In this document: piece by piece, positions 1 through 64,000 of the stretch
Layout of the letters: each line of letters starts with the position of its first letter
Position numbering within the stretch: position 1 is the first letter of the stretch
Assembly (NCBI RefSeq): GCF_014395785.1
Contig: NZ_CP060713.1
Location: 3,872,501 to 3,936,500 of the forward strand
Reading direction: 5' to 3'
DNA from: Nocardioides mesophilus
GTDB lineage: Bacteria; Actinomycetota; Actinomycetes; Propionibacteriales; Nocardioidaceae
DNA length: 64,000 bases
The notes under the pieces: generated by a model
What the model was told of the DNA's origin: nothing
Databases searched by the model: none
The model's input: only the letters and a program-made list of their open reading frames with translations
Position numbers and translations under genes: made by a program

Positions 1-606
1 CGGGGTGTCGAACGGGATGTTGTACTCGTCGGCGAACCGGGCGGCCAGTCGGGGTGTTCGCCGGGCGCCCCGCCCACCGACGATGACCGGTGGCCGCGGA
101 CGCTGCATCGGCTTGGGCAGGGCCGGCGAGTCCTTCACCGAGAAGTGGTCGCCGGCGAAGTCGAAGGTCCGGCCCGGCGGCGTGGCCCACAGCCCGGTGA
201 TGAGCTCGAGCGACTCCTCCAGCCGGTCGAAGCGCTCACCGGTCGGCGGGAACGGGATGCCGTACGCCGTGTGCTCCTCGTCGAACCAGCCGGCCCCGAG
301 ACCGAGCTCCACCCGACCCTGGCTCATCTGGTCGACGTTGGCGACCGCGATGGCGAGCGGCCCCGGAAGCCGGAAAGTCGCGGAGGTGACCAGGGTGCCG
401 AGACGGATCGTGTCGGTGTCCCGGGCGAGGCCCGCCAGGCTGATCCAGGCGTCGGTCGGCCCGGGCTCGCCGTTGCCGCCCATCGCCAGGTAGTGGTCGG
501 AGCGGAAGAAGGCGCCGAAGCCCATCGCCTCGGCCGTGATCGCGACCGCGAGGAGGTCGTCGTAGGTGGCTCCCTGCTGTGGTTCGGTGAAGACCCTGAG
601 CTCCAT
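1..606 (-). CDS. LLM class F420-dependent oxidoreductase, 3' end beyond the window
   Basis: A luciferase-like (LLM) flavin/F420-dependent oxidoreductase; 202 codons are visible and the C-terminus lies outside the window. The N-terminus MELRVFTEPQQGATYDDLL is followed by the family blocks AEAMGFGAFFRSDHYLAMG (substrate/F420 pocket), IRLGTLVTSATFRLPGPLA and GRVELGLGAGWFDEEH (the strongly conserved G-x-G-W stretch of the TIM barrel), then PPVIVGGRGARRTPRLAARF. Proteins of this type use F420H2 or FMNH2 for redox or monooxygenase chemistry; the substrate cannot be read from sequence. The ATG at 604-606 has AAGGGT six bases upstream, a weak match to the leaderless pattern seen throughout the window. 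It runs in the same direction as the SDR gene upstream (42-bp gap). Confidence 0.9.
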   Translation of the reverse strand, partial: MELRVFTEPQQGATYDDLLAVAITAEAMGFGAFFRSDHYLAMGGNGEPGPTDAWISLAGLARDTDTIRLGTLVTSATFRLPGPLAIAVANVDQMSQGRVELGLGAGWFDEEHTAYGIPFPPTGERFDRLEESLELITGLWATPPGRTFDFAGDHFSVKDSPALPKPMQRPRPPVIVGGRGARRTPRLAARFADEYNIPFDTP

Positions 607-648
607 GGGCCCACCCTTGCCGGTGTCGCCCGGCTGCGGCAAGAGCGC

Positions 649-1305
649 TCAGCCGTCGTACGGCAGCTCGACGCGCCAGCTCTCCTCGGGCTGCCGGGCA
701 GCGTCGAACAGCGCCTGCGCCACCCGGTCGGGGTCGAAGGCGGTGCCGGCCTCGAGCGTGCCGTTGACCGTCACCGACACCGCCCGGATGCCGTCGGGCC
801 GCAGGGTCGCGTCGATCGACCGGACGAGGTTGCGCAGGGCCGCCTTCTGCACCCCGAGCGACGCCGCCCGGTGCCAGGGGGCGTCCGCGGCCATGCTCCC
901 GGTGGCGCTCACCCGGCCACCGGCGGCCATGAACGGCCGGGCGGCCTGCAGCGCGGTGAGCAGCCCGCCGACCCCGACGTGCACGTCCTGGAGCAGCTCG
1001 GCGGCGGTGAGCTCGAGCGGGTCCCGCTCCCGGAACACGCTGGGGTTGTAGTGCAACACGTCGATCGAGCCGGAGAAGCCGCCGAACCGGGTCACCGCCG
1101 CGCGCAGGGCGCCCTCGTCGGTGAGGTCGGCCGCGGTCCAGCCGGCGGTGATGCCCTCTGCCTGGAGGGCGGTCCCCAGCTCCTCGAGCCGCCCGGGGGA
1201 GCGTGCCACCAGTGCGACCGCGTAGCCCTCCCGTCCGTAGCGGCGGGCCAGGGCGGCCCCCAGCCCCGGACCCGCACCCACCACGACGATCACCGGAGCA
1301 GCCAT
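649..1305 (-). CDS. SDR family oxidoreductase lacking the catalytic tyrosine
   Basis: 218-aa Rossmann-fold short-chain dehydrogenase-like protein. The cofactor motif GAGPGLGAALA sits at about residues 10-20, a basic patch VARSPGRLEEL follows strand 2 (suggesting NADP), and DVLHYNPSV occupies the place of the NNAG motif. The active site is unusual: the serine strand is present (ATGSMA) but the YxxxK position reads LGVQK, so the tyrosine is replaced by leucine while the lysine is kept. Activity as a classical SDR is therefore doubtful. The start is supported by a TAGATT box exactly 6 bp upstream of the ATG. It is divergent from dinB, with 53 bp between start codons. Confidence 0.85.
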   Translation of the reverse strand: MAAPVIVVVGAGPGLGAALARRYGREGYAVALVARSPGRLEELGTALQAEGITAGWTAADLTDEGALRAAVTRFGGFSGSIDVLHYNPSVFRERDPLELTAAELLQDVHVGVGGLLTALQAARPFMAAGGRVSATGSMAADAPWHRAASLGVQKAALRNLVRSIDATLRPDGIRAVSVTVNGTLEAGTAFDPDRVAQALFDAARQPEESWRVELPYDG

Positions 1306-1311
1306 GCGGGC

Positions 1312-1317
1312 AATCTA
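1312..1317 (-). promoter_or_regulatory. -10 box TAGATT of a leaderless SDR gene
   Basis: TAGATT on the minus strand ends 6 bp before the ATG at 1305, so transcription is expected to begin at the start codon itself. Confidence 0.55.
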
Positions 1318-1358
1318 GACCAGCAGTGCCGGTCGGGGGCGGAGGGCAGACTTGGCGC

Positions 1359-2411
1359 ATGACGGCGACGCCGCACCGGTGGGTGCTCCACGTCGACCTC
1401 GACCAGTTCATCGCGGCGGTCGAGGTGCTGCGCCGTCCGGAGCTGGCAGGTCGGCCGGTGGTGGTCGGCGGCCGCGGGGACCCCTCCGAGCGCGGGGTGG
1501 TCGCGACCGCGTCGTACGAGGCGCGCGAGTTCGGCATCCGCTCGGGCATGCCGCTGCGCACGGCGGCACGGAAATGTCCCGACGCGGTGTTCCTCCCCGC
1601 CGACGGGCCCGCGTACGACGCCGCCTCGGCGCAGGTGATGCAGGTGCTGCGCTCCTTCGAGGTGCCGGTGGAGGTGCTCGGCTGGGACGAGGCGTTCCTG
1701 GGTGTCGAGACCGACGACCCGGAGGGATTCGCCGCCGACGTGCGCGCCGCCGTCCTGGAGGAGACGGGGCTGCACTGCTCGGTCGGGATCGGCGACAACA
1801 AGGTCCGGGCGAAGAACGCCACCGACCTGGGCAAGCCGCGCGGTGCCTTCCGGCTCACCGAGGAGAACTGGTTCGAGGTGATGGGGGACCGGCCCACCCA
1901 GGCGCTCTGGGGTGTCGGCCCCAAGACCTCGGCGAAGCTGGCCGCGATGGGCGTGCGGACCGTCGCCGAGCTGGCCGCGACACCGGCCCGCACGCTGGCC
2001 GACCGGCTCGGTCCCACGATGGGGCCGTGGTACCGGCGGCTCGGTCGCGGGGCCGACTCCTCCGCCGTCGACCCGACTCCCTACGTCCCGCGCGGACACG
2101 GCCGGGAGACCACGTTCCAGCGCGACCTCACCGACTGGGAGCAGGTGGCCGACGAGGTACGCCGGCTCGCCCGGCGCGTCCTGGAGGACGTCCGCGCCGA
2201 GGACCGACCGGCCGTCCGGGTAGGGCTCAAGGTCCGCTACGCCCCCTTCGAGACCCGGACCCGCAGCACCGCGCTGCCGGAGCCGACCACAGCGGAGTCG
2301 CCGGTCCTCGACGCAGTCACCGGGCTGCTCGACGGGTTCGACCGGAGCCGTGCCGTGCGGCTGCTCGGGGTGCGCCTGGAGATGGCTCCGCCGGTCCTCA
2401 TACCCCGCTGA
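1359..2411 (+). CDS. dinB: DNA polymerase IV (Y-family)
   Basis: 350-aa translesion polymerase, usual length for DinB. The catalytic carboxylates are visible: HVDLDQF with D13 and D15 near the N-terminus, and GWDEAF with D110/E111. CSVGIGDNKVRAKNATDLGKPRG is the palm/fingers block, GVGPKTSAKLAAMGV the thumb helix-hairpin-helix, and the C-terminal part (PRGHGRETTFQRDLTD onward) is the little-finger domain. It performs error-prone synthesis past damaged bases. I chose the ATG at 1359 rather than the upstream in-frame codons because the protein there begins with the conserved core and CAGACT lies 6 bp upstream, matching a leaderless start; the GGAGGG further up is 12 bp away. No C-terminal beta-clamp motif is obvious. 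Confidence 0.93.
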   Translation: MTATPHRWVLHVDLDQFIAAVEVLRRPELAGRPVVVGGRGDPSERGVVATASYEAREFGIRSGMPLRTAARKCPDAVFLPADGPAYDAASAQVMQVLRSFEVPVEVLGWDEAFLGVETDDPEGFAADVRAAVLEETGLHCSVGIGDNKVRAKNATDLGKPRGAFRLTEENWFEVMGDRPTQALWGVGPKTSAKLAAMGVRTVAELAATPARTLADRLGPTMGPWYRRLGRGADSSAVDPTPYVPRGHGRETTFQRDLTDWEQVADEVRRLARRVLEDVRAEDRPAVRVGLKVRYAPFETRTRSTALPEPTTAESPVLDAVTGLLDGFDRSRAVRLLGVRLEMAPPVLIPR

Positions 2412-2581
2412 ACCCGGACAATCTGCCGGCGGGACTGGTTGGGGAGGACTAGCAAACGTGGTCCGAAAGGGCCATTTCGACCCCGATTATCAACCTGAAT
2501 CGAACAGACCACTGCCACTGCGGCACGGCAACCCCTACGGTGCAAGTCCCCCCATCCGCAATGTGAGAACTGGGAGATCAC

Positions 2582-3085
2582 ATGACGCGAAACAGTAGGG
2601 CGGTGACGCGCGCCCGCGCGCTCCGCATCGGTGGCGCCATCGGCGCCGGCACCCTGGTCCTGGGCATGGTGACCGTCGGCGCCGCCGTCGCGGCCACCGG
2701 CAGCAGCTCCGACAAGGTGTCGGTCCAGCTCGCCCCGCCGAAGAAGAGCAAGGAGGCGCGGGTCGACCTGGCCCCGCCGCGCAAGAGCAAGGAGGCGCGG
2801 GTCGACCTGGCCCCGCCGCGCAAGAGCAAGGAGGCGCGGGTCGACCTGGCCCCGCCGCGCAAGAGCAAGGAGGCGCGGGTCGACCTGGCCCCGCCGCGCA
2901 AGTCCAAGGAGGCGCGGGTCGACCTGGCCCCGCCGCGCAAGAGCAAGGAGGCGCGGGTCGACCTGGCCCCGCCGCGCAAGTCCAAGGAGGCGTCGGTCGA
3001 CCTGGCCCCGCCGCGCAAGTCCAAGGAGGCGTCGGTCGACCTGGCCCCGCCGCGCAAGTCCAAGGAAGCCGCTCCGACCAGCTGA
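2582..3085 (+). CDS. Secreted or membrane-anchored protein built of nine 13-residue tandem repeats
   Basis: 167 aa. Residues 1-40 carry a basic N-terminus (MTRNSRAVTRARALR) and a hydrophobic segment (IGGAIGAGTLVLGMVTVGA) with an AVAATG end that looks like a signal peptide or anchor. From residue 48 to the end the protein is nine 13-residue units: one divergent VQLAPPKKSKEA followed by eight VDLAPPRKSKEA, joined by R (units 2-7) or S (8-9). The tail is zwitterionic, proline-containing and probably disordered. A clear ribosome-binding site GGGAG lies 7 bp before the ATG. A strong hairpin follows the stop, so the gene is monocistronic. I do not recognise a family; a cell-surface or peptidoglycan-contacting role is a guess. 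Confidence 0.8.
   Translation: MTRNSRAVTRARALRIGGAIGAGTLVLGMVTVGAAVAATGSSSDKVSVQLAPPKKSKEARVDLAPPRKSKEARVDLAPPRKSKEARVDLAPPRKSKEARVDLAPPRKSKEARVDLAPPRKSKEARVDLAPPRKSKEASVDLAPPRKSKEASVDLAPPRKSKEAAPTS
2723..3073 (+). repeat. Nine 39-bp in-frame tandem repeats
   Basis: Nine units of exactly 39 bp, beginning at 2723 and then every 39 bases to 3035. The eight later copies differ only at a serine codon (AGC or TCC), at the junction codon CGG (Arg) or TCG (Ser), and at a final GAG/GAA, implying recent duplication or homogenisation. The period is a multiple of three, so copy-number change keeps the frame. Confidence 0.95.
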
Positions 3086-3100
3086 TCGGAGCCTTCCGCA

Positions 3101-3132
3101 AGGCCCCCGCACCGCGTCCGGTCCGGGGGCCT
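3101..3132 (+). terminator. Hairpin terminator after the repeat protein
   Basis: A 9-bp perfect stem AGGCCCCCG/CGGGGGCCT, with an inner ACCG/CGGT stem, begins 15 bases after the stop codon. There is no T-tract, as is common for high-GC actinobacterial terminators. Confidence 0.6.
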
Positions 3133-3226
3133 CGTCATGCCACGACCACCGTCGCCGGTCCGGGTGAGCAAACGCACGTTCACGGGCTCGCGTCGCAGGG
3201 GTGCGGTTCGGGAGACTTGGGCTGCG

Positions 3227-4615
3227 ATGCCTGAGACGAAACGGATCAACAAGACCCTCGACCTGGCGCTGCGCGTCGGGGAGGTGCTGCTCTCCTCCGG
3301 AGCCGGCGCCGCGGACGTCAACGCCACGATGTGGTCGGTGGTGCATGCCTGCGGCCTGCGCGGCGTCGACGTGGACGTCACCTTCACCGCGCTCACCGTC
3401 ACCCACCAGACCGTCGACGACGAACCGCCGCGGATCGCGGTGCGCCACGTCCGGCACCGCGAGATCGACTACGAGGACCTGACCGAGGTCGACCACCTCG
3501 TGCGCGACCTGATCTCCGGTCGGATCGACCTCGACGAGGCCCGCGCGCGGCTGGCCCGGATCGTCTCCTCCGGTCACCGGCGCCCCCGCTGGGCGGCCAC
3601 CCTCGCCAACGGCGTGATGGGCGCGGGGGTGGGGTTGCTGCTGGGCGGCAACTGGCTGCTGATCGGCATCGCCTTCGTCGCCGCGGTGCTCATCGACCGG
3701 TTGATGAGGGCGATGAGCCGCCGGCGGCTGCCCGGCTTCTACCAGCAGGTGGCCGGCGGTCTGGTGGCCACGCTGCTGGCGGTCGGCACCGCGGCCGCCG
3801 GGGTGTCCACCGACCCCTCGATGGTGGTGACCGCCAGCATCATCATGCTGCTCGCCGGGATCGGGTTCATGGGGGCGGTGCAGGACGCGCTGACCGGGTT
3901 CCCGCTCACCGCGGGCGCGCGGATCCTGGAGGCCATGCTCGCCACGGCGGGGATCATCGCCGGGGTGAGCGGCGGGCTGGCGATCGGGGACATGCTGGGC
4001 GTGGACCTCGGCCGGCTCGATCCGGGCGCGAGCTCGCTCACCGACCTCGGAGCCGTCGTGGTGGGGTCGGCGGTGGCGGCGGGCGCGTTCGCCTACGCCT
4101 CCTACGCGCCGCTGCGGACGATCGCGCCGATCGCGCTGATCGCCGGGGGCGCCGCGCTGGTCTTCACCGGCGTCGAGGCGCAGGGCGTCGGCCGGGCCTG
4201 GGCGGCGGCGTCGGCGGCGGTGCTGATCGGGGTGGTCTCCTACTCGGCGGCCGGCCGGGTCCGGGTGCCGCCGCTGGTGGTGGTGGTCTCCGCCATCGTC
4301 CCGCTGCTGCCCGGGCTGTCGATCTACCGCGGGCTGGCACTGCTCGGGATGGGCGGCAACGGCATCCTGTCGCTGATCAACGCCGTCGCGATCGCGATCG
4401 CCCTGGCCTCCGGGGTGCTGCTCGGCGAGCACTTCGCCCAGCCGCTGAAGCGGGAGGCCCGGCGGCTGGAGGACCGGCTCGCCGGTCCCCGGCTGGTGGG
4501 TCCGTTGCGCGCCCGGACCGTCAGCCGCGGTCGGCGTCACCCCGGGGAGCGTCCGGAGGAGCGTGCAGAGGCGCGGTCGGGGGAGCCGGCAGCCGGCTCA
4601 GCCAGGACCGGCTGA
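3227..4615 (+). CDS. Threonine/serine exporter family protein (ThrE-like)
   Basis: 462 aa. The N-terminal half (ThrE, DUF1212) starts with a conserved amphipathic segment (TLDLALRVGEVLLSSGAGAADV) and contains the hydrophilic block VTFTALTVTHQT; about ten hydrophobic helices follow, e.g. GVMGAGVGLLLGGNWLLIG, VTASIIMLLAGIGFMGAVQD and, in the C-terminal ThrE_2-like half, VVVVSAIVPLLPGLSIYRG. Fused two-part exporters of this kind use the proton motive force to export threonine and serine in Corynebacterium. The ATG at 3227 is preceded by GGAG 12 bp upstream; an ATG at 3137 would add an unlikely arginine-rich leader that lies over the terminator. The 3' end overlaps the convergent DUF402 gene by 95 bp. 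Confidence 0.85.
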   Translation: MPETKRINKTLDLALRVGEVLLSSGAGAADVNATMWSVVHACGLRGVDVDVTFTALTVTHQTVDDEPPRIAVRHVRHREIDYEDLTEVDHLVRDLISGRIDLDEARARLARIVSSGHRRPRWAATLANGVMGAGVGLLLGGNWLLIGIAFVAAVLIDRLMRAMSRRRLPGFYQQVAGGLVATLLAVGTAAAGVSTDPSMVVTASIIMLLAGIGFMGAVQDALTGFPLTAGARILEAMLATAGIIAGVSGGLAIGDMLGVDLGRLDPGASSLTDLGAVVVGSAVAAGAFAYASYAPLRTIAPIALIAGGAALVFTGVEAQGVGRAWAAASAAVLIGVVSYSAAGRVRVPPLVVVVSAIVPLLPGLSIYRGLALLGMGGNGILSLINAVAIAIALASGVLLGEHFAQPLKREARRLEDRLAGPRLVGPLRARTVSRGRRHPGERPEERAEARSGEPAAGSARTG

Positions 4616-5099
4616 CCTGCCCGTCGTACGGCGGCCGGCGGGAGGTGACCGCGGCGTGCACCCGCTCGCACGAGGCGGTCGCCAGCCGCACCACGTCGGC
4701 CGGGTAGCCGAAGCGCACCCGGTGGTCGGCGAACTCGTCCTCGTCGTCGATCCAGACCCGCCCGGTGCGGCCGCGGACCACGTCGAGGTCCAGGTCGACC
4801 ATCGTGACCGTCGCGTCCGCCCAGACCGGGATGGTCGTGATGTCGACGTACACCTCGACCCAGCCGGCGGGCAGGTCGGTGGCGCCGTGGGCGTAGAAGG
4901 TCGCCACGAAGGCCCCGTCGCGCGGCACCAGCGCGGTGAAGCCGAGCGGAGTGTGGTACTCGGCGCCCGGGCGGCTCACCCGGGTGCCGGCCGGCGCGCC
5001 CAGCCAGGTGCCGTGCTCGTCCTCGCCGAGCCGGATCGCGTCGTACTCCCAGTGCGGTCGTCCGCCCCACTTCGTGAAGCTCACCCGGGCCTCGTGCAC
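4521..5099 (-). CDS. DUF402 domain protein
   Basis: 192 aa from a GTG start. The DUF402 barrel is recognisable: HWEYDAIRLGEDEHGTWLG, then GFTALVPRDGAFVATFY, WVEVYVDITTIPVW and TMVDLDLDVVRGRTGRVWI with the acidic DEDEF pocket. DUF402 proteins include nucleoside phosphatases and RNA-associated nucleases, so a nucleotide or RNA substrate is plausible but unproven. Residues after about 155 (RPPYDGQVSRSW onward) are low-complexity and overlap the end of thrE on the other strand by 95 bp. The start is supported by TAGGAT 6 bp upstream of the GTG. A second DUF402 protein lies at 43572. Confidence 0.8.
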   Translation of the reverse strand: MHEARVSFTKWGGRPHWEYDAIRLGEDEHGTWLGAPAGTRVSRPGAEYHTPLGFTALVPRDGAFVATFYAHGATDLPAGWVEVYVDITTIPVWADATVTMVDLDLDVVRGRTGRVWIDDEDEFADHRVRFGYPADVVRLATASCERVHAAVTSRRPPYDGQVSRSWLSRLPAPPTAPLHAPPDAPRGDADRG

Positions 5100-5105
5100 G
5101 CTCGG

Positions 5106-5111
5106 ATCCTA
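5106..5111 (-). promoter_or_regulatory. -10 box TAGGAT overlapping the upstream stop codon
   Basis: TAGGAT, 6 bp before the GTG at 5099. Its TAG is also the stop codon (5109-5111) of the upstream gene. Confidence 0.5.
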
Positions 5112-5522
5112 GGCGCCCGAGGCGGCCTCTCCCGGCTGCGACAGGCAGGGACGGAAGGCGTCGGTGGCGCAGTTGAACCAGTAGGGCCCGATCCGCAGGG
5201 CGTGGAACTGCCGATAGACCACCCGTGAGCTGGGGAAGAGCCCGAGGACCGACCTGAGCCGCTCCGGGTCGTGGTGACGCCACGCGAGCAGCTCGCCGGA
5301 GGCCAGGGTCAGCTCCACGCGCTCACCGTCGACGAGGAGCCGCTCGGCGCGCACCGACGGGGAGCGCAGCGCCTGCCCCTGCTGGATGTAGTGCATCTGG
5401 TGGCCCGGGTCGTAGCTCTCGCAGACCAGCAGCTCCGGGCGCGCGGACAGCACCGGGCTCCGCGACGCGCGCGCGCCGGACCGGGTCTCTCCCCGTGCGG
5501 GCAGAGAGTGGAACCTGCTCAT
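5109..5522 (-). CDS. Hypothetical 137-aa protein
   Basis: I do not recognise this protein. It starts MSRFHSLPARGETRSG and has a short basic, probably disordered N-terminus, then a compact region: PELLVCESYDPGHQMHY, ERLLVDGERVELTLASGELLAWRHH and SSRVVYRQFHALRIGPYWFNC. No signal peptide or membrane segment is visible. The ATG at 5520-5522 is preceded by a GGGGGG run 4 bases upstream that may serve as ribosome-binding site. Its stop codon forms part of the promoter of the DUF402 gene. Confidence 0.6.
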   Translation of the reverse strand: MSRFHSLPARGETRSGARASRSPVLSARPELLVCESYDPGHQMHYIQQGQALRSPSVRAERLLVDGERVELTLASGELLAWRHHDPERLRSVLGLFPSSRVVYRQFHALRIGPYWFNCATDAFRPCLSQPGEAASGA

Positions 5523-5608
5523 CGACCCCCCGGGTGATGTTCGAGGTCCCACCGTACGTCCTGGCGCCGACAGAACGCAGCAGGCGTCTCGCGGCGGGGG
5601 AGAACCGG

Positions 5609-6439
5609 TCAGGGCGCCAGCCGCTTGGACAGCCGGGCGACCACGTCCTGGTAGCGCGGTCCGGCGACCCGGACGAGCACGTCGAGCAGCTGAGCGTCGG
5701 CTCCGACGACAGCGCGCGGTCGGCCGGCGCGGACAGCCGCCCAGATCACCTCGGCCGCCTTCTCCGGCGTCGTCCTGGCCAGCCTGCGGTCGAAGTGCCG
5801 GGCCACCTCCGCCTGGTCGTGCGAGGCGGTGGTCCGGGCGTTGCGGGCGATCGCGGTGCGGATGCCGCCGGGGTGCACGCAGGTGACCCCGACCGGGTGG
5901 CCGGCGACCAGCATCTCCTCGCGCAGGGCCTCGGTGAAGCCGCGCACCGCGAACTTCGCGGAGTTGTAGGCGGTCTGACCGGGCATCCCCATCAGGCCGA
6001 ACAGGCTGGAGAGGTTCACCAGGTGCCCGTCGCCGGAGGCGATCAGGTGCGGGAGGAACTCCTTGGTGCCGTGCACCACGCCCCAGAAGTCGACGTCGAT
6101 GACCCACTCGAAGTCCTCGTAGGAGACCTCCTCGAAGTCGCCGTGCAGGGCCACCCCGGCGTTGTTCACCAGCACGTTCACCCGGCCGAGCTCCTCGCTG
6201 ACCGAGGCGGCGTAGTGCCGCATCGCCTCGCGGTCGCGGACGTCGAGCCGGTCGGTGCGGCACTGGCCGGGGCCGGTGCCGGCATCGGCGAGCAGCGAGG
6301 CCGTCTCGGCCAGGCCGGTCTCGTCCCAGTCGCTGAGCGCCAGCACGGCGCCCTGCCGGCCGGCGTCGAGCGCGAGGGCACGGCCGATGCCGGAGCCGGC
6401 ACCGGTGATCACGACGACCTTGCCGTCGAGGGACTTCAC
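5609..6439 (-). CDS. SDR family NAD(P)-dependent oxidoreductase
   Basis: 276-aa classical SDR with a full active site: TGAGSGIGRALA near the N-terminus, NNAGVAL, the catalytic serine in VNLSSLFG, and YNSAK (YxxxK). HPGGIRTAIARNAR is the usual C-terminal segment. The GTG start at 6437-6439 overlaps the stop codon of the upstream flavin monooxygenase gene by 4 bp (GTGA), so the two are translationally coupled. Such SDR and Baeyer-Villiger monooxygenase pairs often oxidise an alcohol to a ketone and then insert oxygen; the actual substrate is unknown. Confidence 0.9.
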   Translation of the reverse strand: MKSLDGKVVVITGAGSGIGRALALDAGRQGAVLALSDWDETGLAETASLLADAGTGPGQCRTDRLDVRDREAMRHYAASVSEELGRVNVLVNNAGVALHGDFEEVSYEDFEWVIDVDFWGVVHGTKEFLPHLIASGDGHLVNLSSLFGLMGMPGQTAYNSAKFAVRGFTEALREEMLVAGHPVGVTCVHPGGIRTAIARNARTTASHDQAEVARHFDRRLARTTPEKAAEVIWAAVRAGRPRAVVGADAQLLDVLVRVAGPRYQDVVARLSKRLAP

Positions 6440-8034
6440 GCGCGGACCTTGGCGGTGGTGGGCGAGGAGCCGGTCGGGTCCTGGCCGTGCTCTGGCCCGG
6501 GACCGGCCGGGGTGGTCACGTAGCGCTCCACGTCGAACGAGGACAGCAGCCGGCGGAACACGAAGGTGGTCCGTGGCCACAGCGTGGTGTTGCGGCCGTG
6601 CGCGTCGAGGTACCAGCTCGAGCAGCCGCCGGTGCTCCACACCGTGCGCTTCATCCGGCGCTGCAGGGCGGCGTTCCAGCGGTGCTGAGCGGCCGCGGTC
6701 GGCTGGACCGAGGCGAGCCCCCGACGGCGCATCGTGGCCAGCGCGTCGAGGACGTAGGCGATCTGGGACTCGATGACGAAGACCATGCTCGAGTGCCCGA
6801 GGCCGGTGTTGGGCCCGACGATCTGGAAGAGGTTCGGGAAGCCGTGGACGGTCGTGCCCTTGTAGGCGTTCATGCCCTCCCCGGCCCACACCTCCGCCAG
6901 CGAACGGCCCTCCCGGCCGCGGATCCGGGCGGCGATCGGCTGCTCGGTGGTGTGGAAGCCGGTCGCCACCACGATCGCGTCGACCGGTCGCTCGGTGCCG
7001 TCGGCGCTCACCACGCCGGTGCGGCTGATCCGGCGGATCGGGTCGGTGACCAGCGCGACGTGGTCCTGCGCGAGGGCGGGGTAGTAGTCGTTGGAGAGCA
7101 GCACCCGCTTGCAGCCGAGGCGGTACGTCGGGGTCACCGCGGCTTGCAGCCCGGGGTCGTGGATGGCTCGCGCGATGTTGGCCCGGGCGGCCCGCTCCGC
7201 CGGGGCGGCCAGCCGCGGGTCGATCGTGAACCCGGGCACGTAGCACTCACGCGCCCAGTAGATCGCGGTGCGGTAGGCGCGCCGCAACGGCGGCAGGTGC
7301 CGCAGCGCCAGCCGCTCGAGGGAGGAGTAGGCGCGGTCACGGCGGGGGATCACCCACGGTGCGGTGCGCTGGTAGACGTCGAGGTGGGCGACCGTCCTGG
7401 CCAGCTCGGGCACGATCTGGATCGCCGAGGCGCCGGTGCCGATCACCGCCACCCGCTTGCCGGCGAGGTCCTGCTCGTGGTCCCAGCGGGCGGAGTGGAA
7501 GATCGTCCTCTCGAACTCGTCGACGCCGTCGATGGCGGGCATCCGAGGCTCCGACAGCCCGCCGGTGGCGGTGACCAGCACGTCGGCGCTGAGCTCGCCG
7601 GCGCTGGTCACGACCCGCCACCGGGCGGCCTCGTCGTCCCAGCTCGCCCGCTCCAACGACGTACCGAAGAAGAAGCGGTCCAGGACTCCGGACTCCCGGG
7701 CGACGCGCCGCAGGTAGGCCTGGATCTCCGCCTGCGGGGAGAACGACCGCGACCAGTCGGGATTGGGTGCGAAGGAGAAGCTGTAGAGCTGCGAGGGCAC
7801 GTCGCAGGCGGCACCGGGATAGGTGTTGTCCCGCCAGGTGCCGCCGACCTCCTCGCCCTTGTCGAGGACGGCGAAGTCCCGCTCCCCCTGCTGCTGCAGC
7901 CGGATCGCCATGCCCAGGCCGCCGAAGCCGGCGCCCACCACCAGCACGCGGACGTGCCGGGGCAGTGCGGCCGGCCCGGCCGCTGCCGGCGTGGCGGAGG
8001 TGACCGGCGGGCTCGGGGGAGCGGTAGTGCTCAT
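6436..8034 (-). CDS. Flavin-containing (Baeyer-Villiger type) monooxygenase
   Basis: 532 aa. The FAD-binding GAGFGG lies at residues 34-39, followed by the BVMO block GGTWRDNTYPGAACD. The NADPH Rossmann motif GTGASAIQ comes after the fingerprint-like FERTIFHSARWD, which resembles FxGxxxHxxxW(P/D) but with arginine in place of the glycine. The C-terminal half has GPNTGLGHSS, typical of the group. It should oxidise a ketone to an ester or lactone, or a soft heteroatom. I prefer the ATG at 8034 over 8070 because TATCTT lies 7 bp upstream and the extra residues are not needed. It is coupled to the downstream SDR. Confidence 0.88.
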   Translation of the reverse strand: MSTTAPPSPPVTSATPAAAGPAALPRHVRVLVVGAGFGGLGMAIRLQQQGERDFAVLDKGEEVGGTWRDNTYPGAACDVPSQLYSFSFAPNPDWSRSFSPQAEIQAYLRRVARESGVLDRFFFGTSLERASWDDEAARWRVVTSAGELSADVLVTATGGLSEPRMPAIDGVDEFERTIFHSARWDHEQDLAGKRVAVIGTGASAIQIVPELARTVAHLDVYQRTAPWVIPRRDRAYSSLERLALRHLPPLRRAYRTAIYWARECYVPGFTIDPRLAAPAERAARANIARAIHDPGLQAAVTPTYRLGCKRVLLSNDYYPALAQDHVALVTDPIRRISRTGVVSADGTERPVDAIVVATGFHTTEQPIAARIRGREGRSLAEVWAGEGMNAYKGTTVHGFPNLFQIVGPNTGLGHSSMVFVIESQIAYVLDALATMRRRGLASVQPTAAAQHRWNAALQRRMKRTVWSTGGCSSWYLDAHGRNTTLWPRTTFVFRRLLSSFDVERYVTTPAGPGPEHGQDPTGSSPTTAKVRA

Positions 8035-8041
8035 GAACGCG

Positions 8042-8047
8042 AAGATA
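8042..8047 (-). promoter_or_regulatory. -10 box TATCTT of the monooxygenase-SDR pair
   Basis: TATCTT on the minus strand, 7 bp upstream of the ATG at 8034; no ribosome-binding site is present, so the transcript is probably leaderless. Confidence 0.45.
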
Positions 8048-8154
8048 CCGACTGGTAGGGAAGCCGGCACCCCCGCCCGGAGATACGACGACCGGCTGGA
8101 CCTTGCCCGGGTGCGGGGAAGGTCCAGCCGGTCGTCCGACGGGTCGCTGCTCAG

Positions 8155-8301
8155 CTACTTGTTGAAGAGGCTGTAACCGCCGGGGCCGACCAGGAGGCCG
8201 ACCACGATCAGGACGATGCCCATGAGGACGCCGCCACGGATCAAGGTGACGATGCCCCAGATGACCAGGGCCACCGCGATGAGCCAGAGGATGAATGTCA
8301 T
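8155..8301 (-). CDS. GPGG-motif small membrane protein
   Basis: 48 aa with two hydrophobic helices (ILWLIAVALVIWGIVTLI and LMGIVLIVVGLLVG) separated by RGG, ending GPGGYSLFNK. This matches the very widespread actinobacterial small membrane protein named for its GPGG motif; function is not known. The ATG at 8301 has a strong ribosome-binding site (AAGGGAG, 6 bases upstream). It is divergent from hrpA. Confidence 0.85.
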   Translation of the reverse strand: MTFILWLIAVALVIWGIVTLIRGGVLMGIVLIVVGLLVGPGGYSLFNK

Positions 8302-8411
8302 GTTGAACTCCCTTCCGGAAGAAGATGTGCCCCACCGTGGGTGTTCCAAACCTGATCTCGTCGTGAGCGCTCCCTCTCGCAGGCAGGCCTGAGGTGCGGC
8401 CGTGCCGCCCG

Positions 8412-8417
8412 TAGACT
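8412..8417 (+). promoter_or_regulatory. -10 box TAGACT upstream of hrpA
   Basis: TAGACT ends 10 bp before the ATG at 8428, giving at most a very short leader. Confidence 0.4.
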
Positions 8418-8427
8418 CGCACCCGTC

Positions 8428-11400
8428 ATGAGCGAGGCCAGCCAGCAGGACGCCGAGCGCGACCCCTCCGGGCGTCCGCCGGGGCGCGGCCGTCGCCGCG
8501 CGCCGCGACGCCGGGCCTCCCGCCAGGGTGGCGACGGTCGCGCCGCGCACACCGGGCAGCGGCGCCGGCCGAGGTTCACCCCGGAGCAGGTGCAGGCCCG
8601 CCGCGCGCAGGTCCCGGCGATCCGGTACCCCGAGGAGCTGCCGGTCAGCCAGCGCCGCGACGACCTCGCCGCGGCGATCCGCGACCACCAGGTGGTGATC
8701 GTCGCGGGGGAGACCGGGTCGGGCAAGACCACCCAGCTGCCCAAGATCTGCCTGGAGCTCGGCCGGGGCGTGGAGGGCATGATCGGCCACACCCAGCCGC
8801 GCCGGATCGCCGCGCGCAGCGTCGCCGAGCGGATCGCGGAGGAGCTGGGCACGGCGCTGGGCGACCCGGAGAACATCGTCGGCTACCAGGTCCGGTTCAC
8901 CGACCGGTCCAGCGGCAGCACCCTGGTGAAGCTGATGACCGACGGGATCCTGCTGGCCGAGCTGCAGCGCGACCGGCTGCTCTCGGCGTACGACACCCTG
9001 ATCATCGACGAGGCCCACGAGCGCAGCCTCAACATCGACTTCATCCTCGGCTACCTCAAGCAGCTGCTGCCGCAGCGCCCCGACCTCAAGGTCGTGATCA
9101 CCTCCGCGACGATCGACCCGGAGCGGTTCGCCGAGCACTTCAGCGCCGCGGACGGCACCCCGGCGCCGATCATCGAGGTGTCCGGCCGGACCTACCCGGT
9201 GGAGGTGCGTTACCGCCCGCTGGTCGAGGAGTCCTACGCGGACCCCGACATCGGCGCCGAGGGCGAGCTCGTCATCAAGGACCAGACCGAGGCGATCGTC
9301 GACGCGGTGCAGGAGCTGGTCCGCGAGGGCCCCGGCGACATCCTGGTGTTCCTGCCCGGCGAGCGCGAGATCCGCGACACCGCGGACGTGCTGGCGAAGC
9401 TCCGCCCGAGCCGGCTCAGCGACGCCTTCGAGGTGGTGCCGCTGTTCGCGCGGCTCTCCGCCGCCGAGCAGCACAAGGTCTTCGAGCGGCACACCGGCCG
9501 CCGCGTCGTGCTCGCCACCAACGTCGCCGAGACCTCCCTGACCGTGCCCGGGATCCGGTACGTCGTCGACGCCGGCTACGCCCGGATCTCCCGCTACAGC
9601 GCCCGCACCAAGGTGCAGCGGCTGCCGATCGAGCCGATCAGCCAGGCCTCGGCGAACCAGCGCGCCGGCCGCTGCGGCCGCGTCGAGGCCGGCATCTGCA
9701 TCCGGCTCTACTCCGAGGAGGACTTCGAGTCGCGGCCGGAGTTCACCGACCCGGAGATCCTGCGCACCAACCTCGCGGCCGTGATCCTGCAGATGACCTC
9801 GCTCGGGCTCGGCGACGTTGCCCGCTTCCCGTTCGTCGATCCGCCCGACCAACGCAACGTCAAGGCCGGCGTGCAGCTGCTCGAGGAGCTCGGCGCGCTG
9901 CTCGCGCCGACCGGCTCGGCGGCCCGCAAGCTGACCGGCACCGGCCGCCGGCTCGCCGCGCTGCCGGTGGACCCGCGGTTGGGCCGGATGGTGCTGGAGG
10001 CCGAGGGCCGCGGCTGCCTGCGCGAGGTGCTCGTGGTCACCGCGGCGCTCTCCCTGCAGGACCCCCGGGAACGACCGGTGGACGCGCAGGCGCAGGCCGA
10101 CCAGAAGCATGCCCGCTTCAAGGACGAGACCTCCGACTTCCTCACGCTGCTGAACCTGTGGCGCTACGTCCGCACCCAGCAGAAGGAGCTCTCCTCCAGC
10201 GCCTTCCGGCGGATGTGCCGGGCGGAGTACCTCAACTACCTGCGGATCCGGGAGTGGCAGGACCTCGAGTCCCAGCTGCGCCAGGTCGCCAAGCAGCTGA
10301 AGCTCGACGTCGGCCGCCCGGCCGACGAGGTCGACGCCGACGGCGTGCACCAGTCGCTGCTCGCTGGTCTGCTCTCGCACGTCGGGCTGCGAGACCCCGA
10401 CCGTCGTGACTACCTGGGCGCCCGGTCGACCCGGTTCTCGATCTTCCCCGGCTCGGGGCTGTTCAAGAAGCAGCCGCAGCTGGTGATGAGCGCGGAGCTG
10501 GTGGAGACCTCGAAGCTGTGGGGCCGGGTCAACGCCGCGATCCGGCCGGAGTGGGCCGAGGAGCTCGGCGCGCACCTGGTCAAGCGCACCTACTCCGAGC
10601 CGCACTGGAGCAAGAAGCGCGCCGCGGTGATGGCCTACGAGCGGGTGACGTTGTACGGCGTCCCGCTGGTCGCCGACCGGCTGGTCTCCTACGGCAAGGT
10701 CGACCAGGCGCTCGCCCGGGAGCTGTTCATCCGGCACGCGCTGGTGTACGGCGAGTGGGAGACCCGGCAGAAGTTCTTCGCCGAGAACCGTGCGCTGCTC
10801 GAGGAGGCCGCCGAGCTCGAGCACCGCGCCCGGCGCCGCGACATCGTCGTCGACGAGCACAGCCTCTTCGACTTCTACGACGCGCGGGTCGGGGCCGAGG
10901 TGGTCTCCGGCGCGCACTTCGACTCGTGGTGGAAGCGGACCCGGCAGGAGCACCCGGACCTGCTCACCTTCGACCCGACGATGCTCGTGCACGACACCGC
11001 GGCCGAGGTGACCGCGGCGGACTACCCGGACGTGTGGCGCGAGGGCGACCTGGTGCTGCCGCTGAGCTACCAGTTCGAGCCCGGCACCGCGGCCGACGGC
11101 GTGAGCGTCGACGTACCGGTGGCCACCTTGAACCAGGTGGACTCCACCGCGTTCACCTGGCAGGTGCCCGGGCTGCGGGCGGAGCTGGTGACCGCGCTGA
11201 TCCGCTCGCTGCCCAAGCAGCTGCGGGTCAACTTCGTGCCGGCGCCCAACGTCGCCCGGGAGTTCCTGGCGGCCGCGTCGCCGGGCGAGGAGTCGCTGCT
11301 GGACGCGCTGGAGCGCTTCCTGCGCGGCCGCAACGGGGTGCACGTGCCCCCCGAGGCGTGGGACTGGACGAAGGTGCCGGACCACCTGCGGCCGACCTTC

Positions 11401-12387
11401 CGGGTCGTCGACGAACGTGGCCGGGTGGTCGGGGAGGGCAAGGACCTCGAGAAGCTCAAGGAGCCGCTGCGGCCGAAGTTCCGGGCGGCGATGGAGGAGG
11501 CGGCGGCGGCCTCCGGGCTGGACGTCACCGGCCGCACGTCGTGGAGCTTCGGCACCGTCGAGCAGACCTTCACCCAGACCCGCGCCGGCCACGAGGTGCG
11601 CGGTTTCCCGGGTCTGGTCGACGAGGGCCGGACCGTGGGGCTGCAGGTGTTCGGGTCCGAGGCAGAGCGGGACGCCTCGCACCGGCGGGGGCTGCGGCGG
11701 CTGCTGATGCTGGCGGTCCCGTCGCCGGCCCGGTCGATCGCCGACGCGCTGTCCAACACCGAGAAGCTGTCGCTGGCAGGATCGCCGTACCCGTCGGTGG
11801 CCGACCTGCTCGAGGACTGCGTCGCGGCCGCCGTCGACGACCTCGTCGAGCGGCACGGCGGCCCGGTCTGGGACGAGGCCTCCTTCGGCCGGCTCGCCGG
11901 CGAGGTTCGCGGCGACCTCGCGGACACCACCCGGGTGGTGCTCCACGACGTGGTGCGCGTCCTCGCCGCGTGGCGCGAGGTCGACAAGACCCTGAGCGGC
12001 TCGGTGGACCTCTCCCTGCTCTCCGCGGTGGCCGACATGAAGGCGCAGGTCGGCCGGCTGGTGCACCGCGGCTTCGTCTCCGAGGCGGGTACGACGCAGC
12101 TGCGGCAGCTGCCGCGCTACCTCGCCGCCGTCGCGGACCGCCGGGCCCGGCTGACCACCGGCGGCGGGGCCGCCCGGGACCGCCGGCTGATGGACCAGGT
12201 CGGCGCGCTGCAGGAGGCGTACCTGCACCGCATCGCCGCGCTGCCCGACGGGCGGCTGCCGAGCGCGGCGCTGGTGCAGGTGCGGTGGATGCTCGAGGAG
12301 TACCGCGTCAGCCTCTGGGCGCAGACCCGCGGCACGGCGTACCCGATCTCCGACACTCGGATCCGCAAGGCGCTCGACGCGGCCTGA
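8428..12387 (+). CDS. hrpA: ATP-dependent RNA helicase HrpA (DEAH)
   Basis: 1319 aa, the full length of bacterial HrpA. Motif I GETGSGKT at about residues 94-101, Ia TQPRRIAARSVAERI, II DEAH at about 194, III SAT at about 226, IV LPGEREIRDT, V TNVAETSLTVPGIRYVVD, VI QRAGRCGR at about 411. Winged-helix/ratchet and OB domains follow, then the long C-terminal DUF3418 region (VTAADYPDVWREGDLVLPLSY onward). The first 70 residues are basic and disordered (RRAPRRRASRQGG). HrpA-type helicases remodel RNA; in E. coli HrpA acts on stalled ribosomes, which is family knowledge, not visible here. Confidence 0.95.
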   Translation: MSEASQQDAERDPSGRPPGRGRRRAPRRRASRQGGDGRAAHTGQRRRPRFTPEQVQARRAQVPAIRYPEELPVSQRRDDLAAAIRDHQVVIVAGETGSGKTTQLPKICLELGRGVEGMIGHTQPRRIAARSVAERIAEELGTALGDPENIVGYQVRFTDRSSGSTLVKLMTDGILLAELQRDRLLSAYDTLIIDEAHERSLNIDFILGYLKQLLPQRPDLKVVITSATIDPERFAEHFSAADGTPAPIIEVSGRTYPVEVRYRPLVEESYADPDIGAEGELVIKDQTEAIVDAVQELVREGPGDILVFLPGEREIRDTADVLAKLRPSRLSDAFEVVPLFARLSAAEQHKVFERHTGRRVVLATNVAETSLTVPGIRYVVDAGYARISRYSARTKVQRLPIEPISQASANQRAGRCGRVEAGICIRLYSEEDFESRPEFTDPEILRTNLAAVILQMTSLGLGDVARFPFVDPPDQRNVKAGVQLLEELGALLAPTGSAARKLTGTGRRLAALPVDPRLGRMVLEAEGRGCLREVLVVTAALSLQDPRERPVDAQAQADQKHARFKDETSDFLTLLNLWRYVRTQQKELSSSAFRRMCRAEYLNYLRIREWQDLESQLRQVAKQLKLDVGRPADEVDADGVHQSLLAGLLSHVGLRDPDRRDYLGARSTRFSIFPGSGLFKKQPQLVMSAELVETSKLWGRVNAAIRPEWAEELGAHLVKRTYSEPHWSKKRAAVMAYERVTLYGVPLVADRLVSYGKVDQALARELFIRHALVYGEWETRQKFFAENRALLEEAAELEHRARRRDIVVDEHSLFDFYDARVGAEVVSGAHFDSWWKRTRQEHPDLLTFDPTMLVHDTAAEVTAADYPDVWREGDLVLPLSYQFEPGTAADGVSVDVPVATLNQVDSTAFTWQVPGLRAELVTALIRSLPKQLRVNFVPAPNVAREFLAAASPGEESLLDALERFLRGRNGVHVPPEAWDWTKVPDHLRPTFRVVDERGRVVGEGKDLEKLKEPLRPKFRAAMEEAAAASGLDVTGRTSWSFGTVEQTFTQTRAGHEVRGFPGLVDEGRTVGLQVFGSEAERDASHRRGLRRLLMLAVPSPARSIADALSNTEKLSLAGSPYPSVADLLEDCVAAAVDDLVERHGGPVWDEASFGRLAGEVRGDLADTTRVVLHDVVRVLAAWREVDKTLSGSVDLSLLSAVADMKAQVGRLVHRGFVSEAGTTQLRQLPRYLAAVADRRARLTTGGGAARDRRLMDQVGALQEAYLHRIAALPDGRLPSAALVQVRWMLEEYRVSLWAQTRGTAYPISDTRIRKALDAA

Positions 12388-12469
12388 GCCGTCGGCGCAC
12401 CTCTCGGGCCGTTCGGCCGGGGTGGCGCAGGGCGGCGCGGGCGTACTGTGACGCCAGGGGCGCCTTCTC

Positions 12470-12502
12470 GGGCCCCGGTGGCGTCGCACCACCGGGGTGC
12501 CC
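12470..12502 (+). promoter_or_regulatory. Hairpin in the 5' leader of the alanine-dehydrogenase-like gene
   Basis: A perfect 9-bp stem CCCCGGTGG/CCACCGGGG (12473-12481 with 12489-12497), extended by GGG/CCC across a 2-base bulge, sits 7 bases before the AAGGAG ribosome-binding site. A TACTGT box at 12444-12449 is a plausible -10 for this leader. It may be a post-transcriptional control element or only the hrpA terminator. Confidence 0.4.
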
Positions 12503-12520
12503 GCAGGAGAAGGAGACAGC

Positions 12521-13666
12521 GTGAACCAGATGAGCCTCGGCGTGATGGCGCGCTCCCGCAAGGAGAACGAGCACCGGCTCGCGCTGCACCCGCGGCACCT
12601 GTCGCGGATCCCCGCCGACCTGCGGGGGAGCGTCTACCTCGAGCGCGGCTACGGAGACCGGTTCGGGATGGCCGACGAGCAGCTGAAGGGCTGGGTCGCC
12701 GGCTTCAGGTCGCGCGAGCAGCTCATCGAGGAGTGCGACATCATCCTGCAGCCGAAGCCGCTGCTCAGCGACATCGCCGAGCTGCGCGTCGGCCAGGTCC
12801 TGTGGGGGTGGCCGCACTGCGTGCAGGACGAGGAGCTGACCCAGGTCGCGATCGACCGCAAGCTCACGCTGATCGCGTTCGAGGCGATGAACTACTGGAA
12901 CAGTGACGGGTCCTTCAGCCTGCACGTGTTCCACAAGAACAACGAGCTCGCCGGCTACTGCTCGGTGCTGCACGCGCTGCAGCTGGCCGGGGCCACCGGC
13001 GACTACGGTCGCAAGCTCCGCGCCGTGGTGATCGGGTTCGGCGCGACCGCCCGCGGCGCGGTGACGGCGCTCAACGCCCTGGGCGTGCACGACGTCGACG
13101 TGCTGACCCACCGGGGAGCCTCGGCCGTGGCCGCCCCGATCCACTCCGCGCGCCTGGTGCACTTCGACGACGCGACCGCCTCGCGCCCGAGCTTCGCGGT
13201 CACCGAGAAGGGCACGGTGCCCCTGGCCGGGTTCCTCGCCGAGCACGACCTCATCGTCAACTGCGTGCTCCAGGACACCGATGCGCCGCTGATGTTCATG
13301 ACCGACGACGACCTGGCGCACATGACCCCGGGCACGCTGGTGGTCGACGTCTCCTGCGACGAGGCGATGGGGTTCAGCTGGGCCCGACCGACGTCCTTCA
13401 ACGACCCCACCTTCGTGGTCGGGGACAACGTGCTCTACTACGCCGTCGACCACAGCCCGTCGTACCTGTGGAACTCCGCGACCTGGGAGAACAGCGAGGC
13501 GCTGCTGCCGTTCCTGCCGAAGGTCCTCGCCGGAGCCCAGGCGTGGGACGCCGACCCGACGATCCGGCGGGCCATCGAGATCCGCGACGGGATCATCCAG
13601 AACCCCGCGATCCTGTCCTTCCAGAATCGCGCGCCCACGCACCCGCACTGGCCGTTGGCGACCTAG
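12521..13666 (+). CDS. Alanine dehydrogenase / N5-(carboxyethyl)ornithine synthase-like NAD(P) enzyme
   Basis: 381 aa. The N-terminal catalytic half has ARSRKENEHRLALHPRHL (the R/K and K/R residues that bind the keto acid in alanine dehydrogenases), YGDRFGM and GWPHCVQD; the Rossmann half contains VVIGFGATARGAVTAL and ends VVDVSCDEAMGF and YYAVDHSPSYLW. The pattern matches N5-(carboxyethyl)ornithine synthase and the wider alanine dehydrogenase family, so a reductive amination or condensation with pyruvate is expected. I cannot decide the amino-acid substrate. The GTG at 12521 is chosen because AAGGAG lies 5 bp upstream; an ATG three codons later is too far. The stop codon shares CTAG with the convergent gene. 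Confidence 0.8.
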   Translation: MNQMSLGVMARSRKENEHRLALHPRHLSRIPADLRGSVYLERGYGDRFGMADEQLKGWVAGFRSREQLIEECDIILQPKPLLSDIAELRVGQVLWGWPHCVQDEELTQVAIDRKLTLIAFEAMNYWNSDGSFSLHVFHKNNELAGYCSVLHALQLAGATGDYGRKLRAVVIGFGATARGAVTALNALGVHDVDVLTHRGASAVAAPIHSARLVHFDDATASRPSFAVTEKGTVPLAGFLAEHDLIVNCVLQDTDAPLMFMTDDDLAHMTPGTLVVDVSCDEAMGFSWARPTSFNDPTFVVGDNVLYYAVDHSPSYLWNSATWENSEALLPFLPKVLAGAQAWDADPTIRRAIEIRDGIIQNPAILSFQNRAPTHPHWPLAT

Positions 13667-14100
13667 TCGTCGCCCCCGCGCGAGCGGGGCCTACGGGAGC
13701 GCGGGACCAGGGGCGGGACCGCGAACGAGGCCCACACCGACTTGTCGCTCCGGGTCCCCGGCAGCACGCCCCAGGCGCTGCTGAACCTCTCGATGACGGC
13801 GAGGCCGCGACCGCCGGTGTCGTCCTGGTGGGCGGTCCGGGCGCACGGGGCCGTGGGGGACTCGTCGTGGACGGCCACCCGGACCTGGCTGGCGAGCTCC
13901 TCGATGGTGACGGTGAGCGGTGTCCCGGCATGCACGATCGCGTTCGTCACCAGCTCGCTCACCACGAGACGGACGGCGTCCTGGAGCTGGGGGAGATGGT
14001 GCTCGGTGAGCCGGACGCTCACGAAGTCGCGCGCCCGGGGGGCGCTGAGGGGCACCGGCGGGAAGCACGCGGTGTCGGACCAGAGAACGCTCGACGTCAT
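13663..14100 (-). CDS. ATP-binding protein, RsbW-like serine kinase
   Basis: 145-aa stand-alone HATPase_c (GHKL) domain. The N-box LVVSELVTNAIVHAG, the G1-type HDESPTAP and the GGRGLAVIERFSSAWG lid are visible. No HisKA domain is present. Streptomycete-type proteins of this family act as anti-sigma or anti-anti-sigma kinases in partner-switching. No sigma factor or antagonist lies adjacent. The ATG at 14100 has AGGAGG 4 bp upstream; a longer reading to 14178 would pass through that site and a proline-rich leader. Its stop overlaps that of the convergent gene in the sequence CTAG at 13663-13666. Confidence 0.85.
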   Translation of the reverse strand: MTSSVLWSDTACFPPVPLSAPRARDFVSVRLTEHHLPQLQDAVRLVVSELVTNAIVHAGTPLTVTIEELASQVRVAVHDESPTAPCARTAHQDDTGGRGLAVIERFSSAWGVLPGTRSDKSVWASFAVPPLVPRSRRPRSRGGDD

Positions 14101-14150
14101 ACCGCCTCCTGGCGGTGGGGGTCCGGTCCTCGGCTGAGGGCCGGGCGGTG

Positions 14151-14169
14151 CGTTCGTTCGTTCGTTCGT
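14151..14169. repeat. CGTT tetranucleotide microsatellite
   Basis: Nearly five consecutive CGTT units, 50-70 bases upstream of the RsbW-like gene. It is the only simple tetranucleotide repeat I noticed in the window. Confidence 0.8.
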
Positions 14170-14248
14170 CCCTGACACCGTGCCCGAACCGTCGCCGACT
14201 ATGCGTGTTTTCCGGTGTGTCCCGGATATGGCGGTGGTTCGGGAGGGT

Positions 14249-14635
14249 TCACACCGGGAGCTCGACCCCGCGGTCGCGGGCGGCGGCCACCACCTGGTCG
14301 AAGACCGCCCGCTCCATCGCGGCGCCCTCGCGGCGGACCTCGTCCTCGGCGAGCATCAGCAGCCGGTCGAGGCGGACCTCGCTGTCGCGGCCCTCGGCGT
14401 CCCAGCCGCCGGTGCCGACGTCCATCCAGTAGCGGCCGTAGCGGGCCTCGTCCTCGGCGTCCCGGTCGTGGTCCTTGCTGGTGAGGTAGAGGCAGGCCAG
14501 CGTGGCGCCCCGACGGGCCAGCACCAGCACCGGACGGTCCTTGCCCTGGGCCGGGTCGTCCTCGTAGGGCACCCAGGCCCAGACCACCTCGCCGGGATCC
14601 GGCTCGCCGTCGATCTCGGGGGAGTACGTCGTCAT
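14249..14635 (-). CDS. PemK/MazF family protein without adjacent antitoxin
   Basis: 128 aa. The MazF-type barrel is recognisable: PGEVVWAWVPYEDDPAQGKDRPVLVLARRG, then LACLYLTSKDHD and DSEVRLDRLLMLAEDEVRREGA. MazF/PemK proteins are sequence-specific mRNA endoribonucleases, but this larger stand-alone actinobacterial branch has no demonstrated toxicity and there is no small antitoxin gene on either side. The start is taken at MTTYSPEI; an ATG three codons upstream is possible. A CAGGGT box 7 bp before 14635 would fit a leaderless start. Confidence 0.75.
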   Translation of the reverse strand: MTTYSPEIDGEPDPGEVVWAWVPYEDDPAQGKDRPVLVLARRGATLACLYLTSKDHDRDAEDEARYGRYWMDVGTGGWDAEGRDSEVRLDRLLMLAEDEVRREGAAMERAVFDQVVAAARDRGVELPV

Positions 14636-14681
14636 GGCGCCCACCCTGGCACACGGCGCGGACGCCCCCGGAGGGTCACGC

Positions 14682-15452
14682 TCACCGCGGCCGCACGGTG
14701 AGGCTCTGCGCCAGGGTGCCGACCGGACCGTCCTGGTCGTGGAGCACGCTGCTGGTCAGGCCCAGCCCGGCGGGTCCGAAGGAGACCGTCGTGTCGAAGC
14801 CGAGCCAGTCCCCGCGCGGTGCGGTGAACAGGTGCGCGGTGAGGTCCACGTTGGGGAACGCCACCTCGCCGGGGTCGGCCCGCACGGTCATCCCGTTGGC
14901 GATGTCGAGCAGCCCGGCCATCCGGGCGAGGTCGCTGACCGGCTCGTCGCGGACCAGGGGGGTGGAGCTCCGCACCCAGAACGACGCGCGTCCCGGCTCG
15001 CTCTGCCGGCGGCGTACCTGCGCCGAGGCGATGAAGCCGCCCGGCCAGACGTCGGTGGGGTCCCAGGGCTCCATCTCGTCGGGCGGCGCCAGCGGCGGGA
15101 AGGAGGTGGCCGCGACCGGCCGGGTGTCCGCCGCCTGCATGAGCCAGGCCCGCAGCAGCACGACGTCGCGGCCGGCGTGGCTCATCGTCGCCTCGACCAG
15201 CTCGATGGTCCGGCCCGGCCGGCGGACCCGGACCGCGACGTCGACGATGCCGACGGGCACGGTGCCGAGGATGTCGAAGGACAGCCGTCCCACCCCGAGG
15301 TGGTCGCTGCCCCGGCTGCCGCGGTCGAGCTCGACCGCGTGCACCAGCAGGCCCAGCGCAGGCGCGATGTGCTGGTCGACCGGGTCCCACGCGCCGCTCA
15401 CGTGCCGGGTCGCGCGGAACCGCGTGCGGTCGACGCGCTCGAAGTAGGCCAT
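14682..15452 (-). CDS. Acyl-CoA thioesterase, TesB-like double hot dog
   Basis: 256 aa with two hot-dog halves: ARHVSGAWDPVDQHIAPALGL at the start and the SFDILG motif followed by RRPGRTIELVEATMSHAGR, then in the second half ARMAGLLDIANGM and GDWLGFDTTVSFGPAGLGLTSSVLHD, typical of TesB/FadM-like actinobacterial thioesterases that hydrolyse acyl-CoA. GGGAG lies 9 bp before the ATG at 15452. It begins 20 bp after the arfB stop codon and is probably cotranscribed with it. Confidence 0.85.
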   Translation of the reverse strand: MAYFERVDRTRFRATRHVSGAWDPVDQHIAPALGLLVHAVELDRGSRGSDHLGVGRLSFDILGTVPVGIVDVAVRVRRPGRTIELVEATMSHAGRDVVLLRAWLMQAADTRPVAATSFPPLAPPDEMEPWDPTDVWPGGFIASAQVRRRQSEPGRASFWVRSSTPLVRDEPVSDLARMAGLLDIANGMTVRADPGEVAFPNVDLTAHLFTAPRGDWLGFDTTVSFGPAGLGLTSSVLHDQDGPVGTLAQSLTVRPR

Positions 15453-15472
15453 GTGGAGCAGCTCCCGGGATC

Positions 15473-15892
15473 TCAGTCGGTCGGTGGCCGGCGCCGCAGC
15501 GCCTTGGTGGCGCCGCGCTGCTTCTTGCCCGCCAGCCGGCGCTCCTTGGCCCCGCGCGACGGCTTGGTGGCCCGCCTGCGCGGCGGCGGGGGAGCGGTCA
15601 CCTCGGTGAGCAGCTCGGCCAGCCGGGCCCGGGCCGCCTCGCGGTTGCGGTGCTGGGAGCGGTACTCCGACGCGGTGACGGTGAGCACGCCGTCCACGAG
15701 CCGCCTGCCGAGTCGGGCGGCGGCCCGCTCGCGCAGGTGCTCGGGCAGGCCGGAACCGGCCAGCTCCAGGCTCAGCTCGACGCGGGAGTCGGTGGTGTTG
15801 ACCGACTGGCCACCGGGTCCGCTGGAGCGGCTGAACCGCCAGCTCAGCGCCTCGTCGGGGACCTCGACGCCGCGGACCACGAGGCCGCTCAC
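15473..15892 (-). CDS. arfB: Alternative ribosome-rescue factor ArfB (peptidyl-tRNA hydrolase)
   Basis: 139 aa. The release-factor GGQ motif lies in FSRSSGPGGQSVNTTDSRV near residue 25, and the C-terminus is a basic tail (KPSRGAKERRLAGKKQRG) that binds the mRNA channel of the stalled ribosome. ArfB hydrolyses peptidyl-tRNA on non-stop complexes. The GTG start at 15890-15892 has GGAG 7 bp upstream. The 87-bp inverted-repeat element lies just upstream in what would be its leader. Confidence 0.93.
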   Translation of the reverse strand: MSGLVVRGVEVPDEALSWRFSRSSGPGGQSVNTTDSRVELSLELAGSGLPEHLRERAAARLGRRLVDGVLTVTASEYRSQHRNREAARARLAELLTEVTAPPPPRRRATKPSRGAKERRLAGKKQRGATKALRRRPPTD

Positions 15893-15936
15893 CGGCGGGC
15901 TCCGCGGCAGGGCTGGGCAGGAAACTGGAAAGAGGT

Positions 15937-16023
15937 GGTGCGCCGGACCGGGAGCGCCTCACGGCGCGTGGCCGCTCGTAGCGGCTTCTGTTGGGACCCG
16001 GGGCTGCCGCGGTCCGGCGCACC
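15937..16023. repeat. 87-bp element with 14-bp terminal inverted repeats and two internal hairpins
   Basis: GGTGCGCCGGACCG at 15937-15950 is perfectly inverted at 16010-16023. Inside are a GCGCC/GGCGC hairpin (15954-15967, loop TCAC) and a GCCGCT/AGCGGC hairpin (15971-15985, loop CGT). It lies between two minus-strand genes, downstream of the 206-aa protein gene and upstream of arfB. It is not a tRNA (no T-loop) and not an SRP RNA (no conserved tetraloop region). It could be a structured RNA leader, a terminator, or a MITE/REP-like repeat. Confidence 0.6.
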
Positions 16024-16070
16024 GCCCACTCTACTAGCCCGGGAGCCGTGGCCAAGGGAGAACGGCATGC

Positions 16071-16691
16071 TCAGCCGAGCTCGCCGCTGCGCTCGAGCCG
16101 CGCCGCCGCCTCGAGCTGCTCGGCCATCGTGACCAGCTTGGCGGCGGAGAGGTCCGAGGCGTACGGCGTCGGGGCGTGGGTCGCGCCCACCCGGGCCCGG
16201 CCGGCCGCGACCACCCGGGCGAAGGCGGCCGCCCGCCAGAGGGTGTCCTCGAAGTCGCCGTGCACGACGCCGCGCAGCACCGCGTCCACCAGCAGGCGCA
16301 CCTCGTCGGGGCCCGGCGGGTCGATCACCCCGGCGACCACCTCGTGCACGGGGGTCTGCCCGCGACCGGCCTCGAACTCCCGGGCCGCGGCCACCGGGTC
16401 GGCGTACACCCAGGTGCGCAGCAGGTAGAGCCGCCATAGGCAGCCGGCCAGCGAGCCGGCCGGGGAGCCCGACCAGAGGTCCGCCAGCGTGTCCAGGCCC
16501 TCGGTCTCGGCGAGCCGGACGACGCGCGCGACTACGGCCTCGTCCTCGGAGCCGTGGGTGCCGCGGACCAGCAGGGTCGCGCACCGGTCGGCCGCGGTCG
16601 ACCGCTCGGCGGGGTCGGCGCCGTCGGTCATCGCCTCGAAGTGCCGGGCGCCCGGCAGCGCGGGCCGGTGCGGGCGTGGTGTCTCGGACAT
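16071..16691 (-). CDS. Conserved hypothetical protein, 206 aa
   Basis: I do not recognise a characterised family. After a variable N-terminus the protein is helical and soluble: DRCATLLVRGTHGSEDEAVVARVVRLAETEG, TLADLWSGSPAGSLAGCLWRLYLLRTWVYADP and EVRLLVDAVLRGVVHGDFEDTLWRAAAFARVVAAGRARVG. The region SLAGCLWRLYLLRTWV followed by HEVVAGV gives it the look of an actinobacterial-specific housekeeping protein. The ATG at 16691 is supported by TAGTCT 7 bp upstream. Confidence 0.7.
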   Translation of the reverse strand: MSETPRPHRPALPGARHFEAMTDGADPAERSTAADRCATLLVRGTHGSEDEAVVARVVRLAETEGLDTLADLWSGSPAGSLAGCLWRLYLLRTWVYADPVAAAREFEAGRGQTPVHEVVAGVIDPPGPDEVRLLVDAVLRGVVHGDFEDTLWRAAAFARVVAAGRARVGATHAPTPYASDLSAAKLVTMAEQLEAAARLERSGELG

Positions 16692-16698
16692 CCGGACC

Positions 16699-16704
16699 AG
16701 ACTA
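16699..16704 (-). promoter_or_regulatory. -10 box TAGTCT, leaderless start at 16691
   Basis: TAGTCT on the minus strand, 7 bp from the ATG; no ribosome-binding site. Confidence 0.5.
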
Positions 16705-16737
16705 GGACGAGACCCGGGACGTGCGCACGAGCAGGTG

Positions 16738-17556
16738 TCAGGCCACCCGTGCAGCGGCCCGGCGGACCGCCTCGACCATCGGCTCCTGCCCGGCCGGGTA
16801 GTCGTAGGAGGGGCCGTAGAGGGCCATCTCCAGGACCACCACCCGGCGACCGACGAGGGCGAGGCCCTGGGCGTCGTGGGCCATCACGTCCGGCTCGTCG
16901 CCGATCGGGCCGTAGGTGAGGAGGAACCAGCCGGCGCTCCCCCGGGGGACGCTGACCTGCTGGACCGCTCCGACGTCGGCACGCGGATAGTCGCCGAGGC
17001 GTTGCGCGCAGCTGTCGTGCCAGGCCAGCAGCGTCTGGTAGGCGCGCCACGCGGTCTTGGGGTCGGCGAACTCGGCGACCAGCTCGGAGGCGGTGCTCAC
17101 CGAGCCCGTCGGTGGCTCGTAGCTGCGGTGCCGGACGTCGAGCGCGCCGATCGAGGTCAGCGGCACCTTGTGGCAGGTGCCCGCGAGCTCCCGCGGCTCG
17201 CTGGCACGGGTGCGCCCGGCGGTCCAGAAGAACTCGTCGTTGAAGCCGGGCAGCTGCGGGGCGGGCAGCAGCAGGTCGACGGGGGCGGCGGCCGGCGGCA
17301 CGCTCGCTGGCGGGGGCGGGGTCGCCACGGCCGCGGCGCTGCTGGTCGGCGCCGCGGGGCTGCTCGACGCCACCGGGGGCTCCGCGGTCCGGGAGGCCGC
17401 CGCGGACTCCTCGGGGCTGGTGGCAGGCGTCGGCTCCCGGGTGGTGCCGGTCCCCTCGGTGCTGATCTCGACCGAGGCGGCGTCGCAGCCGGCGACGGCG
17501 GTCACCGCACCGAGCAGGAGGGCCGGGAGGAGGATGCGAGCCGATCGGCGCGTCAC
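16738..17556 (-). CDS. Putative lipoprotein with PknH-sensor-like domain
   Basis: 272 aa from a GTG start with GAAGGA 8 bp upstream. A short basic N-terminus and hydrophobic stretch end in the lipobox AVAGC (Cys24), so it should be a lipid-anchored exported protein. Residues 25-85 are a Ser/Thr/Pro/Ala-rich linker. The globular remainder (LLLPAPQLPGFNDEFFW, ELAGTCHKVPL, LAWHDSCAQRLGDYP, GWFLLTYGPIGDEPD) has two cysteines and resembles the extracellular sensor domain of mycobacterial PknH; that resemblance is tentative. It is transcribed away from the solute-binding protein gene. Confidence 0.75.
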   Translation of the reverse strand: MTRRSARILLPALLLGAVTAVAGCDAASVEISTEGTGTTREPTPATSPEESAAASRTAEPPVASSSPAAPTSSAAAVATPPPPASVPPAAAPVDLLLPAPQLPGFNDEFFWTAGRTRASEPRELAGTCHKVPLTSIGALDVRHRSYEPPTGSVSTASELVAEFADPKTAWRAYQTLLAWHDSCAQRLGDYPRADVGAVQQVSVPRGSAGWFLLTYGPIGDEPDVMAHDAQGLALVGRRVVVLEMALYGPSYDYPAGQEPMVEAVRRAAARVA

Positions 17557-17735
17557 GGGCGGGTCCTTCTCTCGGCGGCTGGGCCCCCAGACTAGGTGCG
17601 CTGATCCCGGCCTTCGCTGAACCTGCCTGGCGTGTCCCGATACGGTGGCCACGGCCGCTGAGCGCTCCCCGAGCCCAGCCGACCCACGAGAGCACCCGAA
17701 AGCACCCGAGATCACCGAGAGCGAGGCGTCGAGAG

Positions 17736-19097
17736 TTGTTCTGGCAGCGAGGGCGCGCCGGCGCCGGCCTGGTCGCCACGCTCGTGCTGGGCACGACGCT
17801 GGCGGGCTGCTCTGCCGCCTCGGTGCAGAGCCCCGGCCCCGACGAGCCCGCCGCGTCGGCGTCGAGCACGCCGGCCCCCAGCTCCCCGGCACCCTCCGCG
17901 CCGGTGACGCTGTCGTTCGGGATCTCCGGGGACGCGACGCTGCGGGCGGCGTACCGCAAGCTGGCGCAGGCCTACACCAACGAGCACCCGGACGTGACGA
18001 TCGAGGTGGAGCGGGTGCCCGGCGACGAGGGTCTGGCCGAGTGGCTGCAGCAGGAAGGCGCACCGGACGTCTTCGTCGCCAGCAACGCGCAGGCGCCGGC
18101 CCTGGTCGAGAACGACCTGGTGCAGCCGGTGGACCAGCTGCTCGAGGACCGCGACGTCAGCTTCGGCGACGGCTACCAGCGGTTGGGGCTCGAGGCGTTC
18201 AGCGCCGACCAGGCGTTGCAGTGCATGCCGTACGACGTCTCTCCGTTGGTCGTGTTCTACAACCCCGGGCTGGTCCCGTTCCGCCGGCTGGTCGAGCCGG
18301 GCGCCGATCCGCTGACCCCGGAGTCGGGGTGGACGTGGGAGCAGTTCACGGAGGCGGCGAGGCTGATGTCGCGCAAGGGCGTCAAGGGCGTCTACGTCGA
18401 GCCCAGCCTGCGCACGCTCATGGCCTTCGCGCGCTCCGCGGGCACCGACATCGTCGACGACCCGCGTGAGGCGACCACGCTGACCCTCTCCGACGACGCC
18501 ACCCGGGCTGCGCTGGAGGAGGTGCTGACGGTGGTCCGCGACCCCGACCTCACGCCCACCGCCCGCCAGCTCGAGCGGCGAGGGGCGATCTCCCGGTTCA
18601 GCCACGAGCAGATCGGCATGATCATCGGCACCAGGGCGCTGGTGCCGAAGCTGCGCAAGAACAGCGACTTCGCCTTCGACGTCTTCCCGCTGCCCCGGCT
18701 GGGCCGCTCCCGGACCGTCGCGGAGGTCACCGGCTACTGCCTGGCCGCGGACAGCGCGCACACCGAGGCCGCCGCGGACTTCGTCGCCTTCGCGGCCGGG
18801 GAGCGCGGCTCGGCCATCCTGGCGGAGACCGGTGCGGTGGTCCCGGCCAACCTGCCGACGCTGAACTCGCTGTCCTTCACCCAACCCGGCGAGCCGCCGC
18901 AGAGCGTGCTGGTCTTCGACGACGCCCTGGAGAAGGCGACGCTGGTCCCCTTCGACCCGGGCTGGCCCGAGCTCGTCGCGGCGCTCCAGCCGGACGTGGC
19001 GCGGATGTTCAACGAGCCGCTGATCGACCTCGACCAGCTGCTGCCCCAGATGGACGAGCGCTCCCGGGACTTCCTCGAGCCGCTCTCCCCGCAGTGA
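17736..19097 (+). CDS. Extracellular solute-binding lipoprotein (ABC sugar-type)
   Basis: 453 aa. The start appears to be a TTG: the codon gives MFWQRGRAG followed by a hydrophobic segment ending in the lipobox TLAGC (Cys25), and no later start would keep the signal peptide. A Ser/Pro/Ala linker precedes the family-1 binding-protein fold: VTLSFGISGDATLRAAYRKL, APDVFVASNAQ, MPYDVSPLVVFYNPGLV, SGWTWEQFTEAARL and the C-terminal DFVAFAAGERGSAILAETGAVVP. Ligand unknown. No permease or ATPase lies adjacent, so it is an orphan component. Confidence 0.85.
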   Translation: MFWQRGRAGAGLVATLVLGTTLAGCSAASVQSPGPDEPAASASSTPAPSSPAPSAPVTLSFGISGDATLRAAYRKLAQAYTNEHPDVTIEVERVPGDEGLAEWLQQEGAPDVFVASNAQAPALVENDLVQPVDQLLEDRDVSFGDGYQRLGLEAFSADQALQCMPYDVSPLVVFYNPGLVPFRRLVEPGADPLTPESGWTWEQFTEAARLMSRKGVKGVYVEPSLRTLMAFARSAGTDIVDDPREATTLTLSDDATRAALEEVLTVVRDPDLTPTARQLERRGAISRFSHEQIGMIIGTRALVPKLRKNSDFAFDVFPLPRLGRSRTVAEVTGYCLAADSAHTEAAADFVAFAAGERGSAILAETGAVVPANLPTLNSLSFTQPGEPPQSVLVFDDALEKATLVPFDPGWPELVAALQPDVARMFNEPLIDLDQLLPQMDERSRDFLEPLSPQ

Positions 19098-19134
19098 CGC
19101 TGCCCTAAACCCGCGCTGAAGCCGCACTGCGCGC

Positions 19135-20427
19135 TCAGGCCTCGTCGGCCGCCTCGATGATCGCGGTGACGAGGATGTCGCGGGTCAGCTCGACCTGCCA
19201 GGGACGGGCGCCGTACTCGGCGAGGCGTTGCCCGACGCGCTCGGGCAGGTCGTCGTCGTCCTTGTCGGCGGGCGGCTCCCAGAGCAGCCGCCGCACGTAG
19301 TCGGGGGTGAGCATGTTCTCCACCGGCAGCTTGAGCTCGTCGGCGCGCTCCTTGAGGTTCTCGCGGGCGATGGTGAGCCGGGCGGCCGCCACCGGATCGC
19401 GGTCGGCCCAGGCGCGGGGCGGCGGAGGGCCGTCGTAGCGACTCCCGGTGGGCGGCAGCTCGTCCTCGGGCAGGCCCCGGGCGGTGCGCAGCGCCTCGAC
19501 CCACTGGGCGGCGTAGCGGGCCGCGCCACGCCCGTTGAAGCCCTTGATGCCCAGCAGCGTGCCCTTGTCCCGGGGCAGTGCGTTGGCGGCCTCCACGATC
19601 GCGGAGTCGGGGATGATCCGACCGGGGGTGACGTCACGACGCGAGGCGATCTCGTCGCGGGCCTGCCAGAGCTCGCGGACGGCGGCGACCGCACGACGGC
19701 CCCGGGCGCGGTGCAGGCCGGAGGTACGCCGCCACGGGTCCTGGCGCGGCCCGGCCGGCAGCGCGGTGACCAGGTGCTCGAACTCCTGGCGCGCCCACTC
19801 GGCCTTGCCGGTCTCCTCCAGCTCCGCGGCGAGCGCGTCCCGCAGCTCGACGAGGACCTCGACGTCGAGGGCGGCGTACTCCAGCCACGGCGCCGGGAGC
19901 GGCCGGGTCGACCAGTCCACCGCGGAGTGCTCCTTGCGCATGCGGCGCCCGACGATGGTCTCGACCAGGGTGGCCAGGCCGACCCGCGGGTAGCCCAGCA
20001 GCCTGCCGGCGAGCTCGGTGTCGAACAGCGTGGAGGGGACCAGCCCGATCTCCGCCAGGCAGGGCAGGTCCTGGGTGGCGGCGTGCAGGATCCACTCGGA
20101 GTCGCCGATCGCGTCCTGCAGCTCGGAGAGGTCCTCGAAGGCGATCGGGTCGACCAGCGCGGTGCCGGACCCCTCGCGGCGCAGCTGGACCAGGTAGGCG
20201 CGGGCGGAGTAGCGGTAGCCGGAGGCGCGTTCGGCGTCGATGGCCACCGGTCCGGTGCCGGCGCGGACGGCAGCGGCGGTCGCCGAGAGCGCCTCCGGCG
20301 TCTCCACCACAGGGGGCAGCCCGTCCCGCAGCTCGAGCAGCGGGACCTCGGGGGGCGGCGGCGCCTCGGCTGCCGCAGAGACCTCCGGCGCCTCTGATGC
20401 CTCGGGCGTCTGTTGCTCCTCCGTCAT
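19135..20427 (-). CDS. rnd: Ribonuclease D (DEDD exonuclease plus HRDC)
   Basis: 430 aa. After an acidic, proline-rich N-terminus the DEDD domain carries VAIDAERASGYRYS (motif I; the DxE is present), ILHAATQDLPCL (motif II) and YAALDVEVLVELRDAL (motif III). An HRDC domain follows (ARDEIASRRDVTPGRIIPD) and a C-terminal second HRDC-like part. RNase D trims 3' ends of tRNA and other stable RNAs. The ATG shares one base with the stop codon of the upstream DUF3000 gene (TGATG), so the two are coupled. This DUF3000-RNase D pair beside heme genes is a common actinobacterial arrangement. Confidence 0.92.
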   Translation of the reverse strand: MTEEQQTPEASEAPEVSAAAEAPPPPEVPLLELRDGLPPVVETPEALSATAAAVRAGTGPVAIDAERASGYRYSARAYLVQLRREGSGTALVDPIAFEDLSELQDAIGDSEWILHAATQDLPCLAEIGLVPSTLFDTELAGRLLGYPRVGLATLVETIVGRRMRKEHSAVDWSTRPLPAPWLEYAALDVEVLVELRDALAAELEETGKAEWARQEFEHLVTALPAGPRQDPWRRTSGLHRARGRRAVAAVRELWQARDEIASRRDVTPGRIIPDSAIVEAANALPRDKGTLLGIKGFNGRGAARYAAQWVEALRTARGLPEDELPPTGSRYDGPPPPRAWADRDPVAAARLTIARENLKERADELKLPVENMLTPDYVRRLLWEPPADKDDDDLPERVGQRLAEYGARPWQVELTRDILVTAIIEAADEA

Positions 20428-21044
20428 CAGCCGCGGCCGCGCTGTCCCCGGCGGCTGGGCAGGGGAGCCACCCCTTCGGGCACCGGCGGCAGGCCGGAGG
20501 CGGTGCACAGCAGCTCGGCCCACGCCTCGACGTGCGGCTCGAGGTCGAAGCGGCCGTTGTCGTCCGCGACCGGCGTCCAGGAGGCGCGGACCTCGAGCTG
20601 GGCGGTGGCGTCCTCGTCACCCATCGACCCGTAGCTCTCCGAGGAGACCTTGGTGACGGTGCCGGACGGCGCCACGTAGACGGCGCCGTGCGCGGCGAGC
20701 GCCTCGGTCAGCCAGGTCCAGCCGACCTCCCCGAGCAGCGGGTCGTTGGCCATCTCGGGATCGATCTCCGCGCGGGCATAGGCCACGCAACGGAAGGTGC
20801 CCGCCCAGGCGTCGTTGCCGGCAGGATCGTGCAGCAGCACCAGCCGTCCGGTGCCGACGTCGTCGCCGTCCACCGTCACGTCGGCGGACAGGGCGGAGGA
20901 GAACGGGGCGATGCGCTGGGGCGCCGGCATCTCCTCGCAGAAGATCTCCGGGCGCAGTCGCGCAGCTCGCATCTGCGCCACGGCGACCCGGAACTCCTCA
21001 GGGAGAGCGGCGGGGTCCACACGAGGCTCCTGACGTGCGGCCAT
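20427..21044 (-). CDS. DUF3000 domain protein
   Basis: 205 aa, recognised as the actinobacterial DUF3000 family: PEEFRVAVAQMRAARLRPEI, the central GRLVLLHDPAGNDAWAGTFR, MANDPLLGEVGWTWLTEAL and AQLEVRASWTP, FDLEPHVEAWAELLC. No membrane segment. Function unknown; its coupling to RNase D suggests an RNA-related role (inference). TAGGGT lies 6 bp before the ATG at 21044, so a leaderless message is likely. It is divergent from hemE. Confidence 0.9.
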   Translation of the reverse strand: MAARQEPRVDPAALPEEFRVAVAQMRAARLRPEIFCEEMPAPQRIAPFSSALSADVTVDGDDVGTGRLVLLHDPAGNDAWAGTFRCVAYARAEIDPEMANDPLLGEVGWTWLTEALAAHGAVYVAPSGTVTKVSSESYGSMGDEDATAQLEVRASWTPVADDNGRFDLEPHVEAWAELLCTASGLPPVPEGVAPLPSRRGQRGRG

Positions 21045-21050
21045 GCCCTC

Positions 21051-21056
21051 ACCCTA
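21051..21056 (-). promoter_or_regulatory. -10 box TAGGGT of the DUF3000-rnd operon
   Basis: TAGGGT on the minus strand, 6 bp upstream of the ATG at 21044. Confidence 0.5.
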
Positions 21057-21114
21057 AGCCGGTTTCCCGGGTCCGGTGCCCCGACACGCTGCCTGACCTG
21101 GGAAGATCGGCCTC

Positions 21115-22206
21115 GTGACCCGCGACCCCGCCCCGACCGCCCCGCAGCCCGCGGCCCCTGCCGTCGAGCCGTCCGCCGCAGCCCTCCGTGACTCGGCGCT
21201 GCTGCGCGCCGCCCGCGGCGAGGAGGTGCCGCACACCCCGGTGTGGTTCATGCGGCAGGCCGGTCGCTCGCTCCCGGAGTACCGCCGGCTCCGCGAGGGG
21301 GTGCCGATGCTCGAGTCGTGCATGCGCCCCGAGCTGGTCGTCGAGATCACCCTGCAGCCGGTGCGCCGCTACGGCGTCGACGCGGCGATCTTCTTCTCCG
21401 ACATCGTGCTGCCGATGAAGGCGGTCGGGGTCGACCTCGACATCAAGCCGGGGGTCGGTCCGGTCGTGGCCTCCCCGGTCGAGACGCTGGCCGACGTGGC
21501 CGCGATCCCCGACCTGACCCCTGAGCACGTGCCGTTCATCACCGAGTCGATCCGGACGCTGGTCGGCGAGCTCGGCGCCACGCCGCTGATCGGCTTCGCG
21601 GGCGCCCCGTTCACGGTGGCGTCGTACCTCGTGGAGGGTGGCCCCTCCAAGGAGCACGCCCGGACGAAGGCCATGATGTTCGGCGCCCCGGACGTGTGGG
21701 ACGCGCTGATGCGCAAGATCGCGTCGATCTCCGCGGCCTACCTGAAGGTGCAGGTCGACGCCGGTGCCTCCGCGGTCCAGCTGTTCGACTCCTGGGCCGG
21801 TGCGATGTCCCCCGAGGACTACCGCCGTTACGTGATGCCCTACTCCACCGCGGTGCTGTCCGCGGCGGGGGAGCTGGGGGTGCCGCGGATCCACTTCGGG
21901 GTCGGCACCGGGGAGCTGCTCGGGCTGATGGGCGACGCCGGCGCGGACGTCGTCGGGATCGACTGGCGGGTGCCGCTGGCCGACGGGATCCGCCGGGTCG
22001 GCGGCCGGGCGGTGCAGGGCAACCTGGACCCCTCCCTGGTGTTCGCCCCGACCGAGCTGATGCTCGCGCGCGCCGCCGAGGTGCTGGAGGCCGGGCGGGC
22101 CGCGCCGGGGCACATCTTCAACCTCGGTCACGGCGTGATGCCCTCGACCGATCCCGACCAGCTGGCCCGGCTCACCGACTTCGTCCACGAGACCACCGCA
22201 CGCTAG
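21115..22206 (+). CDS. hemE: Uroporphyrinogen decarboxylase
   Basis: 363 aa from a GTG start. Signature 1 [16 protein letters not shown] lies near residue 43 (the arginines bind the substrate carboxylates), [17 protein letters not shown] carries the catalytic-pocket aspartate, and signature 2 [18 protein letters not shown] follows. The C-terminus has VQGNLDPSL and [13 protein letters not shown], both diagnostic. It converts uroporphyrinogen III to coproporphyrinogen III, the branch point entering the coproporphyrin-dependent heme pathway, which continues with hemY and hemQ about 1 kb downstream on the same strand. Confidence 0.96.
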
Positions 22207-22248
22207 CGGCCCCGGAGTGCCGGCCCCGGCCGCACGGACCGGTGCGGA

Positions 22249-23157
22249 TCACTCCGCCACGGCCGCTTCCCGGCGGCGCTGCCGCAGCCGCCGGACCAGC
22301 AGCCACGCCGGCAGACCGACGACCAGCAGCACCACGCCGAAGGGCAGCACCGCGCCCACCACCGTGAGGGCGACCACCACGGTGTCCACGAGGGCGTTCC
22401 AGCCGCCCTCCAGGCCGGCCAGGAAGCCGGCGTCGTCGAGGGCACCCGGCGGCGCGACGTACTTCTCGGGAGTGGAGAGGTAGACGCTGATCGTCGACAT
22501 CGAGGTCTGGTCGGCGAGGTAGGCCTGCTGCGCCTGGAGCGACTGCAGCTCCGACTGCCGGGCGGTGATGTCGCGCTCGAAGCGGAGCAGCTCGTCGACG
22601 TCCTTGGCGCGGCGCTGGTAGGACTGCAGCCGGTCCAGGCTGTTCTCCAGCGTCTGCACCCGCTCCTCGACGTCGATGACCTCGGTGGTGACGTCCTTCC
22701 CCGAGGTGTCGGAGTGCTGGGTCTTGCCGAGTCCCTCGATGGCCCTCATCGCGGCGTCGAACCGCTGCACCGGCACCCGCACCACGACCTGCGCGTTGGT
22801 GATGTCGCCGTCGCGGTCGTGCTCGGTCTGCTCGCTGTCCACGGTGCCGCCGAGCGAGACCAGCAGGTCGTCCAGCTCGCGCCGGGCGCGGTCGAGGTCG
22901 GGGTCGGTGACCGCCACCTCGCCGGTCTTGATCACGGCCTTGACCTTGACCACCGTGCGGTTGGCCGGTGCCGGGGCGTCGGCTGCCCCGGGGACGTCGG
23001 CGAGGCGGTCCGCGCCCCCTCCGGACACCGCGGCCTCGGTGCTCGCGGCCGCGGAGTCGTTGCTGCCGCCGCTGCCACCGGCGCTGCAGGCCCCGGTGAG
23101 GAGGCCGAGGACGAGAAGGGATCCGGCCCCCAGGGCCCGCGTACGTGTGGTCGTCAT
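22249..23157 (-). CDS. DUF4349 domain lipoprotein
   Basis: 302 aa. MTTTRTRALGAGSLLVL is a signal sequence ending with LLTGAC, a lipobox. The DUF4349 core follows: TVVKVKAVIKTGEVAVTDPDLDRA, GGTVDSEQTE, VVVRVPVQRFDAAM, then a long coiled-coil (VDVEERVQTLENSLDRLQSYQ type) and a C-terminal membrane segment (VGAVLPFGVVLLVVGLPAWLL) with an arginine-rich tail. It is thus anchored at both ends, with an extracytoplasmic coiled coil. Function unknown. It is convergent with hemE and divergent from hemY; an upstream ATG at 23235 would overlap the hemY start. Confidence 0.87.
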   Translation of the reverse strand: MTTTRTRALGAGSLLVLGLLTGACSAGGSGGSNDSAAASTEAAVSGGGADRLADVPGAADAPAPANRTVVKVKAVIKTGEVAVTDPDLDRARRELDDLLVSLGGTVDSEQTEHDRDGDITNAQVVVRVPVQRFDAAMRAIEGLGKTQHSDTSGKDVTTEVIDVEERVQTLENSLDRLQSYQRRAKDVDELLRFERDITARQSELQSLQAQQAYLADQTSMSTISVYLSTPEKYVAPPGALDDAGFLAGLEGGWNALVDTVVVALTVVGAVLPFGVVLLVVGLPAWLLVRRLRQRRREAAVAE

Positions 23158-23233
23158 GGGCGTGGGACGCGGCGGAGCGGCCGTCGGTTCCCCCGGTGCG
23201 CCGTCCTCACCAGGTGTTTGCCAATCTGTGACC

Positions 23234-24703
23234 ATGCCCCTTCACCCGCCCTACCGCTCGGGACCGGCTCCGGATCCGGCGCACGTGGTCGTCGTCGGGG
23301 GAGGGATCTCCGGGCTGGCCGCCGGCGCCGCCGTACGCCGGGAGCGTCCCGACGTCACGGTCACGGTGCTGGAGGGGTCCCCGACGATCGGCGGCAAGCT
23401 GGCCCTCGCCGAGGTCGGCGGGATCACCGTGGACGTCGGCGCCGAGGCGATGCTCAACCGCCGGCCCGAGGCCGTGGCGCTGGCGGAGGCCTCGGGGCTC
23501 CGGGACCGGATCGTGCACCCGCGCACCACCAACGCCGCCCTGTGGTCGCGCGGGCGGATGGTGCCGATGCCGCGGACCATGATGGGCGTCCCGCTCGACA
23601 CACGGCTGCTGGCCGAGAGCGGCGTGATCTCCAAGGCCGGGCTGGCCCGGGCCGCGCTGGACGCCGTCCTGCCGGCCACGCACATCGACGACCGGGACGT
23701 CAGCATCGGCTGGCTGGTCGAGGAGCGGTTCGGCAAGGAGGTCGTGGACCGGCTGGTGGAGCCGCTGCTCGGCGGCGTCTACGCCGGCCACGCCCGGGAG
23801 ATCTCGGCACGGGCCGCGGTGCCGCAGGTCGTCGCGCTGCTGGACCGGGACCGCTCGCTGATGCGGGCCGCGGCGGCGGCGACCGGTGAGCGGCCGGCCG
23901 ACGACGTGCCGGTCTTCGCGGGGCTCGTCGGCGGGGTCGGCCAGCTTCCCGCGGCGGTTGCCGGCGCGGCCGGGCTGGTGGTGCGCACCGGCGCCGTCGT
24001 GCGCGACCTGGCCCGGGCCGGCGAGGGCGGCTGGAACCTGGTGGTCGGCTCCACCCACGACCCCGAGATCGTCCACGCCGACGCGGTCGTGCTCGCCACC
24101 CCGGCGCACGCGACCGGGCGGCTGCTCGCCGACGTGGTCCCGGACGCCGCGCTGGAGCTCGCCCGGGTGGAGACCGCCTCGATGGCCGTGATCACGCTGG
24201 CCTTCCGCGAGCGGGAGGTCCCCGACGCACTGCGCTCCGGCGACACCTCGGGCTTCCTCGTGCCTCCGGTCGACCGGCACCAGGTGAAGGCGGCGACGTA
24301 CTCGTTCTCCAAGTGGGCCTGGGTGCGCGAGGCCGGCCGCGGCGACGGCGAGGGCAACGACGTGCTGGTGCTGCGCTGCTCGATAGGCCGGCACCGCGAG
24401 GAGCAGGTGCTCCAGGTCGACGACGCCGAGCTCGTGCAGACCGCCCTCGAGGAGCTGGCCGACGCCGTCGGGCTGTGCGTGCGGCCGGTCGACAGCCACG
24501 TGCAGCGGTGGGGCGGCGGCCTGCCGCAGTACGCCGTCGGTCACCTCGAGCGGGTCCGGCACATCCGCGAGGCGGTGGCCCGGGTCCCCGGGCTGGCCGT
24601 CTGCGGCGCGACGTACGACGGGCTGGGCATCCCGGCCTGCATCTCCTCGGCGGAGAAGGCGGCCACCCAGGTGCTCGCCGCCTTGCCCGCGAGGGGAGAA
24701 TGA
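23234..24703 (+). CDS. hemY: Coproporphyrinogen III oxidase / protoporphyrinogen oxidase family
   Basis: 489-aa FAD enzyme. The dinucleotide motif [17 protein letters not shown] is near residue 17, followed by [31 protein letters not shown]. The C-terminal FAD block is [20 protein letters not shown]. In actinobacteria this enzyme (CgoX) oxidises coproporphyrinogen III to coproporphyrin III. The stop codon is 4 bp upstream of the hemQ ATG, so the two are cotranscribed. The ATG at 23234 was chosen as the codon closest to the conserved core; the open frame extends much further upstream but over the divergent gene. Confidence 0.93.
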
Positions 24704-24707
24704 GGCC

Positions 24708-25436
24708 ATGACCGACCGCACCGAGACCCCGTCCAAGCGACCGAACCAGGGCAAGGTGGCCCGCGAGCTCAACGAGAGCATCCGCTACACGATGTGGTCG
24801 GTGTTCAAGCTGCGCGACGTCATCGGCGACGGTGACCGGGCCGCCGAGGCCAACGAGGTCGAGAAGCTGGTGGAGGCCCTCGCCGCCGAGGACGTCACGG
24901 TGCGGGGCATGTACGACGTGTCCGGCCTGCGCGCCGACGCCGACCTGATGGTCTGGTGGCACTCCGAGACCTCCGACGCCCTGCAGGACGCCTACAACCG
25001 GCTGCGGCGCACCGCGTTCGGTGCGCGGCTGGAGCCGGTGTGGTCCCAGATGGCGCTGCACCGGCCGGCGGAGTTCAACAAGAGCCACATCCCGGCCTTC
25101 CTCGCCGACGAGGAGCCGCGAACCTACGTCAGCGTCTACCCGTTCGTCCGCTCCTACGAGTGGTACCTCCTCGAGGACGACGAGCGCCGCCACATGCTCG
25201 CCGAGCACGGCCAGATGGCGCGCGACTACGCCGACGTCCGGGCCAACACGGTCGCCTCCTTCGCGCTCGGCGACTACGAGTGGCTGCTGGCCTTCGAGGC
25301 CGACGAGCTGCACCGGATCGTGGACCTGATGCGGCACCTGCGCGGCGCCACCGCGCGCCGGCACGTGCGGGAGGAGGTGCCGTTCTACACCGGGCGGCGC
25401 CGCACCCCGACCGAGCTGGTCCACTCCCTGCCCTGA
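24708..25436 (+). CDS. hemQ: Coproheme decarboxylase HemQ/ChdC
   Basis: 242 aa, chlorite-dismutase fold. [16 protein letters not shown] opens the ferredoxin-like domain, [21 protein letters not shown] follows, and [12 protein letters not shown] contains the catalytic tyrosine used in coproheme decarboxylation. [12 protein letters not shown] carries the proximal heme histidine. [25 protein letters not shown] is the C-terminal family block. It makes heme b from coproheme with hydrogen peroxide. GAGG for translation lies within the end of hemY. The ferrochelatase needed between hemY and hemQ is not in the window. Confidence 0.95.
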
Positions 25437-25449
25437 GCCGGCCCGGGCG

Positions 25450-25632
25450 TCAGGTGGCCAGCGCCGTGAAGACGTCGTAGACCATGAACGCCGGCCAGAC
25501 GATGCCCTGGACCACCGCCCACACGTACTCCCAGAACGTGTCGGCCTGCTGCCAGAAGTAGAACCAGGCCCCGAACATGCCGAGCCCGTAGATCGCGCCG
25601 CCGCCCGCGGCCGCACCGGAGCTGTTGCTCAT
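25450..25632 (-). CDS. Small membrane protein, 60 aa
   Basis: MSNSSGAAAGGGAIYGLGMF starts a protein with two hydrophobic segments (AIYGLGMFGAWFYFW and YVWAVVQGIVWPAFMVY) separated by QQADTFWE. AAGGGGG lies 4 bases before the ATG at 25632. Similar short tryptophan-rich membrane proteins are widespread in actinobacteria; function unknown. It is convergent with hemQ. Confidence 0.75.
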   Translation of the reverse strand: MSNSSGAAAGGGAIYGLGMFGAWFYFWQQADTFWEYVWAVVQGIVWPAFMVYDVFTALAT

Positions 25633-25719
25633 CCGGCCCCCTTCCCTCGCAGCTCGAGCGTCGCGCCGGACGGTCAACCCACGCCAGGGGAATTGGTCCG
25701 CGGTCCGGCGTCGGCGGTC

Positions 25720-26697
25720 CTAGCCCGTGACCTGCGTGTGGTGCGGACGGCCGGGGTCGTCGTACACCGGCGCGCGGTCCCCGGTCCGGCACGCCTCGAG
25801 CTGCGCGCACACCGCGGCACCGAAGAACAACGCCATCGAGGACATCAGCGCCCACAGCAGCAGCGCGAAAATCCCTGCCAGCGGCCCGTAGACGCTGCCG
25901 AACGAGCTGCTCAGGTGCACGTAGCCGGCCAGCAGCCCGGTCGCCACCATGGTCAGGACGACCGCGATCCCCGAGCCGAGCGCCAGCCAGCCCAGCGACG
26001 GCTGGCGTCGGCGGGGGGCATGGTCGAGCAGCACCGCGATCGTGAAGACCAGCAGCACCAGCCCGAGCGGCCAGCGCACCAGGTTCCACGCCAGCTTGGT
26101 CTGATCGCTCCAGCCGTAGACCTGGACCATCGCGTCGGCGAACGCCCCGCCGGCGACCAGCAGCAGGAACCCGACGCCCAGCGGGGCGGCCAGCACCCCG
26201 GTCAGCACCGCTGCGCGGCCGTACTTCTCCCGCGCGGGCCGGTCGCGGCGGATCCCGTAGACCCGGTTCAGTCCCCGCTCGATCTGCGCCATCGCGGTGG
26301 TCATGGACACCAGCGCGAAGGCGAGCCCGACGCCGAGCGCCAGCTCACCGGCCTCCTGGCTGGCCTGGTCGCCGGAGACCGCGCCGGCCAGCGCGTCCTG
26401 CTCCCCGGAGCCGGGGGAGACCGCCTGGATGGTCTGGGCCACGACCCGGGCCGGTTGCTCCTGATCGATGTCCGCCGCGAGCCCGGTCAGGGCCAGCATG
26501 AACGGCACGACCGCCAGCGTGGCCTGCAGGGCGAGCGCGCGGCTGCTGCTGGACCCGTCCCCGTAGCGGAACCGGGTGAAGGAGTCGACGGCGAGCCGCA
26601 CCAGACCCACCTTCCGCGCGACCCGCCAGGCGTCTTCGGCGTCCAGCTCGTCGCCGTCCATCTCGACGGTGACCGGGACCGCCCGGGCGGTCGTCAC
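25720..26697 (-). CDS. YihY/virulence factor BrkB family membrane protein
   Basis: 325 aa with six hydrophobic helices. The family motif SRALALQATLAVVPFMLALTG appears in the first helix, ALVSMTTAMAQIERGLNRVYGI is the conserved loop after helix 2, and VHLSSSFGSVYGPLAGIFALLLWALMSSMALFFGAAVCAQLE is characteristic of the C-terminal part (given here only as landmarks). Despite older names it is not an RNase; transport function is unproven. The GTG start overlaps the malQ stop by 4 bp (GTGA), an unexpected pairing. A second YihY protein lies at 52933. Confidence 0.88.
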   Translation of the reverse strand: MTTARAVPVTVEMDGDELDAEDAWRVARKVGLVRLAVDSFTRFRYGDGSSSSRALALQATLAVVPFMLALTGLAADIDQEQPARVVAQTIQAVSPGSGEQDALAGAVSGDQASQEAGELALGVGLAFALVSMTTAMAQIERGLNRVYGIRRDRPAREKYGRAAVLTGVLAAPLGVGFLLLVAGGAFADAMVQVYGWSDQTKLAWNLVRWPLGLVLLVFTIAVLLDHAPRRRQPSLGWLALGSGIAVVLTMVATGLLAGYVHLSSSFGSVYGPLAGIFALLLWALMSSMALFFGAAVCAQLEACRTGDRAPVYDDPGRPHHTQVTG

Positions 26698-28856
26698 CGG
26701 CTCACGACTCCCGGTGCGGTGGTGACGGCCCGGGCCAGCCGCCGCGGGCGCGACGAGGTCAGCACGTCCTCCAGCCACAACGGCCTGGCGTCGGGGCCGG
26801 ACAGCGGCACCCGCCAGTTCGGGTACTCGTCGGTGGTGCCGGGCTGGTTCTGGGTGCGCCGGTCGCCCACCGCATCGGTCAGCGACACGCAGCGGAGCCG
26901 GGAGGGCGTGAGCGTGAGGTAGCGGTGCAGCGCCTCGACGGTGGCCTCGACGTCGGCGTCCGCGACGAGCAGCCCCCGGGAGCGCAGCTCGTCGAGCCAG
27001 CGCTCCCGCTCCTGCGCGTCGACGGCGGCCTCCTCCGCCAGCGGGCGGGTGAGCAGACCGAGCTCGTCGCGCAGCCGGACGTGCTCGCCGGCGAGGTAGC
27101 CGGCCGTGGGCGGAAGGTCGTGGGTGGTCACCGAGGCCAGGCACAGCTCGCGCCAGCGCTCGGCGACCAGCGGCCGGCCGTTCTCGTCGTACTCGAACCA
27201 CAGGATCGAGGTGCCGAGGATGCCGCGGGAGCGCAGGTAGTCGCGCGCGGAGGGCTCCACCACCCCGAGGTCCTCGCCGACCACGACGGCGCCGGCCCGT
27301 TGCGCCTCCAGCGCGAGCACGCCGATCATCGCCTCGTGGTCGTAGCGGACGTAGGTGCCGGCGGAGGGCGGCGCCCCCTCGGGGATCCACCAGAGCCGGA
27401 ACAGCCCGATGATGTGGTCGACGCGGACCCCGCCGGCGTGTCGCAGCACCGCCCGGATCAGGTCGCGCAGCGGGGCGTAGCCGAGCTCGGCCAGCCGCTG
27501 CGGCCGCCACGGCGGCTGGCTCCAGTTCTGCCCGATCTGGTTGAACGGGTCCGGCGGTGCGCCGACCTGGATCCCGGTCGCGTACGTCGTCCGCAGCCGC
27601 CACGCGTCGGCGCCGCCGGGGTGCACGCCGACGGCCAGGTCGTGCATCGTGCCGAGCGCCATCCCGGCCGCGAGCGCGGTGTCCTGGGCCCGGCCGAGCT
27701 GCTCCTCGAGCAGCCACTGCAGCCACATCTCGAAGTCGACGTCCGCGCGCCGGGCGGCCGCCAGCTCCTGGACCGCGGGGGAGCCGACGTCCTGCAGCCG
27801 CTCCGGCCAGGCGCGGTAGTCGGTGCCGTGCTCCTGAGCGATGACGCTCCAGGTGGCGAAGTCGCGCAGCGCCGGACCCTGCTGCCCGACGAACTCCTGC
27901 AGGGCCCGCTCGCGGGCGGCGTCGCGGGGGACGTCGGCCAGCAGCCGCAGCGCCGCGAGCTTCGCGGCCCAGGCGGTGTCCCGGTCGATGACGTCGGCGT
28001 CGTCGAGCACGGCGTGCACGCCCTGGCCCAGGGCGTCGACCTCGGCCCGGCCGGCCGCGTCGAGGGCGGCGTACTCGGGCACCAGCTCGATGCGCAGGTA
28101 GAGCGGGTTGAAGAACTGCCGGGAGGTCGGCAGGTACGGCGAGGGCTCCATCGGCGGGGTCGGCTCGGCGGCGTGCAGCGGGTTCACCAGGACGAAGTCG
28201 GCGCCGAGCTCCGCGCCGGACCAGCGGGCCAGGTCCGCGAGGTCGGCGAGGTCGCCGACGCCCCACGAGCCCCGGGACCGGACGCTGTACAGCTGCGCCG
28301 CCAGACCCCAGGAGTAGGTGTCGCGCAGCGACTCCGGCAGCCCGAGCCAGCCCGGGGTGACCACCAGCGGCGCCGCGGCCACCGTGGCCCCCGAGCGGGC
28401 GTGCAGGGTGTGGTAGCCCAGCGGCAGGTCCGTCGGCACCGTGAACGTGGCCTCGCCGACCAGCCGGTCACCGACCTGGCGCGGGTCCACCCATCGGTCC
28501 GTCTGCGGTACGTCGTCGTGGCGGCTGCCGTCCTCGAGCTCCAGCCAGACCTCGACGGGCGCGCCGTGGTCGACGTGGACCGGCACCTCGCGGCGCTCGC
28601 CCTGGACCGTGACGACGCTCGGCGGCAGCATCCGACGCCACGGCTGCTCACGGCGCTCGGCCAGCGCGGCCGCGGGGTCGGCGGTGTCCACGCCCATCGC
28701 GCCGAGCACCCGGGTCACGGTCGCGTCGGGGACCTGGACCGGGCGGCCCTGCCAGTCGTGGTAGTCGGTGGCGACGGCGTAGGAACGCGCCAGCTCCCGG
28801 AGCGCGGCGGAGTCGGGGTGAGCGGAGTCGGTGGAGTCAGTGGAGGCGGAGGTCAC
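26694..28856 (-). CDS. malQ: 4-alpha-glucanotransferase
   Basis: 720 aa from the GTG chosen here. The N-terminal half has the actinobacterial beta-sandwich extension (VPTDLPLGYHTLHAR); the GH77 barrel follows with GDLADLADLARWSG, NPLHAAEPTPPMEPSPYLPTSR, VRVDHIIGLFRLWWIPEG (nucleophile Asp), GEDLGVVEP (acid/base Glu) and TTHDLPPTAGYLAGE. It disproportionates maltodextrins during glycogen or maltose metabolism. Start uncertain: an in-frame ATG at 28874 adds six residues, but CATGAT lies 6 bp before the GTG. It is translationally coupled to the downstream YihY gene. Confidence 0.93.
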   Translation of the reverse strand: MTSASTDSTDSAHPDSAALRELARSYAVATDYHDWQGRPVQVPDATVTRVLGAMGVDTADPAAALAERREQPWRRMLPPSVVTVQGERREVPVHVDHGAPVEVWLELEDGSRHDDVPQTDRWVDPRQVGDRLVGEATFTVPTDLPLGYHTLHARSGATVAAAPLVVTPGWLGLPESLRDTYSWGLAAQLYSVRSRGSWGVGDLADLADLARWSGAELGADFVLVNPLHAAEPTPPMEPSPYLPTSRQFFNPLYLRIELVPEYAALDAAGRAEVDALGQGVHAVLDDADVIDRDTAWAAKLAALRLLADVPRDAARERALQEFVGQQGPALRDFATWSVIAQEHGTDYRAWPERLQDVGSPAVQELAAARRADVDFEMWLQWLLEEQLGRAQDTALAAGMALGTMHDLAVGVHPGGADAWRLRTTYATGIQVGAPPDPFNQIGQNWSQPPWRPQRLAELGYAPLRDLIRAVLRHAGGVRVDHIIGLFRLWWIPEGAPPSAGTYVRYDHEAMIGVLALEAQRAGAVVVGEDLGVVEPSARDYLRSRGILGTSILWFEYDENGRPLVAERWRELCLASVTTHDLPPTAGYLAGEHVRLRDELGLLTRPLAEEAAVDAQERERWLDELRSRGLLVADADVEATVEALHRYLTLTPSRLRCVSLTDAVGDRRTQNQPGTTDEYPNWRVPLSGPDARPLWLEDVLTSSRPRRLARAVTTAPGVVSR

Positions 28857-28926
28857 CGGTCGATCATGTCCCATCCGACGACTCGGCTAACCCACCCATG
28901 TGGGACGGCGAGACGCCGGGTGGCCG

Positions 28927-29331
28927 CTAGCCCTCGACCGGGTCCAGGGTCAGGCTGATCGAGTTGATGCAGTAGCGCTGGCCGGTCGGGGTGCCGTAGC
29001 CGTCGTCGAAGACGTGGCCGAGGTGGGAGCCGCAGCTCGCGCAGCGGACCTCGACCCGCTTCATCCCGTGGGAGGTGTCCTCGAGGTACTCCACGCGGTC
29101 CTCGGCCAGCGGCGCGTAGAACGACGGCCAGCCGCAGTGCGCGTCGAACTTCGTCTGGGACCGGAACAGCTCGGCCTGGCAGGCCCGGCAGCGGTAGACC
29201 CCGACGGTGCTGGTGTCGGTGTACTCGCCGGTCCCGGCGCGCTCCGTGCCGGCCTGCCGGAGCACGGCGTACTCCTCGGGCGAGAGCTCCTCGCGCCACT
29301 GCGCGTCGGTCTTGTTCACCTGGTAAGCCAT
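28927..29331 (-). CDS. msrB: Peptide-methionine (R)-S-oxide reductase MsrB
   Basis: 134 aa. Zinc-binding pairs CRAC and CASC, the core HCGWPSFYAPL, and the catalytic cysteine in RYCINSISLTLDP. It repairs the R epimer of methionine sulfoxide with thioredoxin. The ATG at 29331 has GGAGG immediately upstream. It is divergent from the LigD polymerase gene, with 63 bp between start codons. Confidence 0.96.
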   Translation of the reverse strand: MAYQVNKTDAQWREELSPEEYAVLRQAGTERAGTGEYTDTSTVGVYRCRACQAELFRSQTKFDAHCGWPSFYAPLAEDRVEYLEDTSHGMKRVEVRCASCGSHLGHVFDDGYGTPTGQRYCINSISLTLDPVEG

Positions 29332-29394
29332 GCCTCCAGCCTACGGAATCGCCGCAAAAGGACGCCGTCGCGCCGGGGCTGGTTGGATGGCGCC

Positions 29395-30465
29395 ATGGCC
29401 ACACCCGCAGCAGAGGTGGACGCAGGAGGACGTGCGGTCCGGGTCTCGAGCCCCGACCGCGTGATCTACGAGGCGACCGCCACCACGCCCGAGGTCACCA
29501 AGCTCCAGGTGGTGGAGTACTACGTCTCGGTCGAGCAAGGCATCATGCGTGCGCTGCGTGACCGGCCGACCGCACTGGAGCGGTGGCCCAAGGGCGTGCG
29601 CGAGGGGATCACCCTGGCCACCCGCACCGGTGAGCACGGAGACGCCTTCTACCAGAAGCGGATGATGAAGGGCGCCCCCGAGTACGTCGAGTCCGCCACC
29701 GTGACCTTCCCGTCGGGGCGGACCGCCGACGAGCTGTGCCCGACCGAGGTGGCCGTCGCGGCCTGGGCCGCGCAGATGGGCACGCTGACCTTCCATCCGT
29801 GGCCGTGCCGCCGCGACGACACCGACCATCCCGACGAGCTGCGCATCGACCTGGACCCGCAGCCGGGCACCGACTTCGCCGACGCCGCGCGGGTGGCGCT
29901 GCTCGCGCGCGACCTGCTGGAGGAGCTCGGCCTGGTCGGCTTCCCCAAGACCAGCGGGAACCGGGGCGTGCACGTCTACGTCCGGATCGAGCCGCGGTGG
30001 GAGTTCACCGACGTACGCCACGCAGCGATCGCGTTCGGCCGCGAGCTCGAGCGGCGCACGCCGGCGGTGACCACGGCGTGGTGGAAGGAGGAGCGCGGGG
30101 AACGCATCTTCGTCGACTACAACCAGAACGCGCGGGACCGCACGATCGCGAGCGCCTACTCGCTGCGCCCGAAGCCGGGAGCGCCGGTGTCGACGCCGGT
30201 GCAGTGGGACGAGCTGGCCGAGATCGGGGACCCGGCCCGGTTCAACCTCTTCACCGTGCCGGACCGGCTGGCCGAGCACGGGGACCCGCACGCCGGCATC
30301 GACGACCGGCACTGCTCCCTGCAGCCGCTGCTCGACCTCTACGCCCGCGACGTGGAGCAGGGCATCTCCGACCTGCCCTACCCGCCCGACTACCCGAAGA
30401 TGCCGGGGGAGCCGCCGCGGGTCCAGCCGAGCCGCAAGAACGCCGCCAACTGGGACGACGCCTGA
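29395..30465 (+). CDS. ligD: LigD-type DNA polymerase/primase domain protein (stand-alone)
   Basis: 356 aa. This is the archaeo-eukaryotic primase-polymerase domain of bacterial NHEJ: YYVSVEQGIMRALRDRPTALERWP, AFYQKRMMKGAP, the catalytic DLD in ELRIDLDPQPG, SGNRGVHVYVRI, and IFVDYNQNARDRTIASAYS with the third aspartate. It fills gaps and adds ribonucleotides at broken ends. Ligase and nuclease modules are absent, and no Ku gene is nearby; a separate ATP-dependent ligase lies at 37215-38309. The ATG at 29395 is the start that removes the non-conserved arginine-rich leader. Confidence 0.92.
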   Translation: MATPAAEVDAGGRAVRVSSPDRVIYEATATTPEVTKLQVVEYYVSVEQGIMRALRDRPTALERWPKGVREGITLATRTGEHGDAFYQKRMMKGAPEYVESATVTFPSGRTADELCPTEVAVAAWAAQMGTLTFHPWPCRRDDTDHPDELRIDLDPQPGTDFADAARVALLARDLLEELGLVGFPKTSGNRGVHVYVRIEPRWEFTDVRHAAIAFGRELERRTPAVTTAWWKEERGERIFVDYNQNARDRTIASAYSLRPKPGAPVSTPVQWDELAEIGDPARFNLFTVPDRLAEHGDPHAGIDDRHCSLQPLLDLYARDVEQGISDLPYPPDYPKMPGEPPRVQPSRKNAANWDDA

Positions 30466-30478
30466 CCCCCCGCTGACC

Positions 30479-30574
30479 GCCGAGTCGGCGCATCTGCAGC
30501 GCTGAACCCCGCCGAGTCGGCGCATCTGCAGCGCTGAACCCCGCCGAGTCGGCGCGTCTGCAGCGTCTGCAGGG
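30479..30574. repeat. Three 32-bp tandem repeats after the LigD polymerase gene
   Basis: Units begin at 30479, 30511 and 30543, each opening with GCCGAGTCGGCGC and containing the palindrome CTGCAG; the third unit diverges after CTGCAG. GCCGAGTCGGC is itself an interrupted palindrome. The repeats start 14 bases after the ligD stop codon. Confidence 0.85.
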
Positions 30575-30583
30575 GCACGTGCA

Positions 30584-30616
30584 ACGGGGGCCGGAGCGTG
30601 ATGCTCCGGCCCCCGT
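30584..30616. terminator. Strong bidirectional hairpin terminator
   Basis: A perfect 14-bp stem (ACGGGGGCCGGAGC and its complement) with a 5-base loop GTGAT, between the convergent LigD polymerase and M6 peptidase genes. It can serve both transcripts. Confidence 0.8.
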
Positions 30617-30637
30617 CCCCCGATCGGGAAGACCAGG

Positions 30638-32926
30638 TCAGTAGACCTGCACCTGCATCATCCCGTTGCGGTTGGAGTTGACCACCTTGATCTGCGTGCC
30701 GGTGTCGGGCACCTGCACGCTGCCCTGCTCGTTCGCCTCGTCCCAGTAGCGCTCGCCGTGGGTGTCGTCGAACACCGGGGCGGCCGCGCGGGCGGGCACC
30801 TCGAGGGTGGTCATGCCGTCCTCGGTCTCGCGGTGCAGCGACAGCGCGTCGGTGCGCTCGAGACCGAAGGTGGCGTCGAACGCCTGGATCCGGTTGCGGG
30901 CCACGGTCCCGTCGGACCACGCGAGGGCCTCGCCGCGGGCGTCGACCGGCAGCACGAGGCCGCCGCCGGGGTGGGTGCTGGTGTTGTTGTCGGCGTAGAG
31001 GTCGTTCCAGTACCAGACCAGCATGCCGTCCTGGTAGGGGAAGTGCTCGACCCGGTTGGGCTCCGTCTTCGACCAGCCGAAGTTGTAGGGGCCCTGCTGC
31101 AACGTCTGGTCGTAGCCGAGGTACTGCCGGTTCTCCACCAGGTAGTGGTGCTGGAACGTCTCGCTCGTCTTGCCGTTCTCGGCGATGACGAACTTGTCGA
31201 GCTTCCAGCCGGGAGCCCCGTTCTCGGCGCCCTCGGTGAGCGCGGAACCCACGGCGATGTCGTCGACGAGGAAGCCGAGCTCGTTCGTGCCCGGGTCGTT
31301 GACCATCCGGAAGCGCACCTGCACCTGCTTGCCGGCCCAGCTGGAGAGGTCAGCGGTGAGCGGCACCCAGCCCTTGGTCGACCCGGTGATCCCGTGGCCT
31401 TCGTTGCTGCCGTAGGGGTTGGTCGTCGTGGAGCGGTTCGTGGCCAGCGGTGTCCAGGTCGAGCCGTCGGCGGAGACCTCCGCGTAGGCGTAGTCCCAGT
31501 CCTTCTCGATCTCGTAGCGCACGTTGGCGGTGAGGGCGCCGGAGGCAGGGACGGTGAACTCCGGGCTGGTCACCGTGGCGACACGGTCGTCGCCACGGCC
31601 GGAGTAGAAGTAGTCGTTCCCGGTCGCGGCGGGGCCGATGTCGGTGACCTTCGTGCCGTCGGGCAGGTTCACCAGCAGCGCCTGCGCCTTCTTGGTGGCG
31701 TGGGCGGCGGGGCCGAGGTGGTGGGTGGACTTCGTGTCCGCGTCAGCGACCTCGTAGTCCAGCCAGCCGAGCATCAGCTTGCTCCAGGGGTCCATGTGGC
31801 CCGGGGTGGTGCCGATGGAGTCCTTGCCGTGGCCGAGCCAGGAGCCGGAGCTCATCAGGGTCCAGAAGCCGGTGCCGTTGTCCCCGCCCGCCGTGTCGTA
31901 GAGGTCGGGCAGGCCGAGGTCGTGGCCGAACTCGTGGGCGAAGACACCCAGGCCGCCGTTCTCGGGCTCGGTCGTGTAGTCGCGGATCCAGACGCCGGTG
32001 TCACCGATCTCGATGCCGCCGTTCTTGGTGTAGCCGTCCGGGCCGGCGCCGTCCGGGCCGCGCCCGTTGACGCCCACCGCCCAGCGGTGCGACCAGATCG
32101 TCGACTCGGGAGCGCCGGCTTCCTCGCCCTCCCCGGCGTGGATGGCCTGGAAGTGGTCGACGTAGCCGTCGGGCTCGGCGAAGACGCCGTCGCCGTCGCT
32201 GTCGAAGCGGTCCCACTGGTCGAAGCGCGTCAGGTAGTCGGCGATCTCGGCGGTGGACTTGCCCGCCTTGACCTGGGCGGCGTACCAGGCCTCGGCGGTG
32301 TCGTCGATGAACGACGTCATGTCCTTCTGGCTCTCGGTGGTGCCGTACGCCGCCTCGGGCTTGTCGACCTTCACCCAGTCGCTGACGTCGCCGTTGACGG
32401 TGTAGCGGCCGCTGGAGGCCTCCTCGTAGAAGTCCTTGAAGGACTCCCCGTTCTGCTCCGGCAGGCCGTTGAAGAACATGTCCAGGTAGTGCTGGCGGTT
32501 GAAGTCCGGGATCCAGTAGGTGCTGTTGTCGCTCGACCGGTCCGGCTTCGGGATCTGGTTGTGCAACGGCCCGGCCGTCGTGCTGCCGGTCGCGTTGCCG
32601 CCGAACTCGACCAGGATCGAGAAGAGCTCGTCCTGGGACTGCAGTCCGTACTGCGCCCACTGGCCGGGCGCGACGCGGACGGACTTCGAGCCGCCGCGGT
32701 TGCGCGGCTCGGCCTTGCCGGCCAGGACCAGCTCGACGGCGCGCTTGTTCAGCGCGCGCTGCTTGGTCGAGAGCGGGTCGGCGCGGTCGTCGGTCTTGGT
32801 CTTGCCGTTGGCTGCCTGCTGGCCGGGGTCGGCCGGCGGCACGGCGATGGCGGGTGCGGGGATCGCGGTGGCGAGCAGGGCGGCGGTGGCCGCGCCGCTC
32901 AGGACGCCGAGACTGCGTCGTTTCAC
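30638..32926 (-). CDS. Secreted M6 family (immune inhibitor A-like) metalloprotease
   Basis: 762 aa. Residues 1-28 are a Sec signal peptide (MKRRSLGVLSGAATAALLA, cleavage near PAIA-VPP). A propeptide region with KQRALNKRAVELVLAGKAEP follows. The zinc motif HEFGHDLGLPDLYD lies at about residue 330, with LMSSGSWLGHG downstream, both diagnostic of M6 peptidases. The C-terminal half contains the MAM/beta-sandwich type segments (ANVRYEIEKDWDYAYAEVS, VQVRFRMVNDPG). It should degrade extracellular protein. The gene is monocistronic, with a strong terminator after it and a TGCA-rich palindromic region about 180 bp upstream of its start. Confidence 0.93.
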   Translation of the reverse strand: MKRRSLGVLSGAATAALLATAIPAPAIAVPPADPGQQAANGKTKTDDRADPLSTKQRALNKRAVELVLAGKAEPRNRGGSKSVRVAPGQWAQYGLQSQDELFSILVEFGGNATGSTTAGPLHNQIPKPDRSSDNSTYWIPDFNRQHYLDMFFNGLPEQNGESFKDFYEEASSGRYTVNGDVSDWVKVDKPEAAYGTTESQKDMTSFIDDTAEAWYAAQVKAGKSTAEIADYLTRFDQWDRFDSDGDGVFAEPDGYVDHFQAIHAGEGEEAGAPESTIWSHRWAVGVNGRGPDGAGPDGYTKNGGIEIGDTGVWIRDYTTEPENGGLGVFAHEFGHDLGLPDLYDTAGGDNGTGFWTLMSSGSWLGHGKDSIGTTPGHMDPWSKLMLGWLDYEVADADTKSTHHLGPAAHATKKAQALLVNLPDGTKVTDIGPAATGNDYFYSGRGDDRVATVTSPEFTVPASGALTANVRYEIEKDWDYAYAEVSADGSTWTPLATNRSTTTNPYGSNEGHGITGSTKGWVPLTADLSSWAGKQVQVRFRMVNDPGTNELGFLVDDIAVGSALTEGAENGAPGWKLDKFVIAENGKTSETFQHHYLVENRQYLGYDQTLQQGPYNFGWSKTEPNRVEHFPYQDGMLVWYWNDLYADNNTSTHPGGGLVLPVDARGEALAWSDGTVARNRIQAFDATFGLERTDALSLHRETEDGMTTLEVPARAAAPVFDDTHGERYWDEANEQGSVQVPDTGTQIKVVNSNRNGMMQVQVY

Positions 32927-33087
32927 GCAGGAGTCCTTCCAGGGTAGGGATCACGGCGAAGCCGATGGGCGCGCCGAGACATGTGCGGTGCTGCACGTGA
33001 CCCGCGGAACTTCACCATCCGTTCACCGCGAAGTAAAGAGATTCCAGGGTCTCGTTTCGGTCACCGACGGCGCGCACGCCTGTCCGG

Positions 33088-33138
33088 TTCTTGCAGGTTC
33101 GTGCAATGCACGATCGTGCAACCTGTTTGCAGAACAGG
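33088..33138. promoter_or_regulatory. Nested TGCA palindromes upstream of the M6 peptidase gene
   Basis: TGCACGATCGTGCA (33107-33120) is a perfect 14-bp palindrome; CGTGCA-A-TGCACG overlaps it, TCGTGCAA occurs twice as a direct repeat (33099-33106, 33114-33121), and an outer imperfect inverted repeat GTTCT...AGAAC encloses the whole. Five TGCA tetramers fall within about 45 bp. It could be an operator or cruciform, or a terminator of the upstream kinase operon. Confidence 0.5.
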
Positions 33139-33163
33139 CGGGTCGGCCCCGGTCCGGTAACCC

Positions 33164-34564
33164 TCAGGGTCGTTCGGGCGGAGCGGGGCGCAGCGGCAGG
33201 CGGACCGAGAACACCGTCTCGCCGGACCGGCGCTCGACCGAGAGCAGGCCGCCGTGGTGCTCCACGACGATCCGGCGGGAGATGTCGAGCCCGAGGCCGG
33301 TGCCCTGGCCGACCTCCTTGGTGGTGAAGAACGGCTCGAAGGCGCGGGACATGACCTCCGCGGGCATCCCGGGTCCGGTGTCGCCGACCTCGACCACCAC
33401 CGCGTGGTCCTCGACCCTGGCGGAGACCCGCAACGTGCCCGAGCCGTCCATCGCGTGCACCGCGTTGTCGACCAGGTTGGTCCACACCTGGTTCAGCTCG
33501 CCGGCCATCGCGTCGAGGCGGGGTACGTCGTCGGCGTACTCGCGCACCACCACCACGCCCGGACGCAGCTTGTGCGCCAGCATGGCCAGCGTGCTCTCCA
33601 GGCCCTCGACCACGTCGGTCGGCTGCACCGAGGCGCGGTCGAGCTGGGAGTAGGAGCGGACCGTCGCCACCAGGTCGGAGATCCGGCGGGTCGACTCCTT
33701 GACCTCCTGGAGCAGCCCGGTGGAGGCCAGCGAGCTGGCGACCCACTCCAGCCCGGCCTCCAACGAGGCGGCGTCGAGCAGCGCCGCGACCCGCTCGCAC
33801 CAGCCGACGTCGCCGCCGGCGGCGGCCAGCGCCGGAGCGATCAGCCAGTCCCGCTCGACACCGTGCCGGATCAGCCAGTCGGAGAGGGCGTCCTCGCCGT
33901 CGGCGAGCGCCAGCGGGTCGTCGCCCGGCGGCCGCGGGCCGATCTCGCGCCGCAACGCGTCGAGGCCCATGAACTGCGTGGCCGAGATCGAGTGCTCGGC
34001 CAACCGGCCCAGCGAGGAGAGCAGCTGGGCGTGCGTCTCCTCAAGCGCGTCGACAGCGCGGGTGGCGGCCGAGGCGGGGTTGTTGATCTCGTGGGCGAGC
34101 CCGGCGGCCAGGGTGCCCAGCGCCACCAGCGCCTCCCGCTGCCGGGCCGCGGACTCGATGCCGCGCACCGAGAGGACCAGCCCGCGGATGAGGTGCACGC
34201 CGAACGGGAACCAGGCGTCGGCCAGCTCCCGCAGCCGCCCGGCGGGGACCCGCAGCACCCGGCCGGAAGACTGCCCGCGACCGCTGGCGAGGTAGCGGCC
34301 GTGCTCGTCCCAGGCCTGGAAGCCGCCCGCCCACTGACCGGGCGACTGCATCGTGCCGATCGTGCTCTCCTCGTGGCCGACGTGACGCAGCAGCTCCAGG
34401 GCGCCCTCGAGCAGCACCCACCAGCTGTCGGCGGGCTGGGCCTCGTGGAACAGCTCCTGGCCCGGGCCGAAGGTGACCTCCTCGCCGGCGTCGGCCAGCT
34501 GCCGGAGCTGGTCGTCGTCCAGGCCGGCGAAGAGCTCGAGCGCGCGCAGGTCGTGGAAGGTCAT
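33164..34564 (-). CDS. Sensor histidine kinase with N-terminal cyclic-nucleotide-binding domain
   Basis: 466 aa. Residues 1-125 form a Crp-type cNMP-binding domain (LRALELFAGLDDDQLRQLAD, GQELFHEAQPADSWWVLLEG). The phosphoacceptor is in LAAGLAHEINNPASAATRAV, then a helical region and the HATPase with N-box ELNQVWTNLVDNAVHAM, DTGPGMP and GQGTGLGLDISRRIV. No transmembrane segment, so it is a cytosolic sensor. It starts 8 bp after the stop of the receiver/thioredoxin-reductase-like gene and the pair is a typical operon for this family; the phosphotransfer partner is probably that receiver. Confidence 0.92.
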   Translation of the reverse strand: MTFHDLRALELFAGLDDDQLRQLADAGEEVTFGPGQELFHEAQPADSWWVLLEGALELLRHVGHEESTIGTMQSPGQWAGGFQAWDEHGRYLASGRGQSSGRVLRVPAGRLRELADAWFPFGVHLIRGLVLSVRGIESAARQREALVALGTLAAGLAHEINNPASAATRAVDALEETHAQLLSSLGRLAEHSISATQFMGLDALRREIGPRPPGDDPLALADGEDALSDWLIRHGVERDWLIAPALAAAGGDVGWCERVAALLDAASLEAGLEWVASSLASTGLLQEVKESTRRISDLVATVRSYSQLDRASVQPTDVVEGLESTLAMLAHKLRPGVVVVREYADDVPRLDAMAGELNQVWTNLVDNAVHAMDGSGTLRVSARVEDHAVVVEVGDTGPGMPAEVMSRAFEPFFTTKEVGQGTGLGLDISRRIVVEHHGGLLSVERRSGETVFSVRLPLRPAPPERP

Positions 34565-34572
34565 CGCCGTGC

Positions 34573-36231
34573 TCAGATCGTGGCCAGGTAGCGGTGCACG
34601 AGATAGACCGCCATCGCGCCCTCGCCGACCGCGGAGGCGACCCGCTTCATCGAGTCGAGGCGTACGTCGCCGGCGGCGAACACCCCGGGCATGCTGGTCT
34701 CCAACGTGTACGGCGCGCGCGCCAGCGGCCACCGGTCGGCGTACGGCGCCGTGGCGAGGTCCTGACCGGTCACCACGAACCCGTGCGGGTCGCGGGCGAT
34801 CTCCGCCCCCAGCCAGTCGGTGCGCGGCTGCGCCCCGATGAAGACGAAGAGCCAGCTCGCCGGCAGCTCCTCGCTGGTGCCGGAGGTCCGGTCGGCCACC
34901 GTGACGCGCTCCAGGTGGTCCTCGCCGTGTGCCGCGACTACCTCGCTGCGCAGCCGCACCTCGATGTTCGGGGCCGCCCGCACCCGGGCGACGAGGTACT
35001 GCGACATGGTGGCCTCCAGGGCGGCGGCGCGCACCACCAGCACCACCCGCTTCGCGTGCTGCGCGAAGTTCAGCGCCGCCTGGCCGGCCGAGTTGGCCGC
35101 GCCGACGACGTACACCTCGTCGCCCTCGCACTGCCGGGCCTCGCTGGCGCTGGCGCCGTAGTAGACGCCGCGGGAGGTGAGCCGCTCCACGCCGGGCGCC
35201 TCGAGGCGTCGGTAGGAGACGCCGGTGGCGATCAGCAGCGAGCGCGCCTCGATCTCGCCCGAGCCGTCGAAGCGGACCGCGCGCACCGGCCCTCGGGTCT
35301 CGAAGCCGACCACGTCGCGGGCCAGCACCATCTCGGCGCCGAACCTGCCCGCCTGGGCCACGGCCCGGTCCGTGAGGTCCGCACCGGAGAGCCCCTTGGG
35401 GAAGCCGAGGTAGTTCTCGATCGACGCGCTCTGACCGGCCTGCCCGCCGGGAGCGTGCTGCTCCACCACCACGGTCCGCAGGCCCTCCGAGGCGGCGTAG
35501 ACGGCGGCCGCCAACCCGGCCGGGCCGCCGCCGACGATGCACAGGTCGTACAACGGCTGCTCGGCCCGGGTCCGCAGCCCCAGCGCGTCGGCCAGGTCCA
35601 GCATCGAGGGGGCACGCAACGTGACCCCGTCCGGCACCAGCACCAGCGGCAGGTCGTCGGGGCCGGCGCCGGCCAGCCCCGCCAGCCGGCCGCCCTCCTC
35701 GTCACGCTCGACGTCCAGCCACCGGTAGGGCACGTGGTTGCGCGTGAGGAAGGTCTTGGTCTCGTGGCTGCGCTCGGACCAGCGGTGCCCGACCACCCGC
35801 AGCTGCGAGGTCTCCTCCGGGTGGGCGCGCCGCCAGTCGTCGAGGAGGTCGTCGGTGACCGGGTAGAGCCGCTCACCCGGCGGGTCCCACGGCTTGAGCA
35901 GGTAGTAGTCCAGGCCGATGTCGTTGATCGCCCGGATCGCGACGTCGGTGTCGGCGTACGCCGTCAGCAGCAGCAGCTTGGCGTCGGGCACCTGCTCACG
36001 GACCTGCTCGAGAAGCTCGATCCCGGTCATCGCCGGCATCCGCTGGTCGGAGACCACCAGCGCCACCGACCGGTCCCGCAGCACCAGCTCGCCGAGCACC
36101 GCGAGCGCCTCCGCCGCCGAGGTCGTGCCCACCACCCGGTAGTCGGCGCCGTAGCGGGCGCGGAGGTCACGGGTGATCGCCCGCGACACCACCGGATCGT
36201 CGTCGACGGTCAGGATCGTCGGCTTGCTCAT
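34573..36231 (-). CDS. Fused response regulator / thioredoxin-reductase-like flavoprotein lacking CxxC
   Basis: 552 aa. Residues 1-125 are a receiver domain (LTVDDDPVVSRA, phospho-Asp in LVVSDQRMP, LLTAYAD, LLKPWDPP). A thioredoxin-like linker follows (ETKTFLTRNHVPYRWLDV). From about residue 225 comes the FAD/NADPH core: CIVGGGPAGLAAAVYAASEG, APGGQAGQSASIENYLGFP, VVGAANSAGQAALNFA, PGVFAAGDVRLDS. The place of the redox CxxC reads YYGASASEA, so this is not a functional thioredoxin-disulfide reductase; electron transfer must take another route. It is cotranscribed with the histidine kinase downstream. The family is known but its output is not. Confidence 0.9.
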   Translation of the reverse strand: MSKPTILTVDDDPVVSRAITRDLRARYGADYRVVGTTSAAEALAVLGELVLRDRSVALVVSDQRMPAMTGIELLEQVREQVPDAKLLLLTAYADTDVAIRAINDIGLDYYLLKPWDPPGERLYPVTDDLLDDWRRAHPEETSQLRVVGHRWSERSHETKTFLTRNHVPYRWLDVERDEEGGRLAGLAGAGPDDLPLVLVPDGVTLRAPSMLDLADALGLRTRAEQPLYDLCIVGGGPAGLAAAVYAASEGLRTVVVEQHAPGGQAGQSASIENYLGFPKGLSGADLTDRAVAQAGRFGAEMVLARDVVGFETRGPVRAVRFDGSGEIEARSLLIATGVSYRRLEAPGVERLTSRGVYYGASASEARQCEGDEVYVVGAANSAGQAALNFAQHAKRVVLVVRAAALEATMSQYLVARVRAAPNIEVRLRSEVVAAHGEDHLERVTVADRTSGTSEELPASWLFVFIGAQPRTDWLGAEIARDPHGFVVTGQDLATAPYADRWPLARAPYTLETSMPGVFAAGDVRLDSMKRVASAVGEGAMAVYLVHRYLATI

Positions 36232-36323
36232 CGGACCTGCTTCCCGCCGGAGCCGTCACGTGGGCGGCATGGCACGAGCACGCGCCCGGGATCACGCGGC
36301 GGCATCACGCCGACCCGCACAGG

Positions 36324-36491
36324 CTAGCCGCGCGGCGGCGGTGGCGTCGACGAGTCGAGGAACGCCGCCAGCCGGGCGTCGGTCAGGTCCTCGTGCGCGA
36401 TCGCCCCCACCGGGTCGAGCGCGGCGACGGTCACGTGGCAGAGGGCGCCGAGCAGTGCCAGGCCGGCCAGCTGACCCAGGTCCTCGGCCAT
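36324..36491 (-). CDS. Small hypothetical protein, 55 aa
   Basis: MAEDLGQLAGLALLGALCHV starts a short protein with a hydrophobic N-terminal third, then HEDLTDARLAAFLDSSTPPPP ending in RG. The ribosome-binding site GGAGGAG, 6 bases before the ATG at 36491, is one of the best in the window, which is the main reason to call it. It lies between the receiver/TrxR operon and the USP-like gene, on the same strand. No family recognised. Confidence 0.55.
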   Translation of the reverse strand: MAEDLGQLAGLALLGALCHVTVAALDPVGAIAHEDLTDARLAAFLDSSTPPPPRG

Positions 36492-36623
36492 GTCCGCTCC
36501 TCCCGACCGGTCGCCACCTGACCCGAGGGCTCGGGCACCGTGCGTCGCTCTCCCACCATGGTGGCGCGCGGCGGCGCCCGTCGGAGACGAAACAGGTGAG
36601 CATGTCGGGTCGTTCGAGCAACC

Positions 36624-36654
36624 CCGTCCGGGCCAGGGCGGATGGCCCGGACGG
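36624..36654 (-). terminator. Hairpin terminator after the USP-like gene
   Basis: A perfect 11-bp stem CCGTCCGGGCC/GGCCCGGACGG with a 9-base loop, starting 5 bases beyond the stop codon on the minus strand. Confidence 0.65.
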
Positions 36655-36659
36655 ACCGC

Positions 36660-37205
36660 TCAGAAGCCGGTGACGCCCTCGCCCTCGCCGGCCTGCTCGT
36701 CGAAGTTCTCCTGCTCCAGCAGGTGCAGGATCGGCACGCCCAGCTTGCGCCGAGCCCGGGAGGTCCAGTCGAGGTGGAAGAACTCCGAGACGACGTGCGA
36801 GCGGGTCAGGATGATCACCTCGGCGGCGTCGACCTCGGCGACCTTGGCGGCCAGCGCGTCGACCGGGTCGGCGCTGACGATCTCCCCGACGACGTCGCCG
36901 CCGCAGTCGGTCATCTGCTTCAGGCAGGTGTCGAGCTCGCCGCGGGCTTCGGAGAGGAGCTCGGCCTGGACGGCCTCGATGTTCTCCTGGTCCATCACCA
37001 GGGCGGGGGAGGCCAGCACCTCACTCGCCGCGATCGAGCCGAGGGCCGACTCGACGCGGGCCGCCGCGTCCTCCACCGGCAGCAGCACGTGGTAGCGCAC
37101 CGGGTCGGCGACATCGGTGTGCAGGCCGCGGACCTGCCGGGCGTCCTGCTCGGAAAGAGGTTGCTCGACCAGGAGCACCACGTCGTACGTCGTCGTCCCA
37201 CTCAT
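36660..37205 (-). CDS. USP-like hypothetical protein
   Basis: 181 aa. The protein alternates strands and helices in a Rossmann-like pattern: YDVVLLVEQPLSEQDARQV, VRYHVLLPVEDAAARVESAL, then AEVIILTRSHVVSEFFHLDW and RKLGVPILHLLEQ, resembling one half of a universal-stress/adenine-nucleotide hydrolase fold, but without the G-2x-G-9x-G(S/T) ATP loop. Function unknown. TAGGCT lies 6 bp upstream of the ATG and includes the TAG stop codon of the neighbouring ligase gene. Confidence 0.7.
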   Translation of the reverse strand: MSGTTTYDVVLLVEQPLSEQDARQVRGLHTDVADPVRYHVLLPVEDAAARVESALGSIAASEVLASPALVMDQENIEAVQAELLSEARGELDTCLKQMTDCGGDVVGEIVSADPVDALAAKVAEVDAAEVIILTRSHVVSEFFHLDWTSRARRKLGVPILHLLEQENFDEQAGEGEGVTGF

Positions 37206-37211
37206 GGGACG

Positions 37212-37217
37212 AGCCTA
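37212..37217 (-). promoter_or_regulatory. -10 box TAGGCT overlapping the ligC stop codon
   Basis: TAGGCT on the minus strand ends 6 bp before the ATG at 37205; its TAG is the stop codon of the DNA ligase gene. Confidence 0.5.
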
Positions 37218-38309
37218 GTCCTGCCCGCCGAGGACGGCGGCCAGGTCGTAGGACACCGGCTCCTCGAGCTGCTCGTAGCCGCACGAGTGCGGGTCCCGGT
37301 CGGGCCGCCAGCGCTTGAACTGCGCGGTGTGCCGGAACCGTGAGCCCTCCATGTGGTCGTAGCCGACCTCGAGCACCCGCTCGGGACGCAGCGGCACGAA
37401 CGAGAGGTCCTTGCCGGCGCTCCACCGGCTCTGCGTGCCGGGGACCCGGTCGGGGTTGGCGACCGCCCACTCCGACCACTCGCCCCACGGGTGCTCGGAG
37501 AGCTCCTCGGCCCGTAGCGGCTGCAGCTCCTCGACGAGCTCGGCCCGGCGCTTCGCGGTGAACGACGCCGAGACCCCCACGTGCTGCAGCCGGCCCTGGT
37601 CGTCGTAGAGCCCGAGCAGCAGCGAGCCGAGCAGCGGGTTCGCCTCCGTCGAGGTCTTGTGCAGCCGGTAGCCGGCGAGCACGACGTCGGCGGTGCGCTC
37701 GTGCTTGATCTTCAGCATGGTGCGCGTGTTCGGCTGGTACGGCGCGCTCATCGGCTTGGCCACCACTCCGTCCAGGCCGGCGCCCTCGAACCGCTCGAAC
37801 CAGTCGCCGGCCTCCGCGGCGTCGGTGGTGATCCGGGTCAGGTGCAGGGGCGGCCGGACGCCGTCGAGGGCCGCCTCCAGCCGCTGCCGGCGTACGGCGA
37901 ACGGCTCGGCCATCAGCGACTCGTCGCCGAGCGCTAGGAGGTCGAAGGCCACGAACCCGGCCGGGGTCGCCTCGGCCAGCATCCGGACCCGGGAGTCGGC
38001 GGGGTGGATCCGCTCCTGCAGCCGCTCGAACTCGAGCCGGTCGCCGACCGCCACGAACAGCTCGCCGTCGAGCACGCACCTGTGCGGCAACCCCTCCAGC
38101 ATCGCCGCCACTACCTCGGGGAAGTAGCGGGTGAGCGGCTTGGTGTTGCGGCTGGCCAGCTCGACCTCGTCGCCGTCGCGGAACACGATGCAGCGGAAGC
38201 CGTCCCACTTCGGCTCGAAGGCGAGCCCGCCGAACTTCGTCGGATCGGGGATGCCCTTGACGGACTTGGCGAGCATCGGCTGGACCGGGGGCATCACAGG
38301 GAGGCGCAC
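37215..38309 (-). CDS. ligC: ATP-dependent DNA ligase (LigC type)
   Basis: 364 aa. Nucleotidyltransferase motif I is EPKWDGFR (AMP-accepting Lys near residue 33), motif III GFVAFDLLAL, motif IV GLDGVVAKP, motif V TMLKIKHERTADVVL; an OB domain with LGLYDDQGRLQHVGVSASF follows. This compact form corresponds to mycobacterial LigC, which supports NHEJ and excision repair with LigD-type polymerases; the stand-alone polymerase at 29395 is a plausible partner. Start is a GTG with TAAAGT 6 bp upstream. It is divergent from zapE with only 22 bp between start codons. Confidence 0.9.
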   Translation of the reverse strand: MRLPVMPPVQPMLAKSVKGIPDPTKFGGLAFEPKWDGFRCIVFRDGDEVELASRNTKPLTRYFPEVVAAMLEGLPHRCVLDGELFVAVGDRLEFERLQERIHPADSRVRMLAEATPAGFVAFDLLALGDESLMAEPFAVRRQRLEAALDGVRPPLHLTRITTDAAEAGDWFERFEGAGLDGVVAKPMSAPYQPNTRTMLKIKHERTADVVLAGYRLHKTSTEANPLLGSLLLGLYDDQGRLQHVGVSASFTAKRRAELVEELQPLRAEELSEHPWGEWSEWAVANPDRVPGTQSRWSAGKDLSFVPLRPERVLEVGYDHMEGSRFRHTAQFKRWRPDRDPHSCGYEQLEEPVSYDLAAVLGGQD

Positions 38310-38315
38310 ACCGGC

Positions 38316-38325
38316 ACTTTACGAT
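38316..38325. promoter_or_regulatory. Overlapping divergent -10 boxes of ligC and zapE
   Basis: Minus-strand TAAAGT (38316-38321) and plus-strand TACGAT (38320-38325) share the central TA. Each lies exactly 6 bp from its GTG start codon (38309 and 38332). Confidence 0.6.
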
Positions 38326-38331
38326 GCAGAC

Positions 38332-39348
38332 GTGCCGATCCAGCTGTCCGACCGCAACCCGTCGGTGCCCGCGGACCGGCTGCTCGGCGAGCTGGTGCCG
38401 CCACCGCGTTTCGCCGACGTCAGCTTCGACAGCTACCGGCCCGCCTCCGACCAGCCCTCGCAGGCCCAGGCGGTCGACCGGCTGCGCGAGTTCGCCGACA
38501 CCTTGGACCAGGCCGGCGCCCGCCGCGGGTGGTTCAAGCGCGACAAGGCACCGACCGGCCCGGCGGGCATCTACCTCGACGGCGGGTACGGCGTCGGCAA
38601 GACCCACCTGCTCGCCTCGCTGTGGCACACCGCGCCCGGGCCGAAGCTGTTCGCCACCTTCGTCGAGCTCACCCACCTCGTCGGCGCCCTCGGCTTCCAC
38701 GACGCCGTCGCCGCGCTCTCGGACTTCCGGCTGGTCTGCGTCGACGAGTTCGAGCTCGACGACCCCGGCGACACGGTGCTGGTCTCCACGCTGCTGACCC
38801 GGCTGCGCGAGGCCGGGGTGCGCCTGGCCGCCACCTCCAACACGCTGCCCGGCAAGCTCGGGGAGGGCCGCTTCGCCACCGAGGACTTCATGCGCGAGAT
38901 CCAGGGCCTGTCGGACTCGTTCGCGTCGGTGCGCATCGACGGCGAGGACTACCGGCACCGCGGCCTGCCCGAGGCGCCGGCCTCGCAGTCGCTCGAGGAG
39001 GTCAAGACCCGGGCGCAGCGGCCGGGGGCCAGCTTCGACCACTTCGTGGACCTGTCCCGGCACCTCGCCGACGTGCACCCCTCGAAGTACGGCGCCATGC
39101 TCGACGGCGTCCGGGTGGTCTGCCTCGAGGACGTCCGTACCGTCTCCGACCAGGCGGTGGCGCTGCGGCTGGTGGTGCTGGCCGACCGGCTCTACGACCG
39201 GGACGTGCCGGTGGTGGCCTCCGGGGTCTCCTTCGACGAGCTGTTCGCGCCGCCGCTGCTCGAGGGCGGCTACCGCAAGAAGTACCACCGGGCGGTCAGC
39301 CGGCTGGTCGCTCTGGCCCGTGAGGGCGCGGGGCTCGACGAGGCCTGA
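38332..39348 (+). CDS. zapE: Cell division protein ZapE (AFG1-like ATPase)
   Basis: 338 aa. Walker A is YLDGGYGVGKTHLLASLWH, Walker B LVCVDEFELDD, sensor-1 LAATSNTLPG; FDDFV-like SFDHFVDLSRHLADVHPS and GVSFDELF complete the AFG1 pattern. ZapE associates with the Z-ring and destabilises FtsZ bundles in E. coli; the actinobacterial role is not established. The GTG at 38332 is chosen because of the TACGAT box 6 bp upstream. Confidence 0.9.
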   Translation: MPIQLSDRNPSVPADRLLGELVPPPRFADVSFDSYRPASDQPSQAQAVDRLREFADTLDQAGARRGWFKRDKAPTGPAGIYLDGGYGVGKTHLLASLWHTAPGPKLFATFVELTHLVGALGFHDAVAALSDFRLVCVDEFELDDPGDTVLVSTLLTRLREAGVRLAATSNTLPGKLGEGRFATEDFMREIQGLSDSFASVRIDGEDYRHRGLPEAPASQSLEEVKTRAQRPGASFDHFVDLSRHLADVHPSKYGAMLDGVRVVCLEDVRTVSDQAVALRLVVLADRLYDRDVPVVASGVSFDELFAPPLLEGGYRKKYHRAVSRLVALAREGAGLDEA

Positions 39349-39376
39349 GCTCGTCGGCGCGTTCTGCTGCGCAGGG

Positions 39377-39402
39377 CGGCAGGGATCTTTACCCTTCTGC
39401 CG
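39377..39402 (+). terminator. Hairpin after zapE
   Basis: CGGCAG/CTGCCG with GG/CC extension and a T-rich loop (TCTTTA), about 30 bases after the stop codon. Modest stem; could also lie in the leader of the next gene. Confidence 0.4.
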
Positions 39403-39442
39403 TCGCGCTCATCTCAGGAAGCGCCCCTCACGAAGGATCCAC

Positions 39443-40036
39443 ATGCTCAATCTGCCTGTCCGTGCTGCCCTGGTGGCGGTCGCCGCCGGCTCCGTGCTCG
39501 CCCCCGTCTCGGCGACGGCCGAGACGCTGAAGATCGACGACGGCACCTCCGACGCCTGGGAGCAGGTCTTCGCTTCGCAGACCAGCGGCCCGAGCTACGT
39601 CGAGGCCGGCTCCCCGGTGAACGCCGACCTCACCAGAACCGTCGTGCGGCACAGCGCCCGTCGGGTCACCGTCCGCTCCAACTTCGTCAAGCTCACCAAG
39701 AACGCCGAAGGCGTGATGATGGCGGCCAAGATCCGGACCGACGAGGGGCTGTGGCGGGCCGCGCTGGTGTTCCACGACGGCTCCCGCAAGGGAGCGTTCA
39801 TGCTCAAGAAGCGCGGCGAGGTGAGCTGCACCGGCCTGACCAAGGAGGTCGACTTCGCCCACGACGCGGTGCAGATCTCGGTGCCCCGCGCCTGCCTGTC
39901 CGCGCCGCGGTGGGTCCAGGTCACCGTCGCCGGCGGCAACTACGGGGAGGGTGCCAGCGGGCACTCCTACATCGACGTGGCCGGCATCGCGGGACACCGC
40001 TTCTCCCACTGGTCCGCCAGGATCCACCGCGGCTGA
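39443..40036 (+). CDS. Secreted hypothetical protein
   Basis: 197 aa. MLNLPVRAALVAVAAGSVLA and PVSATA-ETL form a Sec signal peptide with probable cleavage after residue 27. The mature part is beta-rich (ARRVTVRSNFVKLTKN, LWRAALVFHDGSRKGAFML, AVQISVPRACLSAPRWVQVTVAGGN) with two cysteines likely disulfide-bonded (GEVSCTGL and PRACLS). GAAGGAT lies about 7 bases before the ATG. I do not recognise the family; similar short exported proteins are common in Nocardioides-type genomes. Confidence 0.75.
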   Translation: MLNLPVRAALVAVAAGSVLAPVSATAETLKIDDGTSDAWEQVFASQTSGPSYVEAGSPVNADLTRTVVRHSARRVTVRSNFVKLTKNAEGVMMAAKIRTDEGLWRAALVFHDGSRKGAFMLKKRGEVSCTGLTKEVDFAHDAVQISVPRACLSAPRWVQVTVAGGNYGEGASGHSYIDVAGIAGHRFSHWSARIHRG

Positions 40037-40090
40037 GCGGACGCCGAGGGGTCGACCGGCATCGTCGCGCGGTGGGGGATACTCGCTCGC

Positions 40091-40945
40091 ATGAGCTCCC
40101 GCGAGAAGTCCCTCACCGAGACGTTGCGCCTGCCCGCCGGGCCGGTCGACCTCTCGGCGCACGCCGCCGACGACACCCCGGGCTTCGGTGGCTCCAAGAA
40201 CGACGGCAAGGACGCGCTCGCCGATCTCGAGGACCCGCTGAGCGAGCTGCAGGAGCGGTTGTTCGCCGAGGGCGTCAGCGGCGGCCGCCGCAGCCTGCTG
40301 CTGGTGCTGCAAGGGATGGACACCTCCGGCAAGGGCGGGGTGATGCGTCACGCGGCAGGGCTGGTGGACCCGCAGGGACTGCACATCAACGCGTTCAAGG
40401 CGCCCACCGAGGAGGAGCGCGGCCACGACTTCCTGTGGCGGATCAGCAAGGAGCTGCCGCCTGCCGGCAAGATCGGGATCTTCGACCGCTCCCACTACGA
40501 GGACGTGCTGATCGCCCGGGTGCGGGCGCTGGTCCCGCTGGAGCGGATCGACCTTCGCTACGACGCGATCAACGATTTCGAGAAGCGGCTGGTCGACGAG
40601 GGCACCGTGGTGGTGAAGTGCATGCTGCACATCTCGCCGGAGAAGCAGCTCGAGCGGCTCCTGGAGCGGCTCGACAGCCCGGAGAAGCACTGGAAGTACA
40701 ACCCCGGCGACGTCGACGAGCGCGCCCTGTGGCCCTCCTACCGCGATGCCTACGAGCTGATGCTCGAGCGCTGCAACACCGACGACGCCCCCTGGCTGCT
40801 CGTCCCCGCGGACCGCAAGTGGTACCGCAACTGGGCGGTCGCGACGGTGCTGCACGAGGCACTGGAGGGCATGAAGCTGAAGTGGCCGGAGGCGGACTTC
40901 GACGTCGACACCGAACGGCAGCGGCTCACGGAGCTCAAGCTGTGA
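40091..40945 (+). CDS. ppk2: Polyphosphate kinase 2 family protein
   Basis: 284 aa. Walker A QGMDTSGKGGVMRHA, lid-region arginines, Walker B IFDRSHYEDVLIARV, and SPEKHWKYNPGDVDERALW are diagnostic of the PPK2 fold, which transfers phosphate between polyphosphate and nucleotides. Subclass (NDP or NMP kinase) cannot be settled by eye. GATACT lies 7 bp upstream of the ATG. The stop overlaps the GTG of the next gene (GTGA), starting a three-gene coupled operon with a HipA-like kinase and a DUF3037 protein. Confidence 0.93.
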   Translation: MSSREKSLTETLRLPAGPVDLSAHAADDTPGFGGSKNDGKDALADLEDPLSELQERLFAEGVSGGRRSLLLVLQGMDTSGKGGVMRHAAGLVDPQGLHINAFKAPTEEERGHDFLWRISKELPPAGKIGIFDRSHYEDVLIARVRALVPLERIDLRYDAINDFEKRLVDEGTVVVKCMLHISPEKQLERLLERLDSPEKHWKYNPGDVDERALWPSYRDAYELMLERCNTDDAPWLLVPADRKWYRNWAVATVLHEALEGMKLKWPEADFDVDTERQRLTELKL

Positions 40946-41715
40946 CCCTGCGGACCGTGCGGGCCACGCGCTTCGTCGCGCCGCTGCGCGAGGGAGGCTC
41001 GCTGCCCGGGCTGATGGAGGCCGAGGACCTCGGCATCTACGTGTGCAAGTTCCGCGGCGCCGGCCAGGGCGCGAAGGTGCTGGTCGCCGAGGTGATCGTC
41101 GGGGAGCTGGCGCGCCGGCTCGGCATCGCCACCCCCGACCTCGTCGAGCTCGAGGTCGAGGAGGCGATCGCGAAGTACGAAGCCGACGAGGAGGTGCAGG
41201 ACCTGCTCACCGCGAGCCTCGGGCCCAACCTGGGCGTCGATTTCCTGCCCGGCTCGTTCGGCTTCGACTCCGGGGTGAGCCCGGACCCCGACCTGTCGGC
41301 GCGGATCCTCTGGCTGGACGCGCTGACCGCCAACGTGGACCGCTCCTGGCGCAACCCCAACCTGCTGGTCTGGCACGGCGACCTGTGGGCCATCGACCAC
41401 GGTGCCTGCCTGTGGTTCCACCACGGCTGGAGCGGCGGCATCGGCTCCCCGCAGCGGTTCGCGGCCCAGCCCTACGACGCGGCCGACCACGTGCTGGCGG
41501 CGTACCGCTCCGGCGTGCCCCGGGTCGACGCCGAGCTGGCCCCGCAGGTGACCCGCGAACTGCTCGAGGAGGTGGTGGGACTGGTGCCGGCGGTGTGGCT
41601 GGAGCCGGTGCCCGGGGCCGCCTCGCCCGAGCAGCTGCGGGCGGCGTACGTCGAGTTCCTGGTGGCCCGCGTGCAGGGCGAGCGGGCCTGGCTGCCCGCG
41701 GCGGGTGCGGCATGA
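40942..41715 (+). CDS. HipA-like kinase family protein
   Basis: 257 aa. The fold resembles HipA/PI3K-type protein kinases: LGIYVCKFRGAGQGAKVLVAE carries the ATP-binding lysine, LVELEVEEA, then ILWLDALTANVDRSWRNPN (catalytic Asp/Asn loop) and LWAIDHGACLWFHH (metal-binding aspartate). Unlike toxin HipA it lacks the N-terminal domain and a HipB partner. The GTG overlaps the ppk2 stop (GTGA) and its own stop overlaps the DUF3037 start (ATGA). HipA-like kinase plus DUF3037 is a recurrent pair of unknown function. Confidence 0.87.
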   Translation: MTLRTVRATRFVAPLREGGSLPGLMEAEDLGIYVCKFRGAGQGAKVLVAEVIVGELARRLGIATPDLVELEVEEAIAKYEADEEVQDLLTASLGPNLGVDFLPGSFGFDSGVSPDPDLSARILWLDALTANVDRSWRNPNLLVWHGDLWAIDHGACLWFHHGWSGGIGSPQRFAAQPYDAADHVLAAYRSGVPRVDAELAPQVTRELLEEVVGLVPAVWLEPVPGAASPEQLRAAYVEFLVARVQGERAWLPAAGAA

Positions 41716-42095
41716 CGCCGCGGATGGGCTTCCAGTACGTCGTCCTGCGCTGCGTGCCGCGCATCGACCGGGAGGAGTTCGTGAACGTCGGCGTGGTGCT
41801 CTACTGCCAGCAGAGCGACTTCCTGCAGGCGCAGTGCCACGTGGACGAGGCGCGGCTGACCGCCCTCGACCCGGTCGTCGACGTCGCGGCGGTCCGGTCC
41901 GCTCTCGCCGCGACCGAGGCGGTCTGTCGCGGGGACGCCTCCGCGGGCGCGGCAGGACAGGCGCCGATGGGCACCCGGTTCGGCTTCGTCAAGGCGCCCC
42001 GGAGCACCGTCGTGCAACCGGGACCGGTGCACGGCGGCAGCACCGACGACCCGGCCCGCCAGCTCGAGCACCTGGTGGACCGGCTGGTCCGCTGA
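41712..42095 (+). CDS. DUF3037 domain protein
   Basis: 127 aa. GFQYVVLRCVPRIDREEFVNVGVVLYCQ is the DUF3037 hallmark; RLTALDPVVDVAAVRSALAATEAVCRG and GTRFGFVKAPRSTVVQPGPVH complete the family. Its ATG overlaps the stop of the HipA-like gene by ATGA, so the two are coupled. The pairing suggests it is a substrate or regulator of the kinase (inference). Confidence 0.9.
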   Translation: MTPRMGFQYVVLRCVPRIDREEFVNVGVVLYCQQSDFLQAQCHVDEARLTALDPVVDVAAVRSALAATEAVCRGDASAGAAGQAPMGTRFGFVKAPRSTVVQPGPVHGGSTDDPARQLEHLVDRLVR

Positions 42096-42126
42096 CGGCG
42101 CGGCAGGCACCGCGCCGTCGGCCCGG

Positions 42127-43527
42127 TCAGAGGTGGATCATGTGGCCGGCGAGGCCCTCGACGGCTTCCTTGACCGCCTCGGACAGGGTCGGGTGCGCGA
42201 AGACGTTGCGGGCGACCTCGTCGGCGGTGAGGTCCCACCGCTGCGCGAGGGTCAGCGCCGGCAGCAGCTCGGTCACGTCGGGCCCGATCATGTGGGCGCC
42301 GATGATCTCGTTGTGCTTCGCGTCCGCGACCAGCTTCACGAAGCCGGTGGTGTCGCCGAGCCCCTTGGCCTTGCCGTTGGCGCTGAACGGGAACTTCGCG
42401 ACCTTGACGTCGTAGCCCTTCTCCTTGGCCTGCTCCTCGCTGTAGCCGAAGGAGGCGATCTGCGGCTGGCAGTACGTCGCCCGCGGGATCATGTCGAAGT
42501 CGATCTCCATCGTCTCCGCGCCGGCGATCGTCTCGGCGGTGACGATGCCCATCGCCTCCGCGGTGTGCGCGAGCATCAGCTTGCCGGTCACGTCGCCGAT
42601 CGCGTAGACACCCTCGACGTTGGTGCGGCCGCGGGCGTCGACGGCGATCGCGCCGCGGTCGGTCGTCTGCACGCCGGTGTTCTCGAGCCCGTAGCCCTCC
42701 AGGCGCGGGGCGAAGCCGATCGCCTGCATCACCTTGTCGGTCTCCAGCACCTGCTGGTCGCCGCCCTGGGCGGGGGAGACGGTGACCTTCACCTTGTCGC
42801 CGGAGTCGTCGATCGACTCGACCTTGGTGGAGAGCAGCACCTTCACGCCGAGCTTCTTGTAGTGCTTGAGGAGCTCCTTGGAGATCTCCGGGTCCTCGGT
42901 GGGGACCATCCGGTCCAGGAACTCCACGATCGTCACGTCGACGCCGAAGTTCTTCATCACGTAGGCGAACTCGACGCCGATCGCTCCGGAGCCGGCGATC
43001 ACGATCGAGCCGGGCAGCTCCGAGTCGAGGATCTGCTCCTCGTAGGTCACCACCCGCTCGGACAGCGAGGTGCCCGGGATCAACCGGGTGGTCGCGCCGG
43101 TCGCGATGATGAGCGCATCGCCGGTCACCTGGCTGGTGCTGCCGTCCTTGCCCTTCACGTCGACCGACTTCGGACCGGTCAGCGTGCCCCAGCCGTCGAT
43201 CTCGGTGATCTTGTTCTTCTTCATCAGGAAGTGGACGCCCTTGACGATGCTGTCCGAGACCTCGCGGCTGCGCGCGTGGGTCGGCTTGAACTCCATCGAC
43301 GCGTCGCCGGTGATCCCGAACTTGTCCTTCTCGTGGGTCAAGATGTGCGAGAGCTCCGCGTTGCGCAGCAGGGCCTTCGAGGGGATGCAGCCCACGTTGA
43401 GGCAGACCCCTCCCCAGTACTTCTCCTCGATGACGGCGACGCTCTTGCCGAGCTGCGCGGCACGGATGGCAGCGACGTACCCACCGGGGCCGGCGCCGAG
43501 GATGACAACGTCGAAGTGTTGGCTCAT
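42127..43527 (-). CDS. lpdA: Dihydrolipoyl dehydrogenase
   Basis: 466 aa. FAD motif [19 protein letters not shown], redox pair C42/C47 in [23 protein letters not shown] motif [19 protein letters not shown], second FAD block [21 protein letters not shown], and the C-terminal His-Glu active-site segment [12 protein letters not shown]. It is the E3 component of 2-oxoacid dehydrogenases and the glycine cleavage system; no E1/E2 genes adjoin. TAGGCT lies 7 bp before the ATG. Divergent from the DUF402 gene. Confidence 0.96.
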
Positions 43528-43534
43528 GGGGGCC

Positions 43535-43540
43535 AGCCTA
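43535..43540 (-). promoter_or_regulatory. -10 box TAGGCT of lpdA
   Basis: Minus-strand TAGGCT, 7 bp upstream of the ATG at 43527. Confidence 0.5.
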
Positions 43541-43558
43541 TGCCGTGCCGCCGACCAC

Positions 43559-43564
43559 TAGGGT
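43559..43564 (+). promoter_or_regulatory. -10 box TAGGGT of the DUF402 gene
   Basis: TAGGGT, 7 bp upstream of the ATG at 43572; no ribosome-binding site. Confidence 0.5.
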
Positions 43565-43571
43565 GCGGGTC

Positions 43572-44174
43572 ATGGCTCGGGACGAGACGTGGGGCGTATG
43601 GCGGTACGGCGACGTGGCGATCCGGCGGGAGGCGCTCAAGGGCCATCCGTGGACGGCCTTCGCGACGTACGTCGTGGTGGACACCCCCGAGCTGCTGGTG
43701 ACCTACCTGGCCCCCGGGTCCACGCTCGGTTTCCCCGCCTGGCCGCTGGAGCGCTGGCAGCATCCCTGGCAGGTGGCCGGCCACGAGGCGTGGTCCGGTC
43801 ACGGGAAGCTGATGATGCAGCGACCGGGGGAGGCCTACTCCGTGGACGTGTTCTGGCGCGGGGAGCCCCGGGAATTCGCGGGGTGGTACCTCAACCTGCA
43901 GGAGCCGCTGGTCCGGGACGCGACCGGCTACGACACCCTCGACCACGAGCTCGACTTCTGGCTGCCCGCCGCGGGCGGCTGGGAGGTCAAGGACGCCGAG
44001 CTGTTCGAGGAGCGGGTGGCCGAGGAGCGCTACACCCCCGCGCAGGCCGAGGGCATCCGTCGCACCGGCCGCGAGATCGAGGCGATGCTGGTCGCCGGTG
44101 ACACCTGGTGGGACCGCGGCTGGGCCGAGTGGTCGCCCCCGCCGGAGTGGGGCCCGCTCCCGGTCACGGTCTGA
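43572..44174 (+). CDS. DUF402 domain protein
   Basis: 200 aa. GDVAIRREALKGHPWTAFATYVV opens the barrel; LLVTYLAPGSTLGFP, AYSVDVFWRGEPREFAGWYLN, GYDTLDHELDFWLPA and WEVKDAELFEERVAEERYTPAQ match DUF402. The last block (W-x-K-D-x-x-E-x-E-x-R) is the segment that binds divalent metal in the nucleoside-phosphatase branch. This differs clearly from the DUF402 protein at 4521. It is convergent with and overlaps the TOPRIM gene by 11 bp. Confidence 0.85.
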   Translation: MARDETWGVWRYGDVAIRREALKGHPWTAFATYVVVDTPELLVTYLAPGSTLGFPAWPLERWQHPWQVAGHEAWSGHGKLMMQRPGEAYSVDVFWRGEPREFAGWYLNLQEPLVRDATGYDTLDHELDFWLPAAGGWEVKDAELFEERVAEERYTPAQAEGIRRTGREIEAMLVAGDTWWDRGWAEWSPPPEWGPLPVTV

Positions 44175-44805
44175 CGCGGAGGTGGGCGAGCAGCCGCTCC
44201 AGCGGCCGCGGCGCCGCGTCGGGGTCGAGCGCCTCCACGAGCGCGCGGGCGTACTGCGCCTTGCGGCCGCTGTGGGTGCCGAGGAAGCGCCGCAGCTGCT
44301 GCTCGACGGGGCGCTGGCGGTGCGCCGGCTGCTGCTGCAGGATGCGGAAGCGGGCCAGCTCGCCCTGCGCCGCGACGACGTCCAGCACCGCGGCCGCGCC
44401 GAGGCTGCGGATCAGCTCCTCCTCGAGGTCGCGGACACAGACGAAGAAACCGAGGCCGGCCAGCCCCTCCCGGTCGAGGTCACCGGCCGCCCTCCCACCC
44501 GCCAACCCGGCGCCGACCAGGCCGCGCCGGAAGAACCGCTCCTCGGCGAGGTCGCAGAGACCGGCCAGCCGGGTGCCGGCCCCGTCGGGGCCGAAGCGCC
44601 CGAGGAACCGGACGATGTTCGTGGCGCCGCCCATCGCGACGACCCGGACGCCCTCGGTGGCCAGGTCGCGCCCGCGCCGGCGGGCCAGCGTCGTCACCGC
44701 CACCTCGTCGCTGACCCCCTCGACGAGCACGACCGTCTCGGGGCGCGCTGCGCGAACCGACCCGTCCATCCACGGAACCCCGTCCACGAAGGGGAACTCT
44801 GCCAA
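44164..44805 (-). CDS. TOPRIM domain (OLD-type) protein
   Basis: 213 aa. ETVVLVEGVSDEVAVTTLARRRG carries the TOPRIM glutamate; VRVVAMGGATNIVRFLGRFG and RLAGLCDLAEERFF supply the following strand and the acidic DxxE. The C-terminal part is helical (LGTHSGRKAQYARALVEAL). It looks like the nuclease half of an OLD-family endonuclease without the ABC ATPase half, a stand-alone form common in actinobacteria. The TTG at 44805 gives the longest plausible product; a GTG at 44784 or ATG at 44769 is equally possible. Confidence 0.78.
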   Translation of the reverse strand: MAEFPFVDGVPWMDGSVRAARPETVVLVEGVSDEVAVTTLARRRGRDLATEGVRVVAMGGATNIVRFLGRFGPDGAGTRLAGLCDLAEERFFRRGLVGAGLAGGRAAGDLDREGLAGLGFFVCVRDLEEELIRSLGAAAVLDVVAAQGELARFRILQQQPAHRQRPVEQQLRRFLGTHSGRKAQYARALVEALDPDAAPRPLERLLAHLRVRP

Positions 44806-44861
44806 GCCCGGGCGCCGGGCGCCATCGGGTTCGGCCCCCGGGCCTGGCGGCGGCCGCAGGA

Positions 44862-45605
44862 TCAGACCGGGACGAGCTCCACGGCGCCGACCGCGTAGCG
44901 AGCCAGGATGGTCCGCGCGACCTCCGGGTCTGCGCCCAGCGGCGCGGACACCGCGACCGCGCCGGCCTCGAGGGCCAGCTCGGCGGCCCGGTCCGGATGC
45001 GCCCCGGGAGCGAGGAACAGCGAGCCGACGGCGATGTGGCGCCGGCCCTCGGCCCGGAACTGCCGGACGGCCTCACCGGTGGTCGGGGGTGCGGCCGAGG
45101 CGAACGCGGCCACGGTGGGCAGCCGGTGCCGCGAGCTCCAGAGCCGCGCGAGCCGTGCGACCGCCTGGTTGGCCAGCGCGTCGGAGGAGCCCGCCGCGGC
45201 CAGCACCAGCGCGTCCAGCTCGCGCACCCGGGCCTCCTTGAGCGCGGTCCGCAGCCGACGATCGAGGACCTCCAGGAACGCGGTCTCCAGCCCGAGGATG
45301 CGGGTGGCGCGGATCTGCAGCCCCTGGTGCCGCGACGTGGCCTCGGCGATCGCCGCGGGGACGTCGACCTTGGCGTGGTAGGCCTCGGTGAGCAGCAGCG
45401 GCACCACGACGATCTCGTCGTAGCCGGCCCGCACGAGCTTGTCGACGACGGTGCCGAACGAGGGCCGCGCCAGCTCGAGGAACGCGGGCTCGATGCGCAG
45501 GTCGGGACGGAGCGCGCGGACCTGGTCGACGAGCGCCTTGATGGTCGCGGCCGACTGCGGGTCGCGGCTGCCGTGGGCGAGGGCTACCAGAGCGGGTGCG
45601 GTCAT
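44862..45605 (-). CDS. sirB: Sirohydrochlorin chelatase
   Basis: 247 aa, a two-lobed CbiX-type chelatase. ALVALAHGSRDPQSAATIKAL contains the N-terminal metal-binding histidine; VVVPLLLTEAYHAKVDVPAA and AVGSLFLAPGAHPDRAAEL supply further histidines. It inserts Fe(2+) into sirohydrochlorin, making the siroheme required by the sulfite reductase encoded first in this operon. Its ATG overlaps the stop of the 27-aa ORF (ATGA). It is the last gene of the operon. Confidence 0.92.
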   Translation of the reverse strand: MTAPALVALAHGSRDPQSAATIKALVDQVRALRPDLRIEPAFLELARPSFGTVVDKLVRAGYDEIVVVPLLLTEAYHAKVDVPAAIAEATSRHQGLQIRATRILGLETAFLEVLDRRLRTALKEARVRELDALVLAAAGSSDALANQAVARLARLWSSRHRLPTVAAFASAAPPTTGEAVRQFRAEGRRHIAVGSLFLAPGAHPDRAAELALEAGAVAVSAPLGADPEVARTILARYAVGAVELVPV

Positions 45606-45685
45606 GGGAGGGAGCCGCCTTCCTTGCGTCGGTTCAGGGGGGAGCGGGCGACGACGCTGTCGCGGTGGATCGTCGGGGTGCTCAT
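45602..45685 (-). CDS. 27-aa ORF embedded between cysH and the chelatase gene
   Basis: MSTPTIHRDSVVARSPLNRR plus seven residues. Its ATG overlaps the cysH stop codon (ATGA) and its stop codon overlaps the chelatase ATG (ATGA), exactly as for the other junctions of the operon, so ribosomes would have to translate it to pass from cysH to sirB. AAGGAAGG near its end can serve as ribosome-binding site for the chelatase. It has no cysteine and no hydrophobic segment. It may be a real small protein, a remnant of a larger gene, or only a coupling device. Confidence 0.5.
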   Translation of the reverse strand: MSTPTIHRDSVVARSPLNRRKEGGSLP

Positions 45686-46428
45686 GCGTGGATCCCGCAC
45701 TCGGTCTTGCCGGTGCCGGCCCAGCGGCCGCTGCGCGGGTCCTCGCCCGGGTCGACCCGGCGGGTGCACGGCCAGCAGCCGATCGAGGGGTAGCCGTCGT
45801 ACTGGAGCGGGTTCACCAGCACGCCGTGCTCGACGACGTACCGCTCGACGTCGTCGGCGGTCCACCGGGCCAGCGGCGACACCTTGACCTTGCGCTTCTT
45901 CTCGTCCCAGCCGATCACCGGGGCGATGACGCGGTTGCGGGTCTCGTCGCGGCGCAGCCCGGTGGCCCAGGCGTCGTAGCCGGCGAGGGCATCCTCCAGC
46001 GGCTTGACCTTGCGCAGCGCGCAGCAGAGGTCCGGGTCGCGGGCGAACAGGTCCTTGCCGTACACCGCGTCCTGCTCGGCCACCGTCTGCACCGGCGTGA
46101 TGCTGATCAGGTTCACCGGCAGCGTCGCCTCGACCGCGTCTCGGGTGCCGATGGTCTCGGCGAAGTGGTAGCCGGTGTCCAGGAAGACCACGTCCACCCC
46201 GGGAGCGACCTGGCCGGCCAGGTGCGCGAGCACCGCGTCGCCCATCGAGGAGGTGATGGCGAACCGGTCACCGAAGGTCGCCACCGCCCACTCGATGATG
46301 ATCTCGGCCGGCGCCAGCTCCAGCTCGGCGCCGGCGTGCCGCACCAGCTCCTTCAGCTCGCCCTCGGAGCGGCCCTCGGTGGCGGTGCCGCGGAAGGCCC
46401 GGGCCGCCGTGGTCGTCGCCGTGGTCAT
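45682..46428 (-). CDS. cysH: Adenylyl-sulfate / phosphoadenylyl-sulfate reductase
   Basis: 248 aa. FAITSSMGDAVLAHLA is the PP-loop-type nucleotide site, VFLDTGYHFAETIG follows, and four cysteines in CCALRKVKPL and CWPCTRRV are the [4Fe-4S] signature of the APS-reducing (assimilatory) branch. The C-terminal catalytic cysteine is in KTECGIH. It reduces activated sulfate to sulfite with thioredoxin. The ATG overlaps the upstream Zn-ribbon gene by ATGA. Confidence 0.95.
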   Translation of the reverse strand: MTTATTTAARAFRGTATEGRSEGELKELVRHAGAELELAPAEIIIEWAVATFGDRFAITSSMGDAVLAHLAGQVAPGVDVVFLDTGYHFAETIGTRDAVEATLPVNLISITPVQTVAEQDAVYGKDLFARDPDLCCALRKVKPLEDALAGYDAWATGLRRDETRNRVIAPVIGWDEKKRKVKVSPLARWTADDVERYVVEHGVLVNPLQYDGYPSIGCWPCTRRVDPGEDPRSGRWAGTGKTECGIHA

Positions 46429-46601
46429 GGCCGGGCGCCGTTCTGCGGGCGGGCGACCATGCCGAGCATCTTCAGCGAGAACGCCCGCAGGCAGGAGCGG
46501 CACTCCCACTGACCGTGGCCGCTGCCGGTCTCCGCCTCGTGCGGACGCAGGTCCTCGTCGCCGCAGTAGGGGCAGTGGAACGGCACGGCGCGCTCGCTCA
46601 T
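46425..46601 (-). CDS. Zinc-ribbon small protein of the sulfite reductase operon
   Basis: 58 aa. CPYCGDEDLRPHEAETGSGH followed by WECRSCLRAFSLKMLGM gives two CxxC pairs spaced as a zinc or iron ribbon. Short proteins of this kind sit between sulfite reductase and cysH in many actinobacteria; the role is unknown (electron transfer or assembly would be guesses). ATGA overlaps join it to both neighbours. Confidence 0.82.
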   Translation of the reverse strand: MSERAVPFHCPYCGDEDLRPHEAETGSGHGQWECRSCLRAFSLKMLGMVARPQNGARP

Positions 46602-48358
46602 CGCGTTGCCTCCAGGGTCCGTTCGCCGCGCAGCACCTCGTCGTCGGCGCGCGCCACCCAGGAGGCGAAGCTCTCGCCGTCGTGGCGCTCGTCGAGGTAG
46701 CCGGTGACCACGTTGGTGACGTAGTCGTCGAGCGCGGCGCTGGTGACCTTGTGCGCGCGGAGCTTCTTGCCCAGGCCGGGCTGCAGCCCGAGGCCGCCGC
46801 CGAGGTGGACCTGGAAGCCCTCCACCTGGTTGCCGTCGTCGTCGAGGACCAGCTGGCCCTTCAGCCCGATGTCGGCGACCTGGGTCCGGGCGCAGGCGTT
46901 CGGGCAGCCGTTGACGTTGACCGTGATCGGGGTGTCCAGGTCGGGGATGCGGCGCTCGAGCTCGCTGACCAGCGCGACCGCACGGTCCTTGGTGTCGACG
47001 ATCGCGAGCTTGCAGAACTCGATGCCGGTGCACGCCATCGTGGACCGACGCCAGTTCGACGGCCGAGTGGAGAGCCCGATCCGCTCCAGGGCGGCGACGA
47101 GGCCCTCGACGCGCTCCTCCTCGACCCCCAGCACGACCAGCTTCTGGTACGCCGTCAGCCGGACCCCGGCGGCGCCGTACTCCTCGACGAGGTCACCGAG
47201 CCGCGACAGCACCGTGCCGGAGATCCGTCCCACCGTCGGGGTCACGCCCAGGTAGAACAGGCCGTCCTTCTGCCGATGCACCCCGATGTGGTCGCCGTTG
47301 GCGGTGGGGACCGGGGGAGAGGGGCAGTCGACCAGGGTGCGGCCGAGGTACTTCTCCTCCAGCACCTCGCGGAACCGCTCGACGCCCCAGTCGGCGAGCA
47401 GGAACTTCAGCCGCGCACGCGAGCGGAGCCGGCGGTAGCCGTAGTCGCGGAACACCGAGATGACGCCCTCCCAGACATCGGGCACGTCCTCGAGCGGGAT
47501 CCACACGCCGAGCTTCTGCGCGAGCATCGGGTTCGTCGACAGGCCGCCGCCGACCCAGAGGTCGAAGCCGGGGCCGTGCTCGGGGTGGACGGTGCCGACG
47601 AAGGAGACGTCGTTGATCTCGGGGGCCACGTCCTGGCTGGGGTGCCCGGTCAGCGCGGTCTTGAACTTGCGGGGGAGGTTCGAGAACTCGGGGTCGCCGA
47701 TGTAGCGGCGCTTGATCTCCTCGAGCGCGGAGGTGCCGTCGATGATCTCGTCGGCGGCGACGCCGGCGACCGGCGAGCCGAGGAAGCCGCGCGGGGAGTC
47801 GCCGCAGGCCTCCTGGGTCTGCAGGCCGACCGCCTCGAGCCGCTGCCAGATCGTCGGCACGTCCTCGATCCGGATCCAGTGGTACTGCACGTTCTGGCGG
47901 TCGGTGAGGTCCGCGGTGTCGCGGCCGAAGTCGGTGGAGATCGCGCCGAGCACCCGCAGCTGCTCGGCGCCGAGCAGGGCGCCGTCGCTGCGCACCCGGA
48001 GCATGAAGAACTCGTCGTCGAGCTCCTCCGGCGCGAGCGCACCGGTCTTGCCGCCGTCGAGGCCCGGCTTGCGCTGGGTGTAGAGGCCCCACCAGCGGAA
48101 CCGGCCGCGCAGGTCCCCGCCGTCGATCGAGGCGAACCCGCGGCGCGAGTAGATGTTCTCGATGCGGGCCCGGACGTTGAGCGGGTTGTCGTCCTTCTTG
48201 GACTGCTCGTTGGCGTTGAGCGGCTCCCGGTAGCCGAGCGCCCACTGCCCCTCGCCGCGCGCGGGGCGGCTTCGCCGGGCGGCCGGGGCGGGACGGGCGG
48301 CCGGGGCCGGGGTGGAGGGATCGGAGGCGCCGGTGCGGCTCTGGCTGTGAGTGGTCAT
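46598..48358 (-). CDS. sir: Ferredoxin-dependent nitrite/sulfite reductase
   Basis: 586 aa. Residues 1-40 are Ala/Pro-rich; the repeated siroheme-binding domains follow (DLRGRFRWWGLYTQRKPG, TADLTDRQNVQYHWIRIEDVP, CGDSPRGFLGSPVAG). The [4Fe-4S]-siroheme cysteines are in MACTGIEFCKLA and NVNGCPNACARTQVADIG (CxxxxxC and CxxxC). Gene context with cysH and siroheme chelatase makes it a sulfite reductase. AGGA lies 8 bases before the ATG at 48358, which I prefer over an upstream in-frame ATG at 48406. A leader peptide ORF precedes it by 108 bp. Confidence 0.93.
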   Translation of the reverse strand: MTTHSQSRTGASDPSTPAPAARPAPAARRSRPARGEGQWALGYREPLNANEQSKKDDNPLNVRARIENIYSRRGFASIDGGDLRGRFRWWGLYTQRKPGLDGGKTGALAPEELDDEFFMLRVRSDGALLGAEQLRVLGAISTDFGRDTADLTDRQNVQYHWIRIEDVPTIWQRLEAVGLQTQEACGDSPRGFLGSPVAGVAADEIIDGTSALEEIKRRYIGDPEFSNLPRKFKTALTGHPSQDVAPEINDVSFVGTVHPEHGPGFDLWVGGGLSTNPMLAQKLGVWIPLEDVPDVWEGVISVFRDYGYRRLRSRARLKFLLADWGVERFREVLEEKYLGRTLVDCPSPPVPTANGDHIGVHRQKDGLFYLGVTPTVGRISGTVLSRLGDLVEEYGAAGVRLTAYQKLVVLGVEEERVEGLVAALERIGLSTRPSNWRRSTMACTGIEFCKLAIVDTKDRAVALVSELERRIPDLDTPITVNVNGCPNACARTQVADIGLKGQLVLDDDGNQVEGFQVHLGGGLGLQPGLGKKLRAHKVTSAALDDYVTNVVTGYLDERHDGESFASWVARADDEVLRGERTLEATR

Positions 48359-48405
48359 GTCACGTTCCTGGGACTCGATGACGCACGCATCGCTGCGGGG
48401 ATCCA

Positions 48406-48423
48406 CCCGACGACGTTGTCGGG
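48406..48423 (-). promoter_or_regulatory. Candidate attenuator hairpin between leader peptide and sulfite reductase
   Basis: CCCGAC/GTCGGG stem (6 bp, 6-base loop) within the 108-bp spacer. It could act with the upstream leader peptide in attenuation; no alternative antiterminator pairing was worked out. Confidence 0.35.
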
Positions 48424-48466
48424 GTGCATGCCGGCGACCGTGCGCCCGGCGGGAGCTGGGCGGATG

Positions 48467-48562
48467 TCAGAGCGGCCAGGGCAGACACATCATGCTGCGG
48501 GTGCGGCCGAGGTCCACGTGACGGCGGGTCACGAGGTACGTCGTCGTCGCAGCGCTGATCAT
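48467..48562 (-). CDS. Putative leader peptide of the sulfur operon
   Basis: 31 aa: [20 protein letters not shown], then [11 protein letters not shown]. The core TRRHVDLxR is the signature of short actinobacterial leader peptides found upstream of sulfur-assimilation genes, where a cysteine codon near the end is proposed to sense cysteinyl-tRNA supply. Here a single TGT cysteine codon lies six codons before the stop, and the sulfite reductase ATG is 108 bp downstream. No ribosome-binding site is evident; GAGACT 7 bp before the ATG suggests a leaderless start. Confidence 0.75.
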
Positions 48563-48606
48563 GGGAGCAAGTCTCACGGTCCGGACGGCGTCACCACAAA
48601 CCGACA

Positions 48607-48621
48607 TCTCATGTCATGAGA
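48607..48621. promoter_or_regulatory. Palindromic operator candidate TCTCATG-T-CATGAGA
   Basis: A perfect 7-1-7 palindrome 45 bp upstream of the leader-peptide ATG and 72 bp upstream of glyA, in the divergent promoter region. Its place just above the expected -35 of the sulfur operon suits an activator; the regulator is unknown. Confidence 0.5.
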
Positions 48622-48679
48622 CGGGTGTCCAACATCCGGTACGCCGTTGTGGGGTAGCGGGCCGCGAGAGGCCGCTCAC

Positions 48680-48685
48680 TAGGGT
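48680..48685 (+). promoter_or_regulatory. -10 box TAGGGT of glyA
   Basis: TAGGGT, 7 bp upstream of the ATG at 48693. Confidence 0.55.
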
Positions 48686-48692
48686 GGACCCC

Positions 48693-50171
48693 ATGACCGC
48701 TGCCAGCCAGTCCAGCCCTGTCCCCGGCGCGGGCGACCACGCCGCCGCCGCGAGCGCTGCCTTCAACGCCGCCCTCGAGGTCATCGCCGCCGTGGAGCCC
48801 CGGATCGCCGAGGCCACGCGCGCCGAGCTCGCCGACCAGCGCGGCTCGCTGAAGCTGATCGCCTCGGAGAACTACGCCTCGCCGGCCGTGCTGCTGACGA
48901 TGGGCAGCTGGTTCTCCGACAAGTACGCCGAGGGAACGGTCGGCCACCGCTTCTACGCGGGCTGCCAGAACGTCGACACGGTGGAGTCGCTCGCGGCCGA
49001 GCACGCCCGCGAGCTGTTCGGCGCGCCGTACGCCTATGTGCAGCCGCACTCGGGCATCGACGCCAACCTGGTGGCGTTCTGGTCGATCCTCGCCCACCGG
49101 ATCGAGTCCCCGGCGCTGGAGAAGCACGCGGTCAAGAACGTCAACGAGCTGTCCGAGGCCGACTGGGAGGAGCTGCGCCACGAGTTCGGCAACCAGCGGA
49201 TGCTCGGGATGTCGCTCGACGCCGGCGGCCACCTCACCCACGGCTTCCGGCCCAACATCAGCGGCAAGATGTTCCACCAGCGCTCCTACGGCACCGACCC
49301 CGAGACCGGGCTGCTCGACTACGACCGGGTGGCCGCGGCGGCACGCGAGTTCCGGCCGCTGGTGCTGATCGCCGGATACTCCGCCTACCCCCGGCGCGTG
49401 AACTTCGCGAAGATGCGCGAGATCGCCGACGAGGTGGGCGCCACGCTGATGGTGGACATGGCGCACTTCGCCGGCCTGGTCGCCGGCAAGGTCTTCACCG
49501 GCGACGAGGACCCGGTGCCGTTCGCCCACATCACCACCTCCACGACCCACAAGTCACTGCGCGGCCCGCGCGGGGGCCTGGTGCTCGCCCAGCAGGAGTA
49601 CGCCGACTCCGTCGACCGCGGCTGCCCGATGGTGCTGGGCGGACCGCTGTCGCACGTGATGGCGGCCAAGGCGGTCGCGTTCGCCGAGGCCCGGCGGCCC
49701 TCGTTCGCCGACTACGCCCAGCGGATCGCCGACAACGCCCAGTCGCTGGCCGAGGGCTTCATGTCCCGCGGCGCCAAGCTGGTCACCGACGGCACCGACA
49801 ACCACCTGGTCCTGCTCGACGTGTCCTCCTTCGGGCTCACCGGGCGGCAGGCGGAGTCGGCGCTGCTCGACGCCGGCGTGGTCACCAACCGCAACTCGGT
49901 CCCGGCCGACCGCAACGGCGCCTGGTACACCTCCGGGATCCGCTTCGGCACCCCGGCGCTGACCACCCGCGGCTTCGGCAAGGACGAGTTCGACACGGTG
50001 GCCGAGCTCGTGGTCGACGTGCTGTCGAACACCACCCCCGGCACCAACAAGGCAGGGGCGCCGTCCAAGGCGACGTACGCCCTCGCCGACGGCGTGGCCG
50101 ACCGCACCAAGGCGATCAGCGCCGAGCTGCTCGACAAGCACCCGCTCTACCCCGGCATCGACCTGAGCTGA
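48693..50171 (+). CDS. glyA: Serine hydroxymethyltransferase
   Basis: 492 aa, somewhat longer than the E. coli enzyme. [51 protein letters not shown] and the PLP lysine in [15 protein letters not shown] are all present; [15 protein letters not shown] closes the fold. It interconverts serine and glycine with tetrahydrofolate. The ATG at 48693 is chosen for its TAGGGT box; an earlier ATG at 48561 would add a leader overlapping the divergent leader peptide. Divergence from the sulfur operon makes sense because serine feeds cysteine synthesis (inference). Confidence 0.96.
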
Positions 50172-50184
50172 CCCGGCCGCGGCG

Positions 50185-50271
50185 GCATTTCAACAGGAAG
50201 GTCTGCCCGCGCCGGGTCGAGCTGAGCGTAGACCGGGGCATGAGCGCCCCGGTCTGCCTGTCGAAATGCCC
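50185..50271. repeat. 87-bp palindromic unit downstream of glyA
   Basis: GGCATTTCAACAGG (50185-50198) pairs with CCTGTCGAAATGCC (50258-50271) with one mismatch, and encloses a perfect 10-bp hairpin AGACCGGGGC/GCCCCGGTCT (50231-50256, loop ATGAGC). It begins 13 bases after the glyA stop and can act as its terminator. The outer motif recurs at 51244. Confidence 0.8.
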
Positions 50272-50310
50272 GCCTGTGGATGACGTCCGACGTCGAGCGG
50301 CGGGGCGCGC

Positions 50311-50316
50311 CAGACT
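50311..50316 (+). promoter_or_regulatory. -10-like box CAGACT
   Basis: CAGACT, 6 bp before the ATG at 50323, identical in sequence and spacing to the box before dinB at 1347-1352. Confidence 0.4.
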
Positions 50317-50322
50317 CGCGCG

Positions 50323-51207
50323 ATGACCGTCACCCAGGTGCTGCACCGGCTCGGCGGCGTCGCCAGCCGCAAGGTCCTCGTGCGGACCACCTCGCGCAAC
50401 CAGCTCCGCCGAGCAGTCGCTCGTGGCGAGGTCGTGCGCGACGCGCACGGCCGCTACGCCCTCCCCGTCGCCGACGAGGCGTTGCGTGCGGCGAACCGCC
50501 TCAGTGGCGTCGTCTCGCACCGCAGCGCCGCGCTGCACTGGGGCTGGGAGGTGAAGACGGTTCCGAAGCGACCGGACGTGACCATCCGCAGGAAGCGGCA
50601 CCTGGCTGCACATCAGGGCGACGGCATCGAGGTGCACTGGTACGACGTGCCCTCCGACGCCGTGGTCGGCGTCGTCACGTCGCCGGAACAGACACTGGTG
50701 GACTGCATGCGCGGGCTGCCGTTCGACGAGGCGCTCGCCGTCGCCGACTCGGCGCTGCGCCATCGCCACATCACCAAGGCGCGCCTGATCGAGCTCGCCG
50801 ACTCGGTCAGGGGGCCGGGCGCACGCCAGGCTCGCCGCGTGGCGAGGGCGGCGACACATCTGGCGGCCAACCCGTTCGAGTCGGTCTTGCGCGCGATCGG
50901 TCTCGACGTACCCGGGCTGCACCTGGAGACGCAGGTGGTGATCTCCGACAAGGAAGGCCGCGGCCGCGCCGACCTGGTCGACCGCGAACGTCGCTGGGTC
51001 GTGGAGGCAGAGTCGCACTCGTGGCACAGCAAGCGCGGCGCGCTGAGGCGCGACTGCCGCCGCTACACGAAGCTGACGCTGCTCGGGTGGCGCGTGCTCA
51101 GGTTCGCCTGGGAGGACGTGATGTTCCACCCGGACTACGTCCGGGACTGCCTGCTCGCGGCGGCCGAGGTGGCAGATCGACAGGCACGATGCGCCTGCGG
51201 CGCGTAG
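50323..51207 (+). CDS. AbiEi-antitoxin-like / DUF559 (PD-(D/E)XK fold) protein
   Basis: 294 aa. The N-terminal 70 residues resemble the winged-helix AbiEi-type antitoxin domain (LHRLGGVASRKVLVRTTSRN, RGEVVRDAHGRYALP); the middle has SGVVSHRSAALHWGWEV and VTSPEQTLVDCMRGLPFDEA; the C-terminal domain, NPFESVLRAIGL, GRGRADLVDRERRWVVEAES and RRDCRRYTKLTLLGWRVLRF, is a DUF559/Vsr-like endonuclease fold with D and E-x-E type residues. No AbiEii toxin gene follows. The gene is enclosed by inverted repeats and is the clearest accessory-type gene in the window. Confidence 0.82.
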   Translation: MTVTQVLHRLGGVASRKVLVRTTSRNQLRRAVARGEVVRDAHGRYALPVADEALRAANRLSGVVSHRSAALHWGWEVKTVPKRPDVTIRRKRHLAAHQGDGIEVHWYDVPSDAVVGVVTSPEQTLVDCMRGLPFDEALAVADSALRHRHITKARLIELADSVRGPGARQARRVARAATHLAANPFESVLRAIGLDVPGLHLETQVVISDKEGRGRADLVDRERRWVVEAESHSWHSKRGALRRDCRRYTKLTLLGWRVLRFAWEDVMFHPDYVRDCLLAAAEVADRQARCACGA

Positions 51208-51243
51208 ATCGCCGCCTGAATGGCCGCCGGCGGGTCTGATCTG

Positions 51244-51257
51244 CCTGTTGAAATGCC
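51244..51257. repeat. Right-hand inverted repeat CCTGTTGAAATGCC
   Basis: Perfect complement of 50185-50198, located 36 bp after the stop of the DUF559 gene. Confidence 0.85.
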
Positions 51258-51279
51258 AGCAGGCGTCGGGTCCCCCGGG

Positions 51280-52914
51280 TCACAGAGTCGGCGTGGTCCG
51301 CTCCACGATCGCGGCCAGGTCGGTGCCCTGCGGCAGCGTGCCGAGCGTGCCGCCGTACTCGGTCCCGAGCCGGGTCGCGCAGAACGCGTCCGCGACCGCC
51401 GCGGGCGCGAACCGGACCAGCAGCGCCCCCTGCAGGCAGGCGGCCATCGAGCCGGCGAGCCGGCGGGCCCCGGCCTCCAGCGCCGAGGTGTCGGCGAGCG
51501 TCTCCAGCACCCGGTCGATGGCCCGGTCGAGCCGGTGGTCCTCGCCGCGGGCCCGGCCGACCTCCTCGATCCAGGCGGCCAGCGCCTCCGGGCTGCGGGT
51601 CAGCGCGCGCAGCACGTCGAGCGCGTTGACGTTGCCGGAGCCCTCCCAGATCGAGTTCAGCGGCGACTCGCGGAACAGCAGCGGCATCCCGGACTCCTCG
51701 ACGTAGCCGTTGCCGCCCAGGCACTCCAGCGCCTCCGCGACCATCATCGGGGTCCGCTTGCAGACCCAGTACTTCGCCAGCGGCAGCGCGATCCGGCGCA
51801 GTGCCGCCTCGTGCGGGTCGTCGGCGCGGTCGACCGCGGCGGCCAGCCGGATCGCCAGGGCGGTGGCGGCCTCGGACTCGACGGCCAGGTCGGCGACCAC
51901 GTTCTGCATCAGCGGCTTGTCGGCGAGCAGCCCGCCGAACGCGGAGCGGTGCGCCACGTGCCAGGACGCCTCGGCCAACGCGCGGCGCATCAGCGACGCG
52001 GAGCCCAGGACGCAGTCCAGCCGGGTGGCGGCCACCATCTCGATGATGGTGCGCACGCCGCGGCCCTCGTCCCCGAGCCGCTGGGCCCAGGTGCTGCGCA
52101 GCTCGAGCTCGGAGGAGGCGTTGGAGCGGTTGCCCAGCTTGTCCTTCAGCCGCACCACGTCGAGCTGGTTGCGCGAGCCGTCGGCCAGCACCCGCGGCAC
52201 CAGGAAGCAGGTGAGCCCCTGCGGCGCCTGGGCGAGCAACAGGAACACGTCGTTCATCGGGGCCGAGGTGAACCACTTGTGGCCGGCCAGGGTGTACTCC
52301 CCGTCCACCGCGGTCGGGGTCGCCGTCGTGACGTTGGCGCGGACGTCGGAGCCGCCCTGCTTCTCGGTCATGCCCATGCCGGCGAGCGCGCCGGCCTTCG
52401 ACGCGGGCGGCCGCAGCCCCGGGTCGTAGACGGTCGCGGCCAGCCGTGGCGTCCACTCCTTGGCGATCGAGTCGTCGGCGCGCAGCGCCGGGACGGCGGC
52501 GTACGTCATCGAGATCGGGCACCCGTGGCCCGGCTCGGTCTGCGACCAGGCGAAGAAGCCGGCCGCCCGGCGCACGTGCGGGTGCGGCTCCTCGGAGGTC
52601 CACGGCGCCGCCTGCAGCCCGTGGCCGACGGCGCGCTCCATCAGCCAGTGCCAGGAGGGGTGGAACCGGACCTCGTCGATCCGGTTGCCGAAACGGTCGT
52701 ACGACGTGAGCACCGGCTCGTTCTGGTTGGCGAGCAGGCCGTGCTCGCGGGCCTCCGCGGAGCCGGCCCCGGCGCCGAGCGCGACCAGGTCCTCCACGGT
52801 CGCGGACGAGGCGTGCCGGGTCACCGCGTCGACCAGCGCGTGGTCGGAGGTCACGGTGTTGTGCCCCACCAGCGGCGGAGCCTGGTTCGTGGCGTCACGG
52901 ATGTCTGCGGCCAT
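51280..52914 (-). CDS. AidB-like acyl-CoA dehydrogenase
   Basis: 544 aa. AAGFFAWSQTEPGHGCPISM, GMGMTEKQGGSDVRANVTTA (FAD site), HKWFTSAPMNDVFLLLAQA and the C-terminal FRESPLNSIWEGSGNVNALD with LDVLRAL are characteristic of the AidB/isovaleryl-CoA dehydrogenase group. The N-terminal half is longer than in ordinary acyl-CoA dehydrogenases, as in E. coli AidB, a DNA-binding flavoprotein of the alkylation response. Whether this one acts on CoA esters or DNA is open. TACGGT lies 7 bp before the ATG at 52914, within a promoter shared with the divergent YihY gene. Confidence 0.92.
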   Translation of the reverse strand: MAADIRDATNQAPPLVGHNTVTSDHALVDAVTRHASSATVEDLVALGAGAGSAEAREHGLLANQNEPVLTSYDRFGNRIDEVRFHPSWHWLMERAVGHGLQAAPWTSEEPHPHVRRAAGFFAWSQTEPGHGCPISMTYAAVPALRADDSIAKEWTPRLAATVYDPGLRPPASKAGALAGMGMTEKQGGSDVRANVTTATPTAVDGEYTLAGHKWFTSAPMNDVFLLLAQAPQGLTCFLVPRVLADGSRNQLDVVRLKDKLGNRSNASSELELRSTWAQRLGDEGRGVRTIIEMVAATRLDCVLGSASLMRRALAEASWHVAHRSAFGGLLADKPLMQNVVADLAVESEAATALAIRLAAAVDRADDPHEAALRRIALPLAKYWVCKRTPMMVAEALECLGGNGYVEESGMPLLFRESPLNSIWEGSGNVNALDVLRALTRSPEALAAWIEEVGRARGEDHRLDRAIDRVLETLADTSALEAGARRLAGSMAACLQGALLVRFAPAAVADAFCATRLGTEYGGTLGTLPQGTDLAAIVERTTPTL

Positions 52915-52916
52915 GT

Positions 52917-52931
52917 GACCTACCGTAGGTC
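52917..52931. promoter_or_regulatory. Symmetrical bidirectional promoter GACCTAC-C-GTAGGTC
   Basis: A perfect 7-1-7 palindrome contains both -10 boxes: TACCGT on the plus strand (52921-52926, 6 bp before the ATG at 52933) and TACGGT on the minus strand (52922-52927, 7 bp before the ATG at 52914). The two start codons are 18 bp apart. Confidence 0.65.
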
Positions 52932-52932
52932 C

Positions 52933-54060
52933 ATGCCAGGTGACGCGGTCAGTCCTCGCGGCGCCGACGTCGCGAGGTGGTTGGTGATCCGCGACACGCT
53001 CTGGCGCCTCGTGGTCTCCACGGTCGGCACCTGCTTCCGCAACCGGGTCACCGGGCTGGCGGCGGAGGCGGCGTTCTTCGCGCTGCTGTCGCTGCCTCCG
53101 CTGCTGTTCGGCCTGGCCGGCTCCATCGGCTACGTCTTCAACAGCTTCTCGCGCTCGCAGGTCGAGCAGATCCGCACGGCCGCCATCGAGCTCGCCTCCC
53201 GGGCGCTGACCGAGCCGACCGTGGACGCGATCGTCCGCCCGACGCTCAACGACGTGTTCGGCCCGGGACGCTTCGACATCATCTCGATCGGCTTCATCCT
53301 GGCACTCTGGTCCGGCTCGCGGGCGCTGAACGTCTTCGTCGACACCATCACGATCATGTACGGACTCGGCGGCCACCGCGGTGTGGTCCGCACCCGGGTG
53401 CTGTCGTTCTCCCTCTACGTGATGGGCCTGCTCACCGGCGTGGTGACGCTGCCGCTGGTGGTGGCCGGGCCGCGGCTGGTCGACCGGCTGGTGCCCGAGC
53501 GCCTCGGGGTGCTCAACGAGCTCTACTGGCCGGTGGTGCTGGTGCTGTGCATCTGCTTCCTGACCACGCTCTACCACGTGTCGGTGCCGGTGCGGACCTC
53601 GTGGCGGTTCAACATCCCCGGGGCGACGCTGACGCTGCTCTTCTGGGTCTTCGGCTCCTTCCTGCTGCGCTGGCTGCTGACCGTGACCGCAGGGCAGTCG
53701 ACCTCGATCTACGGTCCGCTGGCCGCCCCGATCGTGGTGATGCTGTGGCTCTACCTGCTCTCGATCGCGATCCTGGTCGGCGCGGCGGTCAACGCCGCCT
53801 TCGACCGGCTCTGGCCGGAGAAGGAGACCTCGCGGGCCCGGATGGAGGTGGTCCGCAAGCTCCGGCTGCGCGCCATGATGAGCCGGCTGCGCCGCGACAC
53901 CGAGGAGCAGGAGCGGTTCCCCGACGCGGCCAGCGAGACGATGGTGCTGAGGGCGTACGACGAGGGTCAGGAGCACGACGCCCGCACCGAAGCCCTCGCG
54001 CAGGAGGCTGCACACGGGGAGGTTCCGCCGGCCGCCGAGCCGCGTCGGCGCCCCGGCTGA
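52933..54060 (+). CDS. YihY/virulence factor BrkB family membrane protein
   Basis: 375 aa. NRVTGLAAEAAFFALLSLPP opens the first helix with the family motif; about six helices follow, with FDIISIGFILALWSGSRALN, LSFSLYVMGLLTGVVTLPLVV and IYGPLAAPIVVMLWLYLLS as landmarks. The C-terminal 100 residues are cytoplasmic and charged (RKLRLRAMMSRLRRDTEEQE). It is the second YihY protein of the window and is not closely similar to that at 25720. It is divergent from the AidB-like gene with overlapping promoters. Confidence 0.88.
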   Translation: MPGDAVSPRGADVARWLVIRDTLWRLVVSTVGTCFRNRVTGLAAEAAFFALLSLPPLLFGLAGSIGYVFNSFSRSQVEQIRTAAIELASRALTEPTVDAIVRPTLNDVFGPGRFDIISIGFILALWSGSRALNVFVDTITIMYGLGGHRGVVRTRVLSFSLYVMGLLTGVVTLPLVVAGPRLVDRLVPERLGVLNELYWPVVLVLCICFLTTLYHVSVPVRTSWRFNIPGATLTLLFWVFGSFLLRWLLTVTAGQSTSIYGPLAAPIVVMLWLYLLSIAILVGAAVNAAFDRLWPEKETSRARMEVVRKLRLRAMMSRLRRDTEEQERFPDAASETMVLRAYDEGQEHDARTEALAQEAAHGEVPPAAEPRRRPG

Positions 54061-54100
54061 GACCGGCGGATATTCGGGTGCCGCGCGCGGCGGGCCGCCG

Positions 54101-54106
54101 TAGATT
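54101..54106 (+). promoter_or_regulatory. -10 box TAGATT of rsgA
   Basis: TAGATT, 6 bp upstream of the GTG at 54113. Confidence 0.55.
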
Positions 54107-54112
54107 CCTTCC

Positions 54113-55189
54113 GTGCTGGAGATGATCGGGTACGACGCCGCGACGGCGGCCTCCTACGCGCCCTGGGACGCCACCGACGCCTCGGTGGGCCGGGTGGTGC
54201 GCGTGGACCGGGGCGTGGCCTCCGTGCTGGCCGAGGACGGGCTGCACCGGGCGTCGTGGGGCGGGGCGGTGCTGGCCCGGGCCGCGCGCGACCCCGAGCA
54301 GGCGCCGTGCGCCGGGGACTGGTGCGTGCTGCGGTCCTGGCCCGACCACCGGGTGACCCTCGAGCACCTGCTGCCGCGGCGCACCAGCGTCACCCGCGCC
54401 ACCGCCGGGAAGCAGTCGGCGGCCCAGGTGATCTGCGCCAACGTCGACATGGTGGGGCTCGTCGTCGCCCTGCACCCGCTGCCGGCCGAGACCAAGATCG
54501 AGCGGCTGCTGGCCCTGGCCTGGCAGAGCGGGGCCGAGCCGGTCGTGCTGCTGACCAAGGCCGACCTGGTCTCGGACGCCGCCGAGGTGGCCGCGGACGT
54601 CCGGCGGATCGCGCCCGAGGTGGAGGTGCTGCCGCTGAGCGTGGTCACCGGGGAGGGCCTCGAGCGGCTGCGCGCGCGGGTCGACGGGCACCGGACGCTG
54701 GCCCTGGTCGGTACGTCGGGCCACGGGAAGTCCTCGCTCACCAACGCGCTGGTCGGCGCGGAGGTGCTCCGGACCCGGGAGATCCGCGACGACGGCCGCG
54801 GGCGGCACACCTCGGTGCGCCGGGAGCTGGTGCCGCTGCCCGGCGGCGGAGCCGTCATCGACACTCCGGGGCTGCGCAGCGTCGGGCTGCTCGCCGCCGA
54901 CTCCGGGCTGCGCCGCACCTTCGCCGACGTCGAGGAGCTGGCCGCCCGCTGCCGCTTCGACGACTGCGCGCACGGCGACGAGCCGGGGTGCGCGGTGGTG
55001 GCCGCGCTCGCGGACGGCACCCTTTCGGTGCGGCGCTGGGAGAGCTGGCGCCGGCTGCAGCGGGAGTCCGCGTCGGGGGCGGCCCGCCAGGACGCCCGGG
55101 TGCGCGCAGCCACCGCCCGGCAGCAGCGCTCCCGCCGCGGGCGCTCCCGGCCGGACCCTGACCGGCGGAGCCAGGACAGGAACCTTTAG
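54113..55189 (+). CDS. rsgA: Ribosome small subunit-dependent GTPase A
   Basis: 358 aa from a GTG start. OB domain first, then the circularly permuted GTPase: G4 LLTKADL, G5 VVTGEGLERL, G1 VGTSGHGKSSLTNALVG, G2/G3 region RGRHTSVRRELVPLPGG and VIDTPGLRSVG. The zinc motif CRFDDCAHGDEPGC (CxxxxCxHxxxxxC) precedes a basic tail. RsgA helps late 30S maturation. A leaderless message is expected from the TAGATT box. Its TAG stop forms part of the -10 of the next gene. Confidence 0.94.
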   Translation: MLEMIGYDAATAASYAPWDATDASVGRVVRVDRGVASVLAEDGLHRASWGGAVLARAARDPEQAPCAGDWCVLRSWPDHRVTLEHLLPRRTSVTRATAGKQSAAQVICANVDMVGLVVALHPLPAETKIERLLALAWQSGAEPVVLLTKADLVSDAAEVAADVRRIAPEVEVLPLSVVTGEGLERLRARVDGHRTLALVGTSGHGKSSLTNALVGAEVLRTREIRDDGRGRHTSVRRELVPLPGGGAVIDTPGLRSVGLLAADSGLRRTFADVEELAARCRFDDCAHGDEPGCAVVAALADGTLSVRRWESWRRLQRESASGAARQDARVRAATARQQRSRRGRSRPDPDRRSQDRNL

Positions 55190-55192
55190 TTT
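55187..55192 (+). promoter_or_regulatory. -10 box TAGTTT overlapping the rsgA stop codon
   Basis: TAGTTT, 7 bp upstream of the ATG at 55200; its TAG is the rsgA stop. Confidence 0.5.
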
Positions 55193-55199
55193 TGGCGGC

Positions 55200-55556
55200 A
55201 TGGGAAACGTCAACCTGCCGACACCGGTGGCGGTGGCCGGTGCCGCGATCTGCCTGCTCGCCGGCTACCTGATCGGCATGGTGACCGGCTCCGACGCGCC
55301 GACCCGGTCGACCGGCGAGGTGGTCAGCTACGACGGCGCGACCAGCGAGCTCTGCCTGGGTGGCGAGGGGGTGCAGGAGCAGGAGGGGGCGATCGTGGAC
55401 GGGGTGCTCTGCGGCACCTGGCGCCGGCCGGCCGGTTCGAGCCGGCTGCCCGAGAAGGGCGAGTCGTTCCGGTTCGTCTCGCTGAGCGCCGGCGACGCCG
55501 AGGGTCCCCAGGGCCAGCGAGCCGCCACCGTCATCTACGGCGAGGTCGTCGGCTGA
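55200..55556 (+). CDS. Membrane-anchored hypothetical protein, 118 aa
   Basis: A single hydrophobic segment (VAVAGAAICLLAGYLIGMV) near the N-terminus is followed by an exported-looking domain with two cysteines (SELCLGGEG and GVLCGTWRR) and small beta strands (FRFVSLSAGD, AATVIYGEVVG). GEVVSYDGATSELCL and GTWRRPAG suggest an OB-like fold, which is tentative. No family recognised. Confidence 0.65.
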   Translation: MGNVNLPTPVAVAGAAICLLAGYLIGMVTGSDAPTRSTGEVVSYDGATSELCLGGEGVQEQEGAIVDGVLCGTWRRPAGSSRLPEKGESFRFVSLSAGDAEGPQGQRAATVIYGEVVG

Positions 55557-55573
55557 CGGCGCCCGGCGTGCCG

Positions 55574-55579
55574 TAGATT
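55574..55579 (+). promoter_or_regulatory. -10 box TAGATT of the potassium channel gene
   Basis: TAGATT, 6 bp upstream of the GTG at 55586; same sequence and spacing as at rsgA. Confidence 0.55.
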
Positions 55580-55585
55580 CGCCCC

Positions 55586-56671
55586 GTGCCGGACGAGCTG
55601 AAGGACCATCGCGGGCAGGTCCGCCTCCCCGCGATCGTCCGGTCCCCGGTGTGGGAGCTGCTGCGCCGGCTGCTGCTGGCGATCGCGCTGCTCGGCTTCA
55701 CCGTGGCGCTCGTCTGGTTCGACCGGGACGGCTACTTCGACAACAACGACCCGACCGGGAAGGTCGACCTGGTCGACTCGATCTACTACACGACGGTCAC
55801 CCTCAGCACCACCGGGTACGGCGACATCGCGCCGTACACCTCAGGGGCGCGTCTGGTGAACGCGTTCGTCATCACCCCGCTGCGCATCGCCTTCCTGGTG
55901 CTGCTGATCGGCACGACCATCGAGGTGCTCGCCACCCAAGGGCGCGAGCTGTTCCGGGTCTCCCGGTGGAGGAAGAACATGGATCGCCACGTCGTCGTGA
56001 TCGGCTACGGCACCAAGGGCCGGAGCGCGATCGAAACCCTGATCAACAACGGGTTCGCCAAGGAGTCGATCGTCGTCGTCGACCCGTCCAACACCGCGCT
56101 CGGGGAGGCGCACGCCGACGGTCTGGCGGTCGTCACCGGCGACGCCACCCGCCGGGAGGTGCTGCGCCGCGCCGGCGTCGCCACCGCCAGCCAGGTGATC
56201 ATCACCACCGACCGGGACGACTCCACCGTGCTGTCCACGCTGAACGTCCGCCAGCTCAACGACAGCTGCTACATCGTCGCGGCCGTGCGGGAGCAGGACA
56301 ACGTCGCGCTGGTGCGGCAGAGCGGCGCGGACTCGGTGGTGACCTCCTCCGACGCGGTCGGCCGGCTCCTCGGCCTCTCGACGCTGAGCCCGACCCTCGG
56401 GTCGGTGATGGAGGACCTGCTCACCTACGGCCAGGGGCTCGAGGTCGCCGAGCGGGACCTGCTGGTGCCCGAGGTCGGCAAGCAGCCGCAGCAGCTGCCG
56501 GACCAGGTGATCGCGGTGGTGCGCGAGGGCACGGTGCACCGCTACTTCGACCCCGCGGTGACCCAGCTGATGCGGGGTGACCGGCTGATCGTCGTACGCC
56601 CCGCGCACGAGCTGCCCTGGGCGCCGCGGCCCGGCACCCACGGCGAGGCCACCACCCTCGACGCGGACTGA
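55586..56671 (+). CDS. Two-TM potassium channel with TrkA-N (RCK) domain
   Basis: 361 aa. First helix LLLAIALLGFTVALVWF, pore YYTTVTLSTTGYGDIAPYT with the selectivity filter TTGYGD, second helix VITPLRIAFLVLLIGTTIEVL. The RCK_N domain starts DRHVVVIGYGTKGRSAIETL and includes the NAD-binding GxGxxG-like GYGTKG, VVTGDATRREVLRRAGV and a C-terminal RCK_C (GLEVAERDLLVPEVG). It should be a ligand-gated K+ channel in the plasma membrane. Confidence 0.93.
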   Translation: MPDELKDHRGQVRLPAIVRSPVWELLRRLLLAIALLGFTVALVWFDRDGYFDNNDPTGKVDLVDSIYYTTVTLSTTGYGDIAPYTSGARLVNAFVITPLRIAFLVLLIGTTIEVLATQGRELFRVSRWRKNMDRHVVVIGYGTKGRSAIETLINNGFAKESIVVVDPSNTALGEAHADGLAVVTGDATRREVLRRAGVATASQVIITTDRDDSTVLSTLNVRQLNDSCYIVAAVREQDNVALVRQSGADSVVTSSDAVGRLLGLSTLSPTLGSVMEDLLTYGQGLEVAERDLLVPEVGKQPQQLPDQVIAVVREGTVHRYFDPAVTQLMRGDRLIVVRPAHELPWAPRPGTHGEATTLDAD

Positions 56672-56741
56672 GCGGGGAAAGTCCTCCCTCCCAGACCTCC
56701 GGAACCGGGTCGCTCGACGTAGTAGGGGATGAGAGGGGGCG

Positions 56742-57254
56742 ATGCGGGTGCATCCAGGATCCAGCGACGAGGCCGCGTTCCACGCGTTCGTCGTGGCACG
56801 CACCGCGGCACTCTCACGCACGGCGTACCTCCTCACCGGTGACCACCACCTCGCGGAGGACCTCGTGCAGACAGCGCTGTTCAAGACGGCCAAGGCCTGG
56901 GGCCGGATCAAGGGCGACCCCGAGCCCTACGTACGCCGGATCCTCTACACCGAGAACATCTCCTGGTGGCGGCGCCGCCGGCACCTCCGGGAGGTCGCCG
57001 TCGAGGGGTACGACGGGCCCGCTGCCGCGGCGGACGTCGACCTGCGCTTCGCCCTCGAGCAGGCGCTGGCGCAGCTGAGCATCAAGCAGCGGACCGTGCT
57101 GGTGCTGCGCTACTTCGAGGACCTCACCGAGGCGCAGACCGCGCAGGTGCTCGGCATCGGCCTCGGCACGGTGAAGTCCACGACCCGGCAGGCCCTGGCC
57201 CGGCTGCGCGCGGTCGCGCCGCACCTCGGCGAGCTGGTGGAGGCGACGTCATGA
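56742..57254 (+). CDS. SigE-family RNA polymerase sigma factor
   Basis: 170 aa, sigma-70 region 2 (AFHAFVVARTAALSRTAYLLTGD, HHLAEDLVQTALFKTAKAW) and region 4 (LEQALAQLSIKQRTVLVLRYFEDLTEAQTAQVLGIGLGTVKSTTRQAL). This is the actinobacterial SigE-type group of short ECF-like sigma factors. GAGGGGG lies just before the ATG. The stop overlaps the ATG of the next gene (ATGA), so a membrane partner is produced in step, as usual for a sigma factor with its regulator. Confidence 0.92.
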   Translation: MRVHPGSSDEAAFHAFVVARTAALSRTAYLLTGDHHLAEDLVQTALFKTAKAWGRIKGDPEPYVRRILYTENISWWRRRRHLREVAVEGYDGPAAAADVDLRFALEQALAQLSIKQRTVLVLRYFEDLTEAQTAQVLGIGLGTVKSTTRQALARLRAVAPHLGELVEATS

Positions 57255-58600
57255 CCCAGGACCTGCGCGACCTGATGCACCGGGTGGCCGACGACGTGAC
57301 GCCGGTCGAGGTGGCCCCCGACACCTGGCGCCGTGCCCGGCGGGGCCGCAGCCGAGACCGGATCGTCGCGCCGGCGTTGGCCGTGCTGCTGGTGCTGGCC
57401 GGGGTGACGGCGACGCTGCGCCCGACCTGGCTGCCGGCGCCGGTCGACCCGGTGGACCGGACGGTCGTCGGCGGCGCCGGGGCCGTCCCGGACCACCTCT
57501 ACATGGTGCCGGAGGGGCTCGACAGCATGAGGGGGGACGGCACCCGCTCCACGCCGCTCGAGCCGCCGTCAGTCGTGCGACGGGCGGCTGCGGCGTTCGT
57601 GACGTTGCGCGGCACGGCCGTCCTCGTCTCGGCAGCCGACGGGGACCACCACCTCGTCGACCTGCCGGGGTTCGGGGACAGCTTCGCCGGCATGGACGAG
57701 GGGTCTCCGGTCGCGGTCTCACCCGACGGCCGCAGTGTGGCCTACCCGTGGCGGCAGCGTCCGCGGCCGGCCGGCGAGCACTGGCCGAGCGGGCTGGCGG
57801 TCCTGCACCTGGACCGTCCCGGCCGTCCGGAGGTGCACCGGTTGCCGGGAGGCGTCGGGGCGCTGGTCGGGGAGTTCTCCTGGTCCCCGGACGGGAGGTA
57901 CCTCGTCTACTCGGTGGCCCTCGCCTCCCGGCTGACCGAGGACAGCTACACCAGCAGCAGCTACCGCAAGGAACGGCTCGACGTGAGGACCGGGCGGCGG
58001 ACCCCGGTGCCGCCGGCGCGCGCGGCGAGCCCACCGGCGGTCTCGAGCAGCGGGGTGGCCGCGGTGCTGGCCGGCGACCTGGTGCTGTCCTCGCCGGCGA
58101 CCGGTCGCCGTGCCGTCCCGGTGCCCGGCGACCCGACCGGACCGGGCGCCTGGTCGGCCAGCGGCCGGGAGATCGCGCTGGGGTCGTTCGGCATCTCCGG
58201 GTCGTTCCCCGTGGTCGACGTCGAGCAGGGTCGCTCCCGGCTGGTCGGCGGCCTCACACCGCAGAGCACCCGGGTCCTCGGCTGGGTCGGCCCCGACGAC
58301 GTCCTGGCTCTCCGGCACCCGAGCTCGTTTGACCGGGCGGAGCTGGTGCTCGTCGACGTCCGCTCCGGCCAGGCCCGCACGGTCGGCGTCGTCGAGGGGC
58401 AGGTCGTCCAGAGCCTCAGCGTCGCCACCGGCCTGATGACACTGGACCGGCCGACCGTGGAGTTCGCGCCGCCGTCGTGGCAGCACGACCGCAGCTGGTG
58501 GTGGGCCGGCGGCGGCGCGCTCGCCGTACTCCTGGCCGCGCTGGCGCTGCTGGGCCGTCGGAGGGTGCGGCACACCGGGAGGCAGGGGCGGCTACGGTGA
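57251..58600 (+). CDS. Membrane protein coupled to the sigma factor, possible anti-sigma regulator
   Basis: 449 aa. A 35-residue cytoplasmic N-terminus (MTQDLRDLMHRVADDVTPVE and ARRGRSRDR) precedes a membrane helix (IVAPALAVLLVLAGVTATL); a beta-propeller-like extracytoplasmic domain follows, with WD/TolB-type blades (VAVSPDGRSVAYPW, FSWSPDGRYLVYS). A second hydrophobic stretch (WWWAGGGALAVLLAALALLG) and a basic tail end the protein. No zinc anti-sigma HxxxCxxC is present, so an anti-sigma role rests on the ATGA coupling alone. Confidence 0.75.
   Translation: MTQDLRDLMHRVADDVTPVEVAPDTWRRARRGRSRDRIVAPALAVLLVLAGVTATLRPTWLPAPVDPVDRTVVGGAGAVPDHLYMVPEGLDSMRGDGTRSTPLEPPSVVRRAAAAFVTLRGTAVLVSAADGDHHLVDLPGFGDSFAGMDEGSPVAVSPDGRSVAYPWRQRPRPAGEHWPSGLAVLHLDRPGRPEVHRLPGGVGALVGEFSWSPDGRYLVYSVALASRLTEDSYTSSSYRKERLDVRTGRRTPVPPARAASPPAVSSSGVAAVLAGDLVLSSPATGRRAVPVPGDPTGPGAWSASGREIALGSFGISGSFPVVDVEQGRSRLVGGLTPQSTRVLGWVGPDDVLALRHPSSFDRAELVLVDVRSGQARTVGVVEGQVVQSLSVATGLMTLDRPTVEFAPPSWQHDRSWWWAGGGALAVLLAALALLGRRRVRHTGRQGRLR
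58593..58598 (+). promoter_or_regulatory. -10 box TACGGT of the epimerase gene
   Basis: TACGGT, 6 bp upstream of the ATG at 58605, overlapping the end of the preceding gene. Confidence 0.5.
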
Positions 58601-58604
58601 CGCC

Positions 58605-59594
58605 ATGCGCATCCTGATGATCGGCGGCACCCGCTTCGTCGGCCGCCACGTCGCCGAGAAGGCCCTCGAGCGCGGCCACGAGGTGACGATCTTCCACCGC
58701 GGCCGGACCGGCGCGGACCTGTTCCCCGGCGTCGAGCACCGGATCGGTGACCGGGACACCGCCGAGGGGCTCGCCGCGCTGGCCGAGGGGGAGTGGGACG
58801 CCACCGTCGACACCTGCGCCTACGTGCCCCGCCAGGTGCACCAGCTCGCCGACGCGCTGGGCGACCGCGGCGGGCACCACCTGCTGGTCTCCAGCATCTC
58901 GGCGTACGCCGCGCCCGACGGTCCCGGGACCACCGAGGACACGGCGCTCATCGAGCTCGACGACCCGACGGTCGAGGAGGTCACCGGCGAGACGTACGGC
59001 GGCCTCAAGGTGCTCTGCGAGCAGGCCGCCGTCGAGCGGCACGGCCCTCGGACGCTGCTGGTCCGCCCGTCGTACGTCGTCGGCCCGGACGACTACACCT
59101 GGCGGTTCCCCTGGTGGGTCGCGCGGATCGCCCGCGGCGGCCGCGTCCCGGTGCCCGGCCCCGCCGACGCCCCCGCCCAGGTCATCGACGCCCGGGACAT
59201 GGGGGAGTGGATGGTGCAGCTCCTCGAGGATCGTCGGGAGGGTGCCTTCCACGCCGCCAGCCCGGCGCCGCCGTTCACCTGGCGTCAGCAGATGGAGGTG
59301 ATCGTCGACGCGGCGGCCCCTGCGGGGACCGAGCTGGTGTGGGTGGACCAGGCGGCCGTCGAGGCGCTGGCGGCCGCCCCGGGCACGGTGCCGCTGTGGA
59401 GCGGCGGAGACCCCGACGTGTGGGTGATGGCGGTGGATCCCTCGCGCGCCTACGCCACCGGGCTCTCGCCCCGACCGCTGTCCGAGACCGTCCGGGACAC
59501 CCTGGCGTGGATCCAGGACAACGACATGCCTGCGGGCACCGGGCTGAGCGAGGACCAGGAGCGGCTGCTCCTGGACTGGCAGCCACCCGCCTGA
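58605..59594 (+). CDS. NAD-dependent epimerase/dehydratase (extended SDR)
   Basis: 329 aa. MRILMIGGTRFVGRHVAEKA carries the GGTRFVG Rossmann motif; VTIFHRGRTGADL, DATVDTCAYVPRQVHQLADAL, SSISAYA and YGGLK (YxxxK) follow. DAPAQVIDARDMGEWMVQLL is the typical C-terminal block of the plant-chloroplast-RNA-binding/reductase-like subgroup of extended SDRs. Substrate unknown. Possibly cotranscribed with the upstream membrane protein, although it has its own -10. Confidence 0.88.
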   Translation: MRILMIGGTRFVGRHVAEKALERGHEVTIFHRGRTGADLFPGVEHRIGDRDTAEGLAALAEGEWDATVDTCAYVPRQVHQLADALGDRGGHHLLVSSISAYAAPDGPGTTEDTALIELDDPTVEEVTGETYGGLKVLCEQAAVERHGPRTLLVRPSYVVGPDDYTWRFPWWVARIARGGRVPVPGPADAPAQVIDARDMGEWMVQLLEDRREGAFHAASPAPPFTWRQQMEVIVDAAAPAGTELVWVDQAAVEALAAAPGTVPLWSGGDPDVWVMAVDPSRAYATGLSPRPLSETVRDTLAWIQDNDMPAGTGLSEDQERLLLDWQPPA

Positions 59595-59657
59595 CGGACC
59601 CGGACGGCCGGTCGACCACCATGCGTCGCCCGGGCGGTTGAGGAGGACCTCAGCGGG

Positions 59658-59663
59658 TAGATT
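59658..59663 (+). promoter_or_regulatory. -10 box TAGATT of the GAF-ANTAR gene
   Basis: TAGATT, 8 bp upstream of the ATG at 59672. Confidence 0.45.
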
Positions 59664-59671
59664 CTCGATTC

Positions 59672-60355
59672 ATGAGCGACGAGCGACTGATCGAGACCGC
59701 CCGCCGGTTGTACGACTCCCTGACCCCGGGTGACCTGGACGAGACGCTGACCAGGATCACCGCTGCGGCGGTCGAGGTGCTGCCGGACGTGCAGTACGCC
59801 AGCATCACCATCAAGCACGCAGACGGCACGCTGGAGACGGCTGCGCCCACCAACGAGATGCTGCTCGGGCTGGACGCCGCGCAGTACCAGCTGCGTGAGG
59901 GCCCCTGCTACGAAGCGGCGAGCGACGTCGCCCACGTGATCTCGCCGAACCTCGCCGCGGACGAGCGGTTCCCGCACTACGGCCCCGTCGCCCTCGCCTC
60001 CGGGATCAAGGCGCAGGCCGGCCTGCGGCTCTTCGACTCGCCCACCTCGCAGGGCGCGCTGAACCTCTACTCCCGCAACGTCGGGGCGTTCGACGACTTC
60101 GCCAGCCTGAGCGCGCTGTTCACCCACCAGGCCGGGATGGCCCTGGGCTACGCCCGCGAGATCAGCAACCTGCAGGAGGCGGTCCGCACGCGCAAGACCA
60201 TCGGCCAGGCGATCGGCATCCTGATGGAGCGCTACAAGCTCAGCGACGAGCGCGCCTTCGCGTTCCTGAGCCGGCTCTCGCAGCACCGCAACGTGAAGCT
60301 GCGGCAGGTGGCCCAGGAGATGGTCGCCGCCACCGAGGACCAGCACCTCGACTGA
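59672..60355 (+). CDS. GAF and ANTAR domain RNA-binding regulator
   Basis: 227 aa. A GAF domain (QYASITIKHADGTLETAAPTN, REGPCYEAASDVAHVISPNL, FPHYGPVALASGIKAQAGL) is followed by an ANTAR helix bundle at about residues 165-220 (AVRTRKTIGQAIGILMERYK, AFAFLSRLSQHRNVKLRQVA). Such proteins bind RNA hairpins to prevent termination in response to a GAF ligand. Neither partner kinase nor an obvious target dual-hairpin is nearby. Confidence 0.92.
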   Translation: MSDERLIETARRLYDSLTPGDLDETLTRITAAAVEVLPDVQYASITIKHADGTLETAAPTNEMLLGLDAAQYQLREGPCYEAASDVAHVISPNLAADERFPHYGPVALASGIKAQAGLRLFDSPTSQGALNLYSRNVGAFDDFASLSALFTHQAGMALGYAREISNLQEAVRTRKTIGQAIGILMERYKLSDERAFAFLSRLSQHRNVKLRQVAQEMVAATEDQHLD

Positions 60356-60410
60356 GGTCGGCGTCGCAGGTCCACCCACCACCCACCCCCCACGAGGAGA
60401 GCCACCGCGC

Positions 60411-61283
60411 ATGGAACGACGACGACTCGGACGCATCGGCCACGAAAGCTCGGTCCTGATCTACGGCGGAGCCGCCCTCGGGGAGGTGGACCAGGACACC
60501 GCCGATGCCTCGATCCAGGAGGCGCTCGATGCTGGGATCAACCACTTCGACGTGGCGCCCGGGTACGGCGACGCGGAGCTGCGGCTGGCGCCGTGGATGC
60601 CGCGGATCCGCGACGAGATCTTCCTCGCCACCAAGACCGATGAGCGGGACGCCGAGGCGGCCTGGACCCAGATCAACCGGTCCCTGGAGCGGCTGGGCAC
60701 CGACCGCGTCGACCTGATCCAGCTGCACGCGATCGGCAACCTCGAGCTGCTCGACCAGGTCACCGGTCCCGGCGGCGCGCTCGAGGCCGCGCTGCGGGCC
60801 CAGGAGGAGGGCCTGGCCGGGGCGGTCGGCATCACCGGGCACACCCACACTGCCGCCAGCACCCACCTGGAGGGGCTGCGCCGGCACCCGTTCGCCACCG
60901 TGCTGACCCCGCTCAACGTGGCGTTGTGGAACCGTCCGGACTACCGGGCCGACTACGAGGAGCTCGTCGCGGAGGCGCAGCGCCAGGACGCCGGCCTGAT
61001 GACGATCAAGACCGTCTCGCGCCGCAACTGGCCCGACGGCGCCGAGAAGACGCATGCCACCTGGTACGAGCCGCAGACGGACCCCGAGCGGATCCGCGCC
61101 GCGGTCTCGTGGGTGCTCGCCCACCGGGAGGTCACCGGCCTGGCCACCCCGGGCGACGTACGCCTGCTGCGGCACGTGGTGGCAGCCGAGGCCGACCGGA
61201 TGAGCCCGGGTGAGGCCGAGGCACTCCTGCACGCCGACCCGGCGTACGCCTCGCCGTTCGTGAGCATGCCCCCGGACTTGTGA
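60411..61283 (+). CDS. Aldo/keto reductase
   Basis: 290 aa. INHFDVAPGYGDAELRLAPW contains the catalytic Asp and Tyr, FLATKTDERD the Lys, VDLIQLHAIGN the His; AGAVGITGHTHTAAS and GLMTIKTVSRRNW complete the barrel. It should reduce carbonyls with NADPH. The last part (AAVSWVLAHREVTGLATPGD) is standard for the family. AGGAG lies about 9 bases upstream of the ATG. Substrate unknown. Confidence 0.9.
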   Translation: MERRRLGRIGHESSVLIYGGAALGEVDQDTADASIQEALDAGINHFDVAPGYGDAELRLAPWMPRIRDEIFLATKTDERDAEAAWTQINRSLERLGTDRVDLIQLHAIGNLELLDQVTGPGGALEAALRAQEEGLAGAVGITGHTHTAASTHLEGLRRHPFATVLTPLNVALWNRPDYRADYEELVAEAQRQDAGLMTIKTVSRRNWPDGAEKTHATWYEPQTDPERIRAAVSWVLAHREVTGLATPGDVRLLRHVVAAEADRMSPGEAEALLHADPAYASPFVSMPPDL

Positions 61284-61393
61284 GACCGGCCGCTGCGGGG
61301 GTGAATGCCGGAGCATCCGCTGGGTACGACACAATCTGTGCGGCGCTGCACGTGCTCTAGACCTGCGGGTGCGGTGGACAGGTCGCGACGGTC

Positions 61394-61424
61394 CCGCCCC
61401 TGGCTTTGGATCTGCCAGGGGCGG
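61394..61424 (+). terminator. Hairpin in the 284-bp gap after the aldo/keto reductase
   Basis: Perfect 11-bp stem CCGCCCCTGGC/GCCAGGGGCGG with a 9-base loop, about 110 bases after the stop codon. The rest of the gap (61284-61567) shows short CCCGGG palindromes but nothing else I can name. Confidence 0.5.
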
Positions 61425-61567
61425 TCCGCCGACCTGCTGCGCTTCGCGCGTCAGGATGGACCGGGACTCCCTCCCGGGACGGGATTCATCGTTCCCGGGT
61501 CGTTCAGCGGTAAACAACATTCGGCCTGGCCGCTGCGTACGACCTGCCGGCGTGCTGCACTGGGGGA

Positions 61568-62791
61568 GTGACCACGCACGCTCAGACGTCGACGAAGGTC
61601 CGGTTCGTCGCCTCGCTGGCCGGAGTCGCCCTGCTGACCGGGGCCGCCGCGCCGACCTCGCTGCCCAGGACCGGCGTCGGGACCGTGCCGCACAGCTCAG
61701 CCACCACCGCCGCCACGACCGGTGCCGTCAAGCCTGCCGGCGGGAGCGCTCGCGCGGCACTCGCGTCGATGACGCTTCCCCAGCGGGTCGGCCAGCTGTT
61801 CATGGTCGGGACCCCGGCCACCTCCGCCGACCCTGCGGCGCGACGCCAGATCGCCGAGCTGCACGTCGGCAACGTGATGCTGACCGGGCGGAGCTACTCC
61901 GGCACCGCAGCCCCCGCCCAGGTGGCGGCCACGATGCAGGCGCAGACCACGGCGGCCGCCACCGCACGGGTGCGCCTGCTGGTCGCCACCGACCAGGAGG
62001 GCGGCCTGGTCCAGGTGCTTCAGGGGCCGGGAATCTCCGACATCCCCGCGGCGCTGCAGCAGGGACGCCTCGGCGTCCCCCGTCTCACGCGTGCCGCCGG
62101 TCGCTGGGCCCGGCAGCTCCGCGAGGCCGGGGTGAACATGAACCTGGCTCCCGTGATGGACACCGTCCCGGGCCCGGAGGCAGCTCGGCTGAACCCGCCG
62201 ATCGGGGCCTTCGACCGCGAGTTCGGCTACACGCCACTCCGGGTCTCCCGGCACGGCTCCGCGTTCCTTCGCGGGATGGCGGCGAACGGCATCGTGCCGG
62301 TGGCGAAGCACTTCCCGGGGCTGGGCCGGGTGCGCGCCAACCCCGACACGTCCACCGGCGTTGTGGACCGGGTCACCCGGCGCGGCGACGCCTACCTGCG
62401 ACCGTTCCGGGCGGCGGTCGGCGCCGGCGTTCCGTTCATGATGATGTCCACCGCCTCCTACGCCCGGATGGATCCGGGCCGTCCGGCCGCCTTCTCCCGG
62501 TTCATCATCCGCACCGTGCTGCGCGGTGACCTCGGGTTCCACGGCGCCGTGATCTCCGACGACCTCGGCCTGGCCCGTCAGGTCTCGCCGTGGCCGCCCG
62601 GTGCGCGGGCGGTCAAGTTCATCCGGGCAGGGGGAGACCTGGTGCTCACGGTGAGCCCGCGCCCGCTCCCGGCGATGTACGCCGCCGTCCTCCAGCGCGC
62701 CCGGAACAACGCGGGCTTCCGGGCCAAGGTGGACCGCGCCGCGCTCCGGGTGCTCAAGGTCAAGGAGCGGCGGCACCTGCTCGCAGGCTGA
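61568..62791 (+). CDS. Glycoside hydrolase family 3-like secreted protein
   Basis: 407 aa from a GTG start. TKVRFVASLAGVALLTGAAA is a signal sequence. The GH3 barrel is clear: LPQRVGQLFMVGTP, ATDQEGGLVQVL, NMNLAPVMDT, GIVPVAKHFPGLG and the nucleophile region GAVISDDLGLA. Beta-N-acetylhexosaminidases of the NagZ type have KHFPGHGDT and a downstream DSH carrying the catalytic His-Asp pair; here the sequence is KHFPGLGRVRANPDTSTG, so that histidine is missing. It could be a divergent glycosidase or a non-catalytic cell-wall-binding protein. Confidence 0.85.
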   Translation: MTTHAQTSTKVRFVASLAGVALLTGAAAPTSLPRTGVGTVPHSSATTAATTGAVKPAGGSARAALASMTLPQRVGQLFMVGTPATSADPAARRQIAELHVGNVMLTGRSYSGTAAPAQVAATMQAQTTAAATARVRLLVATDQEGGLVQVLQGPGISDIPAALQQGRLGVPRLTRAAGRWARQLREAGVNMNLAPVMDTVPGPEAARLNPPIGAFDREFGYTPLRVSRHGSAFLRGMAANGIVPVAKHFPGLGRVRANPDTSTGVVDRVTRRGDAYLRPFRAAVGAGVPFMMMSTASYARMDPGRPAAFSRFIIRTVLRGDLGFHGAVISDDLGLARQVSPWPPGARAVKFIRAGGDLVLTVSPRPLPAMYAAVLQRARNNAGFRAKVDRAALRVLKVKERRHLLAG

Positions 62792-62854
62792 GCGCCTGCT
62801 GAGGCGGTCGCCCGCACCCAGCAGACGTGCTGGCGGCGCCTGGGCATCCCGGCT

Positions 62855-62860
62855 TACATT
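62855..62860 (+). promoter_or_regulatory. -10 box TACATT of the hydrolase gene
   Basis: TACATT, 5 bp upstream of the ATG at 62866. Confidence 0.5.
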
Positions 62861-62865
62861 GCCGG

Positions 62866-63660
62866 ATGGAGACTCGCGCGGGTGAGGTGACCGTCCACTA
62901 CGTCGAGCACGGAGCCGGCCGGCCGGTCCTGGTGCTGCACGGCGCCGGCGTCGACCACCGCGAGCCCGAGGCCTGCTTCGAACCGGTCTTCGACGCTCTC
63001 CCGGGATTCAGGCGGATCTACCCCGACCTGCCGGGCATGGGGCGGACGGCGGCGCCCGACTCGCTGCGCGGCGCCGAGGACGTCCTGGACACGCTCCTGG
63101 AGCTCGCCGGGCAGGTCGGCGGCGGGGACCCCTACCTCCTCATCGGCCACTCGGCGGGCGCCTACTACGCGCAGGCGATGGCCACGAGGGCGCCGGCGCA
63201 GGTCGCCGGGCTTGCGCTCGTCTGCCCGCTGGTGCCGGGCGTTCGTGACGTCCCGGCGCATCGCGTCGCGGTCGTGTCCGACGACATCGGCGACGACGAC
63301 TTCCGCGGCTACTTCGTGATCCACACGCCGGAGATGCTCGAGCGCTACGAACGCCATGTCGCCCCGGCAGCCGCGCTCGTGGACGCCGCGGCGCTGGAGC
63401 GGATCGGGCAGCGGTGGGAGATCGCTGCCGCGGGCGGGTCCGCGTACGCCGGTCCCACGCTGGTCGTCGCGGGGCGGTTGGACTCGACGGTCGGGTACGT
63501 CGGCGCCGCGGACCTTCTCCACCACTACCCGCACGCCACGCTCGCGGTGGTCGACGACGCCGGTCACGCCTTGCCTCACGAGCAGCCGGATCTGCTGCGT
63601 GCACTCGTCGGCGAGTGGCTCGAGCGCGTGCAGCGGTCGGTCCAGCACGGTCGCGTCTGA
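62866..63660 (+). CDS. Alpha/beta hydrolase
   Basis: 264 aa. VLVLHGAGVDHRE supplies the oxyanion region, GHSAGAYYAQAMA the nucleophile elbow (Ser), VVAGRLDSTVG the acid (Asp) and VDDAGHALPHEQP the catalytic His. PDLPGMGRTAAPDSLRGAED is the usual lid entry. A general serine hydrolase; substrate unknown. I chose the ATG at 62866 (TACATT 5 bp upstream) over a GTG at 62827. Confidence 0.88.
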   Translation: METRAGEVTVHYVEHGAGRPVLVLHGAGVDHREPEACFEPVFDALPGFRRIYPDLPGMGRTAAPDSLRGAEDVLDTLLELAGQVGGGDPYLLIGHSAGAYYAQAMATRAPAQVAGLALVCPLVPGVRDVPAHRVAVVSDDIGDDDFRGYFVIHTPEMLERYERHVAPAAALVDAAALERIGQRWEIAAAGGSAYAGPTLVVAGRLDSTVGYVGAADLLHHYPHATLAVVDDAGHALPHEQPDLLRALVGEWLERVQRSVQHGRV

Positions 63661-63677
63661 GTCATCGCGCGCCGGAC

Positions 63678-64000
63678 TCACAGAGGGAGGCTGGCTACGA
63701 CTCTGCCGTCGCCGGCGACGAGCGTGCCGCCGACGAGCGCGGCTCGATCGTGCATGGAGGTGATGCCGGTGCCTGGCTGCTAGGAGCCGGCGGTTCCTCC
63801 GTTGTCGACCACTTCCACGGTGAGCGCTTGGGGGCTCGTCGTCAGGGTGACTGTGGCGGACGTCGCCCCGGAGTGCCGGACGACGTTCGTGAGAGCCTCC
63901 AACCCGATCCGGTAGGCCGCCACCTCGATCGCCGCGCCGAGGCGGGGCAGCTCGTCGGAGCAGACGGTGACAGGTAGCGGCAGGTTGGAGGCGTGCTGGC
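63678..64000 (-). pseudogene. Histidine kinase ATPase domain, interrupted by an in-frame TAG, 5' end outside window
   Basis: The minus strand encodes the C-terminal part of a NarL-type two-component histidine kinase: AIEVAAYRIGLEALTNVVRH (N-box), TVEVVDNGG (D-box), then a TAG at 63780-63782, then in the same frame QPGTGITSMHDRAALVGGTL and VASLPL before TGA at 63678. Homologous residues continue after the TAG without a frame change, so a single nonsense change (or sequencing error) has removed the G2 box and C-terminus. The GTG[ILM]xxMxxRA block after the stop is typical of these kinases. Confidence 0.7.

Follow-up and report, generated by a model that had tools for sequence, protein, structure and literature searches.

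The closest described counterparts of the locus reported here are the REPIN-RAYT systems, to whose way of working, as set out in the available portions of the relevant papers, it can be compared (PMC3116915, PMC3733652, PMC8049555). In the portions of two of these papers that bear on the comparison (PMC3116915, PMC8049555), a helper gene is flanked by repeats tied to it, inverted doublets of the repeat are dispersed intergenically, several arm types exist, each with its own helper, the units outlast the helper, and the helper is found at one orthologous site in several species; the system described below resembles them in these respects. The RAYT helper is a Y1 HUH tyrosine transposase, and a GTAG tag lies at the repeat end. 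Two further groups of proteins are relevant. Within the part of PMC7319586 that was available, AbiEi of the AbiE type IV toxin-antitoxin systems binds two inverted repeats of 23 bp that are separated by 3 bp; Rv2827c binds two pairs of inverted repeats with 13 bp between the members of a pair. The Vsr-like EDxHD homing endonucleases are encoded within their own recognition site, which the gene splits. Our analyses suggest, at a probability that we put at roughly 60%, that the locus belongs to a REPIN-RAYT-like two-part system run by an unrelated enzyme, in which a protein reads the arms of short palindromic units and its nuclease starts the copying of those units.

The window, the 64,000-nucleotide stretch of DNA that was analyzed, carries the gene in question as a single gene between glyA-like and aidB-like neighbors, names that we take over from a preliminary description of the same DNA (Table 1). 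That description reported a 14-bp sequence, GGCATTTCAACAGG, in inverted orientation on either side of the gene, with a further one-mismatch copy internal to the pair and a perfect 10-bp hairpin inside an 87-bp upstream unit. The repeats and the hairpin are real, although two of the repeat coordinates were off by one (50184 and 50257 are correct). The gene is likewise bracketed by palindromes, but by two complete units rather than by one inverted pair, as a fourth copy of GGCATTTCAACAGG with three mismatches completes a second 87-bp unit downstream. The two units thus have four arms in total, two inverted arms per unit, and the downstream one overlaps the 3' end of the gene. When U1 is compared with reversed U2, the outer arm bases agree at 29 of 32 positions and the interior bases at only 22 of 55. 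Simple inverted-repeat ends of a single insertion were rejected as an explanation, given the full two-arm unit on each side.

Table 1. Positions in the window of the gene, its two flanking palindromic units and their parts.
Feature	Position	Strand	Details
Upstream palindromic unit U1, 87 bp	50184..50270	.	arms 50184-50200 and 50254-50270
14-mer GGCATTTCAACAGG, exact copy	50184..50197	+	
Central motif of U1	50221..50229	+	GCTGAGCGT
Perfect 10-bp hairpin inside U1	50230..50239 and 50246..50255		
14-mer, one-mismatch copy	50257..50270	-	
AbiEi-like plus Vsr/I-Bth0305I-like gene	50323..51207	+	294-aa protein
Downstream palindromic unit U2, 87 bp	51171..51257	.	arms 51171-51186 and 51242-51257
14-mer, copy with three mismatches	51171..51184	+	
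Stop codon of the gene	51205..51207		TAG, inside U2
Stop region	51205..51219		next in-frame stop, TGA, in CGCCGCCTGA
14-mer GGCATTTCAACAGG, exact copy	51244..51257	-	

In the complete one-contig genome (4,488,624 bases, 4.49 Mb) the 14-mer occurs four times at up to one mismatch, three of them at this locus; the reversed-pattern control gave no match in the same genome at the same threshold. The fourth occurrence forms one arm of an 87-bp unit that stands alone (G000:C1:364482-364568), the only solo unit that this search identified; its center reads GCTGAGCGTG, a feature also present in U1 as GCTGAGCGT, and no tRNA was found next to it. Within the window alone, five matches at up to three mismatches compare with a shuffle mean of 1.39, and 3 of 100 shuffles reach five. 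The window-only repeat count is thus weakly above chance, and the strong evidence comes from comparison between loci. The gene ends in TAG, which is followed three codons on by an in-frame TGA within CGCCGCCTGA, a region that resembles the stop region of the two paralogs described below, and for this reason the C-terminus of the window copy may be slightly shortened.

The preliminary description had assigned AbiEi and DUF559/Vsr-like domains to the gene product, and profile matches and fold comparison agree on both: residues 1–178 are AbiEi-like and residues 181–286 resemble the Vsr and I-Bth0305I nucleases. An AlphaFold2 model of the protein (mean pLDDT 95.8) matched S. agalactiae AbiEi in its N-terminal part (6y8q_A; Z 10.3, rmsd 4.3 over 173 residues) and, in its C-terminal part, an uncharacterized gonococcal endonuclease-like protein (Z 13.4), I-Bth0305I (Z 13.2) and Vsr on DNA (Z 11.0). 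TnsA (Z 7.0) and Rv2827c (Z 6.4) were also recovered, at scores that a shared arrangement alone can explain. Among 70 family members searched against Pfam at E 0.001, MTES_1575 was matched by 64, DUF559 by 53, AbiEi_4 by 13 and AbiEi_1 by one, with no other match. The PADLOC AbiEi models recognized the window protein at a best E of 2.3e-10, and the protein fell far short of the NCBIfam vsr cut-off (14.1 vs. 97.85 bits). Six residues (E186, D217, E228, H235, D244, and R247) are invariant in the 70-member alignment. As modeled, then, the gene product joins an AbiEi-like DNA binder to a Vsr/I-Bth0305I-like nuclease whose active site is invariant.

This architecture relates the locus to two known groups and sets it apart from both. 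The two-domain AbiEi fold of residues 1–178, the length of the inverted arms (~22 bp in the genus g28 treated below, compared with 23 bp) and the presence of one unit upstream of the gene are as in AbiE systems, so far as the available part of PMC7319586 describes them. The AbiEi module is here fused to a nuclease, however, a second unit lies downstream and further units lie genome-wide, and by inspection of the neighborhood no AbiEii (DUF1814) toxin gene was recognized beside the window gene. The nuclease fold (Z 11–13) and the conserved acidic and histidine residues are shared with Vsr and the EDxHD enzyme I-Bth0305I, from which the present gene differs in standing free between two other genes, with no intron or intein seen around it, and in carrying the AbiEi module.

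Two further clear copies of the gene exist in the window genome (protein identity 66 and 51%), and each sits between palindromes of its own, different arm sequence. Homologs were identified in 21 of 58 genomes and in 144 of 294 family genomes, the window genome being included in both counts, and intact homologs numbered 129/144; some of the contigs that bear them are named Nocardioides (Nocardioidaceae). A plasmid or phage origin of the gene was rejected, as at E 1e-5 a homolog was found in none of 72,556 plasmid records, a single one of the 50,697 phage records had one (on a faecal contig that is unverified), and viral contigs gave two weak partial matches. The phage record (L150, MT837367.1, positions 3882–4703, labeled "Bacteriophage sp.") encodes a 49% homolog with a palindromic unit downstream and may be a bacterial contig.

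To characterize the surroundings of the gene across the family we used 114 loci: the three of the window genome, 28 from the 58-genome search, 23 from the 294-genome search and 60 more taken in rank order among the matches listed for the latter search. The longest repeat common to the upstream and downstream flanks averaged 14.4 bases at these loci; mismatched flanks averaged 9.8, and those taken 1 kb away 10.0. Palindromes that share arms were present on both sides at 62 of the 114 loci, whereas mismatched pairs gave this pattern in 17 of 339 cases and far flanks in 2 of 112. This bears out the proposal that gene and palindromes form a module; the two-sided test was not passed by 52 loci. At several loci of one Nocardioides-group type the arms contain CGTAG. 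Plain terminators were rejected as the sole explanation, as the arms of any one locus agree with each other but not with those of other loci. The mean arm similarity score is 4.8 where the proteins are 30–40% identical, rises to about 12 where identity exceeds 70%, and is 14.3 within a locus; for the 54 loci with clear units the Mantel correlation between arms and protein was 0.298, a value reached in none of 999 permutations. By these measures the arms are specific to the gene and diverge along with its protein. A comparison of 4 with 14 proteins found no residue that separates two type-A specificities.

These observations bear on the possibility that some other enzyme (an IS transposase or a RAYT elsewhere) moves the units, which would then be MITE- or REP-like elements of an ordinary kind, with the DUF559 genes as passengers. 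Units do persist in genomes without a matching gene, as described below, and no target-site duplication was found from which the acting enzyme could be told. Against this, the gene copies of one genome differ in arm type, arm type co-diverges with the protein, and the numbers of type-B genes and units go together (below), so that we regard movement by another enzyme as improbable.

The preliminary description had likened the palindromes to REP sequences, and the comparison is apt, the palindromes being dispersed in the genomes of relatives. Among 196 genomes of genus g7, which we take to be Nocardioides, an exact 77-bp unit type is present in 11, with up to eight copies in one genome, some of which flank a gene. 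The richest material came from 38 genomes of g28, presumably Kribbella, a genus of another family related at the level of the order. As paired units, the stem CACTCACCAA (type A) was found in 28 of these genomes (up to 21 units in one), CACTGACCAA in 10 (up to 18) and GCCATCACAA (type B) in 20 (up to 34). Reversed-pattern controls of the 77-bp search and of all three stem searches gave zero throughout. The g28 searches required both arms to be exact, so that the counts are lower bounds and arm agreement is not demonstrable from them. A stem-blind pattern gave 37 matches in 12 genomes, several evidently by chance, and its control one. Dispersal of the module as proposed in the preliminary description thus holds for the palindromes, with up to 34 per genome, and less so for the gene, whose type-A form has one orthologous site in four g28 species.

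The consensus of the type-A arm, from 50 units, is CGGACCtgCnCCACTCACCAACC. A TGAGCGTG-like motif lies near the middle of 29 of these units, the remaining interior being variable, and the type-A consensus in g28 is without GTAG, the tag at the end of the REPIN-RAYT repeat. When one unit per genome was measured between the outer ends of its 10-base arms, with 60–90 bp allowed, 22 of 28 type-A units were 80–81 bp long, four were 69–70 bp and two were 90 bp; unit lengths thus step by one helical turn, as for helical phasing. The placement of the units is also distinctive: 39 of 87 start between -12 and +15 nt from a stop codon, compared with 67 of 729 mostly intergenic random stretches, and 20 of 87 overlap a coding-like frame, as do 3,919 of 5,100 random stretches when judged in much the same way. 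By a stricter count, 3 of 50 type-A units overlap such a frame.

A fixed orientation of the central motif was rejected, the upstream units having it 12 times in plus and 12 times in minus orientation (38 unclear); for downstream units the counts were 24 plus, 6 minus and 32 unclear. The idea that the unit acts as a long RNA or single-strand hairpin was also rejected, inner spacer pairing being 247 vs. 253 expected (P 0.70). The outer part of the arms has a small left-right correlation (351 vs. 324, P 0.001), possibly from relatedness, and four loci searched against Rfam gave no match.

A type-A and a type-B unit can adjoin each other, as at G054:C4:144358-144537 and G360:C1:1639772-1639946, the type-B core in G054 beginning nine bases past the end of the type-A unit, which suggests shared landing gaps. 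At one locus (L408, G359:C137, positions 440–921) a type-B unit occurs as three tandem repeats with a 207-base period.

The number of dispersed units follows the resident gene, clearly for type B and weakly for the two other stems. A gene match was obtained in 36 of the 38 g28 genomes (that of G371 being a fragment only), and after 11 fragments or contig-edge cases were removed from 90 loci, 59 of the remaining 79 had shared-arm units on both sides; 20 failed the two-sided test, and besides the 59 a further 11 had a clear palindrome on a side. All 13 genomes with a GCCATCACAA gene have at least nine solo units of this type (G359 was placed in this group by hand, its gene lying near a contig edge and two flanking type-B units being present), whereas 18 of the 25 genomes without the gene have no solo units and two (G383 and G381) have at least nine. 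This association gives a Fisher p of 1.9e-8 with relatedness ignored; on the same footing it is weaker for CACTCACCAA (p 0.005 with exact stems, 0.08 under a looser rule) and for CACTGACCAA (p 0.06). When 30 of the 38 genomes are placed on a tree built from one gene, type-B genes and units alike are confined to one half. Within that half, G359, with the gene, has 32 type-B units vs. 4 in G362, which has no such gene, and G376, with the gene, has 34 vs. none in G378, which is without it; G383 is a contrary case, with 19 type-B units and no such gene. G381 has 11 type-B units without a matching gene, G367 has 12 type-A units with no gene found, and G368 has neither. The expectation of the preliminary description that gene and repeats belong together is hence borne out as a tendency: the gene usually has its units (62/114 loci; 59/79 in g28), although 52/114 and 20/79 loci fail our test, and dispersed units tend toward the stem of the resident gene, with exceptions such as G367.

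Comparison of orthologous sites indicates both persistence and mobility. A type-A gene occupies one orthologous place in four g28 species (G365, G048, G370, and G046), and at the corresponding site of G371 (L182, 1303–1580) a single unit and the initial 42 codons of the gene are all that is left, a case that illustrates how a unit can outlast its gene. At a first orthologous unit site, G043 and G046 have C as base 5 of both arms where G382 has G; at a second, G043 again has C and G382 has G. This difference between G043/G046 and G382 matches the arms of the resident genes. By these alignments units are long-lived in place, both arms changing together. At the first site the room between the flanks in three other genomes is too small for a unit (G366, 44 bases; G359, 52; G375, 24), G362 has 92 bases in which no unit was seen, and G051 has another palindromic sequence. 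In one case (L269 of G364, the ortholog of the L258 unit) the outer ends are kept and the interior has been swapped for other nested palindromes.

Copying of discrete pieces is indicated by two pairs of units at unrelated sites of G359, which agree inside at 84 of 92 (L404/L405) and 85 of 92 positions (L406/L407) and at 5–12 of 28 per flank. Similarly, seven type-A units of G359 and G362 agree at 0.82–0.94 in their arms, 0.63 in their interiors and 0.29–0.30 in their flanks; these pairs and the seven units were chosen for their alike interiors and show existence, not frequency. No target-site duplication was found in 11 copies, the longest direct repeat at the edges, whose ends are approximate, being 2–3 nt. 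The aligned sites and copies show units gained or lost as discrete pieces. The interiors of most units within one genome look unrelated, which suggests that most copies are old.

The chief rival to a nuclease-driven system draws on the same data. The units could be domesticated binding sites kept by selection for a host function (autoregulation, chromosome organization, or control of mRNA 3' ends or termination), the nuclease not moving them and any movement being rare or due to another enzyme. Orthologous units that persist across species, with arms that track the resident gene and interiors that drift, would be expected of such sites, as would the unrelated interiors of most units within a genome and their placement just behind stop codons; AbiEi proteins, moreover, autoregulate through 23-bp inverted repeats, according to the available part of PMC7319586. 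However, near-identical discrete copies at unrelated sites and the contrast of occupied with unoccupied sites show that units also move, many units are at 3' ends and not at promoters, save for the gene's own upstream unit, and the active site of the nuclease is invariant. We therefore consider a purely domesticated role unlikely, though the strongest of the alternatives.

The glyA-aidB site itself was examined in four same-genus genomes (G001, G003, G004, and G005), none of which has the gene between the glyA- and aidB-like neighbors. Their gaps are 96, 744, 47, and 106 bases long, respectively, and approach the window 14-mer no more closely than 4–6 mismatches of 14. The empty locus envisaged by the preliminary description is accordingly found in part: gene and arm type are absent from all four, but only the G004 gap, in which a palindrome of unit size is absent, is truly bare. 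The gaps of G001 (L123), G003 (L122) and G005 (L129) have palindromic stretches of 55–70 bases with other sequences, perhaps terminators or else units of another type. At the window locus, 12 and 22 bases are left outside the two units, similar to the entire G004 gap, and because of this the units seem to mark the boundaries of the extra DNA there. The glyA-aidB gap of a further genome (L124, G029) contains a near-perfect palindrome of different sequence with arms of ~23 bases, which may be a terminator or another unit type.

These gaps also permit an assessment of whether the gene is a free-standing homing-endonuclease-like gene of the EDxHD/Vsr class, spread by homing, with the palindromes as its recognition sites. 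The nearness of the nuclease domain to I-Bth0305I (Z 13.2), the patchy presence of the gene (144/294 family genomes, and absence from the same-genus glyA-aidB sites) and the palindromes of other sequence in three of the four empty gaps are in keeping with homing. Yet the window arm type occurs in none of the four gaps (4–6 of 14 mismatches) and G004 is without a palindrome; two intact units flank the gene, where a homing enzyme of this class would leave one split unit; and the type-A gene stays at one orthologous place in four g28 species. We consider homing very improbable, and slightly more so than movement by another enzyme.

We return to the two-part system that we prefer, which would comprise a one-gene protein, with an AbiEi-type DNA-binding module and a Vsr-like nuclease domain, and short palindromic units. 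The units, of ~57–107 bp, consist of two inverted arms of 16–23 bp and, between them, an interior that varies and in many cases has a TGAGCGTG-like motif at its center. They represent non-autonomous mobile DNA that can be copied alone into intergenic gaps, often right behind a stop codon, and each gene typically lies between two units that have its own type of arm. We infer that the protein binds the arms, that it cuts, and that cutting drives the copying: the AbiEi-like module would read arms of its own type as double-stranded DNA, two bound protomers on the same helical face would span the pair of inverted arms, and the nuclease domains would nick or cut within the unit and so start its copying. 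Protein and arms would co-evolve as a result.

Set beside the REPIN-RAYT systems, the g28 genomes likewise have a gene flanked by a repeat type that is dispersed in the genome (13/13 for type B, weaker for type A and CACTGACCAA) and dispersed inverted doublets, with discrete copies in selected examples. They differ in that the helper is an AbiEi plus Vsr-like nuclease and not a Y1 HUH tyrosine transposase, in a spacing quantized by ~10 bp as for duplex DNA, in the central TGAGCGTG-like motif, in the lack of the GTAG tag from the type-A consensus, and in numbers, with tens of copies at most in exact-arm searches. We do not file the system under REPIN-RAYT because its enzyme is not the defining one. 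To a broader statement we would give even odds, namely that these elements constitute a class of miniature mobile palindromes driven by a non-HUH nuclease, in which an AbiEi-type module is the address reader of a Vsr-like nuclease, paired duplex arms lie on one helical face, 57–107-bp units are copied behind stop codons and helper and arms co-evolve, as an independent counterpart of REPIN-RAYT in Actinomycetes.

In the mostly open-access literature that we searched, we found no assigned role for AbiEi-DUF559 fusion genes and no report that ties DUF559 or AbiEi-Vsr genes to dispersed palindromes, although such fusions are present in about half of the family genomes searched (144/294). If the reading proposed here is true, these fusions would serve as helpers to a system of dispersed repeats whose evolution was separate from that of the RAYTs, and the REPIN way of life would have arisen more than once, with different chemistry. 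The arm-protein pairs also supply dozens of naturally occurring variants in the specificity of an AbiEi-like reader with a nuclease attached, through which its recognition code can be tested directly.
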